A stretch of DNA of 64,000 nt from Pyruvatibacter mobilis (GTDB taxonomy: Bacteria > Pseudomonadota > Alphaproteobacteria > CGMCC-115125). The notes under the pieces were generated by a model that was given only the letters and a program-made list of their open reading frames with translations, made no database searches and had not been told where the DNA came from. The stretch covers positions 3,203,501 through 3,267,500 of the forward strand of contig NZ_CP051630.1 in NCBI RefSeq assembly GCF_012848855.1, given 5' to 3'. Positions 1-64,000 of the stretch are shown here, piece after piece. A program made the translations under genes and the position numbers. Numbering within the stretch: position 1 is the first letter of the stretch; every line of letters starts with the position of its first letter.

Positions 1-449
1 CCTTCATAGGCAAGCGTCGCGGCAATGCGGGCGGCATGGGCCGTAAACCCCTCGATGCCCGAAGGTGTCAGGCAGCAAAGAAGGTGACAATCACCGCCGA
101 TACGGCTGAGGTCATGGGCGAAGGCGCTGAACCCCCGATCCGCCATCAGCCCGCCATCCGCACGCATCAGCGCGTCGAGGCGGGCGCGGGGGTCCTGAGG
201 CTCCTGGCCTTCAGCGATGGCGGTGAGGCCGGTTGCCAGGCTTGCGGGCACAGGGGCTGGGGTCAGGGTGGTTGCCGCGGCTCTGCGTGCCAGGCGGTTG
301 AAGGCCGGTGTGCGGGCACTGAAGGCAGGCAGGCGCGCATCCGCTGCGCCCGCGCCCCATCCCTGGAGCAACGCAATTACGAGCGGACGCGCGGGCCCGT
401 CCTCTACGGACCCGGAGCCGCCTTGTCTGGATCGGCCGAAAAGTCTCAT
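1..449 (-). CDS. GpmI-like protein (iPGM family), N-terminal part, catalytic residues apparently lost
   Basis: The frame stays open from an ATG at 449 to the window edge (149 codons seen; 3' end missing). An in-frame stop lies two codons upstream of the ATG, which fixes the start region. The translation follows the pattern of 2,3-bisphosphoglycerate-independent phosphoglycerate mutase. RPLVIALLQGWG aligns with the family's PLVLCILDGWG, then comes an ARTPAFNRL segment and later the HLLCCLTPSGIEGFTAH stretch (family HLMGLLSPGGVHSHxxH). The metal-binding Asp of DGWG is Gln here, and the GNSEVGH loop with the nucleophilic Ser is not recognisable (ATGLTAIAEGQEPQD instead). gpmI commonly sits after rlmH in alphaproteobacteria, so this may be a decayed or repurposed gpmI. 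The family call rests on pattern matching, and the C-terminal metal sites cannot be seen. Confidence 0.55.
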   Translation of the reverse strand, partial: MRLFGRSRQGGSGSVEDGPARPLVIALLQGWGAGAADARLPAFSARTPAFNRLARRAAATTLTPAPVPASLATGLTAIAEGQEPQDPRARLDALMRADGGLMADRGFSAFAHDLSRIGGDCHLLCCLTPSGIEGFTAHAARIAATLAYE

Positions 450-506
450 TGGTTATGGTGATGCGGATGTGCGGCGCTGCCCTGTGCGGCGCCGACTCAC
501 TTTTCA

Positions 507-971
507 TCAATCGCGATGATAGGGGTGGCGGGAAAGAATGGATATGGCCCTGTATATCTGTTCGAGCAGCATGATCCTTGCCAGCATATGCGGCCATGTC
601 ATGGCGCTGAGCGACAGTTTTGCCCGGGCCCTGTCCAGTACCGCACGGCCATGCCCGTCCGCCCCGCCTATCAGGAAGGCGATGTCGCGGTTGCCGTCAT
701 CCTTGAGCGTATCGAGCCAGGCGGCGAAGTCGCGGCTGGATTTCTGGCCGCCATGCTCGTCCATGGCGATGATCACGGCATTGTCCGGCACAGCCGCCAG
801 AAGCGCTTCGGCCTCCTGGTCGCTGTCTTTCCGGGCCTCCAGTTCGATGACCGAGACATCGGTGATGCCGAGATTGCGGCCCTGCGTGGTGGCGCGGGCC
901 AGGTACTCATCCGCCAGGGCGCGCTCGTTCTTGTCGCGCATGCGCCCTATGGCGCAAACGGTGATGCGCAT
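507..971 (-). CDS. rlmH: 23S rRNA (pseudouridine1915-N3)-methyltransferase RlmH
   Basis: A protein of 154 residues, the usual RlmH length. This SPOUT-family enzyme methylates pseudouridine 1915 in helix 69 of 23S rRNA. The sequence shows MRITVCAIGRMRDK at the N-terminus, the cofactor-binding FLIGGADGHG loop, and the C-terminal LLEQIYRAISILSRHPYHRD signature that ends the family. The frame is open 8 codons further upstream, but MRITV is where family members begin, so the start is placed at 971. It lies 72 bp downstream of rsfS in the same direction, as in most proteobacteria. Confidence 0.95.
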   Translation of the reverse strand: MRITVCAIGRMRDKNERALADEYLARATTQGRNLGITDVSVIELEARKDSDQEAEALLAAVPDNAVIIAMDEHGGQKSSRDFAAWLDTLKDDGNRDIAFLIGGADGHGRAVLDRARAKLSLSAMTWPHMLARIMLLEQIYRAISILSRHPYHRD

Positions 972-1043
972 TGAGGTCGTCTCACAGGCCCGCACGCGGT
1001 CATGCGGGCGCTCATGGCCTGCCGGGCGGGGCCGGCAGGATGG

Positions 1044-1430
1044 TCAGTTGGCCAGCTGGTCTTCCGGCATGTCAGAGGACCAGAGACGCTCGAGATTGTA
1101 AAACTCGCGCACCTCGGGCCTGAACACATGCACCACGATGTCACCGGCGTCGATCAGAACCCAATCGCAATGGGTCATGCCTTCGACGCGCGGAGACTTG
1201 CAGCCTGCCTTCTTGAAAGCCTCGACCAGGTAATCGGCTACCGAGCCCACATGGCGCTGTGACCGGCCGCTCGCGATGACCATGCCATCGGCGAGGGACG
1301 ATTTGCCTGCGAGATCTATGGAGACGATATCCTCGGCCTTGGTGTCTTCGAGACACGCAAGGGCGGCGTCGCGGAGCCGCTCGGACTGGTTTGATGTCAC
1401 GGAAGGTGACGGCGACTGTGTTTGTGGCAT
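1044..1430 (-). CDS. rsfS: Ribosomal silencing factor RsfS
   Basis: A protein of 128 residues of the RsfS/Iojap family. It binds ribosomal protein L14 on the 50S subunit and blocks subunit joining when nutrients are short. Family features include the KAEDIVSIDLAGKSSLADGMVIASG core, the SRQRHVGSVADYL-type helix (here RSQRHVGSVADYL) and the CDWVLIDAGDIVVHVFRPEVREFYNLERLW C-terminal half. About 20 N-terminal residues are low complexity. It normally follows nadD directly; here egtB and egtD lie between them. Confidence 0.95.
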   Translation of the reverse strand: MPQTQSPSPSVTSNQSERLRDAALACLEDTKAEDIVSIDLAGKSSLADGMVIASGRSQRHVGSVADYLVEAFKKAGCKSPRVEGMTHCDWVLIDAGDIVVHVFRPEVREFYNLERLWSSDMPEDQLAN

Positions 1431-1653
1431 GGCGTTGTCCGCTGCCTCAACGGCCTCATGGCCGGCAAAGTCGATACTCAGGTGTCAGCTCCTGTCCTGT
1501 GGCCCTTCATACTCCTCCGGGCGAGTGTCGGCGGCCTGAAGGGCCGTGGCGTGAACCGAATCGTCTCTCGATCCGGTCCTCGCGGGCAGCATCGCCCGCT
1601 TGCATGAGGAGAATATGACGATCAGGCCCCGGATCGCAAATAGCTGAACCGGA

Positions 1654-2670
1654 TCAAGCGTTAACGGCTACTTCCAGGAGGTGCAGGCTGAACAGCCCGT
1701 CCGGGTCGGTCCACAGGGCTTTTGGCTCGAAACCGGCCCTCTGCGCCATTTCCGCGAACTCCTCAGGGGCATATTTGTAGGAGCTTTCGGTGTGAATGCG
1801 CTCGCCGTCGGAGAAAGTGAAGTCCTGGCCTTCAAGGCTGATGGTCTGCTCGCCCTTGGCTTCCAGGTGCATTTCCACCCGGCCCTGTTCCCGGTTGTAG
1901 AAGGCCACGTGCTCAAAGCCGTGCTCGTCCAGCTCCGCGCCCAGCTCCGTGCGCATGCGCTTCAGCAGGTTGAGATTGAAGGCCGCGGTCACGCCCTGGC
2001 CGTCATCATAGGCGGCGTCGAGAATCTGCTTGGACTTCTTGAGGTCCACCCCGATGAGGAACAATCCGCCCTTGCCCAGCAGTTTGGTGCTGCGCGCCAG
2101 AAGTGCCTGGGCGTCTTCCGGAGTGAAATTGCCGATCGTGGAGCCGGGCAGGAAGCCGAGGCGGCGGCTGCCGAGCGCGGCGGATTCCGGCGGCAGGTCG
2201 AAGCCCTTGGTGAAATCAGCGCAGATCGCACCGACGGGCACTGACGGCAGGTCACGGGCAAGGCCGCTCATCTGGGCGCGCAGATAGTCCCGGCTGATGT
2301 CGACGGCCACATATCCTGCTGGCGCATCAAGGGCGCCCAGCAGCCGCCGGATCTTGAGGCTGGAGCCCGCGCCATATTCCACCACCAGACAGTCCGGCCC
2401 CACGGCAGCGGCAATGTCCGCACCATGGCGGTCGAGCAGGCCGAGCTCGGTGCGTGTCGGGTAATATTCCGGGGTCTGACAGATCTGGTCGAACAGTTCG
2501 GAGCCGCGCTCGTCGTAGAAGTATTTCGGCGCAATCTGCTTTGGCTCGGCCGAGAGCCCGGTCAGCGCATCATCCAGGAAGGTGGCGAGCGCCGGTTTCT
2601 GATCGACGAAAAAGGCAAGATCAGCGGCGGAAGGGGCGGTATCGGTTTCGAAAATCGTATCGGCCGTCAT
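1654..2670 (-). CDS. egtD: L-histidine N(alpha)-methyltransferase EgtD
   Basis: A protein of 338 residues of the DUF2260/EgtD SAM-dependent methyltransferase family. It trimethylates histidine to hercynine, the first step of ergothioneine synthesis. Visible family features are the PKYFYDERGSELFDQICQ segment, EYYPTRTELGLL, the SAM-binding VVEYGAGSSLKIRRLL, PGSTIGNFTPEDA and the C-terminal SSYKYAPEEFAEMAQRAGF. The ATG at 2670 gives the expected length. It lies 56 bp downstream of egtB and is probably co-transcribed. The next gene downstream (rsfS) is 223 bp away. Confidence 0.93.
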   Translation of the reverse strand: MTADTIFETDTAPSAADLAFFVDQKPALATFLDDALTGLSAEPKQIAPKYFYDERGSELFDQICQTPEYYPTRTELGLLDRHGADIAAAVGPDCLVVEYGAGSSLKIRRLLGALDAPAGYVAVDISRDYLRAQMSGLARDLPSVPVGAICADFTKGFDLPPESAALGSRRLGFLPGSTIGNFTPEDAQALLARSTKLLGKGGLFLIGVDLKKSKQILDAAYDDGQGVTAAFNLNLLKRMRTELGAELDEHGFEHVAFYNREQGRVEMHLEAKGEQTISLEGQDFTFSDGERIHTESSYKYAPEEFAEMAQRAGFEPKALWTDPDGLFSLHLLEVAVNA

Positions 2671-2726
2671 GGTCGTATCCTGGGAAATGCGGCGTTGGCT
2701 GTGATCAGACTGAGGTAGCGACGCCG

Positions 2727-4154
2727 TCAGAGGTCGCGCGCGAGGCGCAGTCCTGAGAATTGCCAGCGGGAGTGGGCGGGGAAGAAATTACGGTAGGTGG
2801 CACGCATGTGGTCCTCCGGCGTCGCCACGCTGCCGCCGCGCAGCACCATCTGGTTGGCCATGAACTTGCCGTTGTATTCGCCGATGGCACCGGCAGCGGG
2901 TTTGAAGCCCGGATAGGGCGCATAGGCGCTCTGGGTCCATTCCCACACGTCACCGAAGATCTGTTGAAGCCCGCCAGCGCTGGCCTCTGCGTCCAAGCGG
3001 GCCCCACGCGGGTGCAGCGCTCGTGTGCCCGGTGCGGTTCCCGCGAAATGGCCCGCGCGCGGATCAAGGCCTGAGGCTGCGTGTTCGAGCTCAAACTCTG
3101 TGGGCAGGCGAACATCGTGCGTCTCGCCGGCCACGGTCTGCTCACTGGCCCATGCGGCGTAGGCTGCTGCCTCAAAAAAGGAGATGTGGCAAACGGGCTC
3201 ACGGGGTGCCACGGGCACGCGGCCATGCAGGGTGTATGTGGTCCAGCCGGATGAGGGAGATGCCGCATCCCCGTCTCGCAGCCAGTAGAGCGGCGCCGTC
3301 CAGGCTTCCGCGCAGACCCGGTCCCACCCTTCCGAGTGCCACCAGCGCGGGTCGCAGTAGCCGCCATCTTCCATGAAGGCAATGAACTCCGCATTGGTGA
3401 TCGGCCGGCTAGCCAGTGCGAAATCCCGCAGCAGCACCTGGTGGCGCGGGCCTTCACAGTCATAAGCAAAACCGTCCTCGGTCAGGTTGCCCGTATGGCC
3501 GCACAGGATGATCCCGCCGGGAAAGTCCTGCCAGCCCAGCGGGGTTTCAGCAGCCTGTGTCTCGGGTGCCGGATAGATGGCCGGCCAGCGCGGGTTGAAC
3601 GAAAGGGCGTGTTTCAGGTCGGTGACCATCAACTCCTGGTGCTGTTGCTCATGGTGCAGGCCCAGTTCGATCAGCGGCGCGCATGCCTGCCAGGTGGCGT
3701 CGTCCGCCCGGTCGGCGAAGGCGGTGACGGCATCATCCACATAGGCGCGGTAGGCGGTGACTTCCGCCACGGTCGGCCGGGATACGAGGCCGCGATGGGG
3801 GCGCGAATATTGCGGGCCGACAGCCTGGTAGTAGGAGTTGAAGAGATAGTCATAGGCCGGATCAAGGACCTCATAGGCCGGATCATGCGGCTTGAGCAAG
3901 AAAGTCTCGAAGAACCAGGTGGTGTGGGCCCGGTGCCAGCGGGCGGGGCTTGCCTCCTCCATTGACTGGAGCATCTGGTCTTCGGGTGTCAGGGGTGCTG
4001 ACAGGCATTCAGTGGCCCCCCGCACGGCGCGGAAACGGTCGAGCAAGGCAGTGCGGCCAAGGCGCTCCGGGCCGTGTGCCGCATGGGCAGGCTCCGGGGA
4101 CGGTGCGGAGGAGAGGTCCTGTTTCGGCGCCGTGTTGCCGGAAGAAGTAGGCAT
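2727..4154 (-). CDS. egtB: Ergothioneine biosynthesis sulfoxide synthase EgtB
   Basis: A protein of about 475 residues with an N-terminal DinB-like domain (LLDRFRAVRGATE, then ARWHRAHTTWFFETFLL) and a C-terminal formylglycine-generating-enzyme-like domain (FGDVWEWTQSAYAPYPGF, VLRGGS). The iron-binding H-x3-H-x-E motif is intact (H168, H172, E174 counted from the ATG at 4154). EgtB oxidatively couples hercynine to gamma-glutamylcysteine or cysteine, depending on type. The frame is open to an earlier ATG at 4220, but that extension lacks family resemblance. No EgtE lyase gene is visible nearby; it is often encoded elsewhere. Confidence 0.92.
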   Translation of the reverse strand: MPTSSGNTAPKQDLSSAPSPEPAHAAHGPERLGRTALLDRFRAVRGATECLSAPLTPEDQMLQSMEEASPARWHRAHTTWFFETFLLKPHDPAYEVLDPAYDYLFNSYYQAVGPQYSRPHRGLVSRPTVAEVTAYRAYVDDAVTAFADRADDATWQACAPLIELGLHHEQQHQELMVTDLKHALSFNPRWPAIYPAPETQAAETPLGWQDFPGGIILCGHTGNLTEDGFAYDCEGPRHQVLLRDFALASRPITNAEFIAFMEDGGYCDPRWWHSEGWDRVCAEAWTAPLYWLRDGDAASPSSGWTTYTLHGRVPVAPREPVCHISFFEAAAYAAWASEQTVAGETHDVRLPTEFELEHAASGLDPRAGHFAGTAPGTRALHPRGARLDAEASAGGLQQIFGDVWEWTQSAYAPYPGFKPAAGAIGEYNGKFMANQMVLRGGSVATPEDHMRATYRNFFPAHSRWQFSGLRLARDL

Positions 4155-4403
4155 AAATCTCACTCGCGTCTGTGCAGCGGGGTGGCTGATGACAAGCCGG
4201 TCATCAACTCCGCCAATCAAATAGGCCTAAGTCAACCGCATGTCGCCTGCGTGACACATCACATATGGGCGAGTTCTGCGGGTTGAAGAGCCTAAAGCAG
4301 CACGAATGAGAACCACACCGGGCCGTATATGTTCCTGCTGACATCGCCTGTCAGGAGGCGGGCAGGGGGGAATCTGGCCCGGGGTGCGGATGGCGCGGCG
4401 ATC

Positions 4404-5027
4404 TCAGTCCTGGACGGGCCAGGCCGCGCCGATCTGGCGGCGGATCTGGGTTGAGGAAATCGCGGTGGGCTGATCTTCGATGAAGACCCAGGCAGGCGGC
4501 GTCACGTCGGGCAGAAGCCGCGCATGGGCCTGGGGGAACTGGCGGTCCGCATAGCGGGTCGCGACGGGGGAGAGGCGCGCCTTGAGGCTGTAGCCCGGCC
4601 GCGCAATCACGGCGATGGGCACCCGCTCCATGATTTCGGTCCACCGGTTCCAGCGCGGGAAGTTCAGCAGGTTGTCCGCCCCCATCAGCCAGACAAAACG
4701 CGTATTGGGTGCCCGCTCCGTCAGCTGGCGGACCGTGTCGGCGGTGTAGCGGGTGCCGAGTTGGGTCTCGATGTCGGTGACATGGATCGCGGGATGATGC
4801 GCCATCTCGCGGGCACTCTGCATGCGCTGCGCAAGCGGCGCCATGCCTTTCACGGGTTTGAGCGGGTTCTGCGGTGATACGAGCCACCACACCTGGTGCA
4901 GTTCAAGCCGACGCATGGCCACCAGGCTGATATGCCGGTGGCCCTCATGGGCCGGGTTGAAAGAGCCGCCGAGCAGGCCGATGCGCAGGCCGTTCGACAG
5001 GCTGGACAGGAGGGCGGCTGACGTCAT
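4404..5027 (-). CDS. nadD: Nicotinate-nucleotide adenylyltransferase NadD
   Basis: A protein of 207 residues that adenylates nicotinate mononucleotide in NAD synthesis. It has the nucleotidyltransferase signature GLLGGSFNPAHEGHRHIS, with the GSFNPxHxGH motif, the WLMGADNLLNFPRWNRW segment and the C-terminal ISSTQIRRQI (ISxTxIR) motif. The start codon shares one base with the proA stop (TGATG), indicating translational coupling to proBA. A gap of about 250 bp separates it from egtB downstream; I see no gene in that gap. Confidence 0.94.
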   Translation of the reverse strand: MTSAALLSSLSNGLRIGLLGGSFNPAHEGHRHISLVAMRRLELHQVWWLVSPQNPLKPVKGMAPLAQRMQSAREMAHHPAIHVTDIETQLGTRYTADTVRQLTERAPNTRFVWLMGADNLLNFPRWNRWTEIMERVPIAVIARPGYSLKARLSPVATRYADRQFPQAHARLLPDVTPPAWVFIEDQPTAISSTQIRRQIGAAWPVQD

Positions 5028-6319
5028 CAGGGCCGCGTCTGGCCGCTGCCGCGCACCACATATTTGAAGGTAGTGAGCTGCTCGAGACCGACCGGTCCGC
5101 GCGCATGCAGCTTGCCCGTGGCAATGCCGATTTCGGCGCCCATGCCGAATTCACCGCCATCGGCGAATTGCGTGGATGCGTTGTGCAGCAGGATCGCGCT
5201 GTCACACTCGGTCAGGAATTTGTTTGCGGTCTGCTCGTTCCCGGTGATGATGCACTCGGTGTGCTGCGAGCCATATTTGGCGATATGGCCGAGGGCGCCA
5301 TCGACGCCGGGAACCACGGCCACGGCAATGATGGCATCGAGATATTCCGTGCTCCAATCATCGTCGGTGGCGGCGGCTATGCCGGGCATCAGTTTCTGTG
5401 CGGCATCGTCGCCGCGGATCTCGCAGCCTGCATCCTTCAGGGCTCCTGCAACGGCGGGCAAGGCCGTGGCTGCCACGGCTTCATCTACCAGCAGCGTCTC
5501 CGCCGCGCCGCAAATGCCTGTCCGGCGCAGCTTGGCGTTCACCGCCACCTGCTTGGCCATTTCAATATCTGCGTCCTTGTCCACATAGACGTGGCACAGG
5601 CCGTCCAGATGACCGAGCACGGGCACGCGGGCTTCGGTGGTCACGCGTTCGGTCAGGCTGCGGCCGCCGCGCGGCACCAGCAGGTCGAGGGCCCCATCAA
5701 GGCCCTTCAGCATTTCGCCGACGGCAGCCCGGTCCGTGGTGGGCACGAGCTGGATTGCCTCAGCGGGCAGTCCAGCTGCCTTAAGGCCCGCGACGAGGCA
5801 CGCATGGATCGCGCGGGACGAATGAAAGCTTTCGGATCCGCCGCGCAGGATCACGGCATTGCCCGCCTTGACGCAGAGCGCGCCTGCATCCGCCGTCACG
5901 TTGGGGCGGCTCTCATAGATGATGCCGATGACGCCGAGGGGCACGCGGCGGCGCTCGATATGCAGGCCGGAGTGCACGTCCCATTCGGCAATGGTCGACC
6001 CGACGGGATCATCCAGCTCGGCAATCGCCTCCAGGCCCTTGGCGATGGCGTCGATGCGGCCGTCATCCAGTTTCAGCCGGTCGAGCATGGCGCCGGTGAG
6101 CCCGCGGGCTTCGGCGGCGTCCATGTCCAGCTTGTTGGCTTCGAGGATGTCGTTGCTGTCAGCGCGCAGGCTGGCAGCGGCGGCGAGCAGGGCTGCGTCC
6201 TTCTGCTTGCGCGGGGCGGACCGCAGGGCCTTGGCGGCGGTGCGGGCGTTGATGCCCAGTCCGCGCATGGTAGCTGCGATGTCGGTGGTCCCGGTCTCAA
6301 GCTTTTCTGCGACGCTCAT
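5027..6319 (-). CDS. proA: Gamma-glutamyl phosphate reductase ProA
   Basis: A protein of 430 residues that reduces gamma-glutamyl phosphate to glutamate-5-semialdehyde in proline synthesis. Family features are [26 protein letters not shown], the [15 protein letters not shown] segment, and the catalytic-cysteine region [17 protein letters not shown]. The C-terminal part [33 protein letters not shown] is diagnostic. The start lies 16 bp after the proB stop, and the stop overlaps the nadD start. Confidence 0.97.
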
Positions 6320-6335
6320 CTCGATGCTCGTTCGG

Positions 6336-9228
<2,893 letters not shown>

Positions 9229-9303
9229 GATCTTGTTATCTAGTGACAGTCCTGAAGTGCCGATCGGCGGGAAAGCCGCTGGTGGTCGTTCGCAGTATAA
9301 CGC

Positions 9304-9336
9304 GCAAAACAAAAGGGAGATGGCGATCCATCTCCC
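9304..9336 (-). terminator. Rho-independent terminator after rplU-rpmA
   Basis: A perfect 9-bp stem (GGGAGATGG at 9315-9323, CCATCTCCC at 9328-9336) has a 4-nt loop. Read on the minus strand, a T-rich tail (TTTTGTTTTGC, 9314 down to 9304) follows it. It lies 67 bp past the rpmA stop and would separate the ribosomal-protein unit from the GNAT-obgE operon. Confidence 0.85.
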
Positions 9337-9402
9337 TCCCGAATTGGCTATTGCCGTGCGAATGGATGCCACCGATGACGGTGGCAAATGTCCACCGTCT
9401 GT

Positions 9403-9660
9403 TTATTCATCCGGAACCACGGACACGTAGGTGCGCTTACCGGCGCGCTCACGGAAGGACACGGTGCCTTCGATCTTGGCGAAGATGGTGTGGTCCTTGC
9501 CCATGCCGACATTGTCGCCCGGGTGCCACTTGGTGCCGCGCTGACGGATGATGATGTTGCCCGGGATGACGTTCTCGCCGCCGAACTTCTTCACGCCAAG
9601 GCGCCGGCCTTCTGAGTCGCGACCGTTGCGGGACGAACCGCCTGCCTTTTTATGTGCCAT
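9403..9660 (-). CDS. rpmA: 50S ribosomal protein L27
   Basis: A protein of 85 residues, full length for L27, located near the peptidyl-transferase centre. It starts [20 protein letters not shown] and contains [22 protein letters not shown] and [12 protein letters not shown]. It follows rplU after 44 bp. No N-terminal cleavable extension of the Firmicutes type is present. Confidence 0.98.
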
Positions 9661-9704
9661 CTGTCTTTACTCCGTAATCCTGTCTGACCGGGCGTCGCTA
9701 GCGG

Positions 9705-10016
9705 TTACGCGCTGATGCCGGTGATCTTGATCTGGGTCTTGTGCTGACGGTGACCCTTGGTGCGGCGGTAGGTGTGGCGGCGCACCTTCTTGAAGATGCG
9801 GACCTTGCGGTCACGCTTGTTGCCGACAACCTCAGCGGACACCTTGGCGCCCTCGATCAGCGGCGCGCCGACCTTGGGGGCACCTTCGCCGCCAACCATC
9901 AGCACTTCGGTGATCTCGATGGTGTCGCCGGGCTCGCCTTCGAGCTTTTCGACAGACAGCACATCGTCCTGTGCCACTTTATACTGCTTACCGCCGGTGC
10001 GGATGACCGCGAACAT
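9705..10016 (-). CDS. rplU: 50S ribosomal protein L21
   Basis: A protein of 103 residues starting MFAVIRTGGKQYKVAQDD, the canonical L21 N-terminus. The frame is open 6 codons upstream, but MFAV is the family start. The C-terminal part contains KVRIFKKVRRHTYRRTKGHRQ and the terminal ITGI motif. The roughly 235 bp upstream (10017-10252) should hold the promoter; I could not assign it with confidence. Confidence 0.97.
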   Translation of the reverse strand: MFAVIRTGGKQYKVAQDDVLSVEKLEGEPGDTIEITEVLMVGGEGAPKVGAPLIEGAKVSAEVVGNKRDRKVRIFKKVRRHTYRRTKGHRQHKTQIKITGISA

Positions 10017-10252
10017 GGGCGTTGTCCATCTCATCTAAGGGCGTGCCGCAGGCCAGGCGGTGGTCTGAAAACCGCGCCAGGGCGCCCGAAATCCAAAGAA
10101 AATGCGCCGGACAAGCCATGGAGCCTTAAGCAAGACATCCGTGGATCGCACCGGCGAATGGGCGCGCATCATACTTTTGGCGGGCCGCAAGTCAAGCAGG
10201 CAAAAGGGGTTTTGGCCCGTTTTCCCGTCCCCCCATCGCCGGACATGGCATG

Positions 10253-10999
10253 TCAGACCGTCCGGTCGAGGCTGCGCCACGCCGTCAGGCCCAGAAAGTA
10301 GCCAATCAGCGCCACCCAGGGCCAGATCAGCGCCTGCGGGACGTCCGGATGGGTGAGCACCACGGCCAGGCTGAGGGCTGCCCAGAGGCCCGTGCAGGCC
10401 AGCGTCAAAGGCCGCAGGCGGGTGACCCGCATGGGGTGGGTGAATTTGAGGCGGGTGAAGGTGAGGATGGCGGCCAGGGCAATGACGGCCAGATTGGCCC
10501 ACGGGTCCGTCTCCAGCGCCCACATATAAAGCACCAGCACGTTCCACACGGCGGGAAAGCCCTCGAAGTAATTGTCGCTGGTCTTCATGTCGCGGTTGGC
10601 AAACGTATAGAGCGAAACCGCGAGGATAAGCCCTGCCGTCAGTGCGCCGATGCCGTCCGGCACGAGGCCGAAACGGGCGAGCAGCACCGCCGGCACCACC
10701 ACATAGGTCAGATAGTCGATGACGAGGTCCAAGGTGTCGCCGGAGATGCGCGGCAGCACTTCTGCCACCCGGTAGCGGCGGGCGAGCGGCCCATCGAGGC
10801 CATCCACCACGAAGGCCAGTCCCAGCCACAAAAACGCCTGCGCCGCGTCCCCCTCCATCACCGCGGTGAGCGCCAGCATGGCGATGACGGCGCCGGACGC
10901 GGTAAAAGCGTGGATAGCCCAGGCGCGCAGGCGCTCGGTTCCGGTCGCGGATGCTGGGGAAGTGGCTGTTGCCATCTTGTTGCTCGAATCGGCGATCAT
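10253..10999 (-). CDS. pcs: Phosphatidylcholine synthase (Pcs-type CDP-alcohol phosphatidyltransferase)
   Basis: A protein of 248 residues with about eight hydrophobic segments. The CDP-alcohol phosphotransferase motif D-G-x2-A-R-x(n)-G-x3-D-x3-D is present as LDGPLARRYRV, then SGDTLDLVIDYLTYVVVPA, which matches the Pcs subgroup that condenses choline with CDP-diacylglycerol. Pcs occurs in rhizobia, Brucella and other alphaproteobacteria. The start could also be the ATG at 10975. It stands alone, divergent from the SIMPL gene. Confidence 0.87.
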   Translation of the reverse strand: MIADSSNKMATATSPASATGTERLRAWAIHAFTASGAVIAMLALTAVMEGDAAQAFLWLGLAFVVDGLDGPLARRYRVAEVLPRISGDTLDLVIDYLTYVVVPAVLLARFGLVPDGIGALTAGLILAVSLYTFANRDMKTSDNYFEGFPAVWNVLVLYMWALETDPWANLAVIALAAILTFTRLKFTHPMRVTRLRPLTLACTGLWAALSLAVVLTHPDVPQALIWPWVALIGYFLGLTAWRSLDRTV

Positions 11000-11089
11000 T
11001 GCTTGGAACAGGCAGGGTATCAGACGAATAGCGCAAACAGGCAGCGCATACAGGCAGCGCGACTGAAAGACACTGGCGGGGAGAAGATG

Positions 11090-11812
11090 ATGAGCGACGG
11101 ACCTTTTACTTTCGTGGGACTGGCCATTCTGGCGGCGGGGGTCGCCTTCGGCGGCCTCAAGGTGGGCGAGGGCTTTTATGAGGGCCGCACGTCCGAGCGC
11201 TATGTCACCGTCAAGGGGCTGGCCGAGCGGGACGTGACGGCGGATCTCGCCATGTGGCGCCTGCGCTATACGGCGGCTGGCAATGATCTGGCGGCAGTGC
11301 AGGCGGAAATCGACGAAGACACCGCCATCATCCGCGATTTCCTGCTGGCGCGCGGCATCACGGACGCGGAAATCAGCCTTGAACGGCTGGAGGTGACGGA
11401 TCTGCTGGCGCAGGCCTATCGCTCCGGCGGCGTCGGCCAGGCGCGCTACATTATCGCCCAGAACATGCTGCTGCGGACCGAGAACGTCGAGCTCATCTCC
11501 AGGCTCGGCCGCGAGACGGGCCAGCTCGTCAAGCAGGGCGTGGTGCTGGCTGATCTCGGCGGGCCCACCTATTCCTACAACAGCCTCAACACCATCAAGC
11601 CGGAGCTGATTGCCGAGGCGACGGCCGCCGCGCGGGACGGCGCTGCGGAATTCGCCGCCAATTCCGGCGCCACGCTGGGTGGCATTGTGCGCGCCAACCA
11701 GGGCGTCATCGTCATCCGGGCGCGGGATGATACGGGCGGCGTCTCCGCGGACAGCCAGCTTGAAAAGACCGTGCGCGTGGTCGCCACGGTCGACTATGCT
11801 CTGGTGGACTGA
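11090..11812 (+). CDS. SIMPL/DUF541 domain protein, membrane-anchored
   Basis: A protein of about 240 residues with one N-terminal hydrophobic segment (FTFVGLAILAAGVAFGGL), followed by a periplasmic SIMPL (DUF541) domain. That domain shows ERYVTVKGLAERDVTADLAMWRLRYTA and a C-terminal VRVVATVDYAL strand. The function of SIMPL proteins is mostly unknown; some relate to oxidative stress. Two adjacent ATGs (11087 and 11090) follow a GGGGAG site. The second has the better spacing (6 nt). It is the first gene of a plus-strand pair with the small membrane protein downstream. Confidence 0.8.
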   Translation: MSDGPFTFVGLAILAAGVAFGGLKVGEGFYEGRTSERYVTVKGLAERDVTADLAMWRLRYTAAGNDLAAVQAEIDEDTAIIRDFLLARGITDAEISLERLEVTDLLAQAYRSGGVGQARYIIAQNMLLRTENVELISRLGRETGQLVKQGVVLADLGGPTYSYNSLNTIKPELIAEATAAARDGAAEFAANSGATLGGIVRANQGVIVIRARDDTGGVSADSQLEKTVRVVATVDYALVD

Positions 11813-11853
11813 CCGGCCGGGGCGGGCAGAAGTGTTTCAGCAGGCCGGCCGGT
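11812..11853 (+). terminator. Hairpin after the SIMPL gene, possible terminator
   Basis: ACCGGCCGG (11812-11820) and CCGGCCGGT (11845-11853) form a perfect 9-bp stem with a 24-nt loop. It starts at the SIMPL stop codon, and only a short TTT follows. It may attenuate transcription into the next small gene, or simply reflect GC-rich sequence. Confidence 0.35.
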
Positions 11854-11872
11854 TTCAGGGGGGAGACAACAG

Positions 11873-12064
11873 ATGGGTGGATTGCTGCGCGGGATCGTTA
11901 TCCTGCTTTTCTGGGTGGTGCTTGGCGCGCTTGTGCTGGCGGCGGTGAGTGCCGACGCACGTGACGTGCTGGAGGACTACATCCCCTTCTTTGATGTGGC
12001 GGACCCCGTGATCGACTGGCTGTCGGACTTCCTCAGCGATTTGTGGGACGCCCTCATCGGCTAG
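11873..12064 (+). CDS. Small single-pass membrane protein, unknown function
   Basis: A protein of 63 residues with a GGGGGAGA ribosome-binding site about 8 nt before the ATG, which supports translation. Residues 4-27 (LLRGIVILLFWVVLGALVLAAV) form one transmembrane helix. The acidic C-terminal part (DARDVLEDYIPFFDVADPVIDWL and on) looks amphipathic, with regularly spaced D/W/L. I do not recognise a family. It lies 60 bp after the SIMPL gene in the same direction, so a functional link is possible but unproven. Confidence 0.6.
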   Translation: MGGLLRGIVILLFWVVLGALVLAAVSADARDVLEDYIPFFDVADPVIDWLSDFLSDLWDALIG

Positions 12065-12202
12065 CCGCGCACGCCGCTCGCGGTGCGCGGCGCATTCCTG
12101 CGAACTTTCCCGCCTGCCCGCCCTTGCGGATCGCCCCGCCTCGCGGCTATTGTCCGCGCCCTGTCGACCCCGGGGCCGCGAAGCGCCGCCCCGAACCCCC
12201 GC

Positions 12203-12415
<213 letters not shown>

Positions 12416-12430
12416 TTGAGGCCAGGTGCC

Positions 12431-12946
12431 TCAACTGATTGCGGCCATCAGCGTATCGATGGGGAGGAAGAGGGTGCGGCTGTCCTCGGGAAATTCGAGA
12501 AACTCCGCATGCTGCAGGTAGAATGATCTGGCGGCGTCGCTTTTTGCTTGGATGAGCACAGCGCTGATGCCGATGGTTTGTGCTGCCAGCGCCACGCGAC
12601 GCAAGGCGTCCGCCAACAGATCTGAGCCTAGGCCGCGTCCGGCATAGGCCCGGTCGACAGCCAATCGCCCGATTATCGAAACCGGGATTGTGTCGGGCGC
12701 ATTACGCCGCAGCCGCCCGGGAGCGGCTGCTCGTGCCACTGCGCCGGCGGAGAGGGAATAGTAGGCCGCGACGCGGTCGCCTTGGCAGATTACGTAGGTG
12801 CGGGAGAAACGGCTTTCGTTTTTCAGGGCGCGCTTTGCCAGCCAGTGGTCAAGGGCCGGCTCCCCGCAGTCAAAGCCTTCCACCACATGATCTGTGGTCA
12901 GTGGTGCGGGCGCGGATAGTGGCAGCCCGACCGAAGGGCTTGCCAT
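12431..12946 (-). CDS. GNAT toxin of a type II toxin-antitoxin pair (TacT/AtaT-like)
   Basis: A protein of 171 residues. Members of this GNAT group acetylate the aminoacyl group of charged tRNAs and stop translation. Family features are the LTTDHVVEGFDCGEPALDHWLAKRA start, YVICQGDRVAAYYSLSAGAVAR, and the acetyl-CoA site IGRLAVDRAYAGRGLGSDLL (R-G-x-G-L-G). KSDAARSFYLQHAEFLEFPED follows, with the catalytic Tyr region. The antitoxin stop codon directly abuts this ATG, with no gap, and the operon order is antitoxin first. Confidence 0.88.
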   Translation of the reverse strand: MASPSVGLPLSAPAPLTTDHVVEGFDCGEPALDHWLAKRALKNESRFSRTYVICQGDRVAAYYSLSAGAVARAAAPGRLRRNAPDTIPVSIIGRLAVDRAYAGRGLGSDLLADALRRVALAAQTIGISAVLIQAKSDAARSFYLQHAEFLEFPEDSRTLFLPIDTLMAAIS

Positions 12947-13258
12947 TCAGTCCTGCCACCCGGGCTTGCGGCTCATGAGTGCGCGTAGCTTGGGGCCTGC
13001 GGACGGGGGATTATCAAGTGCATCCACGAAGGCATTGAATGCCGTGTCGTCCAGCGCAAAAAGCCGCTGGTCCAGCAGCACATCCGTGGCTTCGCGCCGG
13101 GCGCTTTCCACCATGAACTCGGTGCGGGTCTTACCCAATGCAGCGGCTGCCTGGTCAATCAGCTGGCGCGTGCCGGCCTCGATGCGCAGATTTATGCTGC
13201 GCTTTTGGTCCGCACTGTGAGCGGCTGACGAAGGGGAGGCTGTGGGTATCTGTACCAT
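12947..13258 (-). CDS. DUF1778 antitoxin (TacA/AtaR-like)
   Basis: A protein of 103 residues with a ribbon-helix-helix N-terminal half (KRSINLRIEAGTRQLIDQAAAALGKTRTEFMVESARREA) and a C-terminal toxin-wrapping tail (DDTAFNAFVDALDNPP). This is the standard DUF1778 layout. It precedes the GNAT toxin with no gap and should neutralise it and autorepress the operon. The first 18 residues are low complexity, and no better downstream start is seen. Confidence 0.88.
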   Translation of the reverse strand: MVQIPTASPSSAAHSADQKRSINLRIEAGTRQLIDQAAAALGKTRTEFMVESARREATDVLLDQRLFALDDTAFNAFVDALDNPPSAGPKLRALMSRKPGWQD

Positions 13259-13264
13259 GCGTAT

Positions 13265-13293
13265 AGAATTATCGTTTGTGGGTACATTGTCAA
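13265..13293 (-). promoter_or_regulatory. Candidate sigma-70 promoter of the toxin-antitoxin operon
   Basis: On the minus strand a perfect TTGACA (13293-13288) lies 30 bp upstream of the antitoxin ATG. AT-rich -10 candidates follow: AATTCT with a 17-bp spacer, or GATAAT with a short 14-bp spacer. Transcription would start very close to the ATG, giving a short or absent leader. Confidence 0.4.
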
Positions 13294-13389
13294 TACAAAA
13301 CTGGAGTTTGTCGGTGCGAGCGACTAGGAATGGCGATGCGAATTAGGAGAAGTCCTCATACAACGCTAATAGCCTTCCTTCTCGCGATG

Positions 13390-13980
13390 TCATTGATGGA
13401 AGTCTTGAAGTAATGACCTGTATTCATCAGAATCTTTATGTTCTATGAGAAACGCACCGTAGGTCATAATCTCATTGAACTGAGCAGTTGTTCTTGTAAC
13501 GACGCGTCTTCCGCGTGTGTCCGTATTTCCATTATGGATCAATATAGTACCGTTCACACGGTGGAGCGCGTCGATCGCGATGGATATCAGGTTCTTTATT
13601 TCTTGATGGGGTGGTAATTCTTCGGTGCTGGTTTTGAGATCAGCGTGAGAGAGATGTTTGTCTCTGTATTTCCGAAGTGCCTTGATCGCAAGTTTGTCTG
13701 AATCTGTAATGACGGATTTTCCAACAACTTTCTCGACCCTATCTACACAGAAATTCTCATGCATACCGTTGCGACCCTGTGTTGCTGGGTCGAATAAGCG
13801 AATAATTCGTGCGCACAGACTGTCGACTATCAGGACATACATAGTGTTGAAGAATGGGCGCGCGTGTTTTATGCGGTATTTTATTTTTTCATCAAATATA
13901 CACTCGTCCAAAATCTGAAATATGATCTGAGCTGAATATAGTTCCGACTCAAACCGCTCCTGCATTTCGATGGGATCCAT
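13390..13980 (-). CDS. Hypothetical alpha-helical protein with HEPN-like motif (AbiU2-like)
   Basis: A protein of 196 residues, predicted mostly helical, with no signal peptide or transmembrane segment. R106-D-K-H-L-S-H112 fits the R-x4-6-H motif of HEPN ribonucleases, and the overall pattern (long N-terminal helices, KYRDKHLSHAD, then a C-terminal helical part) resembles AbiU2-type proteins. That assignment is tentative. The gene and its flanks are clearly more AT-rich than the neighbourhood and use rarer codons, suggesting horizontal acquisition. No partner antitoxin is adjacent; the DUF1778/GNAT pair lies 131 bp downstream. Confidence 0.6.
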   Translation of the reverse strand: MDPIEMQERFESELYSAQIIFQILDECIFDEKIKYRIKHARPFFNTMYVLIVDSLCARIIRLFDPATQGRNGMHENFCVDRVEKVVGKSVITDSDKLAIKALRKYRDKHLSHADLKTSTEELPPHQEIKNLISIAIDALHRVNGTILIHNGNTDTRGRRVVTRTTAQFNEIMTYGAFLIEHKDSDEYRSLLQDFHQ

Positions 13981-14085
13981 TTGGACATTTTTCTCGCAAA
14001 AACCTATGCGCAGGCACGAAAGGCAAGCGGCAAGAGGTGCTTGATGGGTTCTCGCATAATGTTGCCGCCACGCTGATGTTCTGCG

Positions 14086-14439
14086 CTACTGCGGAAAGTT
14101 CGGCCGGTCCTCGTTGTAGTGCGCGGCCAGGTAGTCGAGGATTTTTGAGCGCTCGGGGTCTTCGATGTCGTGCATGCCCTGTTCTTCCACCATCCACACC
14201 AGCAGCTCGTCCCAGCCGTCGCGGGTAAGGCCCTGCTGAGCGATGATGCGTTCGGAGTGGCAGGCGACGCAGTTGTAATAGGTCTCCTCGACACCCTCGG
14301 CGACTTTCAGCACGCCGAACTCGCTTTCCTCTTCTTCGACAGTGTCCTGGGCGCGGGCGCCGTTCTGCGCCGGGACCAGGGCGAAAGCCAGGCCGGTGGC
14401 GATCAGCAGGGCGGCTGCTGTAAGGCGGGGATGGGTCAT
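14086..14439 (-). CDS. sorB: Sulfite dehydrogenase cytochrome c subunit (SorB-like)
   Basis: A protein of 117 residues from the ATG at 14439, which has an AGGAG site about 9 nt upstream. The frame is open far upstream, but only this start gives a signal peptide (about residues 1-30, ending NGARA). The c-type haem motif C57-V-A-C60-H61 lies in YYNCVACHSERIIAQQG, and M83 or M89 could be the axial ligand. It should accept electrons from the molybdenum subunit encoded just upstream and pass them to cytochrome c. Periplasmic. Confidence 0.82.
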   Translation of the reverse strand: MTHPRLTAAALLIATGLAFALVPAQNGARAQDTVEEEESEFGVLKVAEGVEETYYNCVACHSERIIAQQGLTRDGWDELLVWMVEEQGMHDIEDPERSKILDYLAAHYNEDRPNFPQ

Positions 14440-14457
14440 GCGCGGAGGCTCCTTTCC

Positions 14458-14468
14458 GGGGGGGGGGG
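14458..14468. repeat. G11 homopolymer tract
   Basis: Eleven consecutive G (C on the coding strand) lie between the inter-cistronic hairpin and the sorB ribosome-binding site. Such tracts are prone to slipped-strand length change. It is outside the coding sequence, so a length change would alter leader spacing, not reading frame. Confidence 0.9.
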
Positions 14469-14476
14469 CAGGCGAA

Positions 14477-14503
14477 GGGGCGGGAGAGAATGTCTCCCGC
14501 CCC
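14477..14503 (-). terminator. Inter-cistronic hairpin between sorA and sorB
   Basis: A perfect 11-bp stem (GGGGCGGGAGA at 14477-14487, TCTCCCGCCCC at 14493-14503) with a 5-nt loop lies 52 bp past the sorA stop. On the minus strand no T-run follows. It is therefore better read as an mRNA-stabilising or attenuating stem that could set the sorA/sorB ratio, not a full terminator. Confidence 0.6.
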
Positions 14504-14554
14504 TTGTCGTTCATCTTGCGGTGCAACGATGGTTGGGACGATGGGTCCGGCAGG

Positions 14555-15862
14555 TCAGGCGACCCGCAGGGCCACCCGGTGCATGGTGTTGTTGAGGTAG
14601 CCCTTGGGGTTCCAGTTGATGGCGAAGGGCTGCATGTCGCCGTCGCTGTCGGTCGCCCGGGCCCATACCTCGTAATAACCGGCTTGCGGGAATTCGAGGT
14701 TGATGCGCCAGTTCTGCCAGGCCCCGTCATTCACCGGGGCGTCCAGCTCGGCCTTTTGCCAGGTGGTGCCGAAATCCATCGATACGTCCACGGCCTCAAT
14801 CGTCCGGTCGCCGGACCAGGCATGGCCGTGCACTTCCACGCTTCGCCCCGACTCCGTGTTGGTCTGCGGGCTGGTGATCAGTGACTTCACCGGCATCCGC
14901 TCGATGATGACGAAGTCCGCCTTGTCGACGTCCTCACCCGGCGCCACGGGCCGGTTGGGCACGCGATAGGAGGTGCCGGTCATCTTCGGGCCGTCATGCA
15001 CCTGGTCGCGCAGATAGATGCGGGTCAGCCATTTCTGTGAGCAGGAGCCGGGCCAGCCGGGCACCACAAGGCGCAACGGTGCCCCGTTCTGCGGATGCAG
15101 TGCATCGCCATTCATTTCGAAGGCGATCAACACATTGTCGGTCATCGCCTTGTCGATGGGCAGGCCGCGGGAGATCGGCAGCTTGTCCGGGTCGCCGCTG
15201 AGATGCGTGTCGGCACCCACATGGGCCGTATAGACCACACCATCCTGCACGCCGGCCTTCTCCAGCACGTCCTTGAGGCGGACGCCCGTCCATTCGGAGC
15301 AGGCCACGGCCCCCAGCGTCCACTGATTGCCTTTTGCGGGCGGGTTGAAGGCCGCACGGCCATTGCCGCCGCACTCAATGGTGAGTGCCATGGTCACGAC
15401 CTCGAACTGGTTTCTGAGGTCGTCGATCGACAGCGTCATCGGATTGTCCACCATGCCGTCAATGGTGAGCTGCCAGGTGGCGGCGTCCATGTCGGCGGGC
15501 GGCACGCCATTGTTGCGGATGAAGTGCCGGTTGGTGGGGGTAATCGCATCGTCAAGAAGATGCGCCGGCGTCTCCGCGTTGATCGGCCGGTCGTTGAGCA
15601 GGGTCAGCCCGTCCTTGCCGACCAGCACATCATCTTCGGCGAAGGCTGCGGGGATCATGCCTTGCGGGTAGTTGCGGTGAAACGGCACCGCCATGCCCAG
15701 CATGGTGCCCAGTGTTGTCAGGCCCGCGCCTTTGAGAAAGCCGCGCCGGTCGTTGTGGGCGATGCGGCCGAAGAATTCGAGATCCGCCCGTTCGGGATTG
15801 TCGGCAAAGAACGCGCCGGCAGAAGGGATATCTTGTTTAGTTACAGGTTCGTCTCCGTCCAT
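14555..15862 (-). CDS. sorA: Sulfite dehydrogenase molybdopterin subunit (SorA/SoxC family)
   Basis: A protein of 435 residues from the ATG at 15862, which has GGGAG 8 nt upstream. A twin-arginine signal lies inside the N-terminus (DRRGFLKGAGLTTLGTMLG, about residues 38-56), after a 37-residue leader as in SoxC/SorA proteins. The molybdenum-ligating Cys is C164 in TIECGGNGRA. GDALHPQNGAPLRLVVPGWPG and SCSQKWLTRI are typical of the sulfite oxidase fold, followed by a C-terminal dimerisation domain (about 310-420). Paired with the cytochrome gene, it should oxidise sulfite to sulfate in the periplasm. It is divergent from an AraC regulator. Confidence 0.9.
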   Translation of the reverse strand: MDGDEPVTKQDIPSAGAFFADNPERADLEFFGRIAHNDRRGFLKGAGLTTLGTMLGMAVPFHRNYPQGMIPAAFAEDDVLVGKDGLTLLNDRPINAETPAHLLDDAITPTNRHFIRNNGVPPADMDAATWQLTIDGMVDNPMTLSIDDLRNQFEVVTMALTIECGGNGRAAFNPPAKGNQWTLGAVACSEWTGVRLKDVLEKAGVQDGVVYTAHVGADTHLSGDPDKLPISRGLPIDKAMTDNVLIAFEMNGDALHPQNGAPLRLVVPGWPGSCSQKWLTRIYLRDQVHDGPKMTGTSYRVPNRPVAPGEDVDKADFVIIERMPVKSLITSPQTNTESGRSVEVHGHAWSGDRTIEAVDVSMDFGTTWQKAELDAPVNDGAWQNWRINLEFPQAGYYEVWARATDSDGDMQPFAINWNPKGYLNNTMHRVALRVA

Positions 15863-16087
15863 GGCAGTCACTCCCTGGATGGGCCTGATTTGTCGTTGGC
15901 GACCGACCTGACGTCGGCGAATGCGGCCCCGGCCCCTTGATGCCGCGATTTAGTTTGATGAATTTCACACTAAAAATCGGGGTTATGCAAACGGATGTAT
16001 CCGGACCGGCTTCTCCATTGGCCCGATGCGGCCGTTGTGCGAGCCTGACAGGCCGTTGTGGCGGGTTCAGATGGCCGGGCAGGTTTC

Positions 16088-16801
16088 ATGAGTGATTTCG
16101 GCGACCCCTTTGTCAGTTCCTTGTTTCCGTTCGCATCCGAACGGCTGCAGGCTCATGCCTTGCCTGCGATGTCTGTGCTGCAGGGGCTTGATGGGCCGAT
16201 CCTGCTCGAAACAGGAGCCGCGCGGGTTGAAGGCGACGTACTGCTCGTGCGGCAGGATATCCATCATCAGGTATGGATCGGGGGACGGGCCCGCATCCTC
16301 AATCTCACCGGTCTGGCTTATCCGTTTGGGGATGAGCTGGCCCGCCCGCTGACCGGCCCGCTCAGGCATGTCGCTCTGGATGCTCTTCTGGGAGACAGGG
16401 CTGCGCTGGCAGAATTGCGCCTGTGGCTCGGCCACCGGCAGCCGGCCTGTCCGGATGACATTGCCAGGGTCCTGCGCCGGGTGGGGGCTGATCCAATGGT
16501 GCGCATGTCGCAGCAGGAACTGGCGGCAAGCCTTGGCATGGAGCGCACGCGGGCTCTTCGCTACTTCAAGAGCGCCACCGGGATGACCTTCCGGAGGTTC
16601 AAGTCATGGTCTGCTTTGCAGGATGCTGCCCGCCAATTGATGGGCGGCGGGCTCGTTCGCGATGCGGCGCTCGACAACGGCTTTGCCGACAGTGCGCATC
16701 TGTCGCGTAGTTTCCGGGTCACTCTCGGCCTCACCCCGCGGGATGCAGTCGCGGGATATCGCGCTGCCATCGGCGCGGCGTCTCAGTCTTGCCAGGCCTG
16801 A
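16088..16801 (+). CDS. AraC-family transcriptional regulator
   Basis: A protein of 237 residues from the ATG at 16088 (GTG at 16058 is also possible). The N-terminal part (about 1-130) resembles a cupin-like or unknown sensor region. The C-terminal part carries the two AraC helix-turn-helices: MSQQELAASLGMERTRALRYFKSATGMTFRRF and VRDAALDNGFADSAHLSRSFRVTLGLTPRD. It is divergent from sorA with a 225-bp gap, so it may regulate sorAB; this is inferred from position only. Confidence 0.85.
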   Translation: MSDFGDPFVSSLFPFASERLQAHALPAMSVLQGLDGPILLETGAARVEGDVLLVRQDIHHQVWIGGRARILNLTGLAYPFGDELARPLTGPLRHVALDALLGDRAALAELRLWLGHRQPACPDDIARVLRRVGADPMVRMSQQELAASLGMERTRALRYFKSATGMTFRRFKSWSALQDAARQLMGGGLVRDAALDNGFADSAHLSRSFRVTLGLTPRDAVAGYRAAIGAASQSCQA

Positions 16802-16883
16802 TCCGCCGCACGTTTGTTCTACGCCGCACCGGCCCCTCCGTGATTTCTGGGTCCATTACCAATGGAAATGCGGAGCAAAGCCG

Positions 16884-17315
16884 ATGCCGGCAGCAGCAGA
16901 TATACTTGAAACACCGGACACGCAGGCCCTGTTCGAGCGGTACCACCTGGGTTGGGAGACACGGGATCCGAAGCTGATTGCCTCGCTTCATTCCGCCGAT
17001 ACCGTGTTCCATGTCCATGATGGCTCCGAGCCCGTCGTCGGGCGGGATGAACTCCTGTCCCATTGCGCCGGCCTGTTCGAGCAGTACGACTTTTCCCTGG
17101 AGCGGGGCCGCCTTTTGTGTGGCAGTGATTTCTGGGTCTTTGAATGGCAGATGGTGATGAATTTCACAGGCACCGACGGCGTGCCGTTCACCGCCACATG
17201 CGAGATGCTGGACGTGGTCACCCTGAATGAGGCGGGCGAAGTTGTTCGCAAGGATGTCTTCGTCAATGGCGCCCAGCAGCAGGCCGCCTTTATGCGTGCG
17301 GGGATCTCCCTCTAA
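16884..17315 (+). CDS. NTF2/SnoaL-like fold protein
   Basis: A protein of 143 residues from the ATG at 16884, with GGAG 8 nt upstream. The pattern (LFERYHLGWETRDPKLIASLHSADTVFHVHDGSEPVVGRDELLSH) is the N-terminal helix and cone of a SnoaL/NTF2-like fold, followed by beta-strands (FWVFEWQMVMNFTG, VPFTATCEMLDVVTL). Such proteins are small isomerases, hydrolases or ligand binders. The substrate here is unknown. It is 83 bp downstream of the AraC gene, possibly its target. Confidence 0.72.
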   Translation: MPAAADILETPDTQALFERYHLGWETRDPKLIASLHSADTVFHVHDGSEPVVGRDELLSHCAGLFEQYDFSLERGRLLCGSDFWVFEWQMVMNFTGTDGVPFTATCEMLDVVTLNEAGEVVRKDVFVNGAQQQAAFMRAGISL

Positions 17316-17340
17316 GGCCCGGCGTAAACGCCTGCCTCTC

Positions 17341-17387
17341 CACATGAAAACGGGGGCCCGGACGATTCTCCTGGGCCCCCGCATGTG
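17341..17387 (+). terminator. Large hairpin downstream of the SnoaL-like gene
   Basis: Two nested stems, CACATG (17341-17346) with CATGTG (17382-17387) and CGGGGGCCC (17351-17359) with GGGCCCCCG (17373-17381), are separated on one side by AAAA. There is no T-run, so this is either a terminator of an unusual kind or an mRNA-stability element. The rest of the 302-bp gap (17316-17617) before the TauD gene holds nothing I recognise except that gene's ribosome-binding site. Confidence 0.5.
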
Positions 17388-17617
17388 CGGCGCAGTCGGC
17401 AGGGGCGCGCCTCCAATGTCTGGGTGGCCATGCGCGGGATGGTGCGCAGATGAAGGACGTGCCTTGCCGTGCGGTAGATGATGTTGCGACAAGGTTATCG
17501 GCAAAGCCTGGATTAATGGATGTCTGCAAAGCGCTTGCGGCTATGCCGGATCCCCAACTAGCATCCAGGCAAAGGGGCGGCGGCAGACCGCCTGCGAGTG
17601 ATGCGGGAGGAGAAACC

Positions 17618-18514
17618 ATGGGCCAGTCATGGGATGTGAAACGGCTTGCGGGCACGTTGGGCGCGGAGGTAACGGGCATCAGGCTCGCGGAAATCGGCGC
17701 TGAGGAGACGGATGCGGTCAAGGCGCTGCTGTCCCAGCATAAAGTGCTGCTGTTTCCCGATCAGCACCTGTCGCCGGACGAGCATGTGGCCCTCGGGCAG
17801 AAGTTCGGTGAGCTGGAGGGGGCGCACCCCAACCTCGCTAAGCCCGGCATGCCGAGCCCGCACATTTTCGAGCTCAAGGCGACGGAGGGCGGCATTGCCG
17901 ACGAGTGGCATACGGATCTGACGTTTACGGAGCACCCGCCGCTGATGTCGATCCTCAACATGGTCGCCTGCCCGGAGGCCGGGGGTGACACCATGTGGAC
18001 TGATCTCATCGCCGCCTACAATGACCTGTCAGAACCCATGCAGGAGATGCTGGACGGGCTTACGGCGCTGCATGATGCCCGTCCGCATGGCAATCGCGAC
18101 GCAATGGCAATTCATCCGGTGGTGCGCGTCCATCCGACAACCGGTGAGAAAGCGCTTTATGTCAATGAGCACTTCACCCGCCGCATCGTCGAGATGAATC
18201 CGTTTGAGAGTGAGGCGCTTCTCGCCTTCCTCACACGCTGGGTTCAAAACCCGCGCTTCACCGTGCGCCTCCACTGGACGGAGGGCGCCATCGGCATGTG
18301 GGACAACCGGGTCACGCAGCATTTCGTCATCAATGATTTTATCGGCGAGCGGGTCATCCAGCGCGTCACGGTGCTGGGGGATGATCCACAGGGGGCGGGC
18401 GCCCCGCGCTGGCGGCCCTGGACAGAGCGGGCGACGATCTCCGCCACCAGCCATTGGGATGCGCAGCTCTACCGCTTCCTGAGGGACCGCGACAGCAAGC
18501 AGGCTGCTGAATAG
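17618..18514 (+). CDS. TauD/TfdA-family Fe(II)/2-oxoglutarate dioxygenase
   Basis: A protein of 298 residues from the ATG at 17618, which follows a strong GGGAGGAG site. The iron triad is intact (H98-x-D100 in EWHTDLTF, distal H235 in RVTQHFVIND) and R249 (IQRVTV) fits the 2-oxoglutarate-binding Arg. Family members hydroxylate taurine, alkyl sulfates, aryloxyacetates or similar compounds, releasing sulfite or an aldehyde. With sulfite dehydrogenase 2 kb away, a sulfonate or sulfate ester substrate is plausible but not shown. It appears to be transcribed alone. Confidence 0.88.
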   Translation: MGQSWDVKRLAGTLGAEVTGIRLAEIGAEETDAVKALLSQHKVLLFPDQHLSPDEHVALGQKFGELEGAHPNLAKPGMPSPHIFELKATEGGIADEWHTDLTFTEHPPLMSILNMVACPEAGGDTMWTDLIAAYNDLSEPMQEMLDGLTALHDARPHGNRDAMAIHPVVRVHPTTGEKALYVNEHFTRRIVEMNPFESEALLAFLTRWVQNPRFTVRLHWTEGAIGMWDNRVTQHFVINDFIGERVIQRVTVLGDDPQGAGAPRWRPWTERATISATSHWDAQLYRFLRDRDSKQAAE

Positions 18515-18669
18515 TTCCGCCGAAAGTTGCTTCCTTTTCCGGCTGTGACCGGTATTTCGCTGGCCTAGTTTGCATGGCCGGGCGCAATGGCACCGTTGAT
18601 CCGGTTCAGATTGCTTTCACTGACAACTCCGAAATCATGACCTTCGATGAAGAGGCTGCTTGACGAGTT

Positions 18670-18706
18670 TAGGTCAAATGTCCTAATTGGTTGGACATTC
18701 GTCCTA
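18670..18706 (+). promoter_or_regulatory. Operator-like inverted repeat upstream of the TetR gene
   Basis: The arms TAGGTCAAATGTCC (18670-18683) and GGACATTCGTCCTA (18693-18706) match at 12 of 14 positions as an inverted repeat around a 9-bp spacer. The site ends 16 bp before the tetR ATG, where an autoregulatory TetR operator is expected. The region is more AT-rich than its surroundings. Confidence 0.7.
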
Positions 18707-18722
18707 GAAATGAAAGAGCGTC

Positions 18723-19361
18723 ATGGTAACCGGGAGGCCCGCAGTCGGGCGAAAGAACGTCGATGCCGGAAAGACTGCCGGCAAGGGCGGCGGACAGACG
18801 CGGGAGCTCATCCTCGCTGTGGCCGACCGGTTGTTCTACGAGCGTGGCTTTGAAGCCACGTCATTCGCTGACATCGCCGGTGTTGCCGGGCTGTCGCGTG
18901 GCAATTTCTACTATCACTTCAAGACCAAGGACGAGATCCTGGATGCAGTGATCGATCTGAGGCTGGCCAATACGCGGGCCATGCTGCGTGACTGGCAAGC
19001 GGAGTCCGACAGCCCGCGGGACCGGATTGTCAGCTTCATCCGTATTCTGATCACAAACAGGGCCAGCATCATGGCGCATGGTTGCCCTGTCGGCACGCTC
19101 AATAATGAACTCGCCAAGCTTGAGCACGCCCATCGAGGACGGGCGCGTCAGGTCTTCACCCTTTTCCGGCGGTGGCTTGTTGGTCAGTTCGAGCAGCTTG
19201 GCTTCGCAGATGCTGCAGATGATCTGGCCATGCATGTGCTGATGCGCAGCCAGGGCGTTGCCGCTCTGGCGACCGCTTTTCGCGACAAGGCATTCGTCGC
19301 ACGCGAAGTTGACGACATGTGCCGCTGGCTGGATGCCGAGATTGCCAGACTAAGGCACTGA
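18723..19361 (+). CDS. TetR/AcrR-family transcriptional regulator
   Basis: A protein of 212 residues. The N-terminal helix-turn-helix domain is clear: RELILAVADRLFYERGFEATSFADIAGVAGLSRGNFYYHFKTKDEILDAVI. The C-terminal ligand domain contains AHGCPVGTLNNELAKLE, found in YcdC-like TetR proteins that also share the GCPxGTL motif. It probably represses itself and the YciI-like gene through the operator upstream. The ligand is unknown. Confidence 0.9.
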   Translation: MVTGRPAVGRKNVDAGKTAGKGGGQTRELILAVADRLFYERGFEATSFADIAGVAGLSRGNFYYHFKTKDEILDAVIDLRLANTRAMLRDWQAESDSPRDRIVSFIRILITNRASIMAHGCPVGTLNNELAKLEHAHRGRARQVFTLFRRWLVGQFEQLGFADAADDLAMHVLMRSQGVAALATAFRDKAFVAREVDDMCRWLDAEIARLRH

Positions 19362-19413
19362 CCCCGGTTGTTTTCGGTGCCTGTGAAAGGTGCCTGACCT
19401 TGGAGTAAGCATA

Positions 19414-19704
19414 ATGTTTATCGTCGTATTGCGGTTCGGAGCGAACAAAGCAAAGGCGCCTGAGTTCATGGATGCCCACAACGCATGGATAGCCCGTGGC
19501 TTCGACGACGGTGTGTTCCTTCTTGTGGGCGGTTTGCAGCCGCAACAGGGCGGTGTCTTTCTCGCTCAGGCCACGGACCGTCCCGCGCTTGAGGCCTTCA
19601 TCCGGCAGGACCCGTTCGTCAAACACGGCATCGTCGAGATGGATGTGTTGGAAGTGGCCCCGGGCCGGGTCGATGCACGGCTGGATTTCCTGAAAGCAGC
19701 CTGA
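19414..19704 (+). CDS. YciI-like protein
   Basis: A protein of 96 residues from the ATG at 19414, preceded by TGGAGTAAGC. It has the YciI ferredoxin-like fold pattern: MFIVVLRFGANKAKAPEFMDAHNAWIARGFDDGVFLLVGGLQPQQGG at the N-terminus, then ALEAFIRQDPFVKHGIVEMDVLEVAPG. The conserved His and Asp (AHNAW, QDPF) of the family are present. The family's function is poorly known. It lies 52 bp after the TetR gene, probably in the same operon. Confidence 0.82.
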   Translation: MFIVVLRFGANKAKAPEFMDAHNAWIARGFDDGVFLLVGGLQPQQGGVFLAQATDRPALEAFIRQDPFVKHGIVEMDVLEVAPGRVDARLDFLKAA

Positions 19705-19738
19705 ACCCCCTGGGGCCGAAGCAGGGAAAGCCAAGACA

Positions 19739-21076
19739 TCAGTCGCCTGCGTTGAGCAAGGTTTGTTCTGGCAGGGCTTCCTGGTGAGGCAGAGTGAAGG
19801 GCACTTCCAGCCAGAAGCAGCTGCCGGCACCCAGCTTGCTCTGCACGCCGATCTCTCCATCCAGCAGGTCCGCAAGCTGGCGGCAGATGGCAAGCCCCAG
19901 TCCCGTGCCGCCGTGGCTTCTGGTGATGGTGTCCTCAAGCTGGCGGAAACTTTCGAAGATCTCGTCCAGCCGGTCATTGGGGATGCCGATGCCGGTGTCT
20001 TCCACCTCAATGCGCAGGCAGCATGTATTGTCGGCCTTGCGCATCTCGCGCACCCCGACGCGCACGTGGCCTTGCTGGGTGAACTTGATCGCGTTGTTGA
20101 TCAGATTGGTGACGATCCGGCGCAGCGCGTCAGGGTCGGTTATCACGCATCTCGACAGTGCACGGGCGCCGTCGAGTTCGAGGGCAATGTGCTTGCTGTC
20201 AGCCAGTGGTGTGAACAGCGCAATCACTTCTTCAAGCAGTGACGCGGGGTCAAAGGGCTGCGGCCGCATGGTGCTGGCACCGGCCTCATTGCGTGAATAG
20301 TCGAGAATATTGTTGAGAATTTCCAGGAGCGATGTCGCAGACATCAGCGCGGTTTCCGCCTGATCACGCTCCTGATCCGGAATGTCTGCGGTGGACAGCA
20401 ATTGAAGCATGCCGATGACGCCGTTCATCGGGGTGCGGATTTCATGGCTCATGACCGTCAGAAAATCGGTCTTGGCACGGTCGGCCTCCATCGCCCGGAT
20501 GCGCTGGGTTTCGATGCGACGCACGGCGCGCTGCATTTCGCGGCGATAAATTGTGCAGCCGATGAAAATGATGATTGCAGCGCAAATGAGCGCAACAAGA
20601 ACAGCAGGATCCGTGATGCCCGAAGCAGGGCCCTGAAGCTCAATTGCGAAGTTGCCGAGATAGACGGCGACGATGATTGCCGTGGCAGTCAGCCCGAATT
20701 GCCATCCCACTGCGAGCGTGACGGCGGCAATTGCTGAGAGCAACAGGATGTTTGTTGAGGACAGGACATTGCCGATGCTCAGTGACAGCAGGATGAAGAA
20801 CACCATGAGGCCGCTGCAGCAGATGAGGGCCCGTCGCGCGAAGTTCTCTTGTTCATTGACCAGCAAAGGCAGGCCGGCGAAACCGAAGGCGATTGCCTGA
20901 GCCACGGCCATCTCCGCCCAGAAACGGTCGAGATAGGGCAGGTTGACGATATTGACGATCGTGCCCGACAGGGCCGCCATGAGACAGAATGCAGAGAGGA
21001 TGCGCCCGGAAGCCGCGCGCAGTTCGCGCCCCTCCGCGGGCGCTGGCCAGTAGATGTTTGTCAGGCGTCCAAGCAT
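19739..21076 (-). CDS. Membrane sensor histidine kinase (orphan)
   Basis: A protein of 445 residues from the ATG at 21076 (a TTG at 21094 is also open). It has about six transmembrane helices in the first 180 residues, with no obvious periplasmic sensor domain. HisKA follows, with phospho-acceptor H211 in FLTVMSHEIRTPMNGVIGML. The HATPase_c domain has the N box (NLINNAIKFTQ), G1 (DTGIGIP) and G2 (GGTGLGLAI). No receiver domain is fused and no response regulator is adjacent, so the partner is unknown. It is convergent with the YciI gene (34-bp gap) and divergent from the ATP-grasp gene. Confidence 0.9.
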   Translation of the reverse strand: MLGRLTNIYWPAPAEGRELRAASGRILSAFCLMAALSGTIVNIVNLPYLDRFWAEMAVAQAIAFGFAGLPLLVNEQENFARRALICCSGLMVFFILLSLSIGNVLSSTNILLLSAIAAVTLAVGWQFGLTATAIIVAVYLGNFAIELQGPASGITDPAVLVALICAAIIIFIGCTIYRREMQRAVRRIETQRIRAMEADRAKTDFLTVMSHEIRTPMNGVIGMLQLLSTADIPDQERDQAETALMSATSLLEILNNILDYSRNEAGASTMRPQPFDPASLLEEVIALFTPLADSKHIALELDGARALSRCVITDPDALRRIVTNLINNAIKFTQQGHVRVGVREMRKADNTCCLRIEVEDTGIGIPNDRLDEIFESFRQLEDTITRSHGGTGLGLAICRQLADLLDGEIGVQSKLGAGSCFWLEVPFTLPHQEALPEQTLLNAGD

Positions 21077-21257
21077 GGCAATCCATCGGCGCAATCGGTT
21101 CCGCGCATAAGTGGTAATTGATGAATGTTAAGCAATGCCGAACCGATTCCAGCTGGGAACGAAAAATCCATCTGTCACAGATAGTTAGTTTGATTACGGA
21201 CGAATTTTCTTCTACCTCTGGTTGCTGAATACAGTTCTGCGGGGAGAATTCACGCTC

Positions 21258-22142
21258 ATGGCTGACCGAAAGCGCGTCGCCTTCGTTGCCTGTCGCCACA
21301 CGCTCACGGGTTCTCCGGACCGGTGGCCGGATGCCTATGAGCACGACCGGGAGCGGGATGCCTTCATGCCGGCTTTCCAGGCAGCCGGACTGGATCTCGT
21401 GGAGCTCGATTGGGAGCAGTCGGACCCGGCGCGGGATGACATTGATCTCTATTTCATCCGCACCACGTGGAACTACAAGGAAAAGCCGGAGGCGTTTGCG
21501 GCCTTCGTCCAGCAGGCCGCGGGCCATGCACCGGTGATGAATGATCCCGCCACAATCCTGTGGAACATGAACAAACGCTATCTGGGGGAACTGGAAGCAC
21601 AGGAGCTGCCTGTTATCCCGTCCGCCTTTATCGACCGTGATGGAGTGACCGTGGACGATGTCCGGGCCCGGCTTGGTGCCGACGAGATTGTCCTGAAGCC
21701 GCTTGTGGGCGGTGGCGGCTTCGATATGCGCCGGATCAGGGCCGATGAACCGGGCGATGACACTATTCCGGTCAGCCAGTTCGCTCAGCCCTTTCTCCCA
21801 GGCATTCTGGATGAGGGAGAAATTTCATTCGTGTTCGTGGAAGACCGTTTCTCTCATGCGCTTCGCAAGCTCCCGGCCGAGGGAAATTATCTGATCCACA
21901 CACATCATGGCGGCCGCAACGAAATCTATGAGCCGACTGCCTCTGATCTTGAGACCTGCGGGGCCTTTCTTGACGTGCTGCCTGCACCGGCGCTTGCCAC
22001 CCGCATTGATGTGGTGCCGCATCAGGGGAAACTGCTTCTGATGGAACTGGAAGCCATAGAGGCGCATTTGTTTCCTGAGTATAATCCGCAGCTGGGGGGA
22101 CTTCTCGCGGAGGCATGCGCGCGCATCATCGCGGCTGCGTGA
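21258..22142 (+). CDS. ATP-grasp family protein (glutathione-synthetase/RimK-like)
   Basis: A protein of 294 residues from the ATG at 21258, with GGGGAGA about 9 nt upstream. The frame is open 12 codons earlier. The N-terminal part (VAFVACRHTL, DIDLYFIRTTWNYKEKPEAF) is a pre-ATP-grasp fold. The ATP-grasp core shows WNMNKRYLGELEAQELPVIPS, DEIVLKPLVGGGGFDMRRI and ISFVFVEDRFSHALRKLP, and LLLMELEAIEAHLF is the metal-binding end. Such enzymes ligate a carboxylate to an amine or thiol. The TrxR-like fusion gene starts 22 bp downstream, so the two are likely co-transcribed. The substrate is unknown. Confidence 0.8.
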   Translation: MADRKRVAFVACRHTLTGSPDRWPDAYEHDRERDAFMPAFQAAGLDLVELDWEQSDPARDDIDLYFIRTTWNYKEKPEAFAAFVQQAAGHAPVMNDPATILWNMNKRYLGELEAQELPVIPSAFIDRDGVTVDDVRARLGADEIVLKPLVGGGGFDMRRIRADEPGDDTIPVSQFAQPFLPGILDEGEISFVFVEDRFSHALRKLPAEGNYLIHTHHGGRNEIYEPTASDLETCGAFLDVLPAPALATRIDVVPHQGKLLLMELEAIEAHLFPEYNPQLGGLLAEACARIIAAA

Positions 22143-22164
22143 CCCTTCCCGACAAGGAGACCCC

Positions 22165-23880
22165 ATGTCCTCTACAGATGTTGCAGGCGGGGTACCTGCC
22201 GCCGAGGCACCTGATACCCCGCCATGGGCCGCAGGTGCCGCCGGACGGCCCGATGAGCTTTATCCGGTCCTGAGCGACAGTGAGATCGACCAGCTTCGAC
22301 CCTATGGCGAGGTGCGGTCGATTGCGGCGGGTACGCGCCTGTGGTCGATCGGCGAGCGCAATGTCAGTTGTTTCATCGTCATGTCCGGCGCGCTCGAAAT
22401 CCTGCGCAGGGAGGGCGAGCGGGAAGAGTGCTTCCATGTGCACGAGGCGGGCAGTTTCTCCGGCGAGACCGTGACCATGAGCGGGCGCGGTTCATTTGTC
22501 GGCGGCCGCGCGCGCACCGATCTCGAGGTCGTCGAGATTGGCCCGCAGCGGCTGCGGGACCTCCTGGCAGTTGAACCGATGCTGGGCGAGAAGATCCTGC
22601 AAGCGTTCATTCTGCGCCGTATGCGGATGATTGCGCAGCACCATGGTGACATCCTCATCATCGGCGATGCTTCAGAGCAGCTCACGGCGTCAATCCGCGA
22701 GTTCCTGTCGCGCAACGGTGTGCCCTATCGCATGGTGCCGGACGATGACGCGCCGGAGCCGGAGCGACCGGTGATTGTCTGTGGTGAACAACGGCTGGCA
22801 CGACCAACCATCAAGCAGGTGGCGGACTGCCTCGGCATGACAGCCGATCTGCCGGATGGGGCGCAGTTTGATGTGGCGGTTATCGGCGGTGGGCCGTCGG
22901 GTCTGGCGGCAGCCGTTTATGCAGCCTCAGAAGGGTTGTCGGTCGTGGTTCTGGAGAAGTGCTCCATCGGCGGACAGGCGGGATCATCTTCACGCATCGA
23001 GAACTATCTCGGGTTCCCCACGGGCATCTCCGGCCAGGCGTTGACGGGCCGTGGGTTTCTCCAGGCACAGAAGTTCGGTGCGGAGATTGCCATTGCCCAG
23101 GAGGCTGCGGAGATTACCTGCGGTGCCCCGTGGCACACATTGACCACCGATTGCGGCATGGCACTCAAAGCCCGCACCGTGGTGCTGGCGACGGGTGCCG
23201 TCTACCGGCAGCCGCAGATCGAAGGCCTCGACCGCTTCGAGGGCACCAGTGTCCATTACGGGGCAAGTCATATCCAGGGCATGATGTGCCGCGGCGAAGA
23301 GGTGGTGATTGTCGGCGGCGGCAACTCCGCGGGTCAGGCGGCTGTTTATCTGTCGTCGCGGGCGCGGAAAGTCTCCATCATGGTGCGCGGCGACGGGCTC
23401 GCCGCCTCCATGTCGCAATATCTGATCCGGCGCATCGAGCGCACGCCGAACATCGACCTGCTGACCCATATGGAGGTCGAGGCCCTTGAGGGAGACGACC
23501 GGATCGACTGCATCCAGGCCCGACACAACAAGACGGGTGAGGTCTCGCGCCTTCCGGCATCGCACCTGTTCCTCTTCATCGGGGCGGCGCCGGCGACAGG
23601 GTTTCTCGATCCGGCAGTGGCGCTGGACGAGAAGGGATTTGTGCGGACCGGAGACGCGCTTGATGATACAGACCTTCAACGAGCCGCCTGGCCGCTGGAG
23701 CGCAAGCCCTTTCATCTGGAAACGTCCTGTCCCGGCATCTTCGCGGTTGGTGATGTGCGCTCCGGCTCGGTCAAGCGTGTGGCTTCCGCCGTCGGGGACG
23801 GGTCGGTCTGCATCAGCTTCGTCCACAAGGCGCTTGATGAGCGCCCGGTAAAGCAAGCCCAGGCAGCTTCAGATGATTGA
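22165..23880 (+). CDS. Cyclic-nucleotide-binding / thioredoxin-reductase-like fusion flavoprotein
   Basis: A protein of 571 residues in three parts. A cNMP-binding domain (about 35-155) includes FSGETVTMSGR. A thioredoxin-like linker (about 165-225) shows DILIIGDASEQLTASIREFL and PVIVCGEQ but has no CxxC. A TrxR-like FAD/NAD(P) module runs from about 233 to 555, with AVIGGGPSGLAAAVYAA, VVIVGGGNSAGQAAVYLS and GIFAVGDVRSGSVKRVASAVGDG. The redox CxxC of true thioredoxin reductases is absent: GASHIQGMMC stands where CATC is expected. The fusion family is known, but its electron acceptor is not well established. Confidence 0.88.
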   Translation: MSSTDVAGGVPAAEAPDTPPWAAGAAGRPDELYPVLSDSEIDQLRPYGEVRSIAAGTRLWSIGERNVSCFIVMSGALEILRREGEREECFHVHEAGSFSGETVTMSGRGSFVGGRARTDLEVVEIGPQRLRDLLAVEPMLGEKILQAFILRRMRMIAQHHGDILIIGDASEQLTASIREFLSRNGVPYRMVPDDDAPEPERPVIVCGEQRLARPTIKQVADCLGMTADLPDGAQFDVAVIGGGPSGLAAAVYAASEGLSVVVLEKCSIGGQAGSSSRIENYLGFPTGISGQALTGRGFLQAQKFGAEIAIAQEAAEITCGAPWHTLTTDCGMALKARTVVLATGAVYRQPQIEGLDRFEGTSVHYGASHIQGMMCRGEEVVIVGGGNSAGQAAVYLSSRARKVSIMVRGDGLAASMSQYLIRRIERTPNIDLLTHMEVEALEGDDRIDCIQARHNKTGEVSRLPASHLFLFIGAAPATGFLDPAVALDEKGFVRTGDALDDTDLQRAAWPLERKPFHLETSCPGIFAVGDVRSGSVKRVASAVGDGSVCISFVHKALDERPVKQAQAASDD

Positions 23881-25722
23881 CGTCTGGCGGACTGCACCGC
23901 GCAACAGCGTCGCATAAAGCCGGTCGCGCCATGTAGCAGGACGGCTCATGGCCATGCGGTCGAGGCAGGCGTCTTCCTGCGGGTCCGGGCGACCGAAAAT
24001 GCCAGCCTGTGCCAGCCGCAGCACCCCCGTCATGCTGGCAGATGCATCACGCATCAGCGCGAGGGCAGGCATCAGCCGTTGCTCGGTTTCCGTGAAGTCG
24101 GTCCCGAAAGGGAAGGGCGGCAGATCACCACGGGCTTCGGCATCACTCAGGCGGGCGGCAAGGGCCTCAGGAGTGTTGGAGCGGAAGCGTGGGTCGAGTT
24201 CGAAGTCCCCAGGCAGCTTGCCCGCCTTGATCGCTATTTCAATCAACTCGCGCTGAAATCGGCTGTCGGTAACTGCCAGCATGGCGGCAATCACGTCCGC
24301 GTCTGACTTTCCGCGCAAATCGGCGACGCCATATTCCGTCACCACGATATCGCGCAGGTGGCGCGGGATTGTCGTGTGGCCATAGCCCCAGCGGATATTG
24401 CTTTCCGTGCCCTTTGGGCCTTCACGGGTAGCGCGGATGGCGATGATTGAGCGGGCGCCTTCCAGGGCAAAAGCCTGGGCCACGAAATTGTACTGCCCGC
24501 CGACGCCCGACACGACCCGGCCGTCTTCCAGCCCATCGGACACCACGGCGCCCATCAGGGTGGCCATCATGCCGCTATTGACGAAGCGGGCGTTGACGCG
24601 GGCCCGCCGCTTTTCGTCCTCCGGCCCGTACAGCTCATTGACATAGGAGACCGGCCGCATGGCAATGCGCGCCCGCTCTTGATCCGGCATGTCTCTCAGG
24701 CGCTGATAGAAATCCGTGGGACCAAGGAAAAACCCGGCCTGCAGACAGGCCCCGTCCACTTCGCGGGACAGCACACCCGCTTCCATCAGGTCGAGAAAGG
24801 CGGGCACGAACATTTCGCTGGCACCGAACAAGCCCTCTCTGAAGGCGGATAAGTGTGATGTGCCGGTCGGTCTGTTCTGCTCGAGTGCCATTACCGCATC
24901 GTGGAAATCACCCGGGCGTTGATGGCGGAGGATCAGGCCGGCAGCGACTGCGTCGCCAATGGACCCGATCCCGATCTGCAACGTGCCCCCATCGGGAATG
25001 AGCCGGGCGATCTGCAGGCCGATGGCATGGTCGGTCGGAGACACGGGCTCACGCGGCGGCGCGAAGAGCGGCCAGTCCGCCCCCTCCAGCACATGATCTG
25101 CCATGCTCTCGGGATAGGCGGCATCACCATCCATGAATGGCAGATTGTCGTTCACCTCCATCACCAGCAGCGGGTTGATCAGCCCCTCCTCGCGCGCCTT
25201 CAAGAGGTCAGGTGTCAGGTCCGGATTGCAGCTCAGGGAAACTGTCGCGCCGTCACCTTCCCCGCGGCGGGCAACGATTTGCGCCAGCACGTTGGGTTTG
25301 CGGTCGAGGATCGCCCCCAGGGCGTGGGTGTAATTTGCCGAGATGTAGTTCTGCTGCGCCCGCGGCGAGGACAGCCAGCGGCCAGCAAGGAAGAAGAACT
25401 CGATGATCTCGATATTGGGCGGCAGGGTGCCCTTGTGCAAAGGGCCCGCATAGGCAAGGTCCGGGTAGCCGCCGAACAGCCTGTCGATCACCGGCGTGAT
25501 GAATTGCCGCTCTATGGGGTTGGACGGAGATGGTTTTTCCAGCGTCAGGGCCGTCAGGATAGTCAGCGAGATAGAGCTGTCCGCCATGGCGCGAGCCACC
25601 AGCGCGTTGCAGGTCAGATTGGCTTTCCCAAGCCCCAGGGGCATGGCGAGCACGATCGTGCCGCCTGTCTGGCGGATGATCTCGTCGGCGAGGCGGTCGG
25701 CGTCGGTGTGATGCTGGGTCAT
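23869..25722 (-). CDS. Acetyl-CoA hydrolase/transferase family protein
   Basis: A protein of 617 residues of the acetyl-CoA hydrolase / CoA-transferase family (Cat1 and 4-hydroxybutyrate CoA-transferase relatives). Features are GGTLQIGIGSIGDAVAAGL, a C-terminal ESNIRWGYGHTTIPRHLRDIVVTEYGVADLRGKSDADV with the typical TEYGVADLRG signature, and SGVGGQYNFVAQAFAL. It would move or hydrolyse CoA between short- or medium-chain acids. It is transcribed alone, and its 3' end overlaps the convergent TrxR-like gene by 12 bp. Confidence 0.87.
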   Translation of the reverse strand: MTQHHTDADRLADEIIRQTGGTIVLAMPLGLGKANLTCNALVARAMADSSISLTILTALTLEKPSPSNPIERQFITPVIDRLFGGYPDLAYAGPLHKGTLPPNIEIIEFFFLAGRWLSSPRAQQNYISANYTHALGAILDRKPNVLAQIVARRGEGDGATVSLSCNPDLTPDLLKAREEGLINPLLVMEVNDNLPFMDGDAAYPESMADHVLEGADWPLFAPPREPVSPTDHAIGLQIARLIPDGGTLQIGIGSIGDAVAAGLILRHQRPGDFHDAVMALEQNRPTGTSHLSAFREGLFGASEMFVPAFLDLMEAGVLSREVDGACLQAGFFLGPTDFYQRLRDMPDQERARIAMRPVSYVNELYGPEDEKRRARVNARFVNSGMMATLMGAVVSDGLEDGRVVSGVGGQYNFVAQAFALEGARSIIAIRATREGPKGTESNIRWGYGHTTIPRHLRDIVVTEYGVADLRGKSDADVIAAMLAVTDSRFQRELIEIAIKAGKLPGDFELDPRFRSNTPEALAARLSDAEARGDLPPFPFGTDFTETEQRLMPALALMRDASASMTGVLRLAQAGIFGRPDPQEDACLDRMAMSRPATWRDRLYATLLRGAVRQTSII

Positions 25723-25837
25723 CTGACTAGAACACGCCTCATGGCGGAAAGGTGCATTGTTTTACCGCAAACCGCTCCGCATTTGATTGCGCGTGGTTCG
25801 GGTGAGCTTGCCGGGTGGGACCGACCTGCTGACAGGT

Positions 25838-26938
25838 CTAGCCTGCACGGAGTAGAGCGCAGACGCGGTCGATATCGGCGTCTGACATATTCGGCGACAT
25901 GGGGAGGCCAAGCACATGCGGTGCCAGCGCGTCGGTGTAGGGCAGGGGGTCTGACGGCAAGTCCGAGAGAGCCGGATGCCGGTGGCAGCCGGAGCCCCAC
26001 CATGAGCGTGCTTCGATATCGTGAGCGGCAAACCGTGCGATCACAGCCGCGGCCGGTTCCTCGGTCAGAATGTTGAGCGTTGTGGATGTCCAGTCGGCTG
26101 AGAAGCCGCCCATCAGCCCTATGCCTGTCATGCACCTGATGTTGGAGGCATAGCGGGCGTGGGCTTTGACCAATGCACTGCGCTTGTTCGGCCAAGCGTC
26201 CAGCGCTGCCAGTCCAACGGCAGCGTGGTACTCCGAGAGCTTGGCATTCGTACCGGCAGCGTCCAGCACGGCCCGGTCGCCGAAGCCGAAACTGCGCAGG
26301 CGGTCGAGCCTTGCTGCCAGCTCTTCGTCATTGGTCAGGATCAGCCCGCCTTCGCCAATGCCCAGTGGTTTTGTTGCATGCAGGCTGACCATGATGGGCA
26401 TGGTGGCTGCGGGGGCCGATTGCGCGTGCGCCAGCCCGTGAAAGCCCGCGGCTGCATCAATCACGACCGGCACGCCGGTCTGGTCCATCACCCTGTTCCA
26501 AGCCGCCACATCCGGCGGGTGTCCAAAGGGGGCGACAGGGACGATCAGGGCGAGATCGTCGAGGTCATGTCGCGCCATGACGGCATCCGGTGACAGGGCC
26601 CAGGTGGCAGGATCAATATCGGCGAAATGCGGTTCCAGCCCCGCCTGCATGGAAGCCAGCGGGGTCGCGGCAAATGTCCAGGCAGGCATCAGGCATTTTT
26701 GGCGGCCGGGTCGTGCGGTGGCGGTGAGGGCAAGCTGCAGGGCCAGCGTGCCATTGGCGGCAAGCACGATAGACCCTTCAGCCGTGCCGAATGCGTGCGC
26801 CAGCCGCGCCTGAAACTCGCGCAGGAGCGGGCCCGAATTGGAGTACCAGCGGTTCTCGTCGATGCGGCGGAGATAGGGGAGCAGATCGTCCGCCGTCGGC
26901 AGCATCGGCTGCATCAGCGGAATGCGCCTTGCGGACAT
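25838..26938 (-). CDS. DegT/DnrJ/EryC1-family sugar aminotransferase
   Basis: A protein of 366 residues from the ATG at 26938, which shares a base with the stop of the upstream methyltransferase gene (TGATG). The PLP lysine is K190 in SLHATKPLGIGEGGLI, and D161 (VVIDAAAGFHG) binds the pyridinium nitrogen. RWYSNSGPLLREFQARL is the usual N-terminal signature. With RmlA/RmlB in the cluster it probably aminates a dTDP-4-keto-6-deoxy sugar at C4 or C3. That is inference. It is the last gene of the wbqC-methyltransferase-degT unit. Confidence 0.88.
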   Translation of the reverse strand: MSARRIPLMQPMLPTADDLLPYLRRIDENRWYSNSGPLLREFQARLAHAFGTAEGSIVLAANGTLALQLALTATARPGRQKCLMPAWTFAATPLASMQAGLEPHFADIDPATWALSPDAVMARHDLDDLALIVPVAPFGHPPDVAAWNRVMDQTGVPVVIDAAAGFHGLAHAQSAPAATMPIMVSLHATKPLGIGEGGLILTNDEELAARLDRLRSFGFGDRAVLDAAGTNAKLSEYHAAVGLAALDAWPNKRSALVKAHARYASNIRCMTGIGLMGGFSADWTSTTLNILTEEPAAAVIARFAAHDIEARSWWGSGCHRHPALSDLPSDPLPYTDALAPHVLGLPMSPNMSDADIDRVCALLRAG

Positions 26939-27729
26939 CAATCCTCGCCTTTGATGAAGTAGGCGTTCGGGACGGTGGAGAAGGGGAACTTGCGCATGTG
27001 GGGGGCGCCGCCAAGCGGCTCGAAGAATTCCTCTATGGCCTCTGCCTCACCTTGCCAGGGCGGCATGCCGTAGCCGTTGAAGGCAATGATCCCGCCCTCC
27101 ATGACGAGCGGATAGAGGTGTTTGAGGCCGACCGCTGTCGGCTCGTAGGTGCCGATGTCGAAATAAAGCAGTGCCAGCCGCAAGCCCTGATTGGCCTCGG
27201 CGAAGGCCGGAACTGTCTCGCGGATCTCGCCGTCGATGACCCGGGCGCGCTCGATGCCGGGCAGCAGATTGTCAGCGGTGTGTAGGTCCACAAGTTCCTG
27301 CACGATCTCACCGCTGGAGACCATGCGGCCGATGGTGTTGTCGATCCAGGGGGCAGCCGCGCCGTCCCGGTCCTCCAGGTCCTTGTAGCCGGCGAAATGG
27401 TCAAAGCCATAGACCTTGCGGGTGCGGTCACCGGGGCAGAAGGTTTCAAGCAGATTGGCCCATGTGAACAGGCCCGACCCGCGAAACACACCCAGCTCGG
27501 CAATGGAGCCGGGCATGTCTTCGATCATCCGAAAGAGTTCGTAGTGGCACAGGACACGCGGCAGGTCGCGGCGGCGGATGAAGGCAGGATAGCTGGTCAG
27601 CACGTCACGCAATGACAGCTTGCCGTTTGCCACCAGGGCTTCCATGCGCTCCCAGTGCGCTGCATCGCGCGCATCATAGGTGCGGCGCATGTCCGCGTTG
27701 AGGTCGGGGCCGGCCTTGGGGTCAGTCAT
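26938..27729 (-). CDS. SAM-dependent methyltransferase (TylF/macrocin O-methyltransferase-like)
   Basis: A protein of 263 residues from the ATG at 27729, which overlaps the wbqC stop by 4 bp (ATGA). SIAELGVFRGSGLFTWANLLE is the SAM motif I in the TylF style. KVYGFDHFAGY, RLALLYFDIGTYEPTAVGLKHLYPLVMEGGIIAFNGYG and WQGEAEAIEEFF follow the family, including the Asp that binds Mg in the double-Asp region. TylF relatives O-methylate sugars on macrolides or surface glycans. In this cluster a sugar hydroxyl is the likely target. Confidence 0.8.
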   Translation of the reverse strand: MTDPKAGPDLNADMRRTYDARDAAHWERMEALVANGKLSLRDVLTSYPAFIRRRDLPRVLCHYELFRMIEDMPGSIAELGVFRGSGLFTWANLLETFCPGDRTRKVYGFDHFAGYKDLEDRDGAAAPWIDNTIGRMVSSGEIVQELVDLHTADNLLPGIERARVIDGEIRETVPAFAEANQGLRLALLYFDIGTYEPTAVGLKHLYPLVMEGGIIAFNGYGMPPWQGEAEAIEEFFEPLGGAPHMRKFPFSTVPNAYFIKGED

Positions 27730-28382
27730 TCGGTGTCTCCGCCGTTGATGCGCGCTGCCGTGGCGGCGCTGCCTTCTGTCAGCAGGGCATGCAGGATGCT
27801 CCATTTCGGCCCGTCATAGGGGGGCAGAAATTCGAGGGTGATGCCATGCGCTGAAAAACGTGTCGCGTCATAGAGGTCGCGCCCGGCCGGTGCGTTCACA
27901 TAGGTCGATGCCCCGAGCCGCTCGCAGATCGCGATGATGCGCTCCTGACCCTTGAGGCTGCCGGGCAGGTCGAGGCTGCTGGAGCGCCGCATCGGTGTGG
28001 TGATGCCCAGAGCCGTGCAGGTTATGTCCAGGGAGCGCGCAAGCCACGGCACCAGCGGGCCCTGGGCTGCCGCAAAGAGAGTGGCCCAGCTTTCCGGCAG
28101 GGTGGTGAGCGACGGGAACCTGCGGCATTGGGCGGTCAGCCGCGCAGGTGCGTCGTCGGCCAAGCACATTTCATCGATCCGCGTTTCGCGTGGCGCGGAT
28201 TGAAGGGGGAGGGTCAGCCATTGCGGCTTGCCTCCGGTGTCGGGCAATTGGTTGCGGTGGATATAGCCTCGCCGCGTAAACTGCACACAGTCATAGATGA
28301 CGAACAAATCTGCCTGCGCAAACAGCCGGAAGTACCCCGCATAGGGCACGAAATAGGGCTGCATGATTGCGATTCTCGTCAT
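27726..28382 (-). CDS. WbqC family protein
   Basis: A protein of 218 residues from the ATG at 28382 (an ATG 3 codons earlier is also possible). It matches the WbqC family: IAIMQPYFVPYAGYFRLFAQADLFVIYDCVQFTRRGYIHRNQL, then WLTLPL, and a C-terminal PYDGPKWSILHALL. WbqC proteins recur in O-antigen and surface-sugar loci, and their reaction is not firmly established. It is the first gene of the minus-strand arm and faces the glycosyltransferase across a 105-bp divergent promoter region holding a CtrA-type box. Confidence 0.88.
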   Translation of the reverse strand: MTRIAIMQPYFVPYAGYFRLFAQADLFVIYDCVQFTRRGYIHRNQLPDTGGKPQWLTLPLQSAPRETRIDEMCLADDAPARLTAQCRRFPSLTTLPESWATLFAAAQGPLVPWLARSLDITCTALGITTPMRRSSSLDLPGSLKGQERIIAICERLGASTYVNAPAGRDLYDATRFSAHGITLEFLPPYDGPKWSILHALLTEGSAATAARINGGDTE

Positions 28383-28405
28383 GCGGCGCATTGCGCGCAG
28401 CGCAT

Positions 28406-28424
28406 GCTTAACGAACCGTTAAGC
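28406..28424. promoter_or_regulatory. CtrA-type box (TTAA-N7-TTAA) in the divergent glycan promoter
   Basis: TTAA at 28408-28411, seven bases, then TTAA at 28419-28422 fits the full CtrA consensus of alphaproteobacteria exactly. It sits in a 19-bp perfect inverted repeat (GCTTAACG, AAC, CGTTAAGC). It is 24 bp upstream of wbqC and 64 bp upstream of the glycosyltransferase start. I saw no other full TTAA-N7-TTAA in the window by eye. Confidence 0.6.
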
Positions 28425-28487
28425 ACGGTTTGGCTAGGCTCCCGCTGCCATCAAGAGACCGAAACAGGCTGGCGGGGAGCTTCGCAC

Positions 28488-29639
28488 GTGGCCACAATCG
28501 TCATGTTCAACGGCGAGAGCGCCCACAACGTGATCCGTGACCGGGTCGCGCTGGATGCAAAGCTGTTTGAGGCGCGCGGGCATGAGGTGATGGTCATCGA
28601 TCTGTCCAACCTTCAATCGCTGCGCGTGCCACGGCAGATAGATCTCTTCATTGGCTACCAGGGCTGGGGCCGCGACATCAAACTCGGTGATGGCAGCCTG
28701 CTGGTGGAGCGCTTCGGCTGTCCCTATGCGGTGATGCTGGGCGATCATCCTATCCAGCATGCGGCGCGCATTGAGGAGTTGCCTGGGAACACGGTGTTGT
28801 TCGTGGCATCCCGCGAGCACCGGACGTTCCTGGAGCAGGCGCTTCAAGTCCAACTCGATATCAGGCTCTTCACCAGCACAGTCTCCGCATCGGCGCCGCT
28901 TCCTGCGGTGGAGCGCGATCTGCCTGTCCTGATGGTGGGGCAGGCCATGGCGCCGGACGACTTTCTTGCGGGCCACAAGATGCCCGAGCAGGTGCGCCAG
29001 ATAATCGATGAGTGTTTGGAGCGGGCAGCCCGCAACCCGCATGCCGATCCAGTGGCTGATTATATGAATTCGGGCTACTCGCGGGTGCTTGATCTGGTTG
29101 GCGCGCCAGCTTCGGCCATCCAGGTGGGGCGGCTGGTCGACCTGGCTGCCCGGTATCAGTACCGCTGGTCTTATGTTCAGGAACTCAGGAAACTGCCGGT
29201 GACCTTTGTCGGTGAAAGCTGGGTGGCAATGAAGCGCCAGTCGGGTGATGCATTCAACGCGCTTCCGTCGCTGCCATATGAAGAGCTCCCTGGGCTTTAT
29301 GCCCGCGCGCAGATCGGGCTCAATCTCTTTGCTCCCTATTTCGATTTCCACGAACGCCTTCTGGATATGATGGTTCAGTCAGCGGTGGCTGCGACGGCGA
29401 AGACAAGCTGGCTGTCAGAGCTCTTTGACTTCGGCACGGAGCTTCTTGCCCTGCCGGACAGCCCTGCAGATGTTGCGGGCTGGCTGGACGATGCCTTGTC
29501 CGACCAGCAGCGCTTGGCTCAGATCGGCGCGCGGGGGCGTGCAAAGGTGCAGGCGGATTTCAATGACGAAACGCGCATAGACCGGTTGCTGGAGTTGGTT
29601 GACGAAGCTGCGCCGCCCGCTGTCTGGGCACACGGATGA
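28488..29639 (+). CDS. Glycosyltransferase, CgeB/GT-B-like
   Basis: A protein of 383 residues. The start is taken as the GTG at 28488 because GGGGAG lies 9 nt upstream; an ATG at 28503 is the alternative. The N-terminal half (FLFIGYQGWG-like segment, PYAVMLGDHPIQHAARI) and the C-terminal half (LPYEELPGLYARAQIGLNLFAPYFDFHERLLDMMVQSAV, then LSDQQRLAQIGARGRAKVQADFNDETRIDRLLELV) resemble CgeB-type glycosyltransferases with a GT-B C-terminal domain. It probably transfers the cluster's sugar. Its stop overlaps the PhyH start (ATGA). Confidence 0.75.
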   Translation: MATIVMFNGESAHNVIRDRVALDAKLFEARGHEVMVIDLSNLQSLRVPRQIDLFIGYQGWGRDIKLGDGSLLVERFGCPYAVMLGDHPIQHAARIEELPGNTVLFVASREHRTFLEQALQVQLDIRLFTSTVSASAPLPAVERDLPVLMVGQAMAPDDFLAGHKMPEQVRQIIDECLERAARNPHADPVADYMNSGYSRVLDLVGAPASAIQVGRLVDLAARYQYRWSYVQELRKLPVTFVGESWVAMKRQSGDAFNALPSLPYEELPGLYARAQIGLNLFAPYFDFHERLLDMMVQSAVAATAKTSWLSELFDFGTELLALPDSPADVAGWLDDALSDQQRLAQIGARGRAKVQADFNDETRIDRLLELVDEAAPPAVWAHG

Positions 29640-30508
29640 CAGCCGCATGCGAAACCACGCCTGACGTGCTTCGCCGGCGCTATGCCCGTGACGGCTATGT
29701 GGTGGTGCCGGGGCTGATTGCAGCTGACGCCCTTGCCGAGCTCCGCGGTGACATCGCACGCATATTTTCGCTGACGGCAGGCATAAAGACGGGTGATCCG
29801 TATCCGGACATTGAGTCCGCAGGCTTCAACCAAATGCTCCGCGACCTGTTTGAGAACCGGTTTGAGGCCTATCATGGGGCGGCGCGGCTGTGTAATCACA
29901 CGGTCAGCCTGCATCGGCTGAGCACGGACCCCGCCATTCAGAAGCTGATGCGGTCGCTCGGGGTTGCTGTTCCGGCTATCTGTGCCCGTCCTGTTGTGTG
30001 GTTTCATTCGCCGGGCCTTGCGCGGTCGGAGCGCTATCACCGGCTGCCGGCCCACCAGGAGTGGAGCAACATGCAGGGCAGTATTGACGGGATGGTCGTG
30101 TGGCTCCCTCTCTTGCCTGTCACAGCGGAGATGGGACGGCTGCAGGTTGTGCCCGGCAGCCACAGGGACGGGCTGCGGCCGCTGCTCGACGGAGCGGGAG
30201 AGGACTATCCGCTGAGCATGGACATGGACGGGCTAAGCGACACCGACTTCGTGGAGGTCGACGTGCCCCTTGGCGCAGCATTGCTGTTCTCGCCTTTCCT
30301 TGTTCACCGCTCGGGCACCAACAGAACTGAGCAGGCCCGCATAACCGCGAATTTTCGCTTCAACAATGCGGCGGACCCGAGTTTCATTGCGCGCAACATG
30401 GCAAACCCGTTTCTCTATGAGGCCCCCGCGTCGCTTATGACACCGGGCTTTCCGGATGCCTCACAGGTGCGCGGCTATTTCGAAACCATGCTGCAGGAAA
30501 GTGAGTGA
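29636..30508 (+). CDS. Phytanoyl-CoA dioxygenase (PhyH) family protein
   Basis: A protein of 290 residues of the Fe(II)/2-oxoglutarate PhyH superfamily. It has YARDGYVVVPGLI at the N-terminus, a candidate iron site H140-x-E142 (PAHQEWSNMQGS; family normally HxD) with distal H224 (FLVHRSGTN), and R235 for 2-oxoglutarate. MGRLQVVPGSHRDG is typical. In a sugar cluster it could hydroxylate or oxidise a sugar or acyl group. The Glu in place of Asp is allowed in some members but is worth noting. Overlaps the glycosyltransferase by 4 bp. Confidence 0.82.
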   Translation: MTAACETTPDVLRRRYARDGYVVVPGLIAADALAELRGDIARIFSLTAGIKTGDPYPDIESAGFNQMLRDLFENRFEAYHGAARLCNHTVSLHRLSTDPAIQKLMRSLGVAVPAICARPVVWFHSPGLARSERYHRLPAHQEWSNMQGSIDGMVVWLPLLPVTAEMGRLQVVPGSHRDGLRPLLDGAGEDYPLSMDMDGLSDTDFVEVDVPLGAALLFSPFLVHRSGTNRTEQARITANFRFNNAADPSFIARNMANPFLYEAPASLMTPGFPDASQVRGYFETMLQESE

Positions 30509-30511
30509 TGG

Positions 30512-31951
30512 ATGACCGGGCTTGATGTTCAGTTCATCACCCATGCGACGCTCAAGATAAGCGGGGCGTTCGGCACGCTCCTGTGCGATCCGTGGTTCCT
30601 GAATGAGCCGGTCTACAATCTGAGCACTTGGAAGTATCCGCCGGCCCGCGTCCCCCCCGAAGAGGTGGTGAAGGATGTGGATTATCTCTTCATCACCCAC
30701 ACCCATGAAGATCACTTCCACATTCCGTCGATCAATTACATTGATCGCGACACGCCGGTCTTTCTGCCGGCCTATGACGAGCATCCATCGCTGCGGGCTC
30801 ATACGTCGGAGCGGGTGATGCGGGCCATGGGCTTTCACGACATCCGCAGGCTCAAGAGCTGGGAAACCGTGATGCTGGGCGGCGTGACCCCGCTGACCCG
30901 CGTGCCCTCTGCCGTTGAGCGGAGCCACGATTGGGAGAATTCGGGCTTTGTCATCGAGAGCCCTGATTGCGTGCTCCTCAACGTCAATGACAACCTCAAT
31001 GACGTTGCCCTGTGCAAGGACATCAAGGCGCGATGGCCTGAGATCGATATCGTTTTCATCCAGAGCGGTGGCGTCACGATGTTCCCCGGCTGCTTCCGCA
31101 TGAGCGAAGACGAGATGCGGCGCGAGGCCGACAAGCGCAAGGTCGCCTTCGCGGATCAGCGGCGCATGCTCGATCATGTGAAGCCAAAACGCATCGCGCC
31201 CTTTGCTGGTGACTTCTGCTGGCTGGATGACAAGTACTTCCACAACAACTGGGCCAATCGCACGACGGCCGCCCTGTTCGAAGACATGATGAACACCGAC
31301 TATGCGCAATCGGGCTGTGAGCTGGTGCAGCTCTACCCTGGAGACCGGTGGAGTGTTGATGGCGGGATCGTGCGCACCCACGGGGAGATCGACTGGGACC
31401 GGATGCTCGAGGACATCAGCGAACTGCAAAAGCGGTTCCGGCCCAAGCTTGATGCGATCAATGCCTATCTGAACGATGTGCGCTACGAGGATTTTGAAGC
31501 CCGTAGCCGCGCCCGCACAGACCTTGTGCAAAAGTACATCACGCGTGATTACATCGATTTTGATGCGCGTATCCGGCACACGATCGAGGGGCCGCATTCA
31601 GGTTTTTCCTTCGTCCTCAAGGCCAACTCCGAGACCGGTCTTGTCATTGACTGGGATGACGAGGGCGAGGTGATGCAGACGCTCTATGTGCCTGAGAACA
31701 TTTGGGCGGCGATCCTCGAAGGGCGGCTCATGTGGAACATTGTCCAGTGGGTCGGCGAGGCGGAGCAGTTGGGAGATTATGTTCAGGATCTGGGGCGGTT
31801 CTGGTTCTGGCTGGAATATCACCTCGATCTCAATGCCAAGAACATTCAGGCGATAATCGAGCCCATGCTGATACCGGGCCTTGATCAGCCTATCCGCCCC
31901 AATGCCGCCTTTTTCCCAATGGCAGGTGAATGGGACGCGGACGCGACATAG
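30512..31951 (+). CDS. Metallo-beta-lactamase-fold hydrolase, CMP-NeuAc-hydroxylase-like
   Basis: A protein of 479 residues. The N-terminal MBL domain has the metal motif H63-x-H65-x-D67-H68 (ITHTHEDHFH), preceded by ATLKISGAFGTLLCDPWF. The long C-terminal half (about 280-479: YEDFEARSRARTDLVQKY onward) is not a standard MBL partner domain. The layout resembles the catalytic part of CMP-N-acetylneuraminate hydroxylase without its Rieske domain; this is a tentative resemblance. It starts 3 bp after the PhyH stop, so it is in the same operon. The reaction is unknown. Confidence 0.72.
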   Translation: MTGLDVQFITHATLKISGAFGTLLCDPWFLNEPVYNLSTWKYPPARVPPEEVVKDVDYLFITHTHEDHFHIPSINYIDRDTPVFLPAYDEHPSLRAHTSERVMRAMGFHDIRRLKSWETVMLGGVTPLTRVPSAVERSHDWENSGFVIESPDCVLLNVNDNLNDVALCKDIKARWPEIDIVFIQSGGVTMFPGCFRMSEDEMRREADKRKVAFADQRRMLDHVKPKRIAPFAGDFCWLDDKYFHNNWANRTTAALFEDMMNTDYAQSGCELVQLYPGDRWSVDGGIVRTHGEIDWDRMLEDISELQKRFRPKLDAINAYLNDVRYEDFEARSRARTDLVQKYITRDYIDFDARIRHTIEGPHSGFSFVLKANSETGLVIDWDDEGEVMQTLYVPENIWAAILEGRLMWNIVQWVGEAEQLGDYVQDLGRFWFWLEYHLDLNAKNIQAIIEPMLIPGLDQPIRPNAAFFPMAGEWDADAT

Positions 31952-31956
31952 ACGCC

Positions 31957-32844
31957 ATGACGGACCAGGCCGGTATTCGATGGGCATTCGCCGGGTGTAA
32001 ACCGCAAGGCGCTGGCATCCTCTCGGCTCTGGGGCAGGACGGTTTCGTGCCCGACTTCTGCGCGGTGCCAACGGACCTGGCCGACGCCGATGATGCGGAG
32101 ATGCACAGCGTTGCGTCGCACCTTTCGGTTCCCGTCTACCGAAGCCAGCGGCTTGAGGAATTGGAGCACAGACTGGCAGCTTTGGATCTGCTGCTTGTGT
32201 GCCGTTTTGCCCTGTTGCCGCCAGCGGTTTTCAACGCACCCCGATTGGGTGCGGTGAATGTGCATTCGTCGTTATTGCCGCGCTATCGCGGCGTGCATCC
32301 CGTGTCCTGGGCGCTCATCAATGGGGAGACCGAGACTGGTGTCACCCTGCACAGGATTGGCGAGGGCGCTGACACGGGGCCAATCCTGTCCCAGTCACAT
32401 GTTGCCATAGACGACAATGACGATCTTTGGAGCCTCACCGCCAAACTGAACGCTGTATCTGCTTCAAGCGTGCTGCACCTGTTCAACGGCATTGCCGCAA
32501 CCGGCGATCTGCCAGCGGCCCGACCGCAGGCAGGACGGCCGAGCATGGCCCCGCGCCGCACACCGGATGACAGCCGCATTGACTGGGCCGGTGCCGCGCA
32601 GACCATTTCAAATCTGGTGCGTGCCTTACCCGTACCTCTGCCTGCAGCCTTCTGCTTTGCCGGAGATGGCCGCCGGGTTGAGATCCGATCCGCGCGGCTT
32701 TGCGCGCCTTGTGAGTCCTTGGGCGTGCCGGGTCAGGTTGTGCAGGGTGATGCTGATGGCGTGGCGCGGGTGCTGTGTGGTGACGGCCGGTGCCTCGATG
32801 TGATCGCTGACCATTCACTTGCTGCCGGAGATGTCCTCACATGA
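31957..32844 (+). CDS. Formyltransferase family protein (sugar N-formyltransferase-like)
   Basis: A protein of 295 residues from the ATG at 31957; an ATG at 31930 with an AGGTG site is an alternative. The N10-formyl-THF transferase triad is intact: N101-x-H103 in AVNVHSSLLPRYRG and D139 in GEGADTGPIL. It lacks the anticodon-binding behaviour expected of Fmt by context, and its C-terminal part is OB-like (VEIRSARL). Beside RmlA/RmlB and an aminotransferase it probably formylates an amino sugar. Its stop overlaps the next start (ATGATG region, 32841-32844). Confidence 0.82.
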   Translation: MTDQAGIRWAFAGCKPQGAGILSALGQDGFVPDFCAVPTDLADADDAEMHSVASHLSVPVYRSQRLEELEHRLAALDLLLVCRFALLPPAVFNAPRLGAVNVHSSLLPRYRGVHPVSWALINGETETGVTLHRIGEGADTGPILSQSHVAIDDNDDLWSLTAKLNAVSASSVLHLFNGIAATGDLPAARPQAGRPSMAPRRTPDDSRIDWAGAAQTISNLVRALPVPLPAAFCFAGDGRRVEIRSARLCAPCESLGVPGQVVQGDADGVARVLCGDGRCLDVIADHSLAAGDVLT

Positions 32845-33830
32845 TGCGCAGTTGGCTTGTGGCAGATACGGATGCCGACGGGTGGGCTGCAGCGCTTGAC
32901 GGCATTGACCATTGCTTCGCCCATCGACGGGACTTTGCCGGCCTGATGGGCCGTGCGGCAGGGACACGGACAAAGCTGTTTGTCGCCGAAGGTGACGGCT
33001 GCAAGGCTGTGTGCCCCATCGCGGAGCGCAGCTATCGCGGTGCGACTGATGTCTTCACCCCCTACGGCTTCAGCGGGTTTGCCGGCACTGGCGATCTTTC
33101 TCAACTGCCGGATGCATGGCGGGCCTTCGCGCAGGGGCAGGGGTATGTCGCCGGATACATCATGCAGCACCCGCTCGCGATGCCGGGGCGTCTCGCAGGT
33201 GCCTGGCCTGAGATGTCTGATGCAGGCCGGACGCTTTACCGCGTTGATCTGACAGTGGGTGAAGAAGAACGGCTGCGTGCGCTGTCCAGCAAGAAACGGG
33301 CACAGCGATTGCGCAAATGGCTTGAGGCGGCATCCATCGAGACGGACCAGGCGCGATTGGCGGAGGCCTTTATGCGCCTTTACCCCGACCTGATGTCTCG
33401 CCGGGGTGCGGCGTCCGTCTACCGCTTTTCTGACGATATCCTGCGTGATCTGGTGAGGCTTCCCGATACGGTTCTTGTCGGTGTGTGCGATGCGGCGGGT
33501 GAGGTCACGTCGGTCGCACAAATGGGCATCGCGCCAGCCTGCGGTGAATATCTGTTTGTTGCCGCCCGCGAAACGTCGTCTGGCGATGGGGACGGCTTAC
33601 TGTGGCTGGGGTTGCGCGCGCTCGCGGACCGTGGCGCACCTGCCTGCAATCTGGGCGGCGGGATAACAGAAGGCGACGGGCTGAGTGACTTCAAGCGCCG
33701 ACTGGGAGGAGAACCGGTCCCCATTCCGGTCTTGCGCCAGATCTTCGATGCGCCTCGCTATCAAGCATTGTGTCAGTCAGCCGGGTGCGACCCGGACAAG
33801 ACGGATTTTTTTCCGGCCTATTACAGGTGA
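32841..33830 (+). CDS. FemAB/GNAT-like acyltransferase
   Basis: A protein of 329 residues. It has two GNAT-like lobes: the N-terminal lobe with KLFVAEGDGCKAVCPIAERSYRGATDVFTPYGFSGF, and the C-terminal lobe with LSSKKRAQRLRKWLEAASIE, YEYLFVAARETSSGDGDGLLWLGLRALADRG-type core and CNLGGGITEGDGLSDFKRRLGGE. The last segment is characteristic of FemAB-like (PEP-CTERM/XrtA-type) acyltransferases. It probably N-acylates a sugar amine or transfers an aminoacyl group. It overlaps the convergent FAD enzyme by 10 bp. Confidence 0.75.
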   Translation: MMRSWLVADTDADGWAAALDGIDHCFAHRRDFAGLMGRAAGTRTKLFVAEGDGCKAVCPIAERSYRGATDVFTPYGFSGFAGTGDLSQLPDAWRAFAQGQGYVAGYIMQHPLAMPGRLAGAWPEMSDAGRTLYRVDLTVGEEERLRALSSKKRAQRLRKWLEAASIETDQARLAEAFMRLYPDLMSRRGAASVYRFSDDILRDLVRLPDTVLVGVCDAAGEVTSVAQMGIAPACGEYLFVAARETSSGDGDGLLWLGLRALADRGAPACNLGGGITEGDGLSDFKRRLGGEPVPIPVLRQIFDAPRYQALCQSAGCDPDKTDFFPAYYR

Positions 33831-35215
33831 GCGGTCAGGCCCTGAAGGATGTGATCGTTGAGCGTGTCGGCTTTGAGATCATTCAGGGTGCCGATTAGCC
33901 TGGGCGTGATCCCTTGCTCGGCCAATCGGGTGTGTGCTGTGCGCAAGGCGTCCCGATTGCTGGCGCTTGGGGCAACGATGCTCAGGGCCGGCTGGCAGGC
34001 AATTTCTGTGACTGTTGCGCCGGGTCGCAACACACCCAGCCGGGTGAGCGCGTCGGTTGCCTTTGCGGCTGTGCACTCAGGTGAGTTGCCGGTCATCTCA
34101 ACCGTTACAATCTGATGCCCCGGGCGGGCACCAGTGCCGCCGAAGCTGACGCGGTAAGCGCTTGTGGTGGGCTCGAACACATGCAGCAGCCCGGGTTCGA
34201 CCAGCAGATCATCGCCGTTCACCTCAAGCCAGATAATCGCCAGAGGCAGTTTCTCGATCTGTGTCTTCACACCGGCAAGCGCGCACCACGCCTCCACTGA
34301 ACTGCCGATGATGAGGGGGCACGCCCAGCGCAGGGACGAGCCATCGGCAAGTTCTGCGGTAGTGCGTGCACCGTCACGTGACAGGTTGGTCAGGTCCGGG
34401 ATGCGGCTGATGGTAAGGCCAGGCGTTGCCTCCGCGGCAGCCAGCAGCTTTTCGATCAGCTCACCAAAATATCCGCTGGCCGGATAGAAATAGGTGACGG
34501 CGCCACGCCCGCGTTCAATGTTGCCCCGGCAACCGGCATTTACGGTGCGTGGATAGAGCAGGGGCGTCCATATCTTCGCGGCAAGGTCGGCGGGAATGCT
34601 GCGCCATTTATCCGGGTACAGCTTGGCCGCGAATGGTGCAATCATCCGCGTGTGGAGCGTCAGGCCGTGATTGGCGAGCGAGGCGTCCTCAAGGATGCCT
34701 GCCGCCAGATCAGGTGGCGACCCGAGGCCGAGGGTCAGTGCTGACGGCGGGGTGGCGGAGAGAAGGGCTGCTGTCTCGCGTTCCACGGCTGCTGCATCTT
34801 CGGTGCCCAGCATGCGGGGCAGGGGCGTCAGGTCGAGGGACGCTGTGAAATCATCGGCGAGGACGCCCGCATAGATCATTTTGGGAGACGCGGTCGAGGT
34901 GATCTCAAGACCGATGCGGTCTTCAAGGAAGCGGCGGATATGGGGTGCGAACGGCCTGCTGCCCATTCCCGGGCGGTAGGTCTCAAGCGGTGCTTCGCCC
35001 TCATGGGTGAGGTCGAGCCTGCGGCAACCCATGTCGAGCTGAAAGCCGTTACGCGCCATCGTGGCGAACCCGGCGCCTATGCCGCGCTCCGGCAGAAGCA
35101 GTGTGACCGATCTGCCTGCATCCGCTGCCGAGATGGCGGCCACAAGGCAGCCAACGCCGCCGCCGACAACAACGAGATCAGCCTGAATGTCGCGAACGGT
35201 GTGTGCTGCCGTCAT
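33821..35215 (-). CDS. FAD-dependent oxidoreductase of unknown substrate
   Basis: A protein of 464 residues with an N-terminal Rossmann dinucleotide site (DLVVVGGGVGCLVAAISAADAG) and a second strand pattern like amine oxidase or UDP-galactopyranose mutase-type flavoproteins (YFYPASGYFGELIEKLLAAA, YPDKWRSIPADLAAKIW). The C-terminal end (IGTLNDLKADTLNDHILQGL) fits the FAD-binding tail. The substrate is not recognisable. It is the third gene of a minus-strand unit rmlB-rmlA-this gene, 6 bp after rmlA, so it probably acts in the same pathway. Confidence 0.75.
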   Translation of the reverse strand: MTAAHTVRDIQADLVVVGGGVGCLVAAISAADAGRSVTLLLPERGIGAGFATMARNGFQLDMGCRRLDLTHEGEAPLETYRPGMGSRPFAPHIRRFLEDRIGLEITSTASPKMIYAGVLADDFTASLDLTPLPRMLGTEDAAAVERETAALLSATPPSALTLGLGSPPDLAAGILEDASLANHGLTLHTRMIAPFAAKLYPDKWRSIPADLAAKIWTPLLYPRTVNAGCRGNIERGRGAVTYFYPASGYFGELIEKLLAAAEATPGLTISRIPDLTNLSRDGARTTAELADGSSLRWACPLIIGSSVEAWCALAGVKTQIEKLPLAIIWLEVNGDDLLVEPGLLHVFEPTTSAYRVSFGGTGARPGHQIVTVEMTGNSPECTAAKATDALTRLGVLRPGATVTEIACQPALSIVAPSASNRDALRTAHTRLAEQGITPRLIGTLNDLKADTLNDHILQGLTAHL

Positions 35216-35221
35216 CTGCGT

Positions 35222-36094
35222 CTACACCCGGCTGCGGGCGATGAGTTGGAGATAGTCGGCATAGCTGCTTTCGCCGAAGCTTTCGGCAATGGCGACAAGC
35301 TGCTCGCGTGAAATGTAGCCGGAGCGATAGGCAATCTCTTCGGGGCAGCCGATCTTAAGGCTCTGGCGTTCTTCAATGGTCTGCACAAATTGCGATGCCT
35401 GCAGAAGCGAGTCGTGCGTGCCGGTGTCCAGCCACGCATAGCCGCGGCCGAGAAACTCTACTTTCAGGCGGCCGGCCTTTCGGTAGATCTCGATAAGGCT
35501 GGTGATCTCCAGCTCGCCGCGGGCGCTGGGGGTCAGCTCGGCAGCGGCATCGCTCACATCGCCGTCAAAGAAATAGAGGCCCGTGAGCACGTAGTTGGAT
35601 TTCGGGTTTTGCGGTTTTTCCTCAACGCCAAGCGCATTGCCCTGATCATCGAGCTCGATGACGCCGTAGCGGTGCGGATCGCCGACCCAGTAGGCGAAAA
35701 CGGTGGCGCCGTCGTTGAGATGCGCTGCATTGAGCAACTGGCCGGACAGGCCCGCGCCGTGGAAGATGTTGTCACCGAGCACGAGGGCGCAGGGGGATCC
35801 GTCAAGGAATTCGCGGCCCAAGGTGAAGGCCTGCGCGAGGCCTTCCGGGCGCGCCTGGGTCACGTAGCTCAGGGTCAGGCCCCACTGGCTGCCATCGCCA
35901 AGAAGGGCCTTGTAGGCGTCGGCGTCCTCCGGGCGGGTGATGATGAGTATGTCCTTTATGCCCGTCAGCATCAGTGTGCTAAGGGGGTAATAGACCATCG
36001 GCTTGTCGTAGACCGGGAGAAGCTGCTTGGATACAGCCTTGGTGACCGGGAAAAGCCTGGTGCCGCTGCCGCCGGCGAGGATGATGCCCTTCAT
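35222..36094 (-). CDS. rmlA: Glucose-1-phosphate thymidylyltransferase RmlA
   Basis: A protein of 290 residues from the ATG at 36094, which has an AGGCAAGG site. It makes dTDP-glucose from glucose-1-phosphate and dTTP. Features are MKGIILAGGSGTRLFPVT, KQLLPVYDKPMVYYPLSTLMLTGI, ALVLGDNIFHG, VEEKPQNPKSNYVLTGLYFFD and RGYAWLDTGTHDSLLQAS. The frame is open 24 codons upstream but that part is not family-like. It lies 126 bp downstream of rmlB. Confidence 0.96.
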   Translation of the reverse strand: MKGIILAGGSGTRLFPVTKAVSKQLLPVYDKPMVYYPLSTLMLTGIKDILIITRPEDADAYKALLGDGSQWGLTLSYVTQARPEGLAQAFTLGREFLDGSPCALVLGDNIFHGAGLSGQLLNAAHLNDGATVFAYWVGDPHRYGVIELDDQGNALGVEEKPQNPKSNYVLTGLYFFDGDVSDAAAELTPSARGELEITSLIEIYRKAGRLKVEFLGRGYAWLDTGTHDSLLQASQFVQTIEERQSLKIGCPEEIAYRSGYISREQLVAIAESFGESSYADYLQLIARSRV

Positions 36095-36220
36095 GCACCT
36101 TGCCTCATGCCGCTTCTCCCCCTTCGTGCCACTGCCTTGCAGTGCGGTGATTCTGTTGCACAGCATAGGGCCCGCGGGTTGGCCGCGTCACCCGGTGGGC
36201 ACTCGGAGGTTCGGCAGGGC

Positions 36221-37270
36221 TCAAGCTTCGCGGTCCAGCAAGGGTGCCCACCAGTGCCGGTTGTCGAGATACCAGGAGACCGTCCGGCGAAGGCCGGTCT
36301 CAAATGTGTTTCGCGGCTGCCAACCCAGATCCCGGCGCGCCTTTGTCGCGTCAATTGCATAGCGCGCGTCGTGTCCCGGGCGGTCGGTCACGTGGGTTAT
36401 GAGGTCGGCATATGACCCGCTGCCACGGGGGCGCATCTCGTCCAGCAGCGCGCAGATGCGATTGGCTATCTCGATGTTGGTGTGTTCCTCGGATGCGCCG
36501 ATGGCATAGGTTTCGCCCGGTTTGCCGTGTCTTGCCACTGCAAGCAGCGCGTCCACATGATCATCCACAAAAAGCCAGTCGCGCACATTCTCGCCGGTGC
36601 CGTACACGGGGATGTCGACGCCCGCGAGCGCGTTTACGATCACCCGCGGGATAAACTTCTCCGGGTACTGATAAGGCCCGTAATTATTGGTGCAATTGCT
36701 GACAAGGACCGGCAGGCCGTAGGTGTGATGCCAGGCACGCACCAGATGATCGGCGGAAGCCTTGCTTGCGGAGTAAGGTGAGTTCGGTGCGTAGGGCGTG
36801 GTTTCTGAAAACCGGCCCGTCGGGCCAAGGCTGCCGAACACTTCGTCTGTGGAAATCTGGTGCAGGCGGAATGATTGCCGGCGCGTGTCGTCCAGCGTTT
36901 CCCAATAGGTGCGCGCCGCCTCCAGCAGGGTGGCGGTGCCTGCAATGTTGGTGTCGATGAAGGCCTGCGGGCCGGTTATCGAGCGGTCCACATGGGTCTC
37001 CGCCGCCAGGTTCATGATGATATCCGGTTTAAAGGCGGATATGGCGCCGCTGAGCGACGCGTGATCCCGGATATCGCCCTTGATGAAGCGGTATCGCTGT
37101 GTCGTCCGGGGGTCCGGCAGGGAGTGCGTATTGCCCGCATAGGTCAGGGCATCGAAATTGAGGGTCTGCGTCTCACCGTCCGCCACCAGCCGCCGCACAA
37201 GAGCTGAGCCGATGAAACCGGCACCGCCGGTGACCATGATTTTCCCAGACGACTCATTCCGCTGACTCAT
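36221..37270 (-). CDS. rmlB: dTDP-glucose 4,6-dehydratase RmlB
   Basis: A protein of 349 residues from the ATG at 37270 (a shorter start, 37237, is possible). It converts dTDP-glucose to dTDP-4-keto-6-deoxyglucose. The NAD-binding GGAGFIGSALVRRL, the catalytic STDEVFGSLG and the Y-x3-K pair in SPYSASKASADHLVRAWHHTYGLP are present, then NNYGPYQYPEKFIPRVI and GENVRDWLFVDDHVDALL. RmlC and RmlD are not in the window, so the product may be used for a 4-amino or 4-formamido sugar rather than L-rhamnose. Confidence 0.96.
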   Translation of the reverse strand: MSQRNESSGKIMVTGGAGFIGSALVRRLVADGETQTLNFDALTYAGNTHSLPDPRTTQRYRFIKGDIRDHASLSGAISAFKPDIIMNLAAETHVDRSITGPQAFIDTNIAGTATLLEAARTYWETLDDTRRQSFRLHQISTDEVFGSLGPTGRFSETTPYAPNSPYSASKASADHLVRAWHHTYGLPVLVSNCTNNYGPYQYPEKFIPRVIVNALAGVDIPVYGTGENVRDWLFVDDHVDALLAVARHGKPGETYAIGASEEHTNIEIANRICALLDEMRPRGSGSYADLITHVTDRPGHDARYAIDATKARRDLGWQPRNTFETGLRRTVSWYLDNRHWWAPLLDREA

Positions 37271-37611
37271 GGCTGGACAATACAGGCCATGGCCCGGCAC
37301 GCCTATGCCGGCTGTCGGCTTCGGAAGACAGAACGTCTCACTGCACCTCATCGGGTTGTTAGGCCTCGGGCCCGGGCGGAATGTTTGCAGTCACGGCCGG
37401 TGAAACACGCCTGAAACAGCTCGCGACACCTCTCGTTTTCGTGAGGTTTCCCGCGCATTTATTGCCTTCCGTCCAAGATGCCATGCAGTGCGTCCGCAAC
37501 TCCGGCGGGCGCGTTGAATCTTTCTCAGCACAGGGTCAGATCGTTCCCGTCGTCACCGACACGCCCCAACCCTTCCATCCGGGGGCGGACAATCCACACG
37601 GGAGTTACCTG
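37271..37611. other. Intergenic region between rmlB and the YHS gene
   Basis: 341 bp between divergent genes. I see no supported gene, RNA or convincing repeat. It must hold the promoters of rmlB (minus) and the YHS protein (plus); only the latter's GGGAG site (37600-37604) is clear. An open frame running through it from 37381 into the YHS gene has no family resemblance. Confidence 0.5.
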
Positions 37612-38097
37612 ATGAACAAGACCCTGATTGCTGCTGCCGCCATCGCCATGGCCGGCATGGCCGCGACCGTCCCGGCGATCGCCGCTGACGAATACAACAC
37701 CTCTTCCGGCCTGACCGCTGCCGGCGCACCGCTCGGCCTGCATGGCATCGACCCGGTTGCCTTCCTCGACATCGGCAACCGCCAGGAAGGCACGGCCGTG
37801 CACACCGCCGTCCATGATGGCGTGGCCTACTACTTCACGTCTGAAGCCAACAAGGACACCTTCGAAGCCAACCCGGCCAAGTACCTGCCGCAGAACGGCG
37901 GCTTCTGCACCTTTGGTGTGTCGGTCGGCAAGAAGTTCGACGGCGACCCTGCCTATGCGGATGTGATGGACGGCAAGCTCTACGTCTTCCTGAGCGAGGA
38001 AATCTTCAAGGCTTACCAGAAGGACAAGGCCGGCACGATCGCCAAGGCCGAAGCCAACTGGAAGAAGATCCAGAACACCAAGGCCACCGAACTCTAA
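37612..38097 (+). CDS. Secreted YHS domain protein
   Basis: A protein of 161 residues from the ATG at 37612. The signal peptide covers about residues 1-25 (KTLIAAAAIAMAGMAATVPAIAA). The YHS-like domain (about 40-110) shows GLHGIDPVAFLDIGNRQEG, VAYYFTSEANKDTFEANPAKYLPQNGGFCTFG. The C-terminal region is a Lys/Ala-rich helix. YHS domains are found in metal-handling or periplasmic proteins; the role here is unknown. Codon use suggests good expression. Confidence 0.85.
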   Translation: MNKTLIAAAAIAMAGMAATVPAIAADEYNTSSGLTAAGAPLGLHGIDPVAFLDIGNRQEGTAVHTAVHDGVAYYFTSEANKDTFEANPAKYLPQNGGFCTFGVSVGKKFDGDPAYADVMDGKLYVFLSEEIFKAYQKDKAGTIAKAEANWKKIQNTKATEL

Positions 38098-38266
38098 GGC
38101 CGCGTTCCGACGACCATCCGGTCCGGAGGTCTCGGGAGCTAGGGCCTGAGGCCTCCCGCGGGCGTGGCGGTATTGCGGCTTGCCGCAAACCCAGTCCTAT
38201 CGCTGCGCCCGCATCTTTCTCCCCTTCCTTCCCTAACCACCCTTGATACGAATGGGATCCAGTACA

Positions 38267-38656
38267 ATGCAGATCATCGATCATCTTTCCGTCGGCGTGC
38301 CTTCCATCGAAGATGGCGCCAAGTTCTATGACGGCCTGCTTCAGACGCTGGGCGCGAACCGCCTGGCCACGACCGACGGCTTCGCCGCCTATGGGCGTGA
38401 GACTGTCGACTTCCTCATCATGCTGCCTTTCAACCAGCAGGCCTATTCCGCAGGAAACGGCACACATATCTGCTTCAAGGCCGACAGCAAGGATCAGGTC
38501 AATGCCTTCCACGCTTTCGCGGTGGCGAATGGCGGCACCTGTGAAGGTGAGCCGGGCCCGCGCGACGGGTACCCGAACCCGGACGTCCACACCGCCTATG
38601 CGCGTGATCCGTTCGGCAACAAGCTGGAAGTCATCTTCAACGGCTTCGCGGCGTAA
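38267..38656 (+). CDS. VOC family protein (glyoxalase/bleomycin-resistance fold)
   Basis: A protein of 129 residues from the ATG at 38267. Pattern: MQIIDHLSVGVPSIEDGAKFYDGLLQTLG, GNGTHICFKADSKDQVNAFHAFAVANGG, and a C-terminal AYARDPFGNKLEVIF, the standard VOC (vicinal oxygen chelate) signature with its metal-ligand His and Glu. It could be a lactoylglutathione-lyase-like enzyme or a binding protein; the substrate is not evident. It is followed by a strong bidirectional terminator. Confidence 0.86.
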   Translation: MQIIDHLSVGVPSIEDGAKFYDGLLQTLGANRLATTDGFAAYGRETVDFLIMLPFNQQAYSAGNGTHICFKADSKDQVNAFHAFAVANGGTCEGEPGPRDGYPNPDVHTAYARDPFGNKLEVIFNGFAA

Positions 38657-38704
38657 GGCACTTCGGTTCCCCGCTGCCGGGGATAAGTGACACGCCCCAA
38701 AAAG

Positions 38705-38745
38705 AAACCCGCCCGCCTGGCTCTCTCCTCCAGGCGGGCGGGTTT
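38705..38745. terminator. Bidirectional terminator between the VOC gene and the monooxygenase gene
   Basis: A perfect 16-bp inverted repeat (AAACCCGCCCGCCTGG at 38705-38720, CCAGGCGGGCGGGTTT at 38730-38745) with a 9-nt loop, AAA on one side and TTTT on the other. It lies 48 bp past the VOC stop and 32 bp past the stop of the convergent monooxygenase gene. Confidence 0.93.
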
Positions 38746-38777
38746 TGTTCGTCTACGGCCTTCTTGGCGTGCGGGCT

Positions 38778-40316
38778 TTACTCAGCGGCGATGCTCCGCG
38801 GCGCGGTTGCCTGCTTTGCGGCCGGCTTGGAGGTGAAGACCATGCCCTGGCCGTCCACCTTGCCGTAGCGGAGCATCATCAGATCCTTGGCGTAGTTCTG
38901 GTGCAGCTTCCACGGTGTCTTGTCGCCCTGCTTGGGGAACTGTTCCATGGCGCGCTGCACGTAGCCGGACTTGAGGTCGAGCCAGGGTTCGGGGGTCACT
39001 TCCTGCGTATTGAAGCTCGGCGTGGCCTGATCGAAGCCGCGCTCGTCCATGTAATTCATCAGACGGCACACATATTCGCAGGTGAGGTCGCATTTCAGCG
39101 TCCAGGAGGCATTGGTGTAGCCGAAAGATGAGGCGAGGTTGGGCACGCCCGAATACATGAAGCCCTTATAGGCCATGGTGTCGCTGGCCTGGACCTGCTT
39201 GCCGTCGATGGCGACATCCAGCCCGTTCCACGGCAGCAGCTTGAGGCCTGTGGCGGTGACGATGATGTCTGCCTCCAGCTCTTCGCCCGATTTGAGCTTG
39301 ATGCCGGTTTCGGTGAAGCGCTCAATATGGTCAGTCTTCACCGACGCCTTGCCGGACTTGATGGAGGTGTAGAGATCATCATCCGGCACCAGGCACAGGC
39401 GCTGGTCCCACGGGTCGTATGGCGGGGTGAAGTTCTTCTCCACTTCCTCCTTGCCGAGCGAGTCCCGCACCATGCTGAGGAGGTAGTCCTTCACCTTGGC
39501 CGGCTTGTTCATGCACATGCGGTAGAAATACATGCCCATCAGCACGTTCTTCCAGCGTGTGATGCCATAGGCCATCTTGGCCGGCAGATATTTGCGCATG
39601 GTGTTGGCAAAGGCATCGCTGCCCGGACGGGACACCACATAGGTCGGTGTCCGCTGCAGCATGGTCACATGCTCTGCCTTGTCGGTCATCGATGGCACCA
39701 GCGTCATTGCCGTGGCGCCGGAGCCGATCACCACCACCTTCTTGCCGGAGTAGTCGTAGTTCTCCGGCCAGAACTGCGGGTGGATGACGTCGCCCTTGAA
39801 GTCGTCGCGGCCTTCGAAATCAGGCGTGAAGGCTTCGTCGTAATTGTAGTAGCCGCCACACATGAAGAGGAAGTTGGCGGTGAAGCGCACTTCTTCCTGC
39901 TCAGGCCCGCGCTTGGCGGTGACATGCCACAGGGCATCGTCGGTGGACCAGTTAGCCTTCACCACCTTGTGGGAGAAGCGGATATGCTTGTCGATGCCGT
40001 ATTCCTGTGCCGTCTCCTTGATGTAGGAGAGGATGGAGGGGCCGTCGGCAATTGCCTTGGGGTTGGTCCACGGTTTGAACGAATAGCCCAGGGTGTACAT
40101 GTCCGAATCCGAGCGGATGCCGGGATATTTGAACAGGTCCCAGGTGCCGCCCATGGTCTCGCGGCCCTCGAGGATGACGTAGGACTTGCCGGGGCAGTTG
40201 GCCTGCAGATGATAGCCAGCGCCGACGCCGGAGAGGCCCGCGCCGATGATCAGCACATCAGTATGTTCCGGCCGGGTGGGGTCGCCGGATGTCACAGCTT
40301 GCGGTTGGAAGGTCAT
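38778..40316 (-). CDS. Flavin-containing monooxygenase, Baeyer-Villiger type (EthA-like)
   Basis: A protein of 512 residues from the ATG at 40316. It has two dinucleotide sites: GAGLSGVGAGYHL (FAD) and VVVIGSGATAMTLVPSM (NADP). The type I BVMO fingerprint F-x-G-x3-H-x3-W-P is intact in DFKGDVIHPQFWPE. It would insert oxygen next to a ketone, or oxidise N or S compounds. It is divergent from the acyl-CoA carboxylase operon, with a 266-bp shared promoter region. A ketone-to-ester-to-acid route feeding those enzymes is plausible but unproven. Confidence 0.9.
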   Translation of the reverse strand: MTFQPQAVTSGDPTRPEHTDVLIIGAGLSGVGAGYHLQANCPGKSYVILEGRETMGGTWDLFKYPGIRSDSDMYTLGYSFKPWTNPKAIADGPSILSYIKETAQEYGIDKHIRFSHKVVKANWSTDDALWHVTAKRGPEQEEVRFTANFLFMCGGYYNYDEAFTPDFEGRDDFKGDVIHPQFWPENYDYSGKKVVVIGSGATAMTLVPSMTDKAEHVTMLQRTPTYVVSRPGSDAFANTMRKYLPAKMAYGITRWKNVLMGMYFYRMCMNKPAKVKDYLLSMVRDSLGKEEVEKNFTPPYDPWDQRLCLVPDDDLYTSIKSGKASVKTDHIERFTETGIKLKSGEELEADIIVTATGLKLLPWNGLDVAIDGKQVQASDTMAYKGFMYSGVPNLASSFGYTNASWTLKCDLTCEYVCRLMNYMDERGFDQATPSFNTQEVTPEPWLDLKSGYVQRAMEQFPKQGDKTPWKLHQNYAKDLMMLRYGKVDGQGMVFTSKPAAKQATAPRSIAAE

Positions 40317-40404
40317 TTCACTCACCTGTTCTGGCCTGCCGGTTACAGGCATTGACGTAGGGGATTTGTATTCTTCGGCAAAAGTGAACCGCATTTTTCG
40401 GCAA

Positions 40405-40419
40405 CTGACAAGATGTCAG
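40405..40419. promoter_or_regulatory. Short inverted repeat, possible operator between monooxygenase and carboxylase genes
   Basis: CTGACA (40405-40410), AGA, TGTCAG (40414-40419) is a perfect 6-bp-arm repeat, with another GTGTCAG a few bases downstream (40429-40435). It lies in the divergent region, 89 bp from the monooxygenase start and 164 bp from the carboxylase start. Confidence 0.35.
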
Positions 40420-40582
40420 GTGACGTGGTGTCAGTCCCTCTGGCAAGGTGATGACCCCGTCGTGCCTGCCCATGGCGCGTCAAAGAGCCCGGGAATCCGC
40501 CTGAAATGGACTCTTTTGATCGCCCGGCGGCCCTGTCAGTATGCGCGCGAAAAAATCATAAGTTTGTTTCCGGGACGGAAAA

Positions 40583-43500
40583 TTGACAGCCATTTCCAGA
40601 CTTCTCATCGCCAATCGCGGCGAAATCGCTGTGCGCGTCATCCGCAGCGCGGCGGCGCGCGGGCTTTCGACAGTGGCGGTTTATTCGCCGGATGATGCAG
40701 GCGCCCTGCACACTCAGCTTGCCGATGAGGCTGTGCAGCTGCCGGGCGCGGGCGTGGCGGCCTATCTTGACCCGGCAGCGCTTGTTGAAGTCGCACGCAC
40801 CCACAAATGTGACGCGCTGCATCCGGGCTATGGCCTTCTGAGTGAAAGCGCGGACCTGGCGTCGGCGTGTGCGGCGGCCGGCATTGTTTTTGTGGGGCCT
40901 GCGCCTGAAACGCTCACGCGCCTGGGCGACAAGGTCGCCGCGCGTGATCTGGCGGTGGCCAACGGCCTGCCGGTGATCGAAGGCTCGCCGGTGCTGGCGG
41001 ACGTGGCTGATGCACGCAGCTTCCTGGACACGCTGGGTGGCGCGCCCGGCATCTTCAAGGCGGTTGCCGGGGGCGGCGGGCGCGGGATGCGCATCGTTCA
41101 GTCTGCGGACGAGGTCGCCGATGCTTTTGCTCAGGCGAGCGCCGAGGCCAAGAGCGCTTTTGGCGATGGCTCTGTCTATATGGAGCGCTATCTGGCGTCT
41201 GCGCGCCATATCGAGGTGCAGATCGTCGGGGACGGCACGGATGTCGTGCATCTGTGGGAGCGCGACTGCACCCTGCAGCGCCGCCACCAGAAGCTGATCG
41301 AGGTGGCGCCTGCGCCGGCACTCGCGCCGAAAGTTCGGCAGGGCATCCTTGATGCTGCCGTGGCGCTGGGCAAGGCGGGCGGCTATCGCGGCCTTGGGAC
41401 CATCGAGTTTCTGGTCGATGCCAGCCAGCCGGGCGACACGCAGCCTTTCTTCTTCATCGAGTGCAACCCGCGCATTCAGGTGGAGCACACCATCACCGAG
41501 GAAATCACCGGGCTCGACCTTGTTGATGTTCAGCTGCGGCTGGCCTCGGGCGCGCGTCTTGATGCGTGCGGCGTCACGGACCTGCCGGTGCCGCGTGCTT
41601 CGGCTATCCAGCTCCGGATCAATACGGAGGTCATGCAGGCGGATGGCAGCGTGCGCCCGGCGGGCGGCACACTCACGCGGTTCGACATGGCCAGCGGTCC
41701 GGGCATTCGTGTCGATAGTCATGGTTTTGCCGGCTACGCGACCAACCCGCAATTCGACTCGCTGCTGGCCAAGCTGATCATCCGCCGGGGTGATCAGGAC
41801 TGGCCGGCGCTCATGCGCCAGGCGCATCGGGCGCTGGGCGAGTGCGCCATCAGCGGCGTTGACACCAACCAGTCTTTCCTGCGGGCCATGCTGGCGGATT
41901 CGCGACTTGCCGACTGGGATGTGGATACCCGCTTCATCGAGCGGGAAGGGGCGTCGCTGGTGGAGGCTGCAGCACGGGATGACGGGCTGCTGCGGGTTGC
42001 TGACACAGCCGCTGCATCCGCGCCGCAGCACGGGCCTCGCATCGAGGCACCAGACGGCACGGTAGGGGCCGTTGCGCCGCTCCAGGGGCTGCTGGTTTCG
42101 GTTCTGGTGACAGACGGCGACGAGGTGACCGCCGGGCAGGAAGTGGCGGTGCTGGAAGCCATGAAGATGCAGCATGGCGTGACCGCGCCGCGGGCGGGCC
42201 GGGTGCGGCTTGTTGCTGCGGAGCCAGGCGTGGTGCTGGATGAAGGGGCTGCTGTGCTGTTCATCGAGCCCAGTGACAGTGCAGCGGATGCAGACGCTGT
42301 GGTCGCCGAGGTTGACCTTGATCACATTCGGCCGGATTTGCAGGAACTGCTCGACCGTATCGACAAGACCCTCGACCATCAGCGCAAGGCTGCGGTCGAG
42401 AAGCGGCACAAGCTCGGCTTCCGCACTGCACGCGAGAACGTGGCGGATCTGTGCGACGACGGGTCGTTCATGGAGTATGGGCAGATGGTGCTGGCCGCCC
42501 AGCGCAATCGCCGCGAGCTGGATGACCTGATCGCCAACACGCCGGGCGACGGCATGGTTGCGGGCTTTGGCGCCATCAATGGCGGGACGTTCGACGAGAC
42601 CACCAGCCGTGCCGCCGTGCTGGCCTATGACTACACCGTGCTGGCCGGCACGCAGGGTTACTTCAATCACAAGAAGACGGACCGCGTGCTGGAGTTGGCC
42701 GACAAGTGGCATGTGCCCATCGTCTTCTTTACCGAAGGCGGCGGCGGACGGCCGGGCGACACGGATGTGCGCAATGTTTCGGCGACGGGCCTCGATGTCG
42801 AGACTTTCGCCACCTATGCTAAGTCATCCGGTGCCGCGCCGCGCATCGCCATCAACAATGGCCGCTGCTTTGCGGGCAATGCCGTTCTGTTCGGTTGTTC
42901 GGACGTGACGATCGCCACCAAGTCCAGCGCCATCGGCATGGGCGGTCCGGCGATGATCGAAGGCGGCGGGCTTGGTGTCTATAAGCCTGACGAAGTCGGC
43001 CCCATCGATGTGCAGGCCAATAATGGCGTGGTCGACCTCGTTGCAGATGACGAAGCACACGGCGTGGCGCAGGCCAAGCAGCTATTGTCATACTTTCAGG
43101 GTTCGGTTGCGGATTGGACCTGCGCGGACCAGCGGCGGCTGCGGCATGTGGTGCCGGAGGACCGCAAGCGCGTCTATGACATGCGCGACGCGATAGATCT
43201 CATCGCCGACGAAGGTTCGGTGTTGGAACTGCGGCGCGGCTATGGTCGCGGGATGATCACGGCGTTTGTGCGTATCGAAGGCAAGCCCTTCGGCCTGTTC
43301 GCCAATGACCCGCATCATCTCGGCGGGGCGATTGACGCGGAAGCATCTGAGAAAGCCGGTCGGTTCATGCAGCTGTGTGACGCGTTCGGCATTCCGCTCA
43401 TCTCCCTGTGTGACACGCCGGGCTTCATGGTGGGGCCGGACCATGAGGAACTGGCGACGGTGCGTCGGGCGTCCTCCATGCTGGTGACCGGTGCGAGCAT

Positions 43501-43888
43501 TTCGGTGCCGCTGTTCATGGTGTGCCTCCGCAAGGGCTACGGGCTTGGGGCGCAGGCGATGGCGGGCGGCAGCTTCACATCGCCGGTGTTCCTCGTCTCC
43601 TGGCCGACGGGTGAATATGGCGGCATGGGCCTCGAGGGCGCGGTGCGGCTGGGCTATGCCAAGGAGCTTGCCGCTGCTGAAGGCCCCGAAGCGCGGGACG
43701 CGCTCTTTGAGAAGCTGCTTGCCGCCTATTACGAGCATGGCAAGGCGCTGAGCGTTTCGACGCTGCATGAGATCGACGCGGTGATCGACCCGATCGACAC
43801 GCGCAAATGGATTGTGAACGGCATCCGGACGGTGCCGGTGGATGCCGCGCTGAGAACGCGGCGCCGCAACTTCGTGGACACATGGTAA
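40583..43888 (+). CDS. Single-chain acyl-CoA carboxylase (BC-BCCP-CT fusion)
   Basis: A protein of 1101 residues starting at a TTG (40583), since no ATG fits before the MTAISRLLIANRGE-type N-terminus. The biotin carboxylase (about 1-450) includes KAVAGGGGRGMRIV, MERYLASARHIEVQIVGD and FFIECNPRIQVEHTITEEITG. The biotinyl domain (about 490-565) has biotinyl lysine K528 in EAMKMQHG. The carboxyltransferase (about 570-1101) has GTQGYFNHKKTDRVLELA and the acyl-CoA binding GGGGRPGDTD and SLCDTPGFMVGPDHEE. It resembles the single-polypeptide long-chain acyl-CoA carboxylases known in actinobacteria. The substrate is unknown. Confidence 0.9.
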   Translation: MTAISRLLIANRGEIAVRVIRSAAARGLSTVAVYSPDDAGALHTQLADEAVQLPGAGVAAYLDPAALVEVARTHKCDALHPGYGLLSESADLASACAAAGIVFVGPAPETLTRLGDKVAARDLAVANGLPVIEGSPVLADVADARSFLDTLGGAPGIFKAVAGGGGRGMRIVQSADEVADAFAQASAEAKSAFGDGSVYMERYLASARHIEVQIVGDGTDVVHLWERDCTLQRRHQKLIEVAPAPALAPKVRQGILDAAVALGKAGGYRGLGTIEFLVDASQPGDTQPFFFIECNPRIQVEHTITEEITGLDLVDVQLRLASGARLDACGVTDLPVPRASAIQLRINTEVMQADGSVRPAGGTLTRFDMASGPGIRVDSHGFAGYATNPQFDSLLAKLIIRRGDQDWPALMRQAHRALGECAISGVDTNQSFLRAMLADSRLADWDVDTRFIEREGASLVEAAARDDGLLRVADTAAASAPQHGPRIEAPDGTVGAVAPLQGLLVSVLVTDGDEVTAGQEVAVLEAMKMQHGVTAPRAGRVRLVAAEPGVVLDEGAAVLFIEPSDSAADADAVVAEVDLDHIRPDLQELLDRIDKTLDHQRKAAVEKRHKLGFRTARENVADLCDDGSFMEYGQMVLAAQRNRRELDDLIANTPGDGMVAGFGAINGGTFDETTSRAAVLAYDYTVLAGTQGYFNHKKTDRVLELADKWHVPIVFFTEGGGGRPGDTDVRNVSATGLDVETFATYAKSSGAAPRIAINNGRCFAGNAVLFGCSDVTIATKSSAIGMGGPAMIEGGGLGVYKPDEVGPIDVQANNGVVDLVADDEAHGVAQAKQLLSYFQGSVADWTCADQRRLRHVVPEDRKRVYDMRDAIDLIADEGSVLELRRGYGRGMITAFVRIEGKPFGLFANDPHHLGGAIDAEASEKAGRFMQLCDAFGIPLISLCDTPGFMVGPDHEELATVRRASSMLVTGASISVPLFMVCLRKGYGLGAQAMAGGSFTSPVFLVSWPTGEYGGMGLEGAVRLGYAKELAAAEGPEARDALFEKLLAAYYEHGKALSVSTLHEIDAVIDPIDTRKWIVNGIRTVPVDAALRTRRRNFVDTW

Positions 43889-43901
43889 GGAGGCGACGCC
43901 G

Positions 43902-45110
43902 ATGAGTACCCCCACCCAGCAGGAGCTGGACGAGTTCCGCGCCGACGCGCGGGCCTGGTTTGAAGAAAACACCGTTGCCGATCCCGGCTTCATGCTGCCG
44001 CTGACCTTCATGGAAGTGGGCACGCAGCAGCAGTTCGACTTCCTGCGTGACTGGCAGAACAAGGTGTGGTCCGCGGGCTATCTCGGTGCGGCGTGGCCGG
44101 AAGCCTATGGCGGGCGCGGCATGCATCAGGCGTTCCAGGACATCGCCACCAAGGAGATGGGCCGCGCCAACGGGCCGATCATGCTCAATGCCATCGGCCT
44201 CAACTGGGCCGGGCCGCTGATCCTCGACACCGGCACTGAGGAGGAGCGCCTGCGCTATCTTAAGAACATTCTGTCTGCGGAAGATATCTGGTGCCAGGGC
44301 TTCTCCGAGCCGGAGCATGGGTCCGACCTAGGCAATGCGCAAACCAAGGCCGTCAGGGACGGCGATGAGTGGGTCATCAACGGGTCGAAAATCTGGACCA
44401 CCCAGGGCAATTTCGCCAAATACATGATCCTGCTGGCGCGCACTAATCCGGATGCGCCGACAAAGTACAAGGGCCTGTCCTTCTTCCTCGCGCCAATGGG
44501 TGCTGAAGGTGTTGAGACGGTGCCGATCCGCAAGTTGACCGGCGAATACGGGTTTACCCAAACCTTCTTCAACAATGCCCGCATTCCGGCGGACTGCCTG
44601 ATGGGCGAAGAGGGCGAAGGCTGGAAAGTGGCCATGCGGACGCTCGAATATGAGCGGGGTGCCCGCGGCGGCCAGCCCGGCGGCTATGTGATGACCTATC
44701 CGGACATTGCCGATGTGGTGGCGCTGGCAAAAACCGCCAAATACAACGGCAAGCCGGCGCTGGATGACCCGATGATCCGCGACGAGATGGTGTCGCTGCT
44801 GATGGAGGCGCGCGCCTTGCGGCTGTCGTCCCAGCGCGGGCGTATCCAGCCGCTGGTGCAGGACCGTCCGTTCTCGATCCCGCTGTCTTCCAAGCTTGCC
44901 TCGACCGAGTTCATGAAGCGTATGGCGGATTTCGCCACACGGCTTCAGGGCATGCGGGCGGCCTATTATGTGGGCGACGACGATGCGCTTGAGCAGGGCA
45001 TCTGGCAGCGCGGCTATCTCAACTCGTTCTCGGCCACCATTGGCGGCGGCACCAGCGAGATCCAGCACAACATTATCGGCGAGCATGTGCTCGGACTTCC
45101 CAAGTCCTGA
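43902..45110 (+). CDS. Acyl-CoA dehydrogenase, larger subunit-type
   Basis: A protein of 402 residues starting 13 bp after the carboxylase stop, behind an AAGGAGG site. Features are WCQGFSEPEHGSDLGNAQTKAV, DEWVINGSKIWTTQGNFA, and the C-terminal GGGTSEIQHNIIGEHVLGLPKS. The usual catalytic Glu position near the C-terminus is Gly here (GGGTSEIQ), so the base may be E in LEYERGARGGQ (as in isovaleryl-type enzymes), or this chain may need its partner. It pairs with the next gene, as in two-subunit acyl-CoA dehydrogenases of steroid and long-chain catabolism. Confidence 0.9.
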   Translation: MSTPTQQELDEFRADARAWFEENTVADPGFMLPLTFMEVGTQQQFDFLRDWQNKVWSAGYLGAAWPEAYGGRGMHQAFQDIATKEMGRANGPIMLNAIGLNWAGPLILDTGTEEERLRYLKNILSAEDIWCQGFSEPEHGSDLGNAQTKAVRDGDEWVINGSKIWTTQGNFAKYMILLARTNPDAPTKYKGLSFFLAPMGAEGVETVPIRKLTGEYGFTQTFFNNARIPADCLMGEEGEGWKVAMRTLEYERGARGGQPGGYVMTYPDIADVVALAKTAKYNGKPALDDPMIRDEMVSLLMEARALRLSSQRGRIQPLVQDRPFSIPLSSKLASTEFMKRMADFATRLQGMRAAYYVGDDDALEQGIWQRGYLNSFSATIGGGTSEIQHNIIGEHVLGLPKS

Positions 45111-45141
45111 TTGCGCAGCCCCCCTTCAAAGAGTTCAACAA

Positions 45142-46269
45142 ATGACATTCAACAACAGCGGAAGCATCGGCTTCTCGGAAGAGCAGGCGGAGCTGCTGGA
45201 AGTTGCCCAGCGTTTCGCACGGGAAAAATCACCCATCGACAAGGTTCGGGCCCTGATCGATGACGAGACGGGCCATGACCCGGGCGTGTGGGCAGAGTTG
45301 GCAGAACTCGGCTGGCTTGCCATCGCGGTGCCCGAAGAGTTCGGCGGCGTTGGTCTCACCATGGCCGAAGTGGTGCCGGTGGTTGAGCAGATGGGTCGCA
45401 GCCTCATGGGTGGCCCGTTCGTATCCACCACCATCGCGGCACAGGCGGTGCTCTTCGGCGGCACGGAAGCCCAGAAGAACGACCTGCTTCCCGGCGTCTG
45501 CGGCGGAAACCCGGCGACGGTTGCCCTGATGGAAGCCGATGGCAACTGGGACCTCACCGCCGTCACCTGCACGGCCACCCGTGACGGCGATACATTGAAG
45601 CTTGAGGGCACGAAGCTTCTGGTGACTGATGCTGCGGTGGCTGAGTGGCTGGCGGTCTCGGTTTCCCTTGAAGGCGAGGCAGCGCTTGTCGTGGTGCCGA
45701 AATCAGCGCTGGGGGCCGACGCGCTGACCCGCGAAGTGGTGATCGACGAGACGCGCCGCTCCTACAAGGTGAAGCTTGATGGCGTCACCGTGCCAGCCGC
45801 GAACCTCCTGAGCAGTGCGCCGGCGACGCAGACGCTTGCCCACATTGAAATGGTGTCGAGCTTGCTCGCGGCGGCTGAGATGTGCGGCGGCACGGCCAGC
45901 TGCATTGACTACACGGTGGACTACCTCAAGACCCGTACCCAGTTCGGCAAGCTGATTGGGTCCTATCAGGCGCTGAAGCATCCGGCGGTGGATGCGCTGC
46001 TGGAATATGAAGCCGCGCGGTCGCATCTTTATGCCGCCGCGCACAGCTTCGGCGAACAGGGCGAAGGCGAGATTGCGACGCGCATGGCCAAGGCTCAGGC
46101 CGCGACTGCCATGAGCTTTGCGGCCGACCGCGCGATCCAGTTCCATGGCGGTTTCGGCTTCACCTATGATTGTGATGCCCAGCTTTATCGCCGCCGCGCC
46201 TTCTGGGGGGATGCGCTGCATGGCGATGCTGCGCATCAGCGCAAGAAGCTAGCGGAGCTGATGTTCTGA
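45142..46269 (+). CDS. Acyl-CoA dehydrogenase, smaller subunit-type
   Basis: A protein of 375 residues from the ATG at 45142, 31 bp after the first dehydrogenase. The N-terminal helical part (GFSEEQAELLEVAQRFAREKSPID) and C-terminal part (TVDYLKTRTQFGKLIGSYQALKHPAVDALLEYEAAR, AIQFHGGFGFTYDCDAQLYRRRAFWGD) are typical. The middle beta domain is divergent (ALMEADGNWDLTAVTCTATRDGD). It probably forms a heteromer with the preceding gene product and oxidises an acyl-CoA at C2-C3. A terminator follows. Confidence 0.88.
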   Translation: MTFNNSGSIGFSEEQAELLEVAQRFAREKSPIDKVRALIDDETGHDPGVWAELAELGWLAIAVPEEFGGVGLTMAEVVPVVEQMGRSLMGGPFVSTTIAAQAVLFGGTEAQKNDLLPGVCGGNPATVALMEADGNWDLTAVTCTATRDGDTLKLEGTKLLVTDAAVAEWLAVSVSLEGEAALVVVPKSALGADALTREVVIDETRRSYKVKLDGVTVPAANLLSSAPATQTLAHIEMVSSLLAAAEMCGGTASCIDYTVDYLKTRTQFGKLIGSYQALKHPAVDALLEYEAARSHLYAAAHSFGEQGEGEIATRMAKAQAATAMSFAADRAIQFHGGFGFTYDCDAQLYRRRAFWGDALHGDAAHQRKKLAELMF

Positions 46270-46299
46270 TCCAGCCAGGCTGACTTGCTCGGCGAAGAG

Positions 46300-46329
46300 G
46301 CCCGCTCCCCAATAGGGGGCGGGCTTTTT
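46300..46329 (+). terminator. Rho-independent terminator of the carboxylase-dehydrogenase operon
   Basis: GCCCGC-T-CCCC (46300-46310) pairs with GGGG-GCGGGC (46315-46324), with a one-base bulge and a 4-nt AATA loop, followed by TTTTT (46325-46329). It lies 30 bp past the second dehydrogenase stop. Confidence 0.9.
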
Positions 46330-46437
46330 CGTGGCCGTATGAGGGCGTTTGGTAAGTCCGCCATTAACCCTTTTCCGTCAGACTTCAGAACGAATTCGCC
46401 CCGAAAAAGGCCGGAAACCGGCCGGAGTGTTGGACAG

Positions 46438-47898
46438 ATGGTGCGCCGCAGACAGACCCTGGAACCGCTCAATGCAAAGCTTCTGGCGATGCTCGGGACC
46501 GTCGGCCTTGCCGCCTGCTCCTTCTCGCCAGACGTGCCACAATCGCCGGTGGTTCAATCTCCCAAGGCCCAGGCGGAGTTTGTCACTGCGGAGGTGGCAC
46601 CGGTAAACGCGTCCACTCCCGATGCTCGCTGGTGGCGCCTATACGACAACGCCGAGCTTGACGGCTATGTCGCCCGCGCACTCGAACAGAACAACGACCT
46701 CAAGGCGGCGCTGGCCAATCTCGACCGGGTGCTGGCAGCGCTTGGTGAAAGTCGGGCTGACTTTTTTCCGAGCACGGATATTTCGGCGGGTGTGACCTAT
46801 GAGCGTGACGAGAGGGGCATTGTCACCTCGCCGCGCAATGACGAAGACCTGACCTACAATTCGGGTTTCAGCCTGTCCTACGAGATCGACCTGTTTGGCC
46901 GTGTGCGCAATGGCGTCGATGCGGCGCGGGCTGATGCCGAGGCTGCTGCCGCGTCACTTCAGGCGGCCCGCATTACCGTGGCGGGTGAGACGGCGCGGGC
47001 TTACGCGGATATCTGCGCTGCCAACCAGCAGATCGCTGTCACAGAAAACACGCTCGACCTGCAGGCCCGGACGGTAGATCTCACGCGTCAGCTGACCGAA
47101 GGCGGTCAGGGAACAACGCTCGACATTGCCCGCGCTCGGGTCAACGTAGAGAATACGCGGGCCAGCCTGCCGCGCCTGAGGGCCGCGCGGGAAAATGCGC
47201 GCTTCCGCCTTGCGACACTTGTCGGCACACCGCCTGCGGAGATGGTGGAAGCTGCGGCGGAGTGCATGTCTTCCCCCATTGTTGCGTCAACAATCCCGGT
47301 GGGCGACGGGGCGGGGCTCATTGCGCGCCGTCCGGACGTGCAGGAAGCAGAAAAAACGCTGGCAGCGTCAGCGGCCCGGGTGGGGGTTGCGACGGCAGAG
47401 CTTTATCCGCGCATTACCCTTGGTGGCTCCGTCGACGTGACGGCACTGCAGGTAGCCAGCCTCAAGGAAGACGGTGCAGTCGGGTTCAATTTCGGGCCGC
47501 TGATCTCATGGTCGTTTCCGAACCAGACCGCCGCACGGGCCCGTATCCGGGCCGCTGAAGCGACGATGGCCGAGGCGCTGGCCCGGTTTGATCAGGCCGT
47601 GCTTGTGGCCTTGCAGGAGACGGAAACGGCGCTGCAGAACTACGCCGCTGAGCTTGAGCGCCAGGCAGCGCTCAAGCAGGCGCGGGATGTTGCTGCCCAG
47701 TCGGCCCGGATGGCCCGCGAGCGCTACGAGCTGGGCGCCGATGACTTCATCACCGTGCTCGACGCGGAGCGCACGCTGGCCGAGGCGGACATCACCCTTG
47801 CCCAGTCGCAGGCAAGCACGACCCAGTTCCAGATCGAGCTGTTCCGTGCCCTCGGTGGTACGTGGGATGCAGCGGATATCTCAACTGCGGGTATCTAG
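46438..47898 (+). CDS. NodT/TolC-type outer membrane efflux lipoprotein
   Basis: A protein of 486 residues from the ATG at 46438. A lipobox is visible in the N-terminal signal (LAACSFSPDVP), so Cys27 would be acylated. The TolC-like repeats are present: DARWWRLYDNAELDGYVARALEQNNDLKAALANLDR, SYEIDLFGRVRNGVDAARADAEAAAASLQAAR, and the second repeat IRAAEATMAEALARFDQAVLVALQETETALQNY. It should form the outer channel of a tripartite pump. It is alone here; the nearest RND pump (59.8-64 kb) is about 12 kb away and on the other strand. Confidence 0.9.
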   Translation: MVRRRQTLEPLNAKLLAMLGTVGLAACSFSPDVPQSPVVQSPKAQAEFVTAEVAPVNASTPDARWWRLYDNAELDGYVARALEQNNDLKAALANLDRVLAALGESRADFFPSTDISAGVTYERDERGIVTSPRNDEDLTYNSGFSLSYEIDLFGRVRNGVDAARADAEAAAASLQAARITVAGETARAYADICAANQQIAVTENTLDLQARTVDLTRQLTEGGQGTTLDIARARVNVENTRASLPRLRAARENARFRLATLVGTPPAEMVEAAAECMSSPIVASTIPVGDGAGLIARRPDVQEAEKTLAASAARVGVATAELYPRITLGGSVDVTALQVASLKEDGAVGFNFGPLISWSFPNQTAARARIRAAEATMAEALARFDQAVLVALQETETALQNYAAELERQAALKQARDVAAQSARMARERYELGADDFITVLDAERTLAEADITLAQSQASTTQFQIELFRALGGTWDAADISTAGI

Positions 47899-48035
47899 CT
47901 CGCGGCCATAGTTTATTTTTAAAACTGACTAGCAATTCGCGTGTGAATGGCCACAATGCAGGCCGAGAGGCTGCCCCGGGGTGCATGTCCCGGGTGGCCG
48001 CATAATTGTTTCAAACATCACACGGGGCGGCGACC

Positions 48036-49013
48036 ATGCGCACGCGAATTACAGAACTCTTCGGTATCGAGCATCCCATCATCCAGGGCGGCATGCACTT
48101 TGTCGGTTTCGCCGAAATGGCAGCGGCGGTGTCCAATGCGGGCGGCCTTGGCATCATCACCGGCCTGACTCAGGGCACGCCGGAAAAGCTCGCCGCGGAG
48201 ATCAAGCGCTGCCAGGACATGACCGACAAGCCGTTCGGCGTGAACCTCACTTTCCTGCCGTCGGTGACGCCGCCTGACTATCCGGGTCTGGTTGATGCCA
48301 TCGTGCAGAGTGGTGTGAAAGCCGTGGAGACGGCGGGCAACAATCCCGCCCAGTGGCTGCCGACGCTGAAGGAAGCGGGCATCAAGGTGATCCACAAATG
48401 CACCTCCGTCCGCCATTCGCTGAAGGCCGAATCCATTGGCTGTGATGCTGTGAGCGTCGATGGTTTCGAATGCGGCGGTCATCCCGGTGAAGACGACATT
48501 CCCAACTTCATCCTGCTGCCCCGTGCCGCCGAAGAGCTGAAAATCCCGTTCGTGGCGTCCGGCGGCATGGCCGATGGGCGCAGCCTTGTGGCAGCGATGG
48601 CGCTGGGTGCCGAGGGTATGAACATGGGCACCCGTTTCATCGCGACGAAGGAAGCACCGGTGCATGAGAACGTGAAGCAGGCGCTGATTGAGGCTTCGGA
48701 ACTCGATACCCGCCTGATCATGCGTCCGCTGCGCAACACGGAGCGGGTCCTCAATAATGATGCGGTCGAGCGTCTGCTTCAGAAGGAGCAGGAGCTTGGT
48801 GACAAGCTGTCCTTCGCCGACATCGCCGAGGAAGTTGCGGGCGTCTATCCCAAGATCATGAAGGATGGCGACATGGATGCGGGCGGCTGGAGCTGCGGCA
48901 TGGTCGCCGGCCTGATCCATGACGTTCCGACCTGTCAGGAACTGATGGACCGGATCATGGGCGAAGCGGAAGAAATCATCGCCAAGCGCCTGCAGACCTT
49001 CCGCGCCGCGTAA
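48036..49013 (+). CDS. Nitronate monooxygenase family protein (2-nitropropane dioxygenase-like)
   Basis: A protein of 325 residues from the ATG at 48036. It is an FMN-binding TIM barrel: TRITELFGIEHPIIQGGMHFVGFAEMAAAVSNAGGLGIITG, GVKAVETAGNNPAQWLPTLKEAGIKVIHKCTSVRHS, GFECGGHPGEDD (catalytic-His region) and FVASGGMADGRSLVAAMALGAEGMNMGTRFIATKEAPVHEN. The family oxidises alkyl nitronates, and several members act on other small molecules. A terminator follows. Confidence 0.9.
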   Translation: MRTRITELFGIEHPIIQGGMHFVGFAEMAAAVSNAGGLGIITGLTQGTPEKLAAEIKRCQDMTDKPFGVNLTFLPSVTPPDYPGLVDAIVQSGVKAVETAGNNPAQWLPTLKEAGIKVIHKCTSVRHSLKAESIGCDAVSVDGFECGGHPGEDDIPNFILLPRAAEELKIPFVASGGMADGRSLVAAMALGAEGMNMGTRFIATKEAPVHENVKQALIEASELDTRLIMRPLRNTERVLNNDAVERLLQKEQELGDKLSFADIAEEVAGVYPKIMKDGDMDAGGWSCGMVAGLIHDVPTCQELMDRIMGEAEEIIAKRLQTFRAA

Positions 49014-49052
49014 GGCGTACATTGCTGCAAGGCAGCACGACGCACGATTTTG

Positions 49053-49091
49053 CACCCCGGACCTGCCGCCCGTGCAGGCCCGGGGTGTTTT
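49053..49091 (+). terminator. Rho-independent terminator after nitronate monooxygenase
   Basis: CACCCCGG-A-CCTGC (49053-49066) pairs with GCAGG-C-CCGGGGTG (49074-49087) with one mismatch and a 7-nt loop, then TTTT. It lies 40 bp past the stop. Confidence 0.88.
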
Positions 49092-49174
49092 GATTCGGAA
49101 CCATCCGGCCCCGCCCCGGTTTTCCTGTCGAGTTTCAACGGCAAGAGGACCCTTTCCCGAACGGGGCGAAAACC

Positions 49175-49933
49175 ATGAACTGGGCTGGCTGGACATCCGA
49201 TTTCAAGACGAGCGCGCTGGGGCAGAGAGTTGCACAGCTTCGCGACCGCGTTCGCCCCATCCTGACCTCGCGAGAGGGCAGGGTCGGCGTCATCGGCGGC
49301 ACGCTTTTCGCCGCAGCCGGTGTGGCTGCCTTCCAGTCACCGGTGCTGGCAGAAGGGTGTTACCTTCCCAGCTCCCTGTCGCTTGCCGAGGTGCGCGACG
49401 CGCGGGTCACGGCCGCAGGTCAGGCTGTAGACGGGTCCATCGTGGACGTCGTGACCACGGCCCGCGGCCGGGTCGAACACATTGTCATTTCCTACGAATC
49501 TCAGGGAGAAGCGGGCTCGTTCCTGCGTACGGTCGCGCTGCGCCCCTCCCAGATCGATATCTGCACGTCCGGGTCCGAGGCCCGCGCTGACGTTGCCCTT
49601 ACCCGGGCGCAACTCGATGGCCTCCGGGATGTGGTGATCGGCATGACAGCGGCCATGCCCGCATCCGTCGACGGTACCCCTGCATTGCGCAACGTGACTG
49701 CGCTCTATCATCCTTCGGAACTGAGCCTTGTGGCGCTCGCCGATTGGCACAAGGCGGAAGGCTCGGATGATGTTGAGTTTCGCCTTTACAAGGTCTCTGA
49801 CGGCCTGCGTGTCGCTGCCGTGATGGCCGGCGATGCCGGCGGTGACATCGAGACTGCAGATAGCCGGCCAAGGGCCTTCTCGGAGATCGCCCGTCCGGCA
49901 TATTCTCTCAATCAAGTGTCTTTCGCCATCTGA
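49175..49933 (+). CDS. Hypothetical protein with PRC-barrel-like strands and a membrane anchor
   Basis: A protein of 252 residues. A hydrophobic segment near residues 36-60 (RVGVIGGTLFAAAGVAAFQSPVLAEGC) is a transmembrane anchor or signal. The central part (SLAEVRDARVTAAGQAVDGSIVDVVTTARGRVEHIVISY, LRTVALRPSQIDIC) resembles a PRC-barrel beta pattern; this is tentative. I do not recognise the C-terminal half. It lies 161 bp after the nitronate monooxygenase gene, past a terminator, and 269 bp before the first P450 gene. Confidence 0.6.
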   Translation: MNWAGWTSDFKTSALGQRVAQLRDRVRPILTSREGRVGVIGGTLFAAAGVAAFQSPVLAEGCYLPSSLSLAEVRDARVTAAGQAVDGSIVDVVTTARGRVEHIVISYESQGEAGSFLRTVALRPSQIDICTSGSEARADVALTRAQLDGLRDVVIGMTAAMPASVDGTPALRNVTALYHPSELSLVALADWHKAEGSDDVEFRLYKVSDGLRVAAVMAGDAGGDIETADSRPRAFSEIARPAYSLNQVSFAI

Positions 49934-49938
49934 TGTAC

Positions 49939-49977
49939 GGCAAAACCCCGGAAAGCAGCGCTTTTTGGGGTTTTGCC
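49939..49977. terminator. Hairpin downstream of the PRC-like gene
   Basis: GGCAAAACCCC (49939-49949) and GGGGTTTTGCC (49967-49977) form a perfect 11-bp stem with a 17-nt loop, just past the stop at 49931-49933. The A/T runs lie within the stem and no T-run follows, so it may terminate transcription in either direction weakly. Confidence 0.6.
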
Positions 49978-49996
49978 ATTCGGCTGGAAAAAGGTG

Positions 49997-50064
49997 TTGC
50001 GCCGCAGCAAAAAGTGACGCTGGCGTCATTTTCAATTGAAACCGGCATTTCCCCTGCGTTACCA
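49997..50064 (+). promoter_or_regulatory. Promoter/operator module 1, upstream of the first CYP153 gene
   Basis: The palindrome TGACGC-TG-GCGTCA (50015-50028) lies 7 bp upstream of TTGAAA (50036-50041), then a 17-bp spacer and TTACCA (50059-50064). A TTGCGCCGCAGCAA segment (49997-50010) lies upstream. The same elements recur in the same spacing before the second P450 gene, so it is read as a shared operator plus sigma-70-like promoter. Confidence 0.7.
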
Positions 50065-50202
50065 TCCGTGCAAATGGCCGCAAGTCAGTTGCGGCAAGCC
50101 GTGACCACCTTCCGCACATAACGGAGGGGGTGCGGCGTCACGCCGTGCGGTAGCCCTCTCCCCTTAATCGGGCCCCACGCAGTAAAGGAAGGAAGTGCAT
50201 CC

Positions 50203-51468
50203 ATGTCCCAGGCCGCCATTCAGGACACCCCTGAGATCGATCATGTCGAGCGTGCGCGCACCATGCCGCTCGAAGAGCTGAACATCGCCGACCCGGACCT
50301 TTTCCAGGCCGATGCGATCTGGCCCTATTTCGAGCGCCTTCGTAAGGACGCGCCGGTGCATAAAGCGACGTCGCCTGACTTCGGTGATTACTGGTCGGTG
50401 ACCCGCTACGAGGACATCATGGCGGTGGACACCAACCACCACGTGTTCTCGTCGAGCTGGGAACATGGCGGCATCACGCTGTTCGACCAGATTTCCGATT
50501 TCCAGCTGCCCATGTTCATTGCCATGGACCCGCCCAAGCATGATGACCAGCGCAAGGCCGTGCAGGGCATCGTGGCACCCAACAACCTGAAGAACTGGGA
50601 AGACCTGATCCGCGAGCGCACCGGCTATGTGCTGGATTCGCTGCCGCGGGGGGAAGCATTCGACTGGGTGGACAATGTGTCGGTGGAACTCACTACCATG
50701 ATGCTGGCCACGCTGTTCGATTTCCCGTTCGAGGAGCGCCGCAAGCTGACCCGCTGGTCCGACGTGGCGACCGGCCGCAACAATCCGGACATCGTGGAAA
50801 GCGATGAGCAGTGGCGGGCAGAACTGCTTGAGTGCCTCGAATATTTCACCAATCTATGGAATGAGCGCGTCAACTCGGACACGCCGGGCAATGACCTCAT
50901 CTCCATGATGACGCATAGCGACAGCACCAAGAACATGGACCCGATGGAGTATCTCGGGAACATCATCCTGCTGATCGTCGGCGGCAACGACACCACCCGC
51001 AACTCGATGACAGCCAGCGTCTATGCGCTCAACAAGTTCGCCGGTGAGTATGACAAGCTGCTCGCCAACCCGGACCTGATCCCGAACCTGTCGTCGGAAA
51101 TCATCCGCTGGCAGACACCGCTGGCCCACATGCGCCGCACGGCGCTGGAAGACATCGAGCTCAACGGCCAGATGATCAAGAAGGGCGACAAGGTTGCCAT
51201 GTGGTACGTCTCGGGCAACCGGGATGCGGATGTGTTTGAAGACGCGGATACGGTGATCATCGACCGCGCCAATGCGCGCCGTCAGATGTCGTTCGGCTAT
51301 GGCATCCATCGCTGCGTGGGCAATCGCCTGGGCGAGCTGCAGATCAAGATCCTGTGGGAAGAGATCCTCAAGCGCTTCCCGAAGATCGAGGTTCTGGAAG
51401 AGCCGACCCGCACCAAGTCCGTCTTCGTGAAGGGCTACACCTACATGCCGGTGCGTATCCCCGCCTGA
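50203..51468 (+). CDS. Cytochrome P450, CYP153 family (alkane terminal hydroxylase type), copy 1
   Basis: A protein of 421 residues behind an AGGAAGGAAG site. The haem Cys is C371 in FGYGIHRCVGNRLGELQ. The I-helix oxygen-activation site is GGNDTTRN (D263, T264) and the ExxR pair is E299/R302 (EIIR). QLPMFIAMDPPKHDDQRK and TPLAHMRRTALEDIELNGQMIKKGDKVAMWYVSGNRD are CYP153 signatures. It would hydroxylate n-alkanes or related chains using ferredoxin and ferredoxin reductase, for which no genes are adjacent. A paralogue follows. Confidence 0.9.
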   Translation: MSQAAIQDTPEIDHVERARTMPLEELNIADPDLFQADAIWPYFERLRKDAPVHKATSPDFGDYWSVTRYEDIMAVDTNHHVFSSSWEHGGITLFDQISDFQLPMFIAMDPPKHDDQRKAVQGIVAPNNLKNWEDLIRERTGYVLDSLPRGEAFDWVDNVSVELTTMMLATLFDFPFEERRKLTRWSDVATGRNNPDIVESDEQWRAELLECLEYFTNLWNERVNSDTPGNDLISMMTHSDSTKNMDPMEYLGNIILLIVGGNDTTRNSMTASVYALNKFAGEYDKLLANPDLIPNLSSEIIRWQTPLAHMRRTALEDIELNGQMIKKGDKVAMWYVSGNRDADVFEDADTVIIDRANARRQMSFGYGIHRCVGNRLGELQIKILWEEILKRFPKIEVLEEPTRTKSVFVKGYTYMPVRIPA

Positions 51469-51514
51469 GGCGGTCCCCGGCCGGCGGCGCTCGCCTTCAG
51501 ATGAGCCCGCCAAA

Positions 51515-51560
51515 AAAGCGCGGTATCCCTTGAGTTCAGGGATGCCGCGCTTTCTTTTTG
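51515..51560 (+). terminator. Terminator after the first CYP153 gene
   Basis: AAAGCGCGG-T-ATCCCT (51515-51530) pairs with AGGGAT-G-CCGCGCTTT (51538-51553) over 16 positions with one T-G wobble and a 7-nt loop, then CTTTTTG. It separates the two P450 genes, so each is probably transcribed from its own promoter. Confidence 0.9.
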
Positions 51561-51578
51561 CCCAGCGTCCAGGAAGTA

Positions 51579-51645
51579 TTGCGGCGCAATAAAAATGACG
51601 CTGGCGTCATTTTTATCTGGAAGGCTGATTTCCCTCGCGTTATCG
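51579..51645 (+). promoter_or_regulatory. Promoter/operator module 2, upstream of the second CYP153 gene
   Basis: The palindrome core TGACGC-TG-GCGTCA (51596-51609), extended to 11-bp arms (AAAAATGACGC and GCGTCATTTTT), is 7 bp upstream of CTGGAA (51617-51622). A 17-bp spacer and TTATCG (51640-51645) follow. TTGCGGCGCAATAA (51579-51592) lies upstream. Spacing is identical to module 1. The 312-bp gap 51469-51780 holds this and the preceding terminator; I see nothing else in it. Confidence 0.7.
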
Positions 51646-51780
51646 TGGTCTTTAGGAAGCATCCCTAAAACGGGAGCAGGCCGGGGCCGACGCCTCATCG
51701 CGCGTCGGGGTCCGGCCTTGTTGCATGGCGTATCGGCCGCATGCCGCCCGGCCACGCAAGACAAGCGGAAGGAACATTTC

Positions 51781-53043
51781 ATGTCGCAAGCAGCCATCGA
51801 AACCACGCCGGATATCGATCACACCGAGCGCGCCTGGAGCATGCCGCTCAAGGATATCAATCCGGCCCAGCGCGATCTGTTCCAGAACGACGTGATCTGG
51901 CCCTATTTCGAGCGCCTGCGTAAGGAAGCGCCGGTGCATAAGGGCTATGACGAGGAATTCGGCGAATACTGGTCGGTGACCCGCTACGAAGACATCATGG
52001 CGGTCGACACCAACCACCACGTGTTCTCGTCTGACTGGACCCATGGCGGCATCACGCTGTTTGACGGGCCGGAAGATTTCCAGCTGCCCATGTTTATCGC
52101 CATGGACCCGCCCAAGCATGACGAGCAGCGCAAGACGGTGCAGCCGATCGTGGCGCCGAACAACCTCAAGAACTGGGAGCCGCTGATCCGTGAGCGGACC
52201 GTCAAGGTGCTTGAATCGCTGCCGCGCGGTGAGGTGTTTGACTGGGTCGACAATGTGTCGATCGAGCTCACCACCATGATGCTGGCGACCCTGTTCGATT
52301 TCCCGTTCGAGGAGCGCCGCAAGCTGACTTTCTGGTCCGACATGGTGACGACCGACTCCAAGACACTGGAAGGCGGTGAGGAAGAGTGGAAGGGCCACAT
52401 GCTCTCCTGCCTCGAATACTTCACCAATCTGTGGAACGAGCGGGTCAACTCGGACACGCAGGGCAATGACCTGATCACCATGCTGACCAAGGGCGAGAGC
52501 ACCAAGAACATGGACCCGATGGAATATCTCGGGAACATCATCCTGCTCATCGTCGGCGGCAACGACACCACCCGCAACTCGATGACGGGCGGTCTTTATG
52601 CCCTCAACAAGTTCCCGGGCGAGTATGACAAGCTGGTCGCCAACCCGGACCTGATCCCGAACATGGTGTCGGAAATCATCCGCTGGCAGACGCCGCTGGC
52701 TCACATGCGCCGCACGGCGCTCGAAGACATCGAGCTTAACGGCCAGATGATCAAGAAGGGCGACAAGGTGGCCATGTGGTATGTGTCCGGCAACCGTGAC
52801 GCGGACGTGTTTGATGATGCCGACAAGCTGATCATCGACCGCGACAATGCCCGCCGTCAGATGTCGTTCGGCTACGGCATTCACCGTTGCGTGGGCAACC
52901 GCCTTGGCGAATTGCAGATCCGCATCCTGTGGGAAGAAATCCTCAAGCGCTTCCCGAAGATCGAAGTGATGGAAGAGCCGGAACGCTCCCCGGGCTGCTT
53001 CGTGAAGGGCTACAAGTATATGCCGGTGCGCATCCCGGCCTGA
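51781..53043 (+). CDS. Cytochrome P450, CYP153 family, copy 2
   Basis: A protein of 420 residues from the ATG at 51781, closely similar to copy 1 along its length. Differences cluster at residues 54-60, 95-100 and about 185-210 (the F-G region and substrate-access loops), and near the C-terminus (MEEPERSPGCF versus LEEPTRTKSVF). Haem Cys is C370 (FGYGIHRCVGN) and the ExxR and GGNDTTRN motifs are intact. This pattern suggests a tandem duplication with substrate-range divergence. A terminator follows. Confidence 0.9.
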   Translation: MSQAAIETTPDIDHTERAWSMPLKDINPAQRDLFQNDVIWPYFERLRKEAPVHKGYDEEFGEYWSVTRYEDIMAVDTNHHVFSSDWTHGGITLFDGPEDFQLPMFIAMDPPKHDEQRKTVQPIVAPNNLKNWEPLIRERTVKVLESLPRGEVFDWVDNVSIELTTMMLATLFDFPFEERRKLTFWSDMVTTDSKTLEGGEEEWKGHMLSCLEYFTNLWNERVNSDTQGNDLITMLTKGESTKNMDPMEYLGNIILLIVGGNDTTRNSMTGGLYALNKFPGEYDKLVANPDLIPNMVSEIIRWQTPLAHMRRTALEDIELNGQMIKKGDKVAMWYVSGNRDADVFDDADKLIIDRDNARRQMSFGYGIHRCVGNRLGELQIRILWEEILKRFPKIEVMEEPERSPGCFVKGYKYMPVRIPA

Positions 53044-53063
53044 AGCTCTCGATGCTGAAATGG

Positions 53064-53098
53064 AAAGGGCGCTGCGGGAAGACCGCAGCGCCCTTTTT
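53064..53098 (+). terminator. Terminator after the second CYP153 gene
   Basis: AAAGGGCGCTGCGG (53064-53077) and CCGCAGCGCCCTTT (53083-53096) form a perfect 14-bp stem with a 5-nt loop and a T-run (53094-53098) after it. It may also serve the convergent BCCT gene from the other side. Confidence 0.93.
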
Positions 53099-53124
53099 CG
53101 TGGTCGGGTGAGTATCGTCGGATG

Positions 53125-54738
53125 TCAGTCTCGCGGCTCGGCTCTCAGCCCCTTCACCAGGGCCACGCAGCCGAGCAGCAGGACCGCTGCAAAGGGAAGC
53201 CCCGTGGAAACGGCGGCTGCCTGCAGTGCCGCAAGGCCGCCGCCCAGCAACAGGGCAATGGCCACCAGTCCTTCGAACAGGCACCAGAACACGCGCTGCG
53301 CCACCGGTGCATCCACCTTGCCGCCTGCCGTGATTGTATCGATCACCAGTGATCCGCTGTCGGACGATGTGACGAAGAACACGATCACCAGCACGATGCC
53401 GACGAAAGACGTGATCGCTGCCAGCGGAAGCTCGCTCAGCATGGTGAAGAGGCGAAGTTCCGTCGGTGCGTCGACAATGGCTTCAAATCCCTGGGTGACG
53501 AAGGTGATGGCGGTGCCGCCAAATGCGGTCATCCACAGGACGGAGACGATCGATGGGATCAGCAGCACGCAGAAAATGAACTCGCGCACCGAGCGTCCGC
53601 GGCTGACGCGGGCGATGAACATGCCGACGAAAGGCGACCACGAAATCCACCAGGCCCAGTAGAACGCCGTCCAGTCCTGGCGGAAATTGTCATCTTCCCT
53701 GCCGAACGGATTGGATAGCGGAACAAGCTCCGTCATATAGGCGCCGAGATTGGCAACGAAGCCCGACAGGATGGCCAGTGTCGGGCCCACGAGGATGACA
53801 AAGGCCAGCAGCATGATTGCCAGTACGAGGTTGATTTCCGACAAGCGCTTCACGCCTGCATCGAGACCCGCGACAACCGAGATGAGGGCGATGCCGGTGA
53901 TACCGGCAATCAGCGTTACCTTCGACGTTTCGCTGACGGGAATGCCGAACAGGAACTCGAGACCCGCATTTGCCTGCTCCGCCCCGTAGCCGAGCGAGGT
54001 TGCGAGTCCGAACAATGTGGCGAAGACGGCCAGCACGTCGATCACATGGCCCGGCCAGCCCCAGATGCGCTCACCGAAGATGGGGTAGAAGATCGACCTG
54101 ACGCTCAGGGGCAGGCCCTTGTTGTAGGCAAACAGCGCCAGCGACAGGCCGACAACCGCGTAGATTGCCCAGGGGTGCAGCCCCCAGTGAAAAATCGTTG
54201 CAGCCATGCCGAGCCGGCGCGCGGCTTCCTCATCGCCGGCAGCACCTGCCAGCGGCGCCCAGCTTTCCGGCGCACCGGCATTATCCACCAGGGCAGCCGA
54301 AAAGTGGGAAATTGGTTCGGAGACACCAAAGAACATCAGGCCGATGCCCATGCCGGCGGCGAACAGCATGGCGAACCAGCCGGCATAGGAATAGTCCGGT
54401 GTCGCATCCGGGCCGCCGAGGCGGATGCGCCCGAGCGGTGAAATCATGATGCCGACGACAGTCAGCACGAAAATGTTGGCGGCGGTCAGGAAGAACCAGT
54501 CAAAGCTGCTGGTGAGCTCCGGTCGCAGCCAGAACAGGAAAGCTCCGGCGGTTTCCGGAAACAGCAGTGTCAGCGTGGTGAAGAGGACGATGGTGAGGCC
54601 GGAGACGACGAAGACCGGATTGTGGATGTCGAAATCAAATGGCCCAACGCTTGCTTCCACATTGTCCTGGCCGATCTCATAGTCGGTGTCGATCAGGCCC
54701 GTATTGCCCTCGGGGGTCAGGTCAGTGTCTGTCGGCAT
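53125..54738 (-). CDS. BCCT family betaine/carnitine/choline transporter
   Basis: A protein of 537 residues from the ATG at 54738, with AGAGGAT upstream. About 12 transmembrane helices. Family motifs are GMGIGLMFFGVSEPISHF, FHWGLHPWAIYAVVGL (the WGxHPW region) and WAWWISWSPFVGMFIARVSRGRSVREFI (the Trp box for the quaternary amine), then TSSDSGSLVIDTIT. It imports glycine betaine, choline or a similar osmolyte, driven by Na+ or H+. No choline-oxidation genes are adjacent. The C-terminal tail is short, suggesting little osmosensory regulation. Confidence 0.92.
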   Translation of the reverse strand: MPTDTDLTPEGNTGLIDTDYEIGQDNVEASVGPFDFDIHNPVFVVSGLTIVLFTTLTLLFPETAGAFLFWLRPELTSSFDWFFLTAANIFVLTVVGIMISPLGRIRLGGPDATPDYSYAGWFAMLFAAGMGIGLMFFGVSEPISHFSAALVDNAGAPESWAPLAGAAGDEEAARRLGMAATIFHWGLHPWAIYAVVGLSLALFAYNKGLPLSVRSIFYPIFGERIWGWPGHVIDVLAVFATLFGLATSLGYGAEQANAGLEFLFGIPVSETSKVTLIAGITGIALISVVAGLDAGVKRLSEINLVLAIMLLAFVILVGPTLAILSGFVANLGAYMTELVPLSNPFGREDDNFRQDWTAFYWAWWISWSPFVGMFIARVSRGRSVREFIFCVLLIPSIVSVLWMTAFGGTAITFVTQGFEAIVDAPTELRLFTMLSELPLAAITSFVGIVLVIVFFVTSSDSGSLVIDTITAGGKVDAPVAQRVFWCLFEGLVAIALLLGGGLAALQAAAVSTGLPFAAVLLLGCVALVKGLRAEPRD

Positions 54739-54899
54739 GGATCCTCTATGTCTTGTTCGCCCCGCGTGTGGCCGCACGACTGCCATAGGGGAACAATCTT
54801 GGCGCGCGCTTGTTCCATCTGTGTCGCCGCCCTAGCAGACGGGCGCGCGTGGACGCAAATTGAGCAGAACGGACCAGGGAACTGGCAGGGGGAGAAATC

Positions 54900-56129
54900 A
54901 TGGCTGAAGGAGCCGGGGCATCTTTAGAAGCCAGGCGGGCCGACACTGGTCGGACGCTGTTCCGGAGCCGGTTTACAATTGCCGCTCTTGCCGCGCTGAC
55001 ATTGCCGATGATGGCGGCGCCCGCCCAGGCCGATGGGCTCTTTGAAGTTGGGCCTGTCGAATTCGGTGGCGCGATCCGCGGCAACGTTACCTATCGCGAT
55101 TACAATACGCCGGACGAGTTCGACGACTGGTTCGAGTTTGATACGCTGATTACCCGTGCTGATTTCGATACCGGCCGCTTCATCGGCTCCGCCCAGGGAC
55201 GTCTATACTACTATCATCAGGACGGGCAGGATCACGATACGGCCTTCGTCCACCATGCATGGCTCGGTTACCGGTTCGATGACGGAAGCGTGGTGCATGC
55301 GGGTGTGCATCAGGTGCCGTTCGGTCTGCTTCCATATGCGTCTGACAACTGGTTCTTCTCCATCGCCTACTATGTGGGGCTGGAGGACGACTACGATCTC
55401 GGCTTCAAATATGTGTCGCCGGACTGGGACGGCTGGTCGCTTCAGGCGGCCTGGTACATTGGCGATGAAGGGGACGGTATCGGCCGGTCCGAAGACAGTG
55501 CCCGCTACTCCTATGACATTGTCGATGAAGGTGCGAACGGCAATGACGAGGAAAACCAGTTCAACCTTCGGGTGGCCCGCACTTTCTTTCAAGGAGATGA
55601 CGACCGGTCGCTGGAACTTGGCGCGTCAGGTCAATGGGGTGAGGTGCCGAACGACATAACCGGCCAGGATGGCGATCACTGGGCAGCGGCGGTTCATCTG
55701 CGCGGGGAAGAAGGACGCTTCGGTTACGATCTCGAATTCGTCACCTACGACATCAACCAGAAAGTGCCTGCCGGTCTCAACCCTGACGTCGTGCAGATGG
55801 GTGCCTTTGATTTTCCCTATAATGTGGCGTCAGGCGGCGAGATCTATCTGGCCAATCTGCGCTACTCGCCTGAGTACAAGCTGCCTTTCTTCGAAAGCTG
55901 GACCGTCTACAACAATTTCAGTGTGCTGACGAAAGATCCGTCGGGCTTTGAAGATACCATCCACAACATCACCGGCGCTTATTTTTCAAAGGGGCCGTGG
56001 TTCATTACGCTCGATTATGGCGTGGGGCAGGGCAGCCCCTTCATCACCCGCGACTTCACCAACGGGCTGGCTGCGGGCAGCGATGAGTGGGACAGCCGCA
56101 TCAACCTCAATGTGGCGCTGTACTACTAG
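54900..56129 (+). CDS. Porin-like outer membrane beta-barrel protein
   Basis: A protein of 409 residues from the ATG at 54900, behind GGGGGAGAAATC. The signal peptide is about residues 1-44, ending MAAPAQA. The rest alternates short beta strands with acidic loops (RGNVTYRDYNTP, DTAFVHHAWLGYRFDDGSVVHAGVHQVPFG, AWYIGDEGDGIG) and ends in NLNVALYY with an aromatic C-terminal residue, as outer-membrane barrels do. It is probably a substrate-specific porin. It is divergent from the BCCT transporter and overlaps the convergent hydrolase by 4 bp. Confidence 0.8.
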   Translation: MAEGAGASLEARRADTGRTLFRSRFTIAALAALTLPMMAAPAQADGLFEVGPVEFGGAIRGNVTYRDYNTPDEFDDWFEFDTLITRADFDTGRFIGSAQGRLYYYHQDGQDHDTAFVHHAWLGYRFDDGSVVHAGVHQVPFGLLPYASDNWFFSIAYYVGLEDDYDLGFKYVSPDWDGWSLQAAWYIGDEGDGIGRSEDSARYSYDIVDEGANGNDEENQFNLRVARTFFQGDDDRSLELGASGQWGEVPNDITGQDGDHWAAAVHLRGEEGRFGYDLEFVTYDINQKVPAGLNPDVVQMGAFDFPYNVASGGEIYLANLRYSPEYKLPFFESWTVYNNFSVLTKDPSGFEDTIHNITGAYFSKGPWFITLDYGVGQGSPFITRDFTNGLAAGSDEWDSRINLNVALYY

Positions 56130-57220
56130 GCCATGAACCAATCGAGCACACGCGCATTCACTTCGCGCGGATAGGTGTGGGACAGGTCGGGAATAATCTC
56201 GAGTTTCACCTCGGCACCTTTGGCGTCAAGTGTTTCAGCTGCCAACTCGGCCATTTTGGACGGGAACATCCAGTCGAGCGCGCCGTGCACCACATAAACA
56301 GGAAGGCCATCCAGTCGATCCGCCGAGGCCATCTCGCCCAGCATGGGGTGGAACGCGGTCGACATAGGGGCAAGGTGGGTGAACGGGCTCTCGTCGCGCA
56401 GGCCTGTCACGTAAGAAAACGTGCCGCCATCACTCATGCCGGTCAGTAGCAGTTTCGTGGCATCGACATTCCAGCGGCTTCGAATGTGCGCCAGCATGGC
56501 GTCTAGGTTCGGGCTGTCCATGTCATCGCCCATCAGTGACCATGTGTCGCCACGTGATGTGGGCGTGACGAGGATGACACCGCGACTGCGGGCCTCCCGC
56601 AGCCAGCTCCACAGGAAGCTGCGCCCGTGGCCGGACCCGCCATGCAGCGCCATCACCAGAGGGTAGGCGCGTGACGGGTCATAGTCTTCCGGCACGTAGA
56701 GCGAGAACCCGCCGCGCTCTTTTTTGTCATTGCTTGCTTCGATGACGCCCGTCTCGGCACGGTTGGCGCCATCTGCAAGGGCTGCCAGCCGCTCCTGGTC
56801 ATCGCGCATGCCGGGTTCGAGGAAGTATCGGCTGACCGGCGGCAGGATCGCCGCCAGTGGATAAAGGGCTTCGTTGGCGCGTGGTGCGTGGCGCAGGGCC
56901 TTGAAGGCTTCGAGAATGAAATTCTCGGCGTGCTTGGCGGCGGCCAGTTCTCCGTAAGCGGATAACACTTCTTCCGCTGCCGTCAGCACACGGTCGCGCA
57001 CCGGCAGCAAATGCTCCGGCCATGGGGCGGCTTCAAATACCGGGCGGGCATCTCGGATACCCATGTCCACGCCAGCCGCATGGTCCACGAGGTCATCGAT
57101 CTGCGGCGGGTGCAGTTTGCGTGTGACATCTTCCAACGTGTCGAGCGCCACCAGCAAAGGAGGCAGCATGGCCGTCATAGCCTCGATGAGCTGGGTGTTC
57201 TGGTCGGGCGTGTCGGACAT
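56126..57220 (-). CDS. Alpha/beta hydrolase (phospholipase/carboxylesterase-like)
   Basis: A protein of 364 residues from the ATG at 57220. The N-terminal 160 residues are helical and not recognised. The C-terminal hydrolase domain (about 175-360) has YPLVMALHGGSGHGRSF (oxyanion region), the nucleophile in LLTGMSDGGTFSY (GxSxG), acid in YVVHGALDWMFP and catalytic His in PDLSHTYPRE. No signal peptide is seen, so it is cytoplasmic. It is divergent from the MMPL exporter with a 179-bp gap. Confidence 0.83.
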   Translation of the reverse strand: MSDTPDQNTQLIEAMTAMLPPLLVALDTLEDVTRKLHPPQIDDLVDHAAGVDMGIRDARPVFEAAPWPEHLLPVRDRVLTAAEEVLSAYGELAAAKHAENFILEAFKALRHAPRANEALYPLAAILPPVSRYFLEPGMRDDQERLAALADGANRAETGVIEASNDKKERGGFSLYVPEDYDPSRAYPLVMALHGGSGHGRSFLWSWLREARSRGVILVTPTSRGDTWSLMGDDMDSPNLDAMLAHIRSRWNVDATKLLLTGMSDGGTFSYVTGLRDESPFTHLAPMSTAFHPMLGEMASADRLDGLPVYVVHGALDWMFPSKMAELAAETLDAKGAEVKLEIIPDLSHTYPREVNARVLDWFMA

Positions 57221-57399
57221 GGGAGATCTGCCTGGCAACGGTCGGAATCACAATGCGGGGGCAGTTGGCCATGAAATGGCGGCAGGCGCAAAAGCATGCT
57301 CATTGTGATCAGGCTTGCCGCTAAGAGTTCGTTATGCCAGCACGGATATAAGAGAAAGCGGGGAAACCGCTTGAAAAACAAGCAATTGCGGGAGGGATC

Positions 57400-59772
57400 A
57401 TGCCAGCACCAGCTGCCATGAAAGGGCCGCTTGCGGCGATTGTCGCAGGGGCCGAAAGGGTTTTGTTCGCCAATCGGCGGCTCGTGCTGATCCTGTTTGC
57501 GTGTCTCACGCTGATCACCGGCATGCTGGCGACTCAGTTGAAAGTGGACGCAGGCTTCCTGAAGCAGCTCCCATCCGAGCATCAATTCATCCAGACATTC
57601 ACCGACTACCGGGAAAAACTTCCCGGTGCGAACGCGGTCATGGTGGTGGTGGAGGCCAATGACGGGGACGTCTGGACGCCGGACTTTTTCCGCCGCTACT
57701 ACGATATCTCCGATGAGGTCTTCTATCTGCCGGGCGTTGACCGGGCCACGATCCGCTCCATGTGGACGCCGAACACACGGGTGATGGAGATCACCGAAGA
57801 GGGCTTCCTCGCCTACAATCTCATCCCGGCTGCGGTAACGCGCGACGGCATAACCCCGGAAGCGCTCGAGCGGATCCGCATTGATACAGTGCGCGGCGGC
57901 TTTGCGGGGCAACTCGTCAGCCACGACAACCGGTCGGTGATGATCCGGTTTGAGCTGGCCGAGATAAATCCGGTGTCCGGGGAACGGCTGGATTACATCG
58001 AACTTGCACACCGGCTTGAGACCGGTATTCGCCAGAAGTTCGAGGATGAAGTCACGACGATCCGCATCATCGGCTTTGCAAAGGGCATTGGCGACATCGC
58101 GGATGGAGCCGCAGGCGTCGTCTATTTCATGGGGATTGCCCTGCTGCTGACGGCGCTGGCGGTCTATCTCTATGCGCGCTCCGTGCGTCTCACCCTGTTG
58201 GCGGTCGGTAGTTCGCTCGCGTCGGTCATCTGGCAGTTCGGTGTCCTTGAACTGCTTGGCTACGGGCTTGATCCGCTGGCGATCCTGGTGCCGTTCCTTG
58301 TCTATGCCATCGGCGTCAGCCACGGGGTTCAGCAGATCAACCTTTTCACCTCCGAGGTGATTGACGGGTCGAGTGCGGAGCAGGCGGCGCGGGCGACCTT
58401 CAGCCGGCTCTTCCTGCCGGGGTCGATGGCCCTGATTACAGATCTGGTCGGCTTTCTCACGCTTGCTCTTGTGCCCATCCCCATAATCCAGGAAATGGCG
58501 GTGGTGGCCACGGTCGGCATCGCACTCAAGATCGTCTCCAACCTCATCATGCTGCCACTGCTTGCGTCCTACATGACGCCGCGCCCGAAATTCGTCGCTC
58601 AGGTGCAGCGCCTGCGAGAAGGCCGCGCGCGGATGATGCGCCGGCTGGGTGGCGTTGCGCGGCCGGGGCCGGCCAAGCTGGTGCTTGGTGTCAGCGCAGT
58701 CCTGTTTGCCGTCTCCATCTATGAATCCCGCGACCGTCATGTGGGTGACCTGCATGCGGGCCTGCCGGAGCTGAGGGCTGATGCGCGCTACAATCAGGAT
58801 GTCGAGTTCGTCACGGAAAATTTCGGCATCTCGCTCGATGCGTTTGTCACTGTGATGGAACTGCCCAACGAAGCCTGTATCGACCATCGCTACATGGTGG
58901 CGATGGAGGATTATGGCTGGCACCTTGAAAACGTGTCGGGTGTTGTCGGTGTTGTGTCGGCCGCCACGGTGGCGCGCAACAATATGCGCCTGTGGATGCA
59001 GGATGATCTCAAATGGCGCACGCTGCCGCGCGCGCAATCCACCCTGGCACTTGTGACGGCGCCTATTCCCACGAGCACGGGCCTCATCAACAGGCGCTGC
59101 GATACCATGCCGGTGATTGCGTTCCTGTCGGATCACAGGGCGGAGACAGTCAAGCGGGTGGTGGCTGCAGCGGAGAATTACATCGCGTCCAATTATGACA
59201 AGCTGGAGGGGCTCACCTTCCGTCTTGCCACGGGTAATGTGGGCATCATTGCCGCCACCAATGAGGTCATTTCGGAGAATGAGCTGCCGATGCTGCTCTA
59301 TGTCTTCGGCGCCATTATCATTCTTGTCAGCCTCGCTTACCGGGATATCCGGGCTGTCATCTGCTGCTGCGCGCCGCTGCTGGTCGCCACCTTCATGGGC
59401 TACTGGTTCATGACGGAGCTGGGCATCGGCCTCAAGTCGTCCACCCTGCCGGTCCTCGTGCTGGCGGTGGGTATCGGGGTGGACTACGCGTTCTACATCT
59501 ACAACCGGCTGCAGTTCCGGTTGGATGAGGGGCTGGCACTGGAAGAGGCTTTCCCGCTCGCCATGCAGGAGACGGGCATGGCTGTGGTCTTCACCGGCCT
59601 TACGCTTGCCATAGGTGTTGCCAGCTGGGCGTTCTCGGCGCTGAAGTTCCAGGCGGATATGGGCCTGCTTCTGTCCTTCATGTTCCTGGTGAACATGGTG
59701 GGCGCGGTGACGTTGCTGCCGGCGCTGGCCTGGGCTCTGGAGTGGTTGCTGCCGCGCCGGCAGAAGGCATAG
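57400..59772 (+). CDS. MMPL/RND-superfamily exporter
   Basis: A protein of 790 residues behind a GGGAGGGATC site. It has two copies of the sterol-sensing-like/MMPL module: the first with transmembrane helices around 230-400 (GVVYFMGIALLLTALAVYLYARSVRL, LVPFLVYAIGVSHGVQQINLF), the second around 640-785 (LLYVFGAIIILVSLAYRDIRAV, LPVLVLAVGIGVDYAFYIYNRLQF). Large periplasmic loops separate them. Family members export lipids or hydrophobic compounds. There is no adaptor or outer channel next to it, consistent with a stand-alone lipid exporter. Confidence 0.85.
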   Translation: MPAPAAMKGPLAAIVAGAERVLFANRRLVLILFACLTLITGMLATQLKVDAGFLKQLPSEHQFIQTFTDYREKLPGANAVMVVVEANDGDVWTPDFFRRYYDISDEVFYLPGVDRATIRSMWTPNTRVMEITEEGFLAYNLIPAAVTRDGITPEALERIRIDTVRGGFAGQLVSHDNRSVMIRFELAEINPVSGERLDYIELAHRLETGIRQKFEDEVTTIRIIGFAKGIGDIADGAAGVVYFMGIALLLTALAVYLYARSVRLTLLAVGSSLASVIWQFGVLELLGYGLDPLAILVPFLVYAIGVSHGVQQINLFTSEVIDGSSAEQAARATFSRLFLPGSMALITDLVGFLTLALVPIPIIQEMAVVATVGIALKIVSNLIMLPLLASYMTPRPKFVAQVQRLREGRARMMRRLGGVARPGPAKLVLGVSAVLFAVSIYESRDRHVGDLHAGLPELRADARYNQDVEFVTENFGISLDAFVTVMELPNEACIDHRYMVAMEDYGWHLENVSGVVGVVSAATVARNNMRLWMQDDLKWRTLPRAQSTLALVTAPIPTSTGLINRRCDTMPVIAFLSDHRAETVKRVVAAAENYIASNYDKLEGLTFRLATGNVGIIAATNEVISENELPMLLYVFGAIIILVSLAYRDIRAVICCCAPLLVATFMGYWFMTELGIGLKSSTLPVLVLAVGIGVDYAFYIYNRLQFRLDEGLALEEAFPLAMQETGMAVVFTGLTLAIGVASWAFSALKFQADMGLLLSFMFLVNMVGAVTLLPALAWALEWLLPRRQKA

Positions 59773-62700
59773 TCACTCCGCTGGCTGGTGGCCTGTGCGT
59801 GCTTCCGGGTGTTCACGCTCCAGCCGGCGGCGGACGTCGCCGGGCGAGCCCGTGCCGCGCGCGAGCAGATTGTAGGCTACCGGCACGACGAACAGGGTCA
59901 GGGCGACGGATGCCAGTACACCGGCCAGCACCACCACGCCGATGACAGCGCGGCTTTCGGCGCCGGCACCCGAGCCGATAATCAGCGGAACGGTGCCGGC
60001 TGCGGTGGTGATGCCGGTCATGAGGATCGGGCGGAAGCGGGTGACGGAGGCTTCGCGCAGCGCCTCGGCGAACTCGACACCCTGATCGCGCAACTGGTTG
60101 GCAAACTCCACGATCAGAATGCCGTTCTTGGCGGCGAGGCCGACCAGCATCACCAGGCCGATCTGGCTGTAGATGTTGATGGTTGCCCCTGCCAGCCACA
60201 GACCGAACAGCCCGCCGCCGATCACGACCGGCACGGTCAGCATGATGATCAGCGGATGGACAAAGCTTTCGAACTGGGCCGACAGCACCAGGAACACGAC
60301 AGCGATGCCCAGCATGAAGACGAAGAGAAGGGCGCCTCCCGCCGTGAAGTAGTCACGGCTTTCGCCCTTGTAGTCCACCACCACTGTTTCCGGCAGTTTT
60401 TCGTCAACGATCGTGTTGAGGTGCGCGATGGCGTCGCCGAGCGACAGGCCGTCGGCCAGATTGGCCTCAAGGGTAAGGGCGCGGATGCGGTTGTAGCGGT
60501 TGAGGGTCGTGGAGCCTGCAAATTCCTGGATCGTCACGAGGTTCGACAGGGGAATGAGTTCGCCGGACCGCTCTGACCGTACATAGATGTTCTGAAGGTC
60601 AGTCGGGGTGCGCTGGCTTTCGCGCTCACCTTCCAGGATCACCGGGTATTCCTCGCCGCCATCGATGTAGGTGGTGACATTGCGGCCGCCGAGCATGGTC
60701 TCCAGCGTGCGGCCAATTTCAGAGACGGTGACGCCGAGTTCGGCGGCACGGTCATAGTCCACATCCACTTCCACCTGCGGCTGGGTTTCCTTGTAGTCCC
60801 AGTCAATGCCTTGCAGGCCTGGATTGTTGGTCTCAAGCTCAGTGAGCATGATGTCGCGCCATTCGGCCAGCTCATCATAGGTGCCGCCGCCGATGACGAA
60901 TTGCAGAGGCTTGTTGGTGCCGCCGCCGAAGCCGCGCCGCATAACGGGGAAAGCCCGCACGCCCGGAAGGTCCGATAGTCTGGCGCGGATTTCATCCATG
61001 ATGACAAAGGCCGACCGGCGTTCGGACCAGTCCGCCAGCACCGAGATGACGATGCCGGTGTTAAAGGCGGTGATGTTGCCGAAGCTGCGTGGGCTGCGCA
61101 CCAGCAGCGTTTCCATCTCGCCGCTGTCGAGATAGGGCACGAGGCGGGCTTCGATCTCGTCCATGTACTCGTTCATGAAGGCGTGGGTCGCGCCCTCAGG
61201 TCCGTTGACGATGATGAAGAACGCGCCCTGGTCTTCCTGCGGGGAGTATTCCGCAGGCAGCGCGTTGTAGAGCAGCGCTGTACCACCCAGCAGGGCGACA
61301 AACGTTGCAAACACGATGAGGGGGCGCGTAAGCGACCATTCGAGCGCGCCTGCATACCAGTCCCGGGAAGCTCGCAGCAGGGCTTCAACGCGGGCGCTGA
61401 TTCCGCTTTCCGCCGAGTTGGGCCGCAGGATCTTGGAGGCGATCATCGGCGAGATTGTGAGTGCCACGAGGCTGGAGATAGCGACGGCTGCAGCCATGGT
61501 CAGGGCGAATTCGGCGAACAGACGGCCGATGTCCCCCTCTGTGAAGGCGATCGGCACGAAGACCGAGATCAGCACCATTGTGGTCGCGATGACAGCGAAG
61601 CCCACCTGGCGGGTGCCTTCGAAGGCCGCCACGAGTGCTGTTTCGCGATTTTCGTCCATGCGCCGCTGAATGTTTTCCAGCACCACGATGCTGTCATCCA
61701 CCACCAGGCCGATCGCCAGTACCAGGGCGAGCAGGGTCAGCAGGTTGATCGAGAAACCGAGAATCAGCAGGAGGGTGAAGCTGGCGGTGATCGAGATGGG
61801 CACGGTCACGGCCGGCACCAGCATCGCGCGGATATTGCCAAGGAAAGCAAGGATCACCAGCACCACCAGCACCATGGCAATGGCCAGTGTCTTGTAGACT
61901 TCGTTGATGGCGCCTTCGACGAAGATGGAGGTGTCGAAGCTGACGGTGATTTCCATGCCTTCCGGCAGGGTCGGGTTCAAGCGGTCCGCCTCTGCCTTGG
62001 CGGCGCGGGCTACGTCGATCGTATTGGCTGTGGACTGCTTGACGATACCGATGCCGATGCGCGGCAGGGTGTTGCCGCGGAAGAAGGTTCGGTCCTCATC
62101 GGCGGAGCGTTCCACGCGGGCCACGTCCCCCAGACGCACCAGGTATCCGTCTTCACCACGCGCCAGAACAAGGCGGGAGAAGTCCTCGGCATCGTTGAAA
62201 GAACGTGCCACCCGCACGGTGAATTGGCGCTCGAGGCTCTCAACAGCGCCGGCCGGCAATTCCACGTTCTCGGCGCGCAGTGCGCGCTCCACGTCCGACG
62301 CGGTGAGACCGCGGGCCGCCATTTCCATCCGGTCAAGCCAGACGCGCATGGCGTAGCTCTTGGCACCGGAGAGGCGCACGCGCGCGACACCCGGCAGCAC
62401 CGAGAAGCGGTCGGCCACGTAGCGCTCTGCAAAGTCGGTCAGCTCCAGCGTCGACATGTTGGGGCTGGAGAGCGACAGCCAGACGATTACGCTTTCATCT
62501 GCGTCCCGCTTCTGCACCTCCGGCGGATCCGCCTCATCAGGCAGGTTGTCGACGATCCGCGAGACGCGGTCGCGCACGTCATTTGCGGCTGAATCCACGT
62601 CGCGGCCGGTCTTGAACTGGATGGTGACGTTGCTCTCGCCGTCCTCGCTTGAAGACTGGATGAAATCGATGCCCTCGATGCCGGAAATGCGGTCTTCGAT

Positions 62701-62898
62701 GATCTCGGTGATGCGGGATTCAACGATCGAGGCTGCAGCCCCCGGATAGGCGGTTTCGATGGTGACGACCGGCGGATCGATGTCCGGATACTGACGAAGA
62801 GGCAGCTGGGTGAAGGACACGATGCCGAACACAACCAGCAGGATGCCCAGCACGGCGGCAAAGACCGGGCGGGTCACGGACAAATCGGACAGGAACAT
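59773..62898 (-). CDS. RND efflux pump inner-membrane subunit (HAE1/AcrB-type)
   Basis: A protein of 1041 residues, full AcrB length. It has 12 transmembrane helices (TM1 in DLSVTRPVFAAVLGILLVVFG) and proton-relay Asp pair in TM4 (LVLAIGLVVDDSIVVLENIQR). Two large periplasmic loops include YVRSERSGELIPLSNLVTI. It is drug- or compound-proton antiport. Its 3' end abuts the convergent MMPL gene (no gap). It lies 91 bp downstream of the adaptor gene, in the same operon. No outer-membrane factor follows. Confidence 0.93.
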   Translation of the reverse strand: MFLSDLSVTRPVFAAVLGILLVVFGIVSFTQLPLRQYPDIDPPVVTIETAYPGAAASIVESRITEIIEDRISGIEGIDFIQSSSEDGESNVTIQFKTGRDVDSAANDVRDRVSRIVDNLPDEADPPEVQKRDADESVIVWLSLSSPNMSTLELTDFAERYVADRFSVLPGVARVRLSGAKSYAMRVWLDRMEMAARGLTASDVERALRAENVELPAGAVESLERQFTVRVARSFNDAEDFSRLVLARGEDGYLVRLGDVARVERSADEDRTFFRGNTLPRIGIGIVKQSTANTIDVARAAKAEADRLNPTLPEGMEITVSFDTSIFVEGAINEVYKTLAIAMVLVVLVILAFLGNIRAMLVPAVTVPISITASFTLLLILGFSINLLTLLALVLAIGLVVDDSIVVLENIQRRMDENRETALVAAFEGTRQVGFAVIATTMVLISVFVPIAFTEGDIGRLFAEFALTMAAAVAISSLVALTISPMIASKILRPNSAESGISARVEALLRASRDWYAGALEWSLTRPLIVFATFVALLGGTALLYNALPAEYSPQEDQGAFFIIVNGPEGATHAFMNEYMDEIEARLVPYLDSGEMETLLVRSPRSFGNITAFNTGIVISVLADWSERRSAFVIMDEIRARLSDLPGVRAFPVMRRGFGGGTNKPLQFVIGGGTYDELAEWRDIMLTELETNNPGLQGIDWDYKETQPQVEVDVDYDRAAELGVTVSEIGRTLETMLGGRNVTTYIDGGEEYPVILEGERESQRTPTDLQNIYVRSERSGELIPLSNLVTIQEFAGSTTLNRYNRIRALTLEANLADGLSLGDAIAHLNTIVDEKLPETVVVDYKGESRDYFTAGGALLFVFMLGIAVVFLVLSAQFESFVHPLIIMLTVPVVIGGGLFGLWLAGATINIYSQIGLVMLVGLAAKNGILIVEFANQLRDQGVEFAEALREASVTRFRPILMTGITTAAGTVPLIIGSGAGAESRAVIGVVVLAGVLASVALTLFVVPVAYNLLARGTGSPGDVRRRLEREHPEARTGHQPAE

Positions 62899-62989
62899 GG
62901 GCGCACTCCGTCGGGCGGCAGCAGCGGTTTCACATTAGCGGGGCCTGCACCGTGTGTGATGCAGGGAAATTTCTTGCGGGCGCGGGAGC

Positions 62990-64000
62990 TCAGCCGCCGA
63001 CAGGTTGGCTGGTGGCTGCGTCCGGACCCAGAAGCTCTTCCAGCGTGTCGCCGCTCTTGCTCACGGCCTTGACCTCAATGGCCTGTCCGGGGGTGAGCTG
63101 GCTGGCGCCACGGGTCACGACCCGGTCGCCGACGGAAAGACCGTCGATCACCTCAACTTCGCCGGGGCGGCGGGTGCCGAGAGTTATCTTGCGCCGTTCG
63201 GCAACGGGTTTGCCGTCTTCTTCCACGGCCACATAGGCATAGGTCTCGCGTGCGATGGGTACGATGGCGTCTTCGGAAATGGTGACGGCGCGGCGCGGGT
63301 TGCGCAGCAGTTCCACGGTCATCAGCAGGCCGGGGCGCAGCACGCGGTCATCATTGGGCAGCAATGCGCGCACGATGATGGAGCGGGTGACCGGGTCGAT
63401 CTCGTTGTCCAGGCTTGAAATCTCACCTTCGAACTCGCGGCCCTCCAGTGCACGGGCCCGGGCGCGGATGGCGAGGCCGGGCTCGATGGTGGAGAGGTAT
63501 GCGGTGGGGACAGAGAAATCGAGCTTCATGACGCTGTCGTCATGGATCCGCGTGATGACGTCACCCGGCGCGACCAAGGCGCCGACGGAAATCCGGCGCA
63601 GGCCGACCACCCCGTCGAAGGGTGCCGTGATGACGCGGTCCTTGAGACGCGACTGCAGCGCCCGGCGTCTTGCCACGGCGGTCTCGTAGGAGCGCTTGCG
63701 CTCATCCAGCACCGAGCGGGAGATGGTGCCCTGGCCGACAAGGCTCTGGGCGCGGTTCAGCTGGCGGCGAGCTTCATTGGCGGCGGCGTTTTCTTCTTCG
63801 AGGAGGGCGCGTTCCTCGCCGTCCGCCATGGTCAGCAGGGTGTCGCCTGCCGCAACGCGGGCCCCGTCGTCGAAATAGACGCCGGTCACGGTGTCAGTCA
63901 CGGTCGCCGTGATCTCGACGGTCTCATTGGCACGCAGCGTGCCGATCGCTTCGATACGGTCGACGAATTCAGTCTCGGCGGCCTCCTGTACAAAAACAGG
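62990..64000 (-). CDS. RND efflux adaptor (HlyD/MFP family), 5' end beyond the window
   Basis: The frame stays open to the window edge. 336 residues plus the stop are visible (N-terminus missing). It begins within VQEAAETEFVDRIEAIGTLRANETVEI, the first strands of the membrane-proximal domain. VTDTVTGVYFDDGARVAAGDTLLTM is the lipoyl half, a coiled-coil follows (ALLEEENAAANEARRQLNRAQSLVGQGTISRSVLDERKRSYETAV), then the second lipoyl half DRVITAPFDGVVGLRRISVGALVAPGD. It couples the AcrB-type subunit downstream to an outer channel. Confidence 0.9.
   Translation of the reverse strand, partial: PVFVQEAAETEFVDRIEAIGTLRANETVEITATVTDTVTGVYFDDGARVAAGDTLLTMADGEERALLEEENAAANEARRQLNRAQSLVGQGTISRSVLDERKRSYETAVARRRALQSRLKDRVITAPFDGVVGLRRISVGALVAPGDVITRIHDDSVMKLDFSVPTAYLSTIEPGLAIRARARALEGREFEGEISSLDNEIDPVTRSIIVRALLPNDDRVLRPGLLMTVELLRNPRRAVTISEDAIVPIARETYAYVAVEEDGKPVAERRKITLGTRRPGEVEVIDGLSVGDRVVTRGASQLTPGQAIEVKAVSKSGDTLEELLGPDAATSQPVGG

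Follow-up and report, generated by a model that had tools for sequence, protein, structure and literature searches.

Sequence evidence for a CtrA-type box in the divergent promoter of an accessory glycan island of Pyruvatibacter mobilis

CtrA is the cell-cycle master regulator of alphaproteobacteria. In the window analysed here, a stretch of 64,000 nucleotides from the genome of Pyruvatibacter mobilis (contig NZ_CP051630.1, positions 3,203,501 to 3,267,500), an accessory glycan island of 11 genes (25740..37480, not assigned to a strand) contains a putative CtrA full box between two divergent operons, and the sequence makes it likely that this region is a CtrA-activated divergent promoter which times a glycan of flagellin, or of another surface structure, with flagellar assembly. 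In the proposed mechanism, phosphorylated CtrA would bind the two TTAA halves of the box in the -35 region and activate the rightward five-gene operon, which encodes a glycosyltransferase (GT), a PhyH-type dioxygenase, an MBL-fold protein, a formyltransferase and the product of the gene at 32841..33830. Since the site is symmetric, it would probably also activate the leftward three-gene operon (wbqC, methyltransferase and aminotransferase), whose predicted transcription start coincides with the start codon. The cell would thereby make a modified 4-amino-4,6-dideoxy sugar at the time when a new flagellum is constructed, flagellin being the likeliest acceptor and LPS or another surface glycan the alternative. 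CtrA binding, the direction of regulation, cell-cycle timing, sugar and acceptor are all predictions from sequence. Such a mechanism has already been published, as have its two elements, the CtrA control of genes for flagellin glycosylation and the activation of divergent promoters from a single site; new is the predicted CtrA target, an island that is a candidate for flagellin glycan synthesis and has an unusual set of enzymes, in a genus that is alone in its family among the genomes examined. The findings suggest that accessory glycan modules enter their host under cell-cycle control, so that flagellar decoration would be made solely at flagellum construction.

The box, TTAACGAACCGTTAA, occupies positions 28408-28422 (no strand assigned), matches TTAA-N7-TTAA exactly and is located in the divergent intergenic region 65 bp from the GT gene and 25 bp from wbqC. 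It is the single exact occurrence of this pattern in the window, for which dinucleotide shuffling predicts 0.01 (one of 100 shuffles contained one). A preliminary description of this DNA, which had reported an exact CtrA-type box in the divergent glycan promoter, close to the starts of wbqC and the glycosyltransferase gene and with no second full box in the 64 kb, was accurate in these respects. Its 19-bp perfect inverted repeat, GCTTAACG-AAC-CGTTAAGC at 28406-28424, has perfect 8-bp arms, but the 3-nt centre is unpaired.

The five genes of the rightward operon (plus strand) overlap or are at most 4 bp apart and encode the CgeB-type glycosyltransferase GT (Glyco_trans_1_2, PF13524; 28488..29639) as first gene product, the PhyH-type dioxygenase (PF05721; 29636..30508), the MBL-fold protein (PF12706; 30512..31951), a sugar N-formyltransferase (PF00551/PF02911; 31930..32844), for which ArnA-type and other formyltransferases are the nearest NCBIfam models with scores below their cut-offs, and a protein conserved in other islands that matches no Pfam or NCBIfam model (32841..33830). 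The leftward operon (minus strand), whose genes overlap, starts with the possibly leaderless wbqC (PF08889; 27726..28382) and continues with genes for a TylF-type O-methyltransferase (PF05711; 26938..27804) and a DegT-family sugar aminotransferase (PF01041; 25838..26941); the latter is nearest to the dTDP-4-dehydro-6-deoxyglucose aminotransferase DesI (TIGR04427), with a score below the cut-off. A second leftward operon of three genes (33821..37351, minus strand), which has no box of its own, encodes a possible FAD oxidoreductase (33821-35215, a weak match), an RmlA-type sugar nucleotidyltransferase (35222-36166) and an RmlB-type NDP-sugar dehydratase (36221-37351). Thus, the profile matches comprise both nucleotide-sugar enzymes and a glycosyltransferase, and because RmlA, RmlB, a DesI-like aminotransferase, a formyltransferase and a methyltransferase are present, we infer a modified 4-amino-4,6-dideoxyhexose as the probable product. 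No flippase or polymerase (Wzx/Wzy) and no ligase was seen within the island. Of the island proteins, the MBL-fold protein is the best conserved; its counterparts in two other islands are 70% and 59% identical. Its similarity to the CmlA di-iron hydroxylase is only weak (E ~0.006); it may be an oxygenase or a hydrolase with the sugar as substrate.

The island is flanked by a CoA transferase gene (23869-25722) and by YHS and FMO genes (37.4-40.4 kb). In one congener (G003), the CoA-transferase and FMO genes are adjacent and the island is missing, and in another (G001) just the YHS gene and one other gene are located between them (loci compared: L132 and L145). Homologues of wbqC, GT and the 33821 protein were not found in any of three congeners; the box serves an accessory island that is missing in these congeners, which refines the earlier reading. 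As the island is absent in all three, its gain in P. mobilis is a simpler reading than loss in the congeners. Its G+C content does not differ (62.2% vs 62.4%). The MBL-fold protein defines the island type; among 385 alphaproteobacterial genomes, it was found in P. mobilis and two others (G085 and G336) only, and its matches in plasmids are remote. No relatives of the island turned up in viral contigs, and no GT homologues in plasmids or phages.

A box is present in all four known versions of the island, which occur in distant alphaproteobacteria. The metagenome-assembled genome of Rhodobiaceae bacterium SP61 (L023/L024) has the same divergent pair, with 43% identity for GT and 61% for WbqC, next to methyltransferase, aminotransferase and MBL-fold genes. 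Its box, TTAACAAGCTGTTAA, is the sole one in 10.6 kb and is found at the matching position, 24 bp from wbqC; the block CTTAAC-N5-GTTAAG is the best-kept part of the GT/wbqC intergenic region. In G085, where the locus is the same as L027 from the metagenome-assembled genome of Rhizobium sp. Q54, the box is located 24 bp before the PhyH gene, and in G336 between the DegT and RmlA genes. The exact position is thus kept solely in the GT/wbqC pairs, while two of the four islands carry the box at a different promoter. Shuffling predicts 0.0075-0.04 boxes per island version, and the real-box density about 0.06-0.08 each in P. mobilis and SP61, the value for SP61 being extrapolated from the matches listed. 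Six loci outside the island type that share wbqC only (L025, L026, L028, L029, L117, L118), of which at least L026 is gammaproteobacterial according to its title, have no box. The check for a box in other cluster-bearing genomes suggested earlier thus gave a box in each version, in one case at exactly the same place between GT and wbqC. Because the boxes are located at three different internal promoters in four versions, CtrA control may have been gained more than once instead of being inherited; we tentatively envisage a mobile flagellin-decoration module which was repeatedly wired to the cell cycle of its host and in which, here, one symmetric box would drive both arms, one of them leaderless. 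The recurrence of CtrA boxes at differing promoters of one island is the part worth following.

In the whole genome (3.33 Mb, one contig), TTAA-N7-TTAA occurs at 18 sites and the reversed-pattern control at 12, an excess of 1.5 times that is by itself a weak test. As this control was too blunt, a histogram of TTAA spacings was added. Among the 87 TTAA pairs that are 0-24 bases apart, 18 have the N7 spacing, and the mean of the other spacings is about 2.7 each (a slightly low value, as 82 of the 87 pairs were listed), which corresponds to P ~2e-9 for N7. The second-highest spacing is N6 with 8 pairs; N6 sites are functional CtrA sites in R. sphaeroides (PMC6180460), and such a pair is found about 130 bp upstream of ctrA. 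The ctrA gene (L062:3167-3874) was identified by the CtrA equivalog model NF045991 (428 bits, cut-off 350). All 18 boxes are intergenic according to a codon-usage gene caller, compared with 6 of 13 single TTAA sequences in the window, and the genes flanking them include flgI/fliX, fliO (two sites), an operon with a MotB-type gene, gcrA, hemE with a PPPase gene, mnmG, and genes for a diguanylate cyclase (GGDEF) and a response regulator, i.e. the neighbours expected of a CtrA regulon. Conservation in congeners could be followed for the 17 other sites only, since the island is absent there: for 13 of these, the corresponding genes of G001 and/or G003 are also accompanied by a box, the spacers drifting to 66% identity. 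The preliminary description had considered cell-cycle control of the surface glycan plausible, and of the three findings it had named as refuting this, none was obtained: the frequency is above chance, as seen in the N7 peak, the intergenic location and the flagellar, gcrA and origin-like neighbours, the boxes recur in relatives, and ctrA is present with a score above the model's threshold. In alphaproteobacteria, the origin is usually found near hemE and a PPPase gene; a region with divergent PPPase and hemE genes and a CtrA-type box kept in two congeners (L059, G000:C1:2909900-2915900) is likely the replication origin.

On the GT side, a putative -10 element, TAGGCT (28435..28440, plus strand), follows 12 nt past the box in the register TAnnnT. 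With this spacing, the box would have its first base at -39 and transcription would start near 28447. The GTG start codon of GT at 28488 is preceded by GGGGAG. The activating box of Caulobacter ctrA P2 is located at -39, and the full CtrA-motif promoters of Caulobacter resemble the one predicted here in having TTAA-N7-TTAA with the 5' base near -35/-39, the difference being that the transcription start is a prediction here (PMC4287350). When the 18 sites of the genome and the L023 site were considered, in both directions where divergent, TAnnnT was found 12 nt past the box in 5 of 29 gene-directed promoters, compared with 0.17 per average other offset; three of these five are independent of the present locus and of L023, which has TAGCAT at the same offset as TAGGCT. 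Towards wbqC, the corresponding hexamer CGCAAT is a poor -10, and leftward activation is therefore less well supported than rightward activation. A box at -39 predicts a transcription start one base before the ATG at 28382, which is the best-supported wbqC start and agrees with that of the SP61 homologue, and for the SP61 wbqC and G085 PhyH genes, with a distance of 24 bp between box and ATG, an exactly leaderless start.

The island, with the window at 3.2 Mb, is far from the flagellar genes of P. mobilis (0.85-0.88 Mb), so the proposed link to flagellin is drawn from relatives. In G336, the island is located between a flagellin gene (L150:1382-2230) and FliS/FliK/FlgD genes and is adjoined by the gene of a FlmG-like TPR-GT41 protein, and a TPR-GT41 protein gene is also found next to wbqC in G085. 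Three genomes of the genus g88 encode distant GT homologues (~24% identity) whose start is preceded by a box at 48-59 bp, and a flagellin gene adjoins the homologue in both of the g88 loci that were read (L094 and L096). The island sugar probably decorates the flagellum and is then likely made solely while a new flagellum is built. The loci L094 and L096 (genomes G294 and G371), where genes for flagellin, a CgeB-type glycosyltransferase with a CtrA-type box and a TPR protein follow in a row, are possibly a second kind of CtrA-controlled flagellin glycosylation locus. P. mobilis itself has flagellin genes at L151:18422-19561 and L152:2-1021 with a TPR protein alongside. This protein of 715 aa (L152:1404-3551, G000:C1 ~857.3-859.5 kb), whose C-terminal half is unassigned, is encoded beside two flagellin genes; its layout resembles that of FlmG, which consists of an N-terminal TPR region and a C-terminal GT-B domain (PMC7591256), and it is a candidate flagellin glycosyltransferase of this organism.

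In the flagellated alphaproteobacterium Caulobacter crescentus, CtrA drives flmG, flmA and neuB, and the flmG/flmAB/neuB system resembles the present one in the combination of glycan genes with a CtrA site (PMC7591256) and in that TPR-glycosyltransferases adjoin related islands. Unlike the Caulobacter genes, which serve pseudaminic acid, the island looks like a pathway for a formylated and methylated 4-amino-4,6-dideoxyhexose, includes a CgeB-type glycosyltransferase, WbqC and PhyH, and is accessory. To our knowledge, the lineage of Pseudomonas syringae, unlike the present host, is without CtrA. Its viosamine island is reported to be a comparable gene island for a modified viosamine (4-amino-4,6-dideoxyglucose) on flagellin (PMC3927599). 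The sharing of a CtrA site by divergent promoters has its counterpart in Rhodobacter sphaeroides, where a single site activates fliF2p and fliL2p (PMC6180460); these control flagellar structural genes and were tested experimentally, unlike the glycan genes here, whose control is predicted from sequence.

O-antigen loci often encode WbqC, RmlA/B and DegT enzymes, and CtrA might bind the box to control a generic envelope glycan, such as an O-antigen or capsule decoration, instead of a flagellin glycan. CtrA binds LPS biosynthesis promoters in Brucella (PMC10787603) and governs capsulation of Caulobacter via HvyA (PMC4241560); moreover, the wbqC-only loci L117 and L118 are located among glycan genes with no flagellar neighbours, and genes outside the island could use the sugar for LPS. 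We nevertheless regard this as unlikely and a flagellin glycan as more likely than a generic surface polysaccharide, in view of the flagellar neighbours in G336, the TPR-GT41 genes beside wbqC in G336 and G085, the boxed g88 homologues that adjoin flagellin, and the lack of a recognizable polymerase, flippase or ligase in the island. A possibility of somewhat greater weight is that CtrA activates the rightward operon only, the box being neutral or repressing for wbqC: a good -10 is found on the GT side alone, and of two Caulobacter promoters sharing the flgB/fliO site one is repressed and the other activated (stated in PMC6180460). On the other hand, in two lineages the box is 25 and 24 bp from the wbqC ATG, and for the G085 PhyH gene the distance is 24 bp; these values fit a leaderless start where a box at -39 would predict it.

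A match by chance alone to a motif of 8 bases, for which the small excess over the reversed control might be quoted, is very improbable given the spacing peak, the intergenic sites, the functional neighbours and the fact that boxes are kept in congeners and at the GT/wbqC promoter of SP61; even with the genome's 18 sites, an intergenic stretch as long as this one would be expected to contain about 0.004 boxes. Hardly any weight remains for the operator of a dedicated palindrome-binding repressor or for a terminator hairpin: the perfect 8-bp arms do reach past the TTAA halves and the strand folds better than its shuffles, but just CTTAAC-N5-GTTAAG is kept in SP61, and the predicted fold leaves the palindrome unused. 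The Pfam and NCBIfam profiles gave no match to regulator families among the island genes.

As an operator family of its own, the 19-bp palindrome was rejected (9 genome matches with up to 3 mismatches vs 11 for the control), as was a terminator or sigma-70 consensus at the site, no such element being found. A stable hairpin, whose fold does not involve the palindrome, is predicted for the plus strand at 28395-28460 (z -3.7); it is probably irrelevant because it is largely upstream of the predicted transcription start. The L023 promoter contains no GANTC, and in P. mobilis one GANTC is located at 28371-28375, 33 bp from the box and within the first wbqC codons. GANTC is strongly depleted in the window (47 found vs 265 expected from shuffling), which fits CcrM methylation, as expected.
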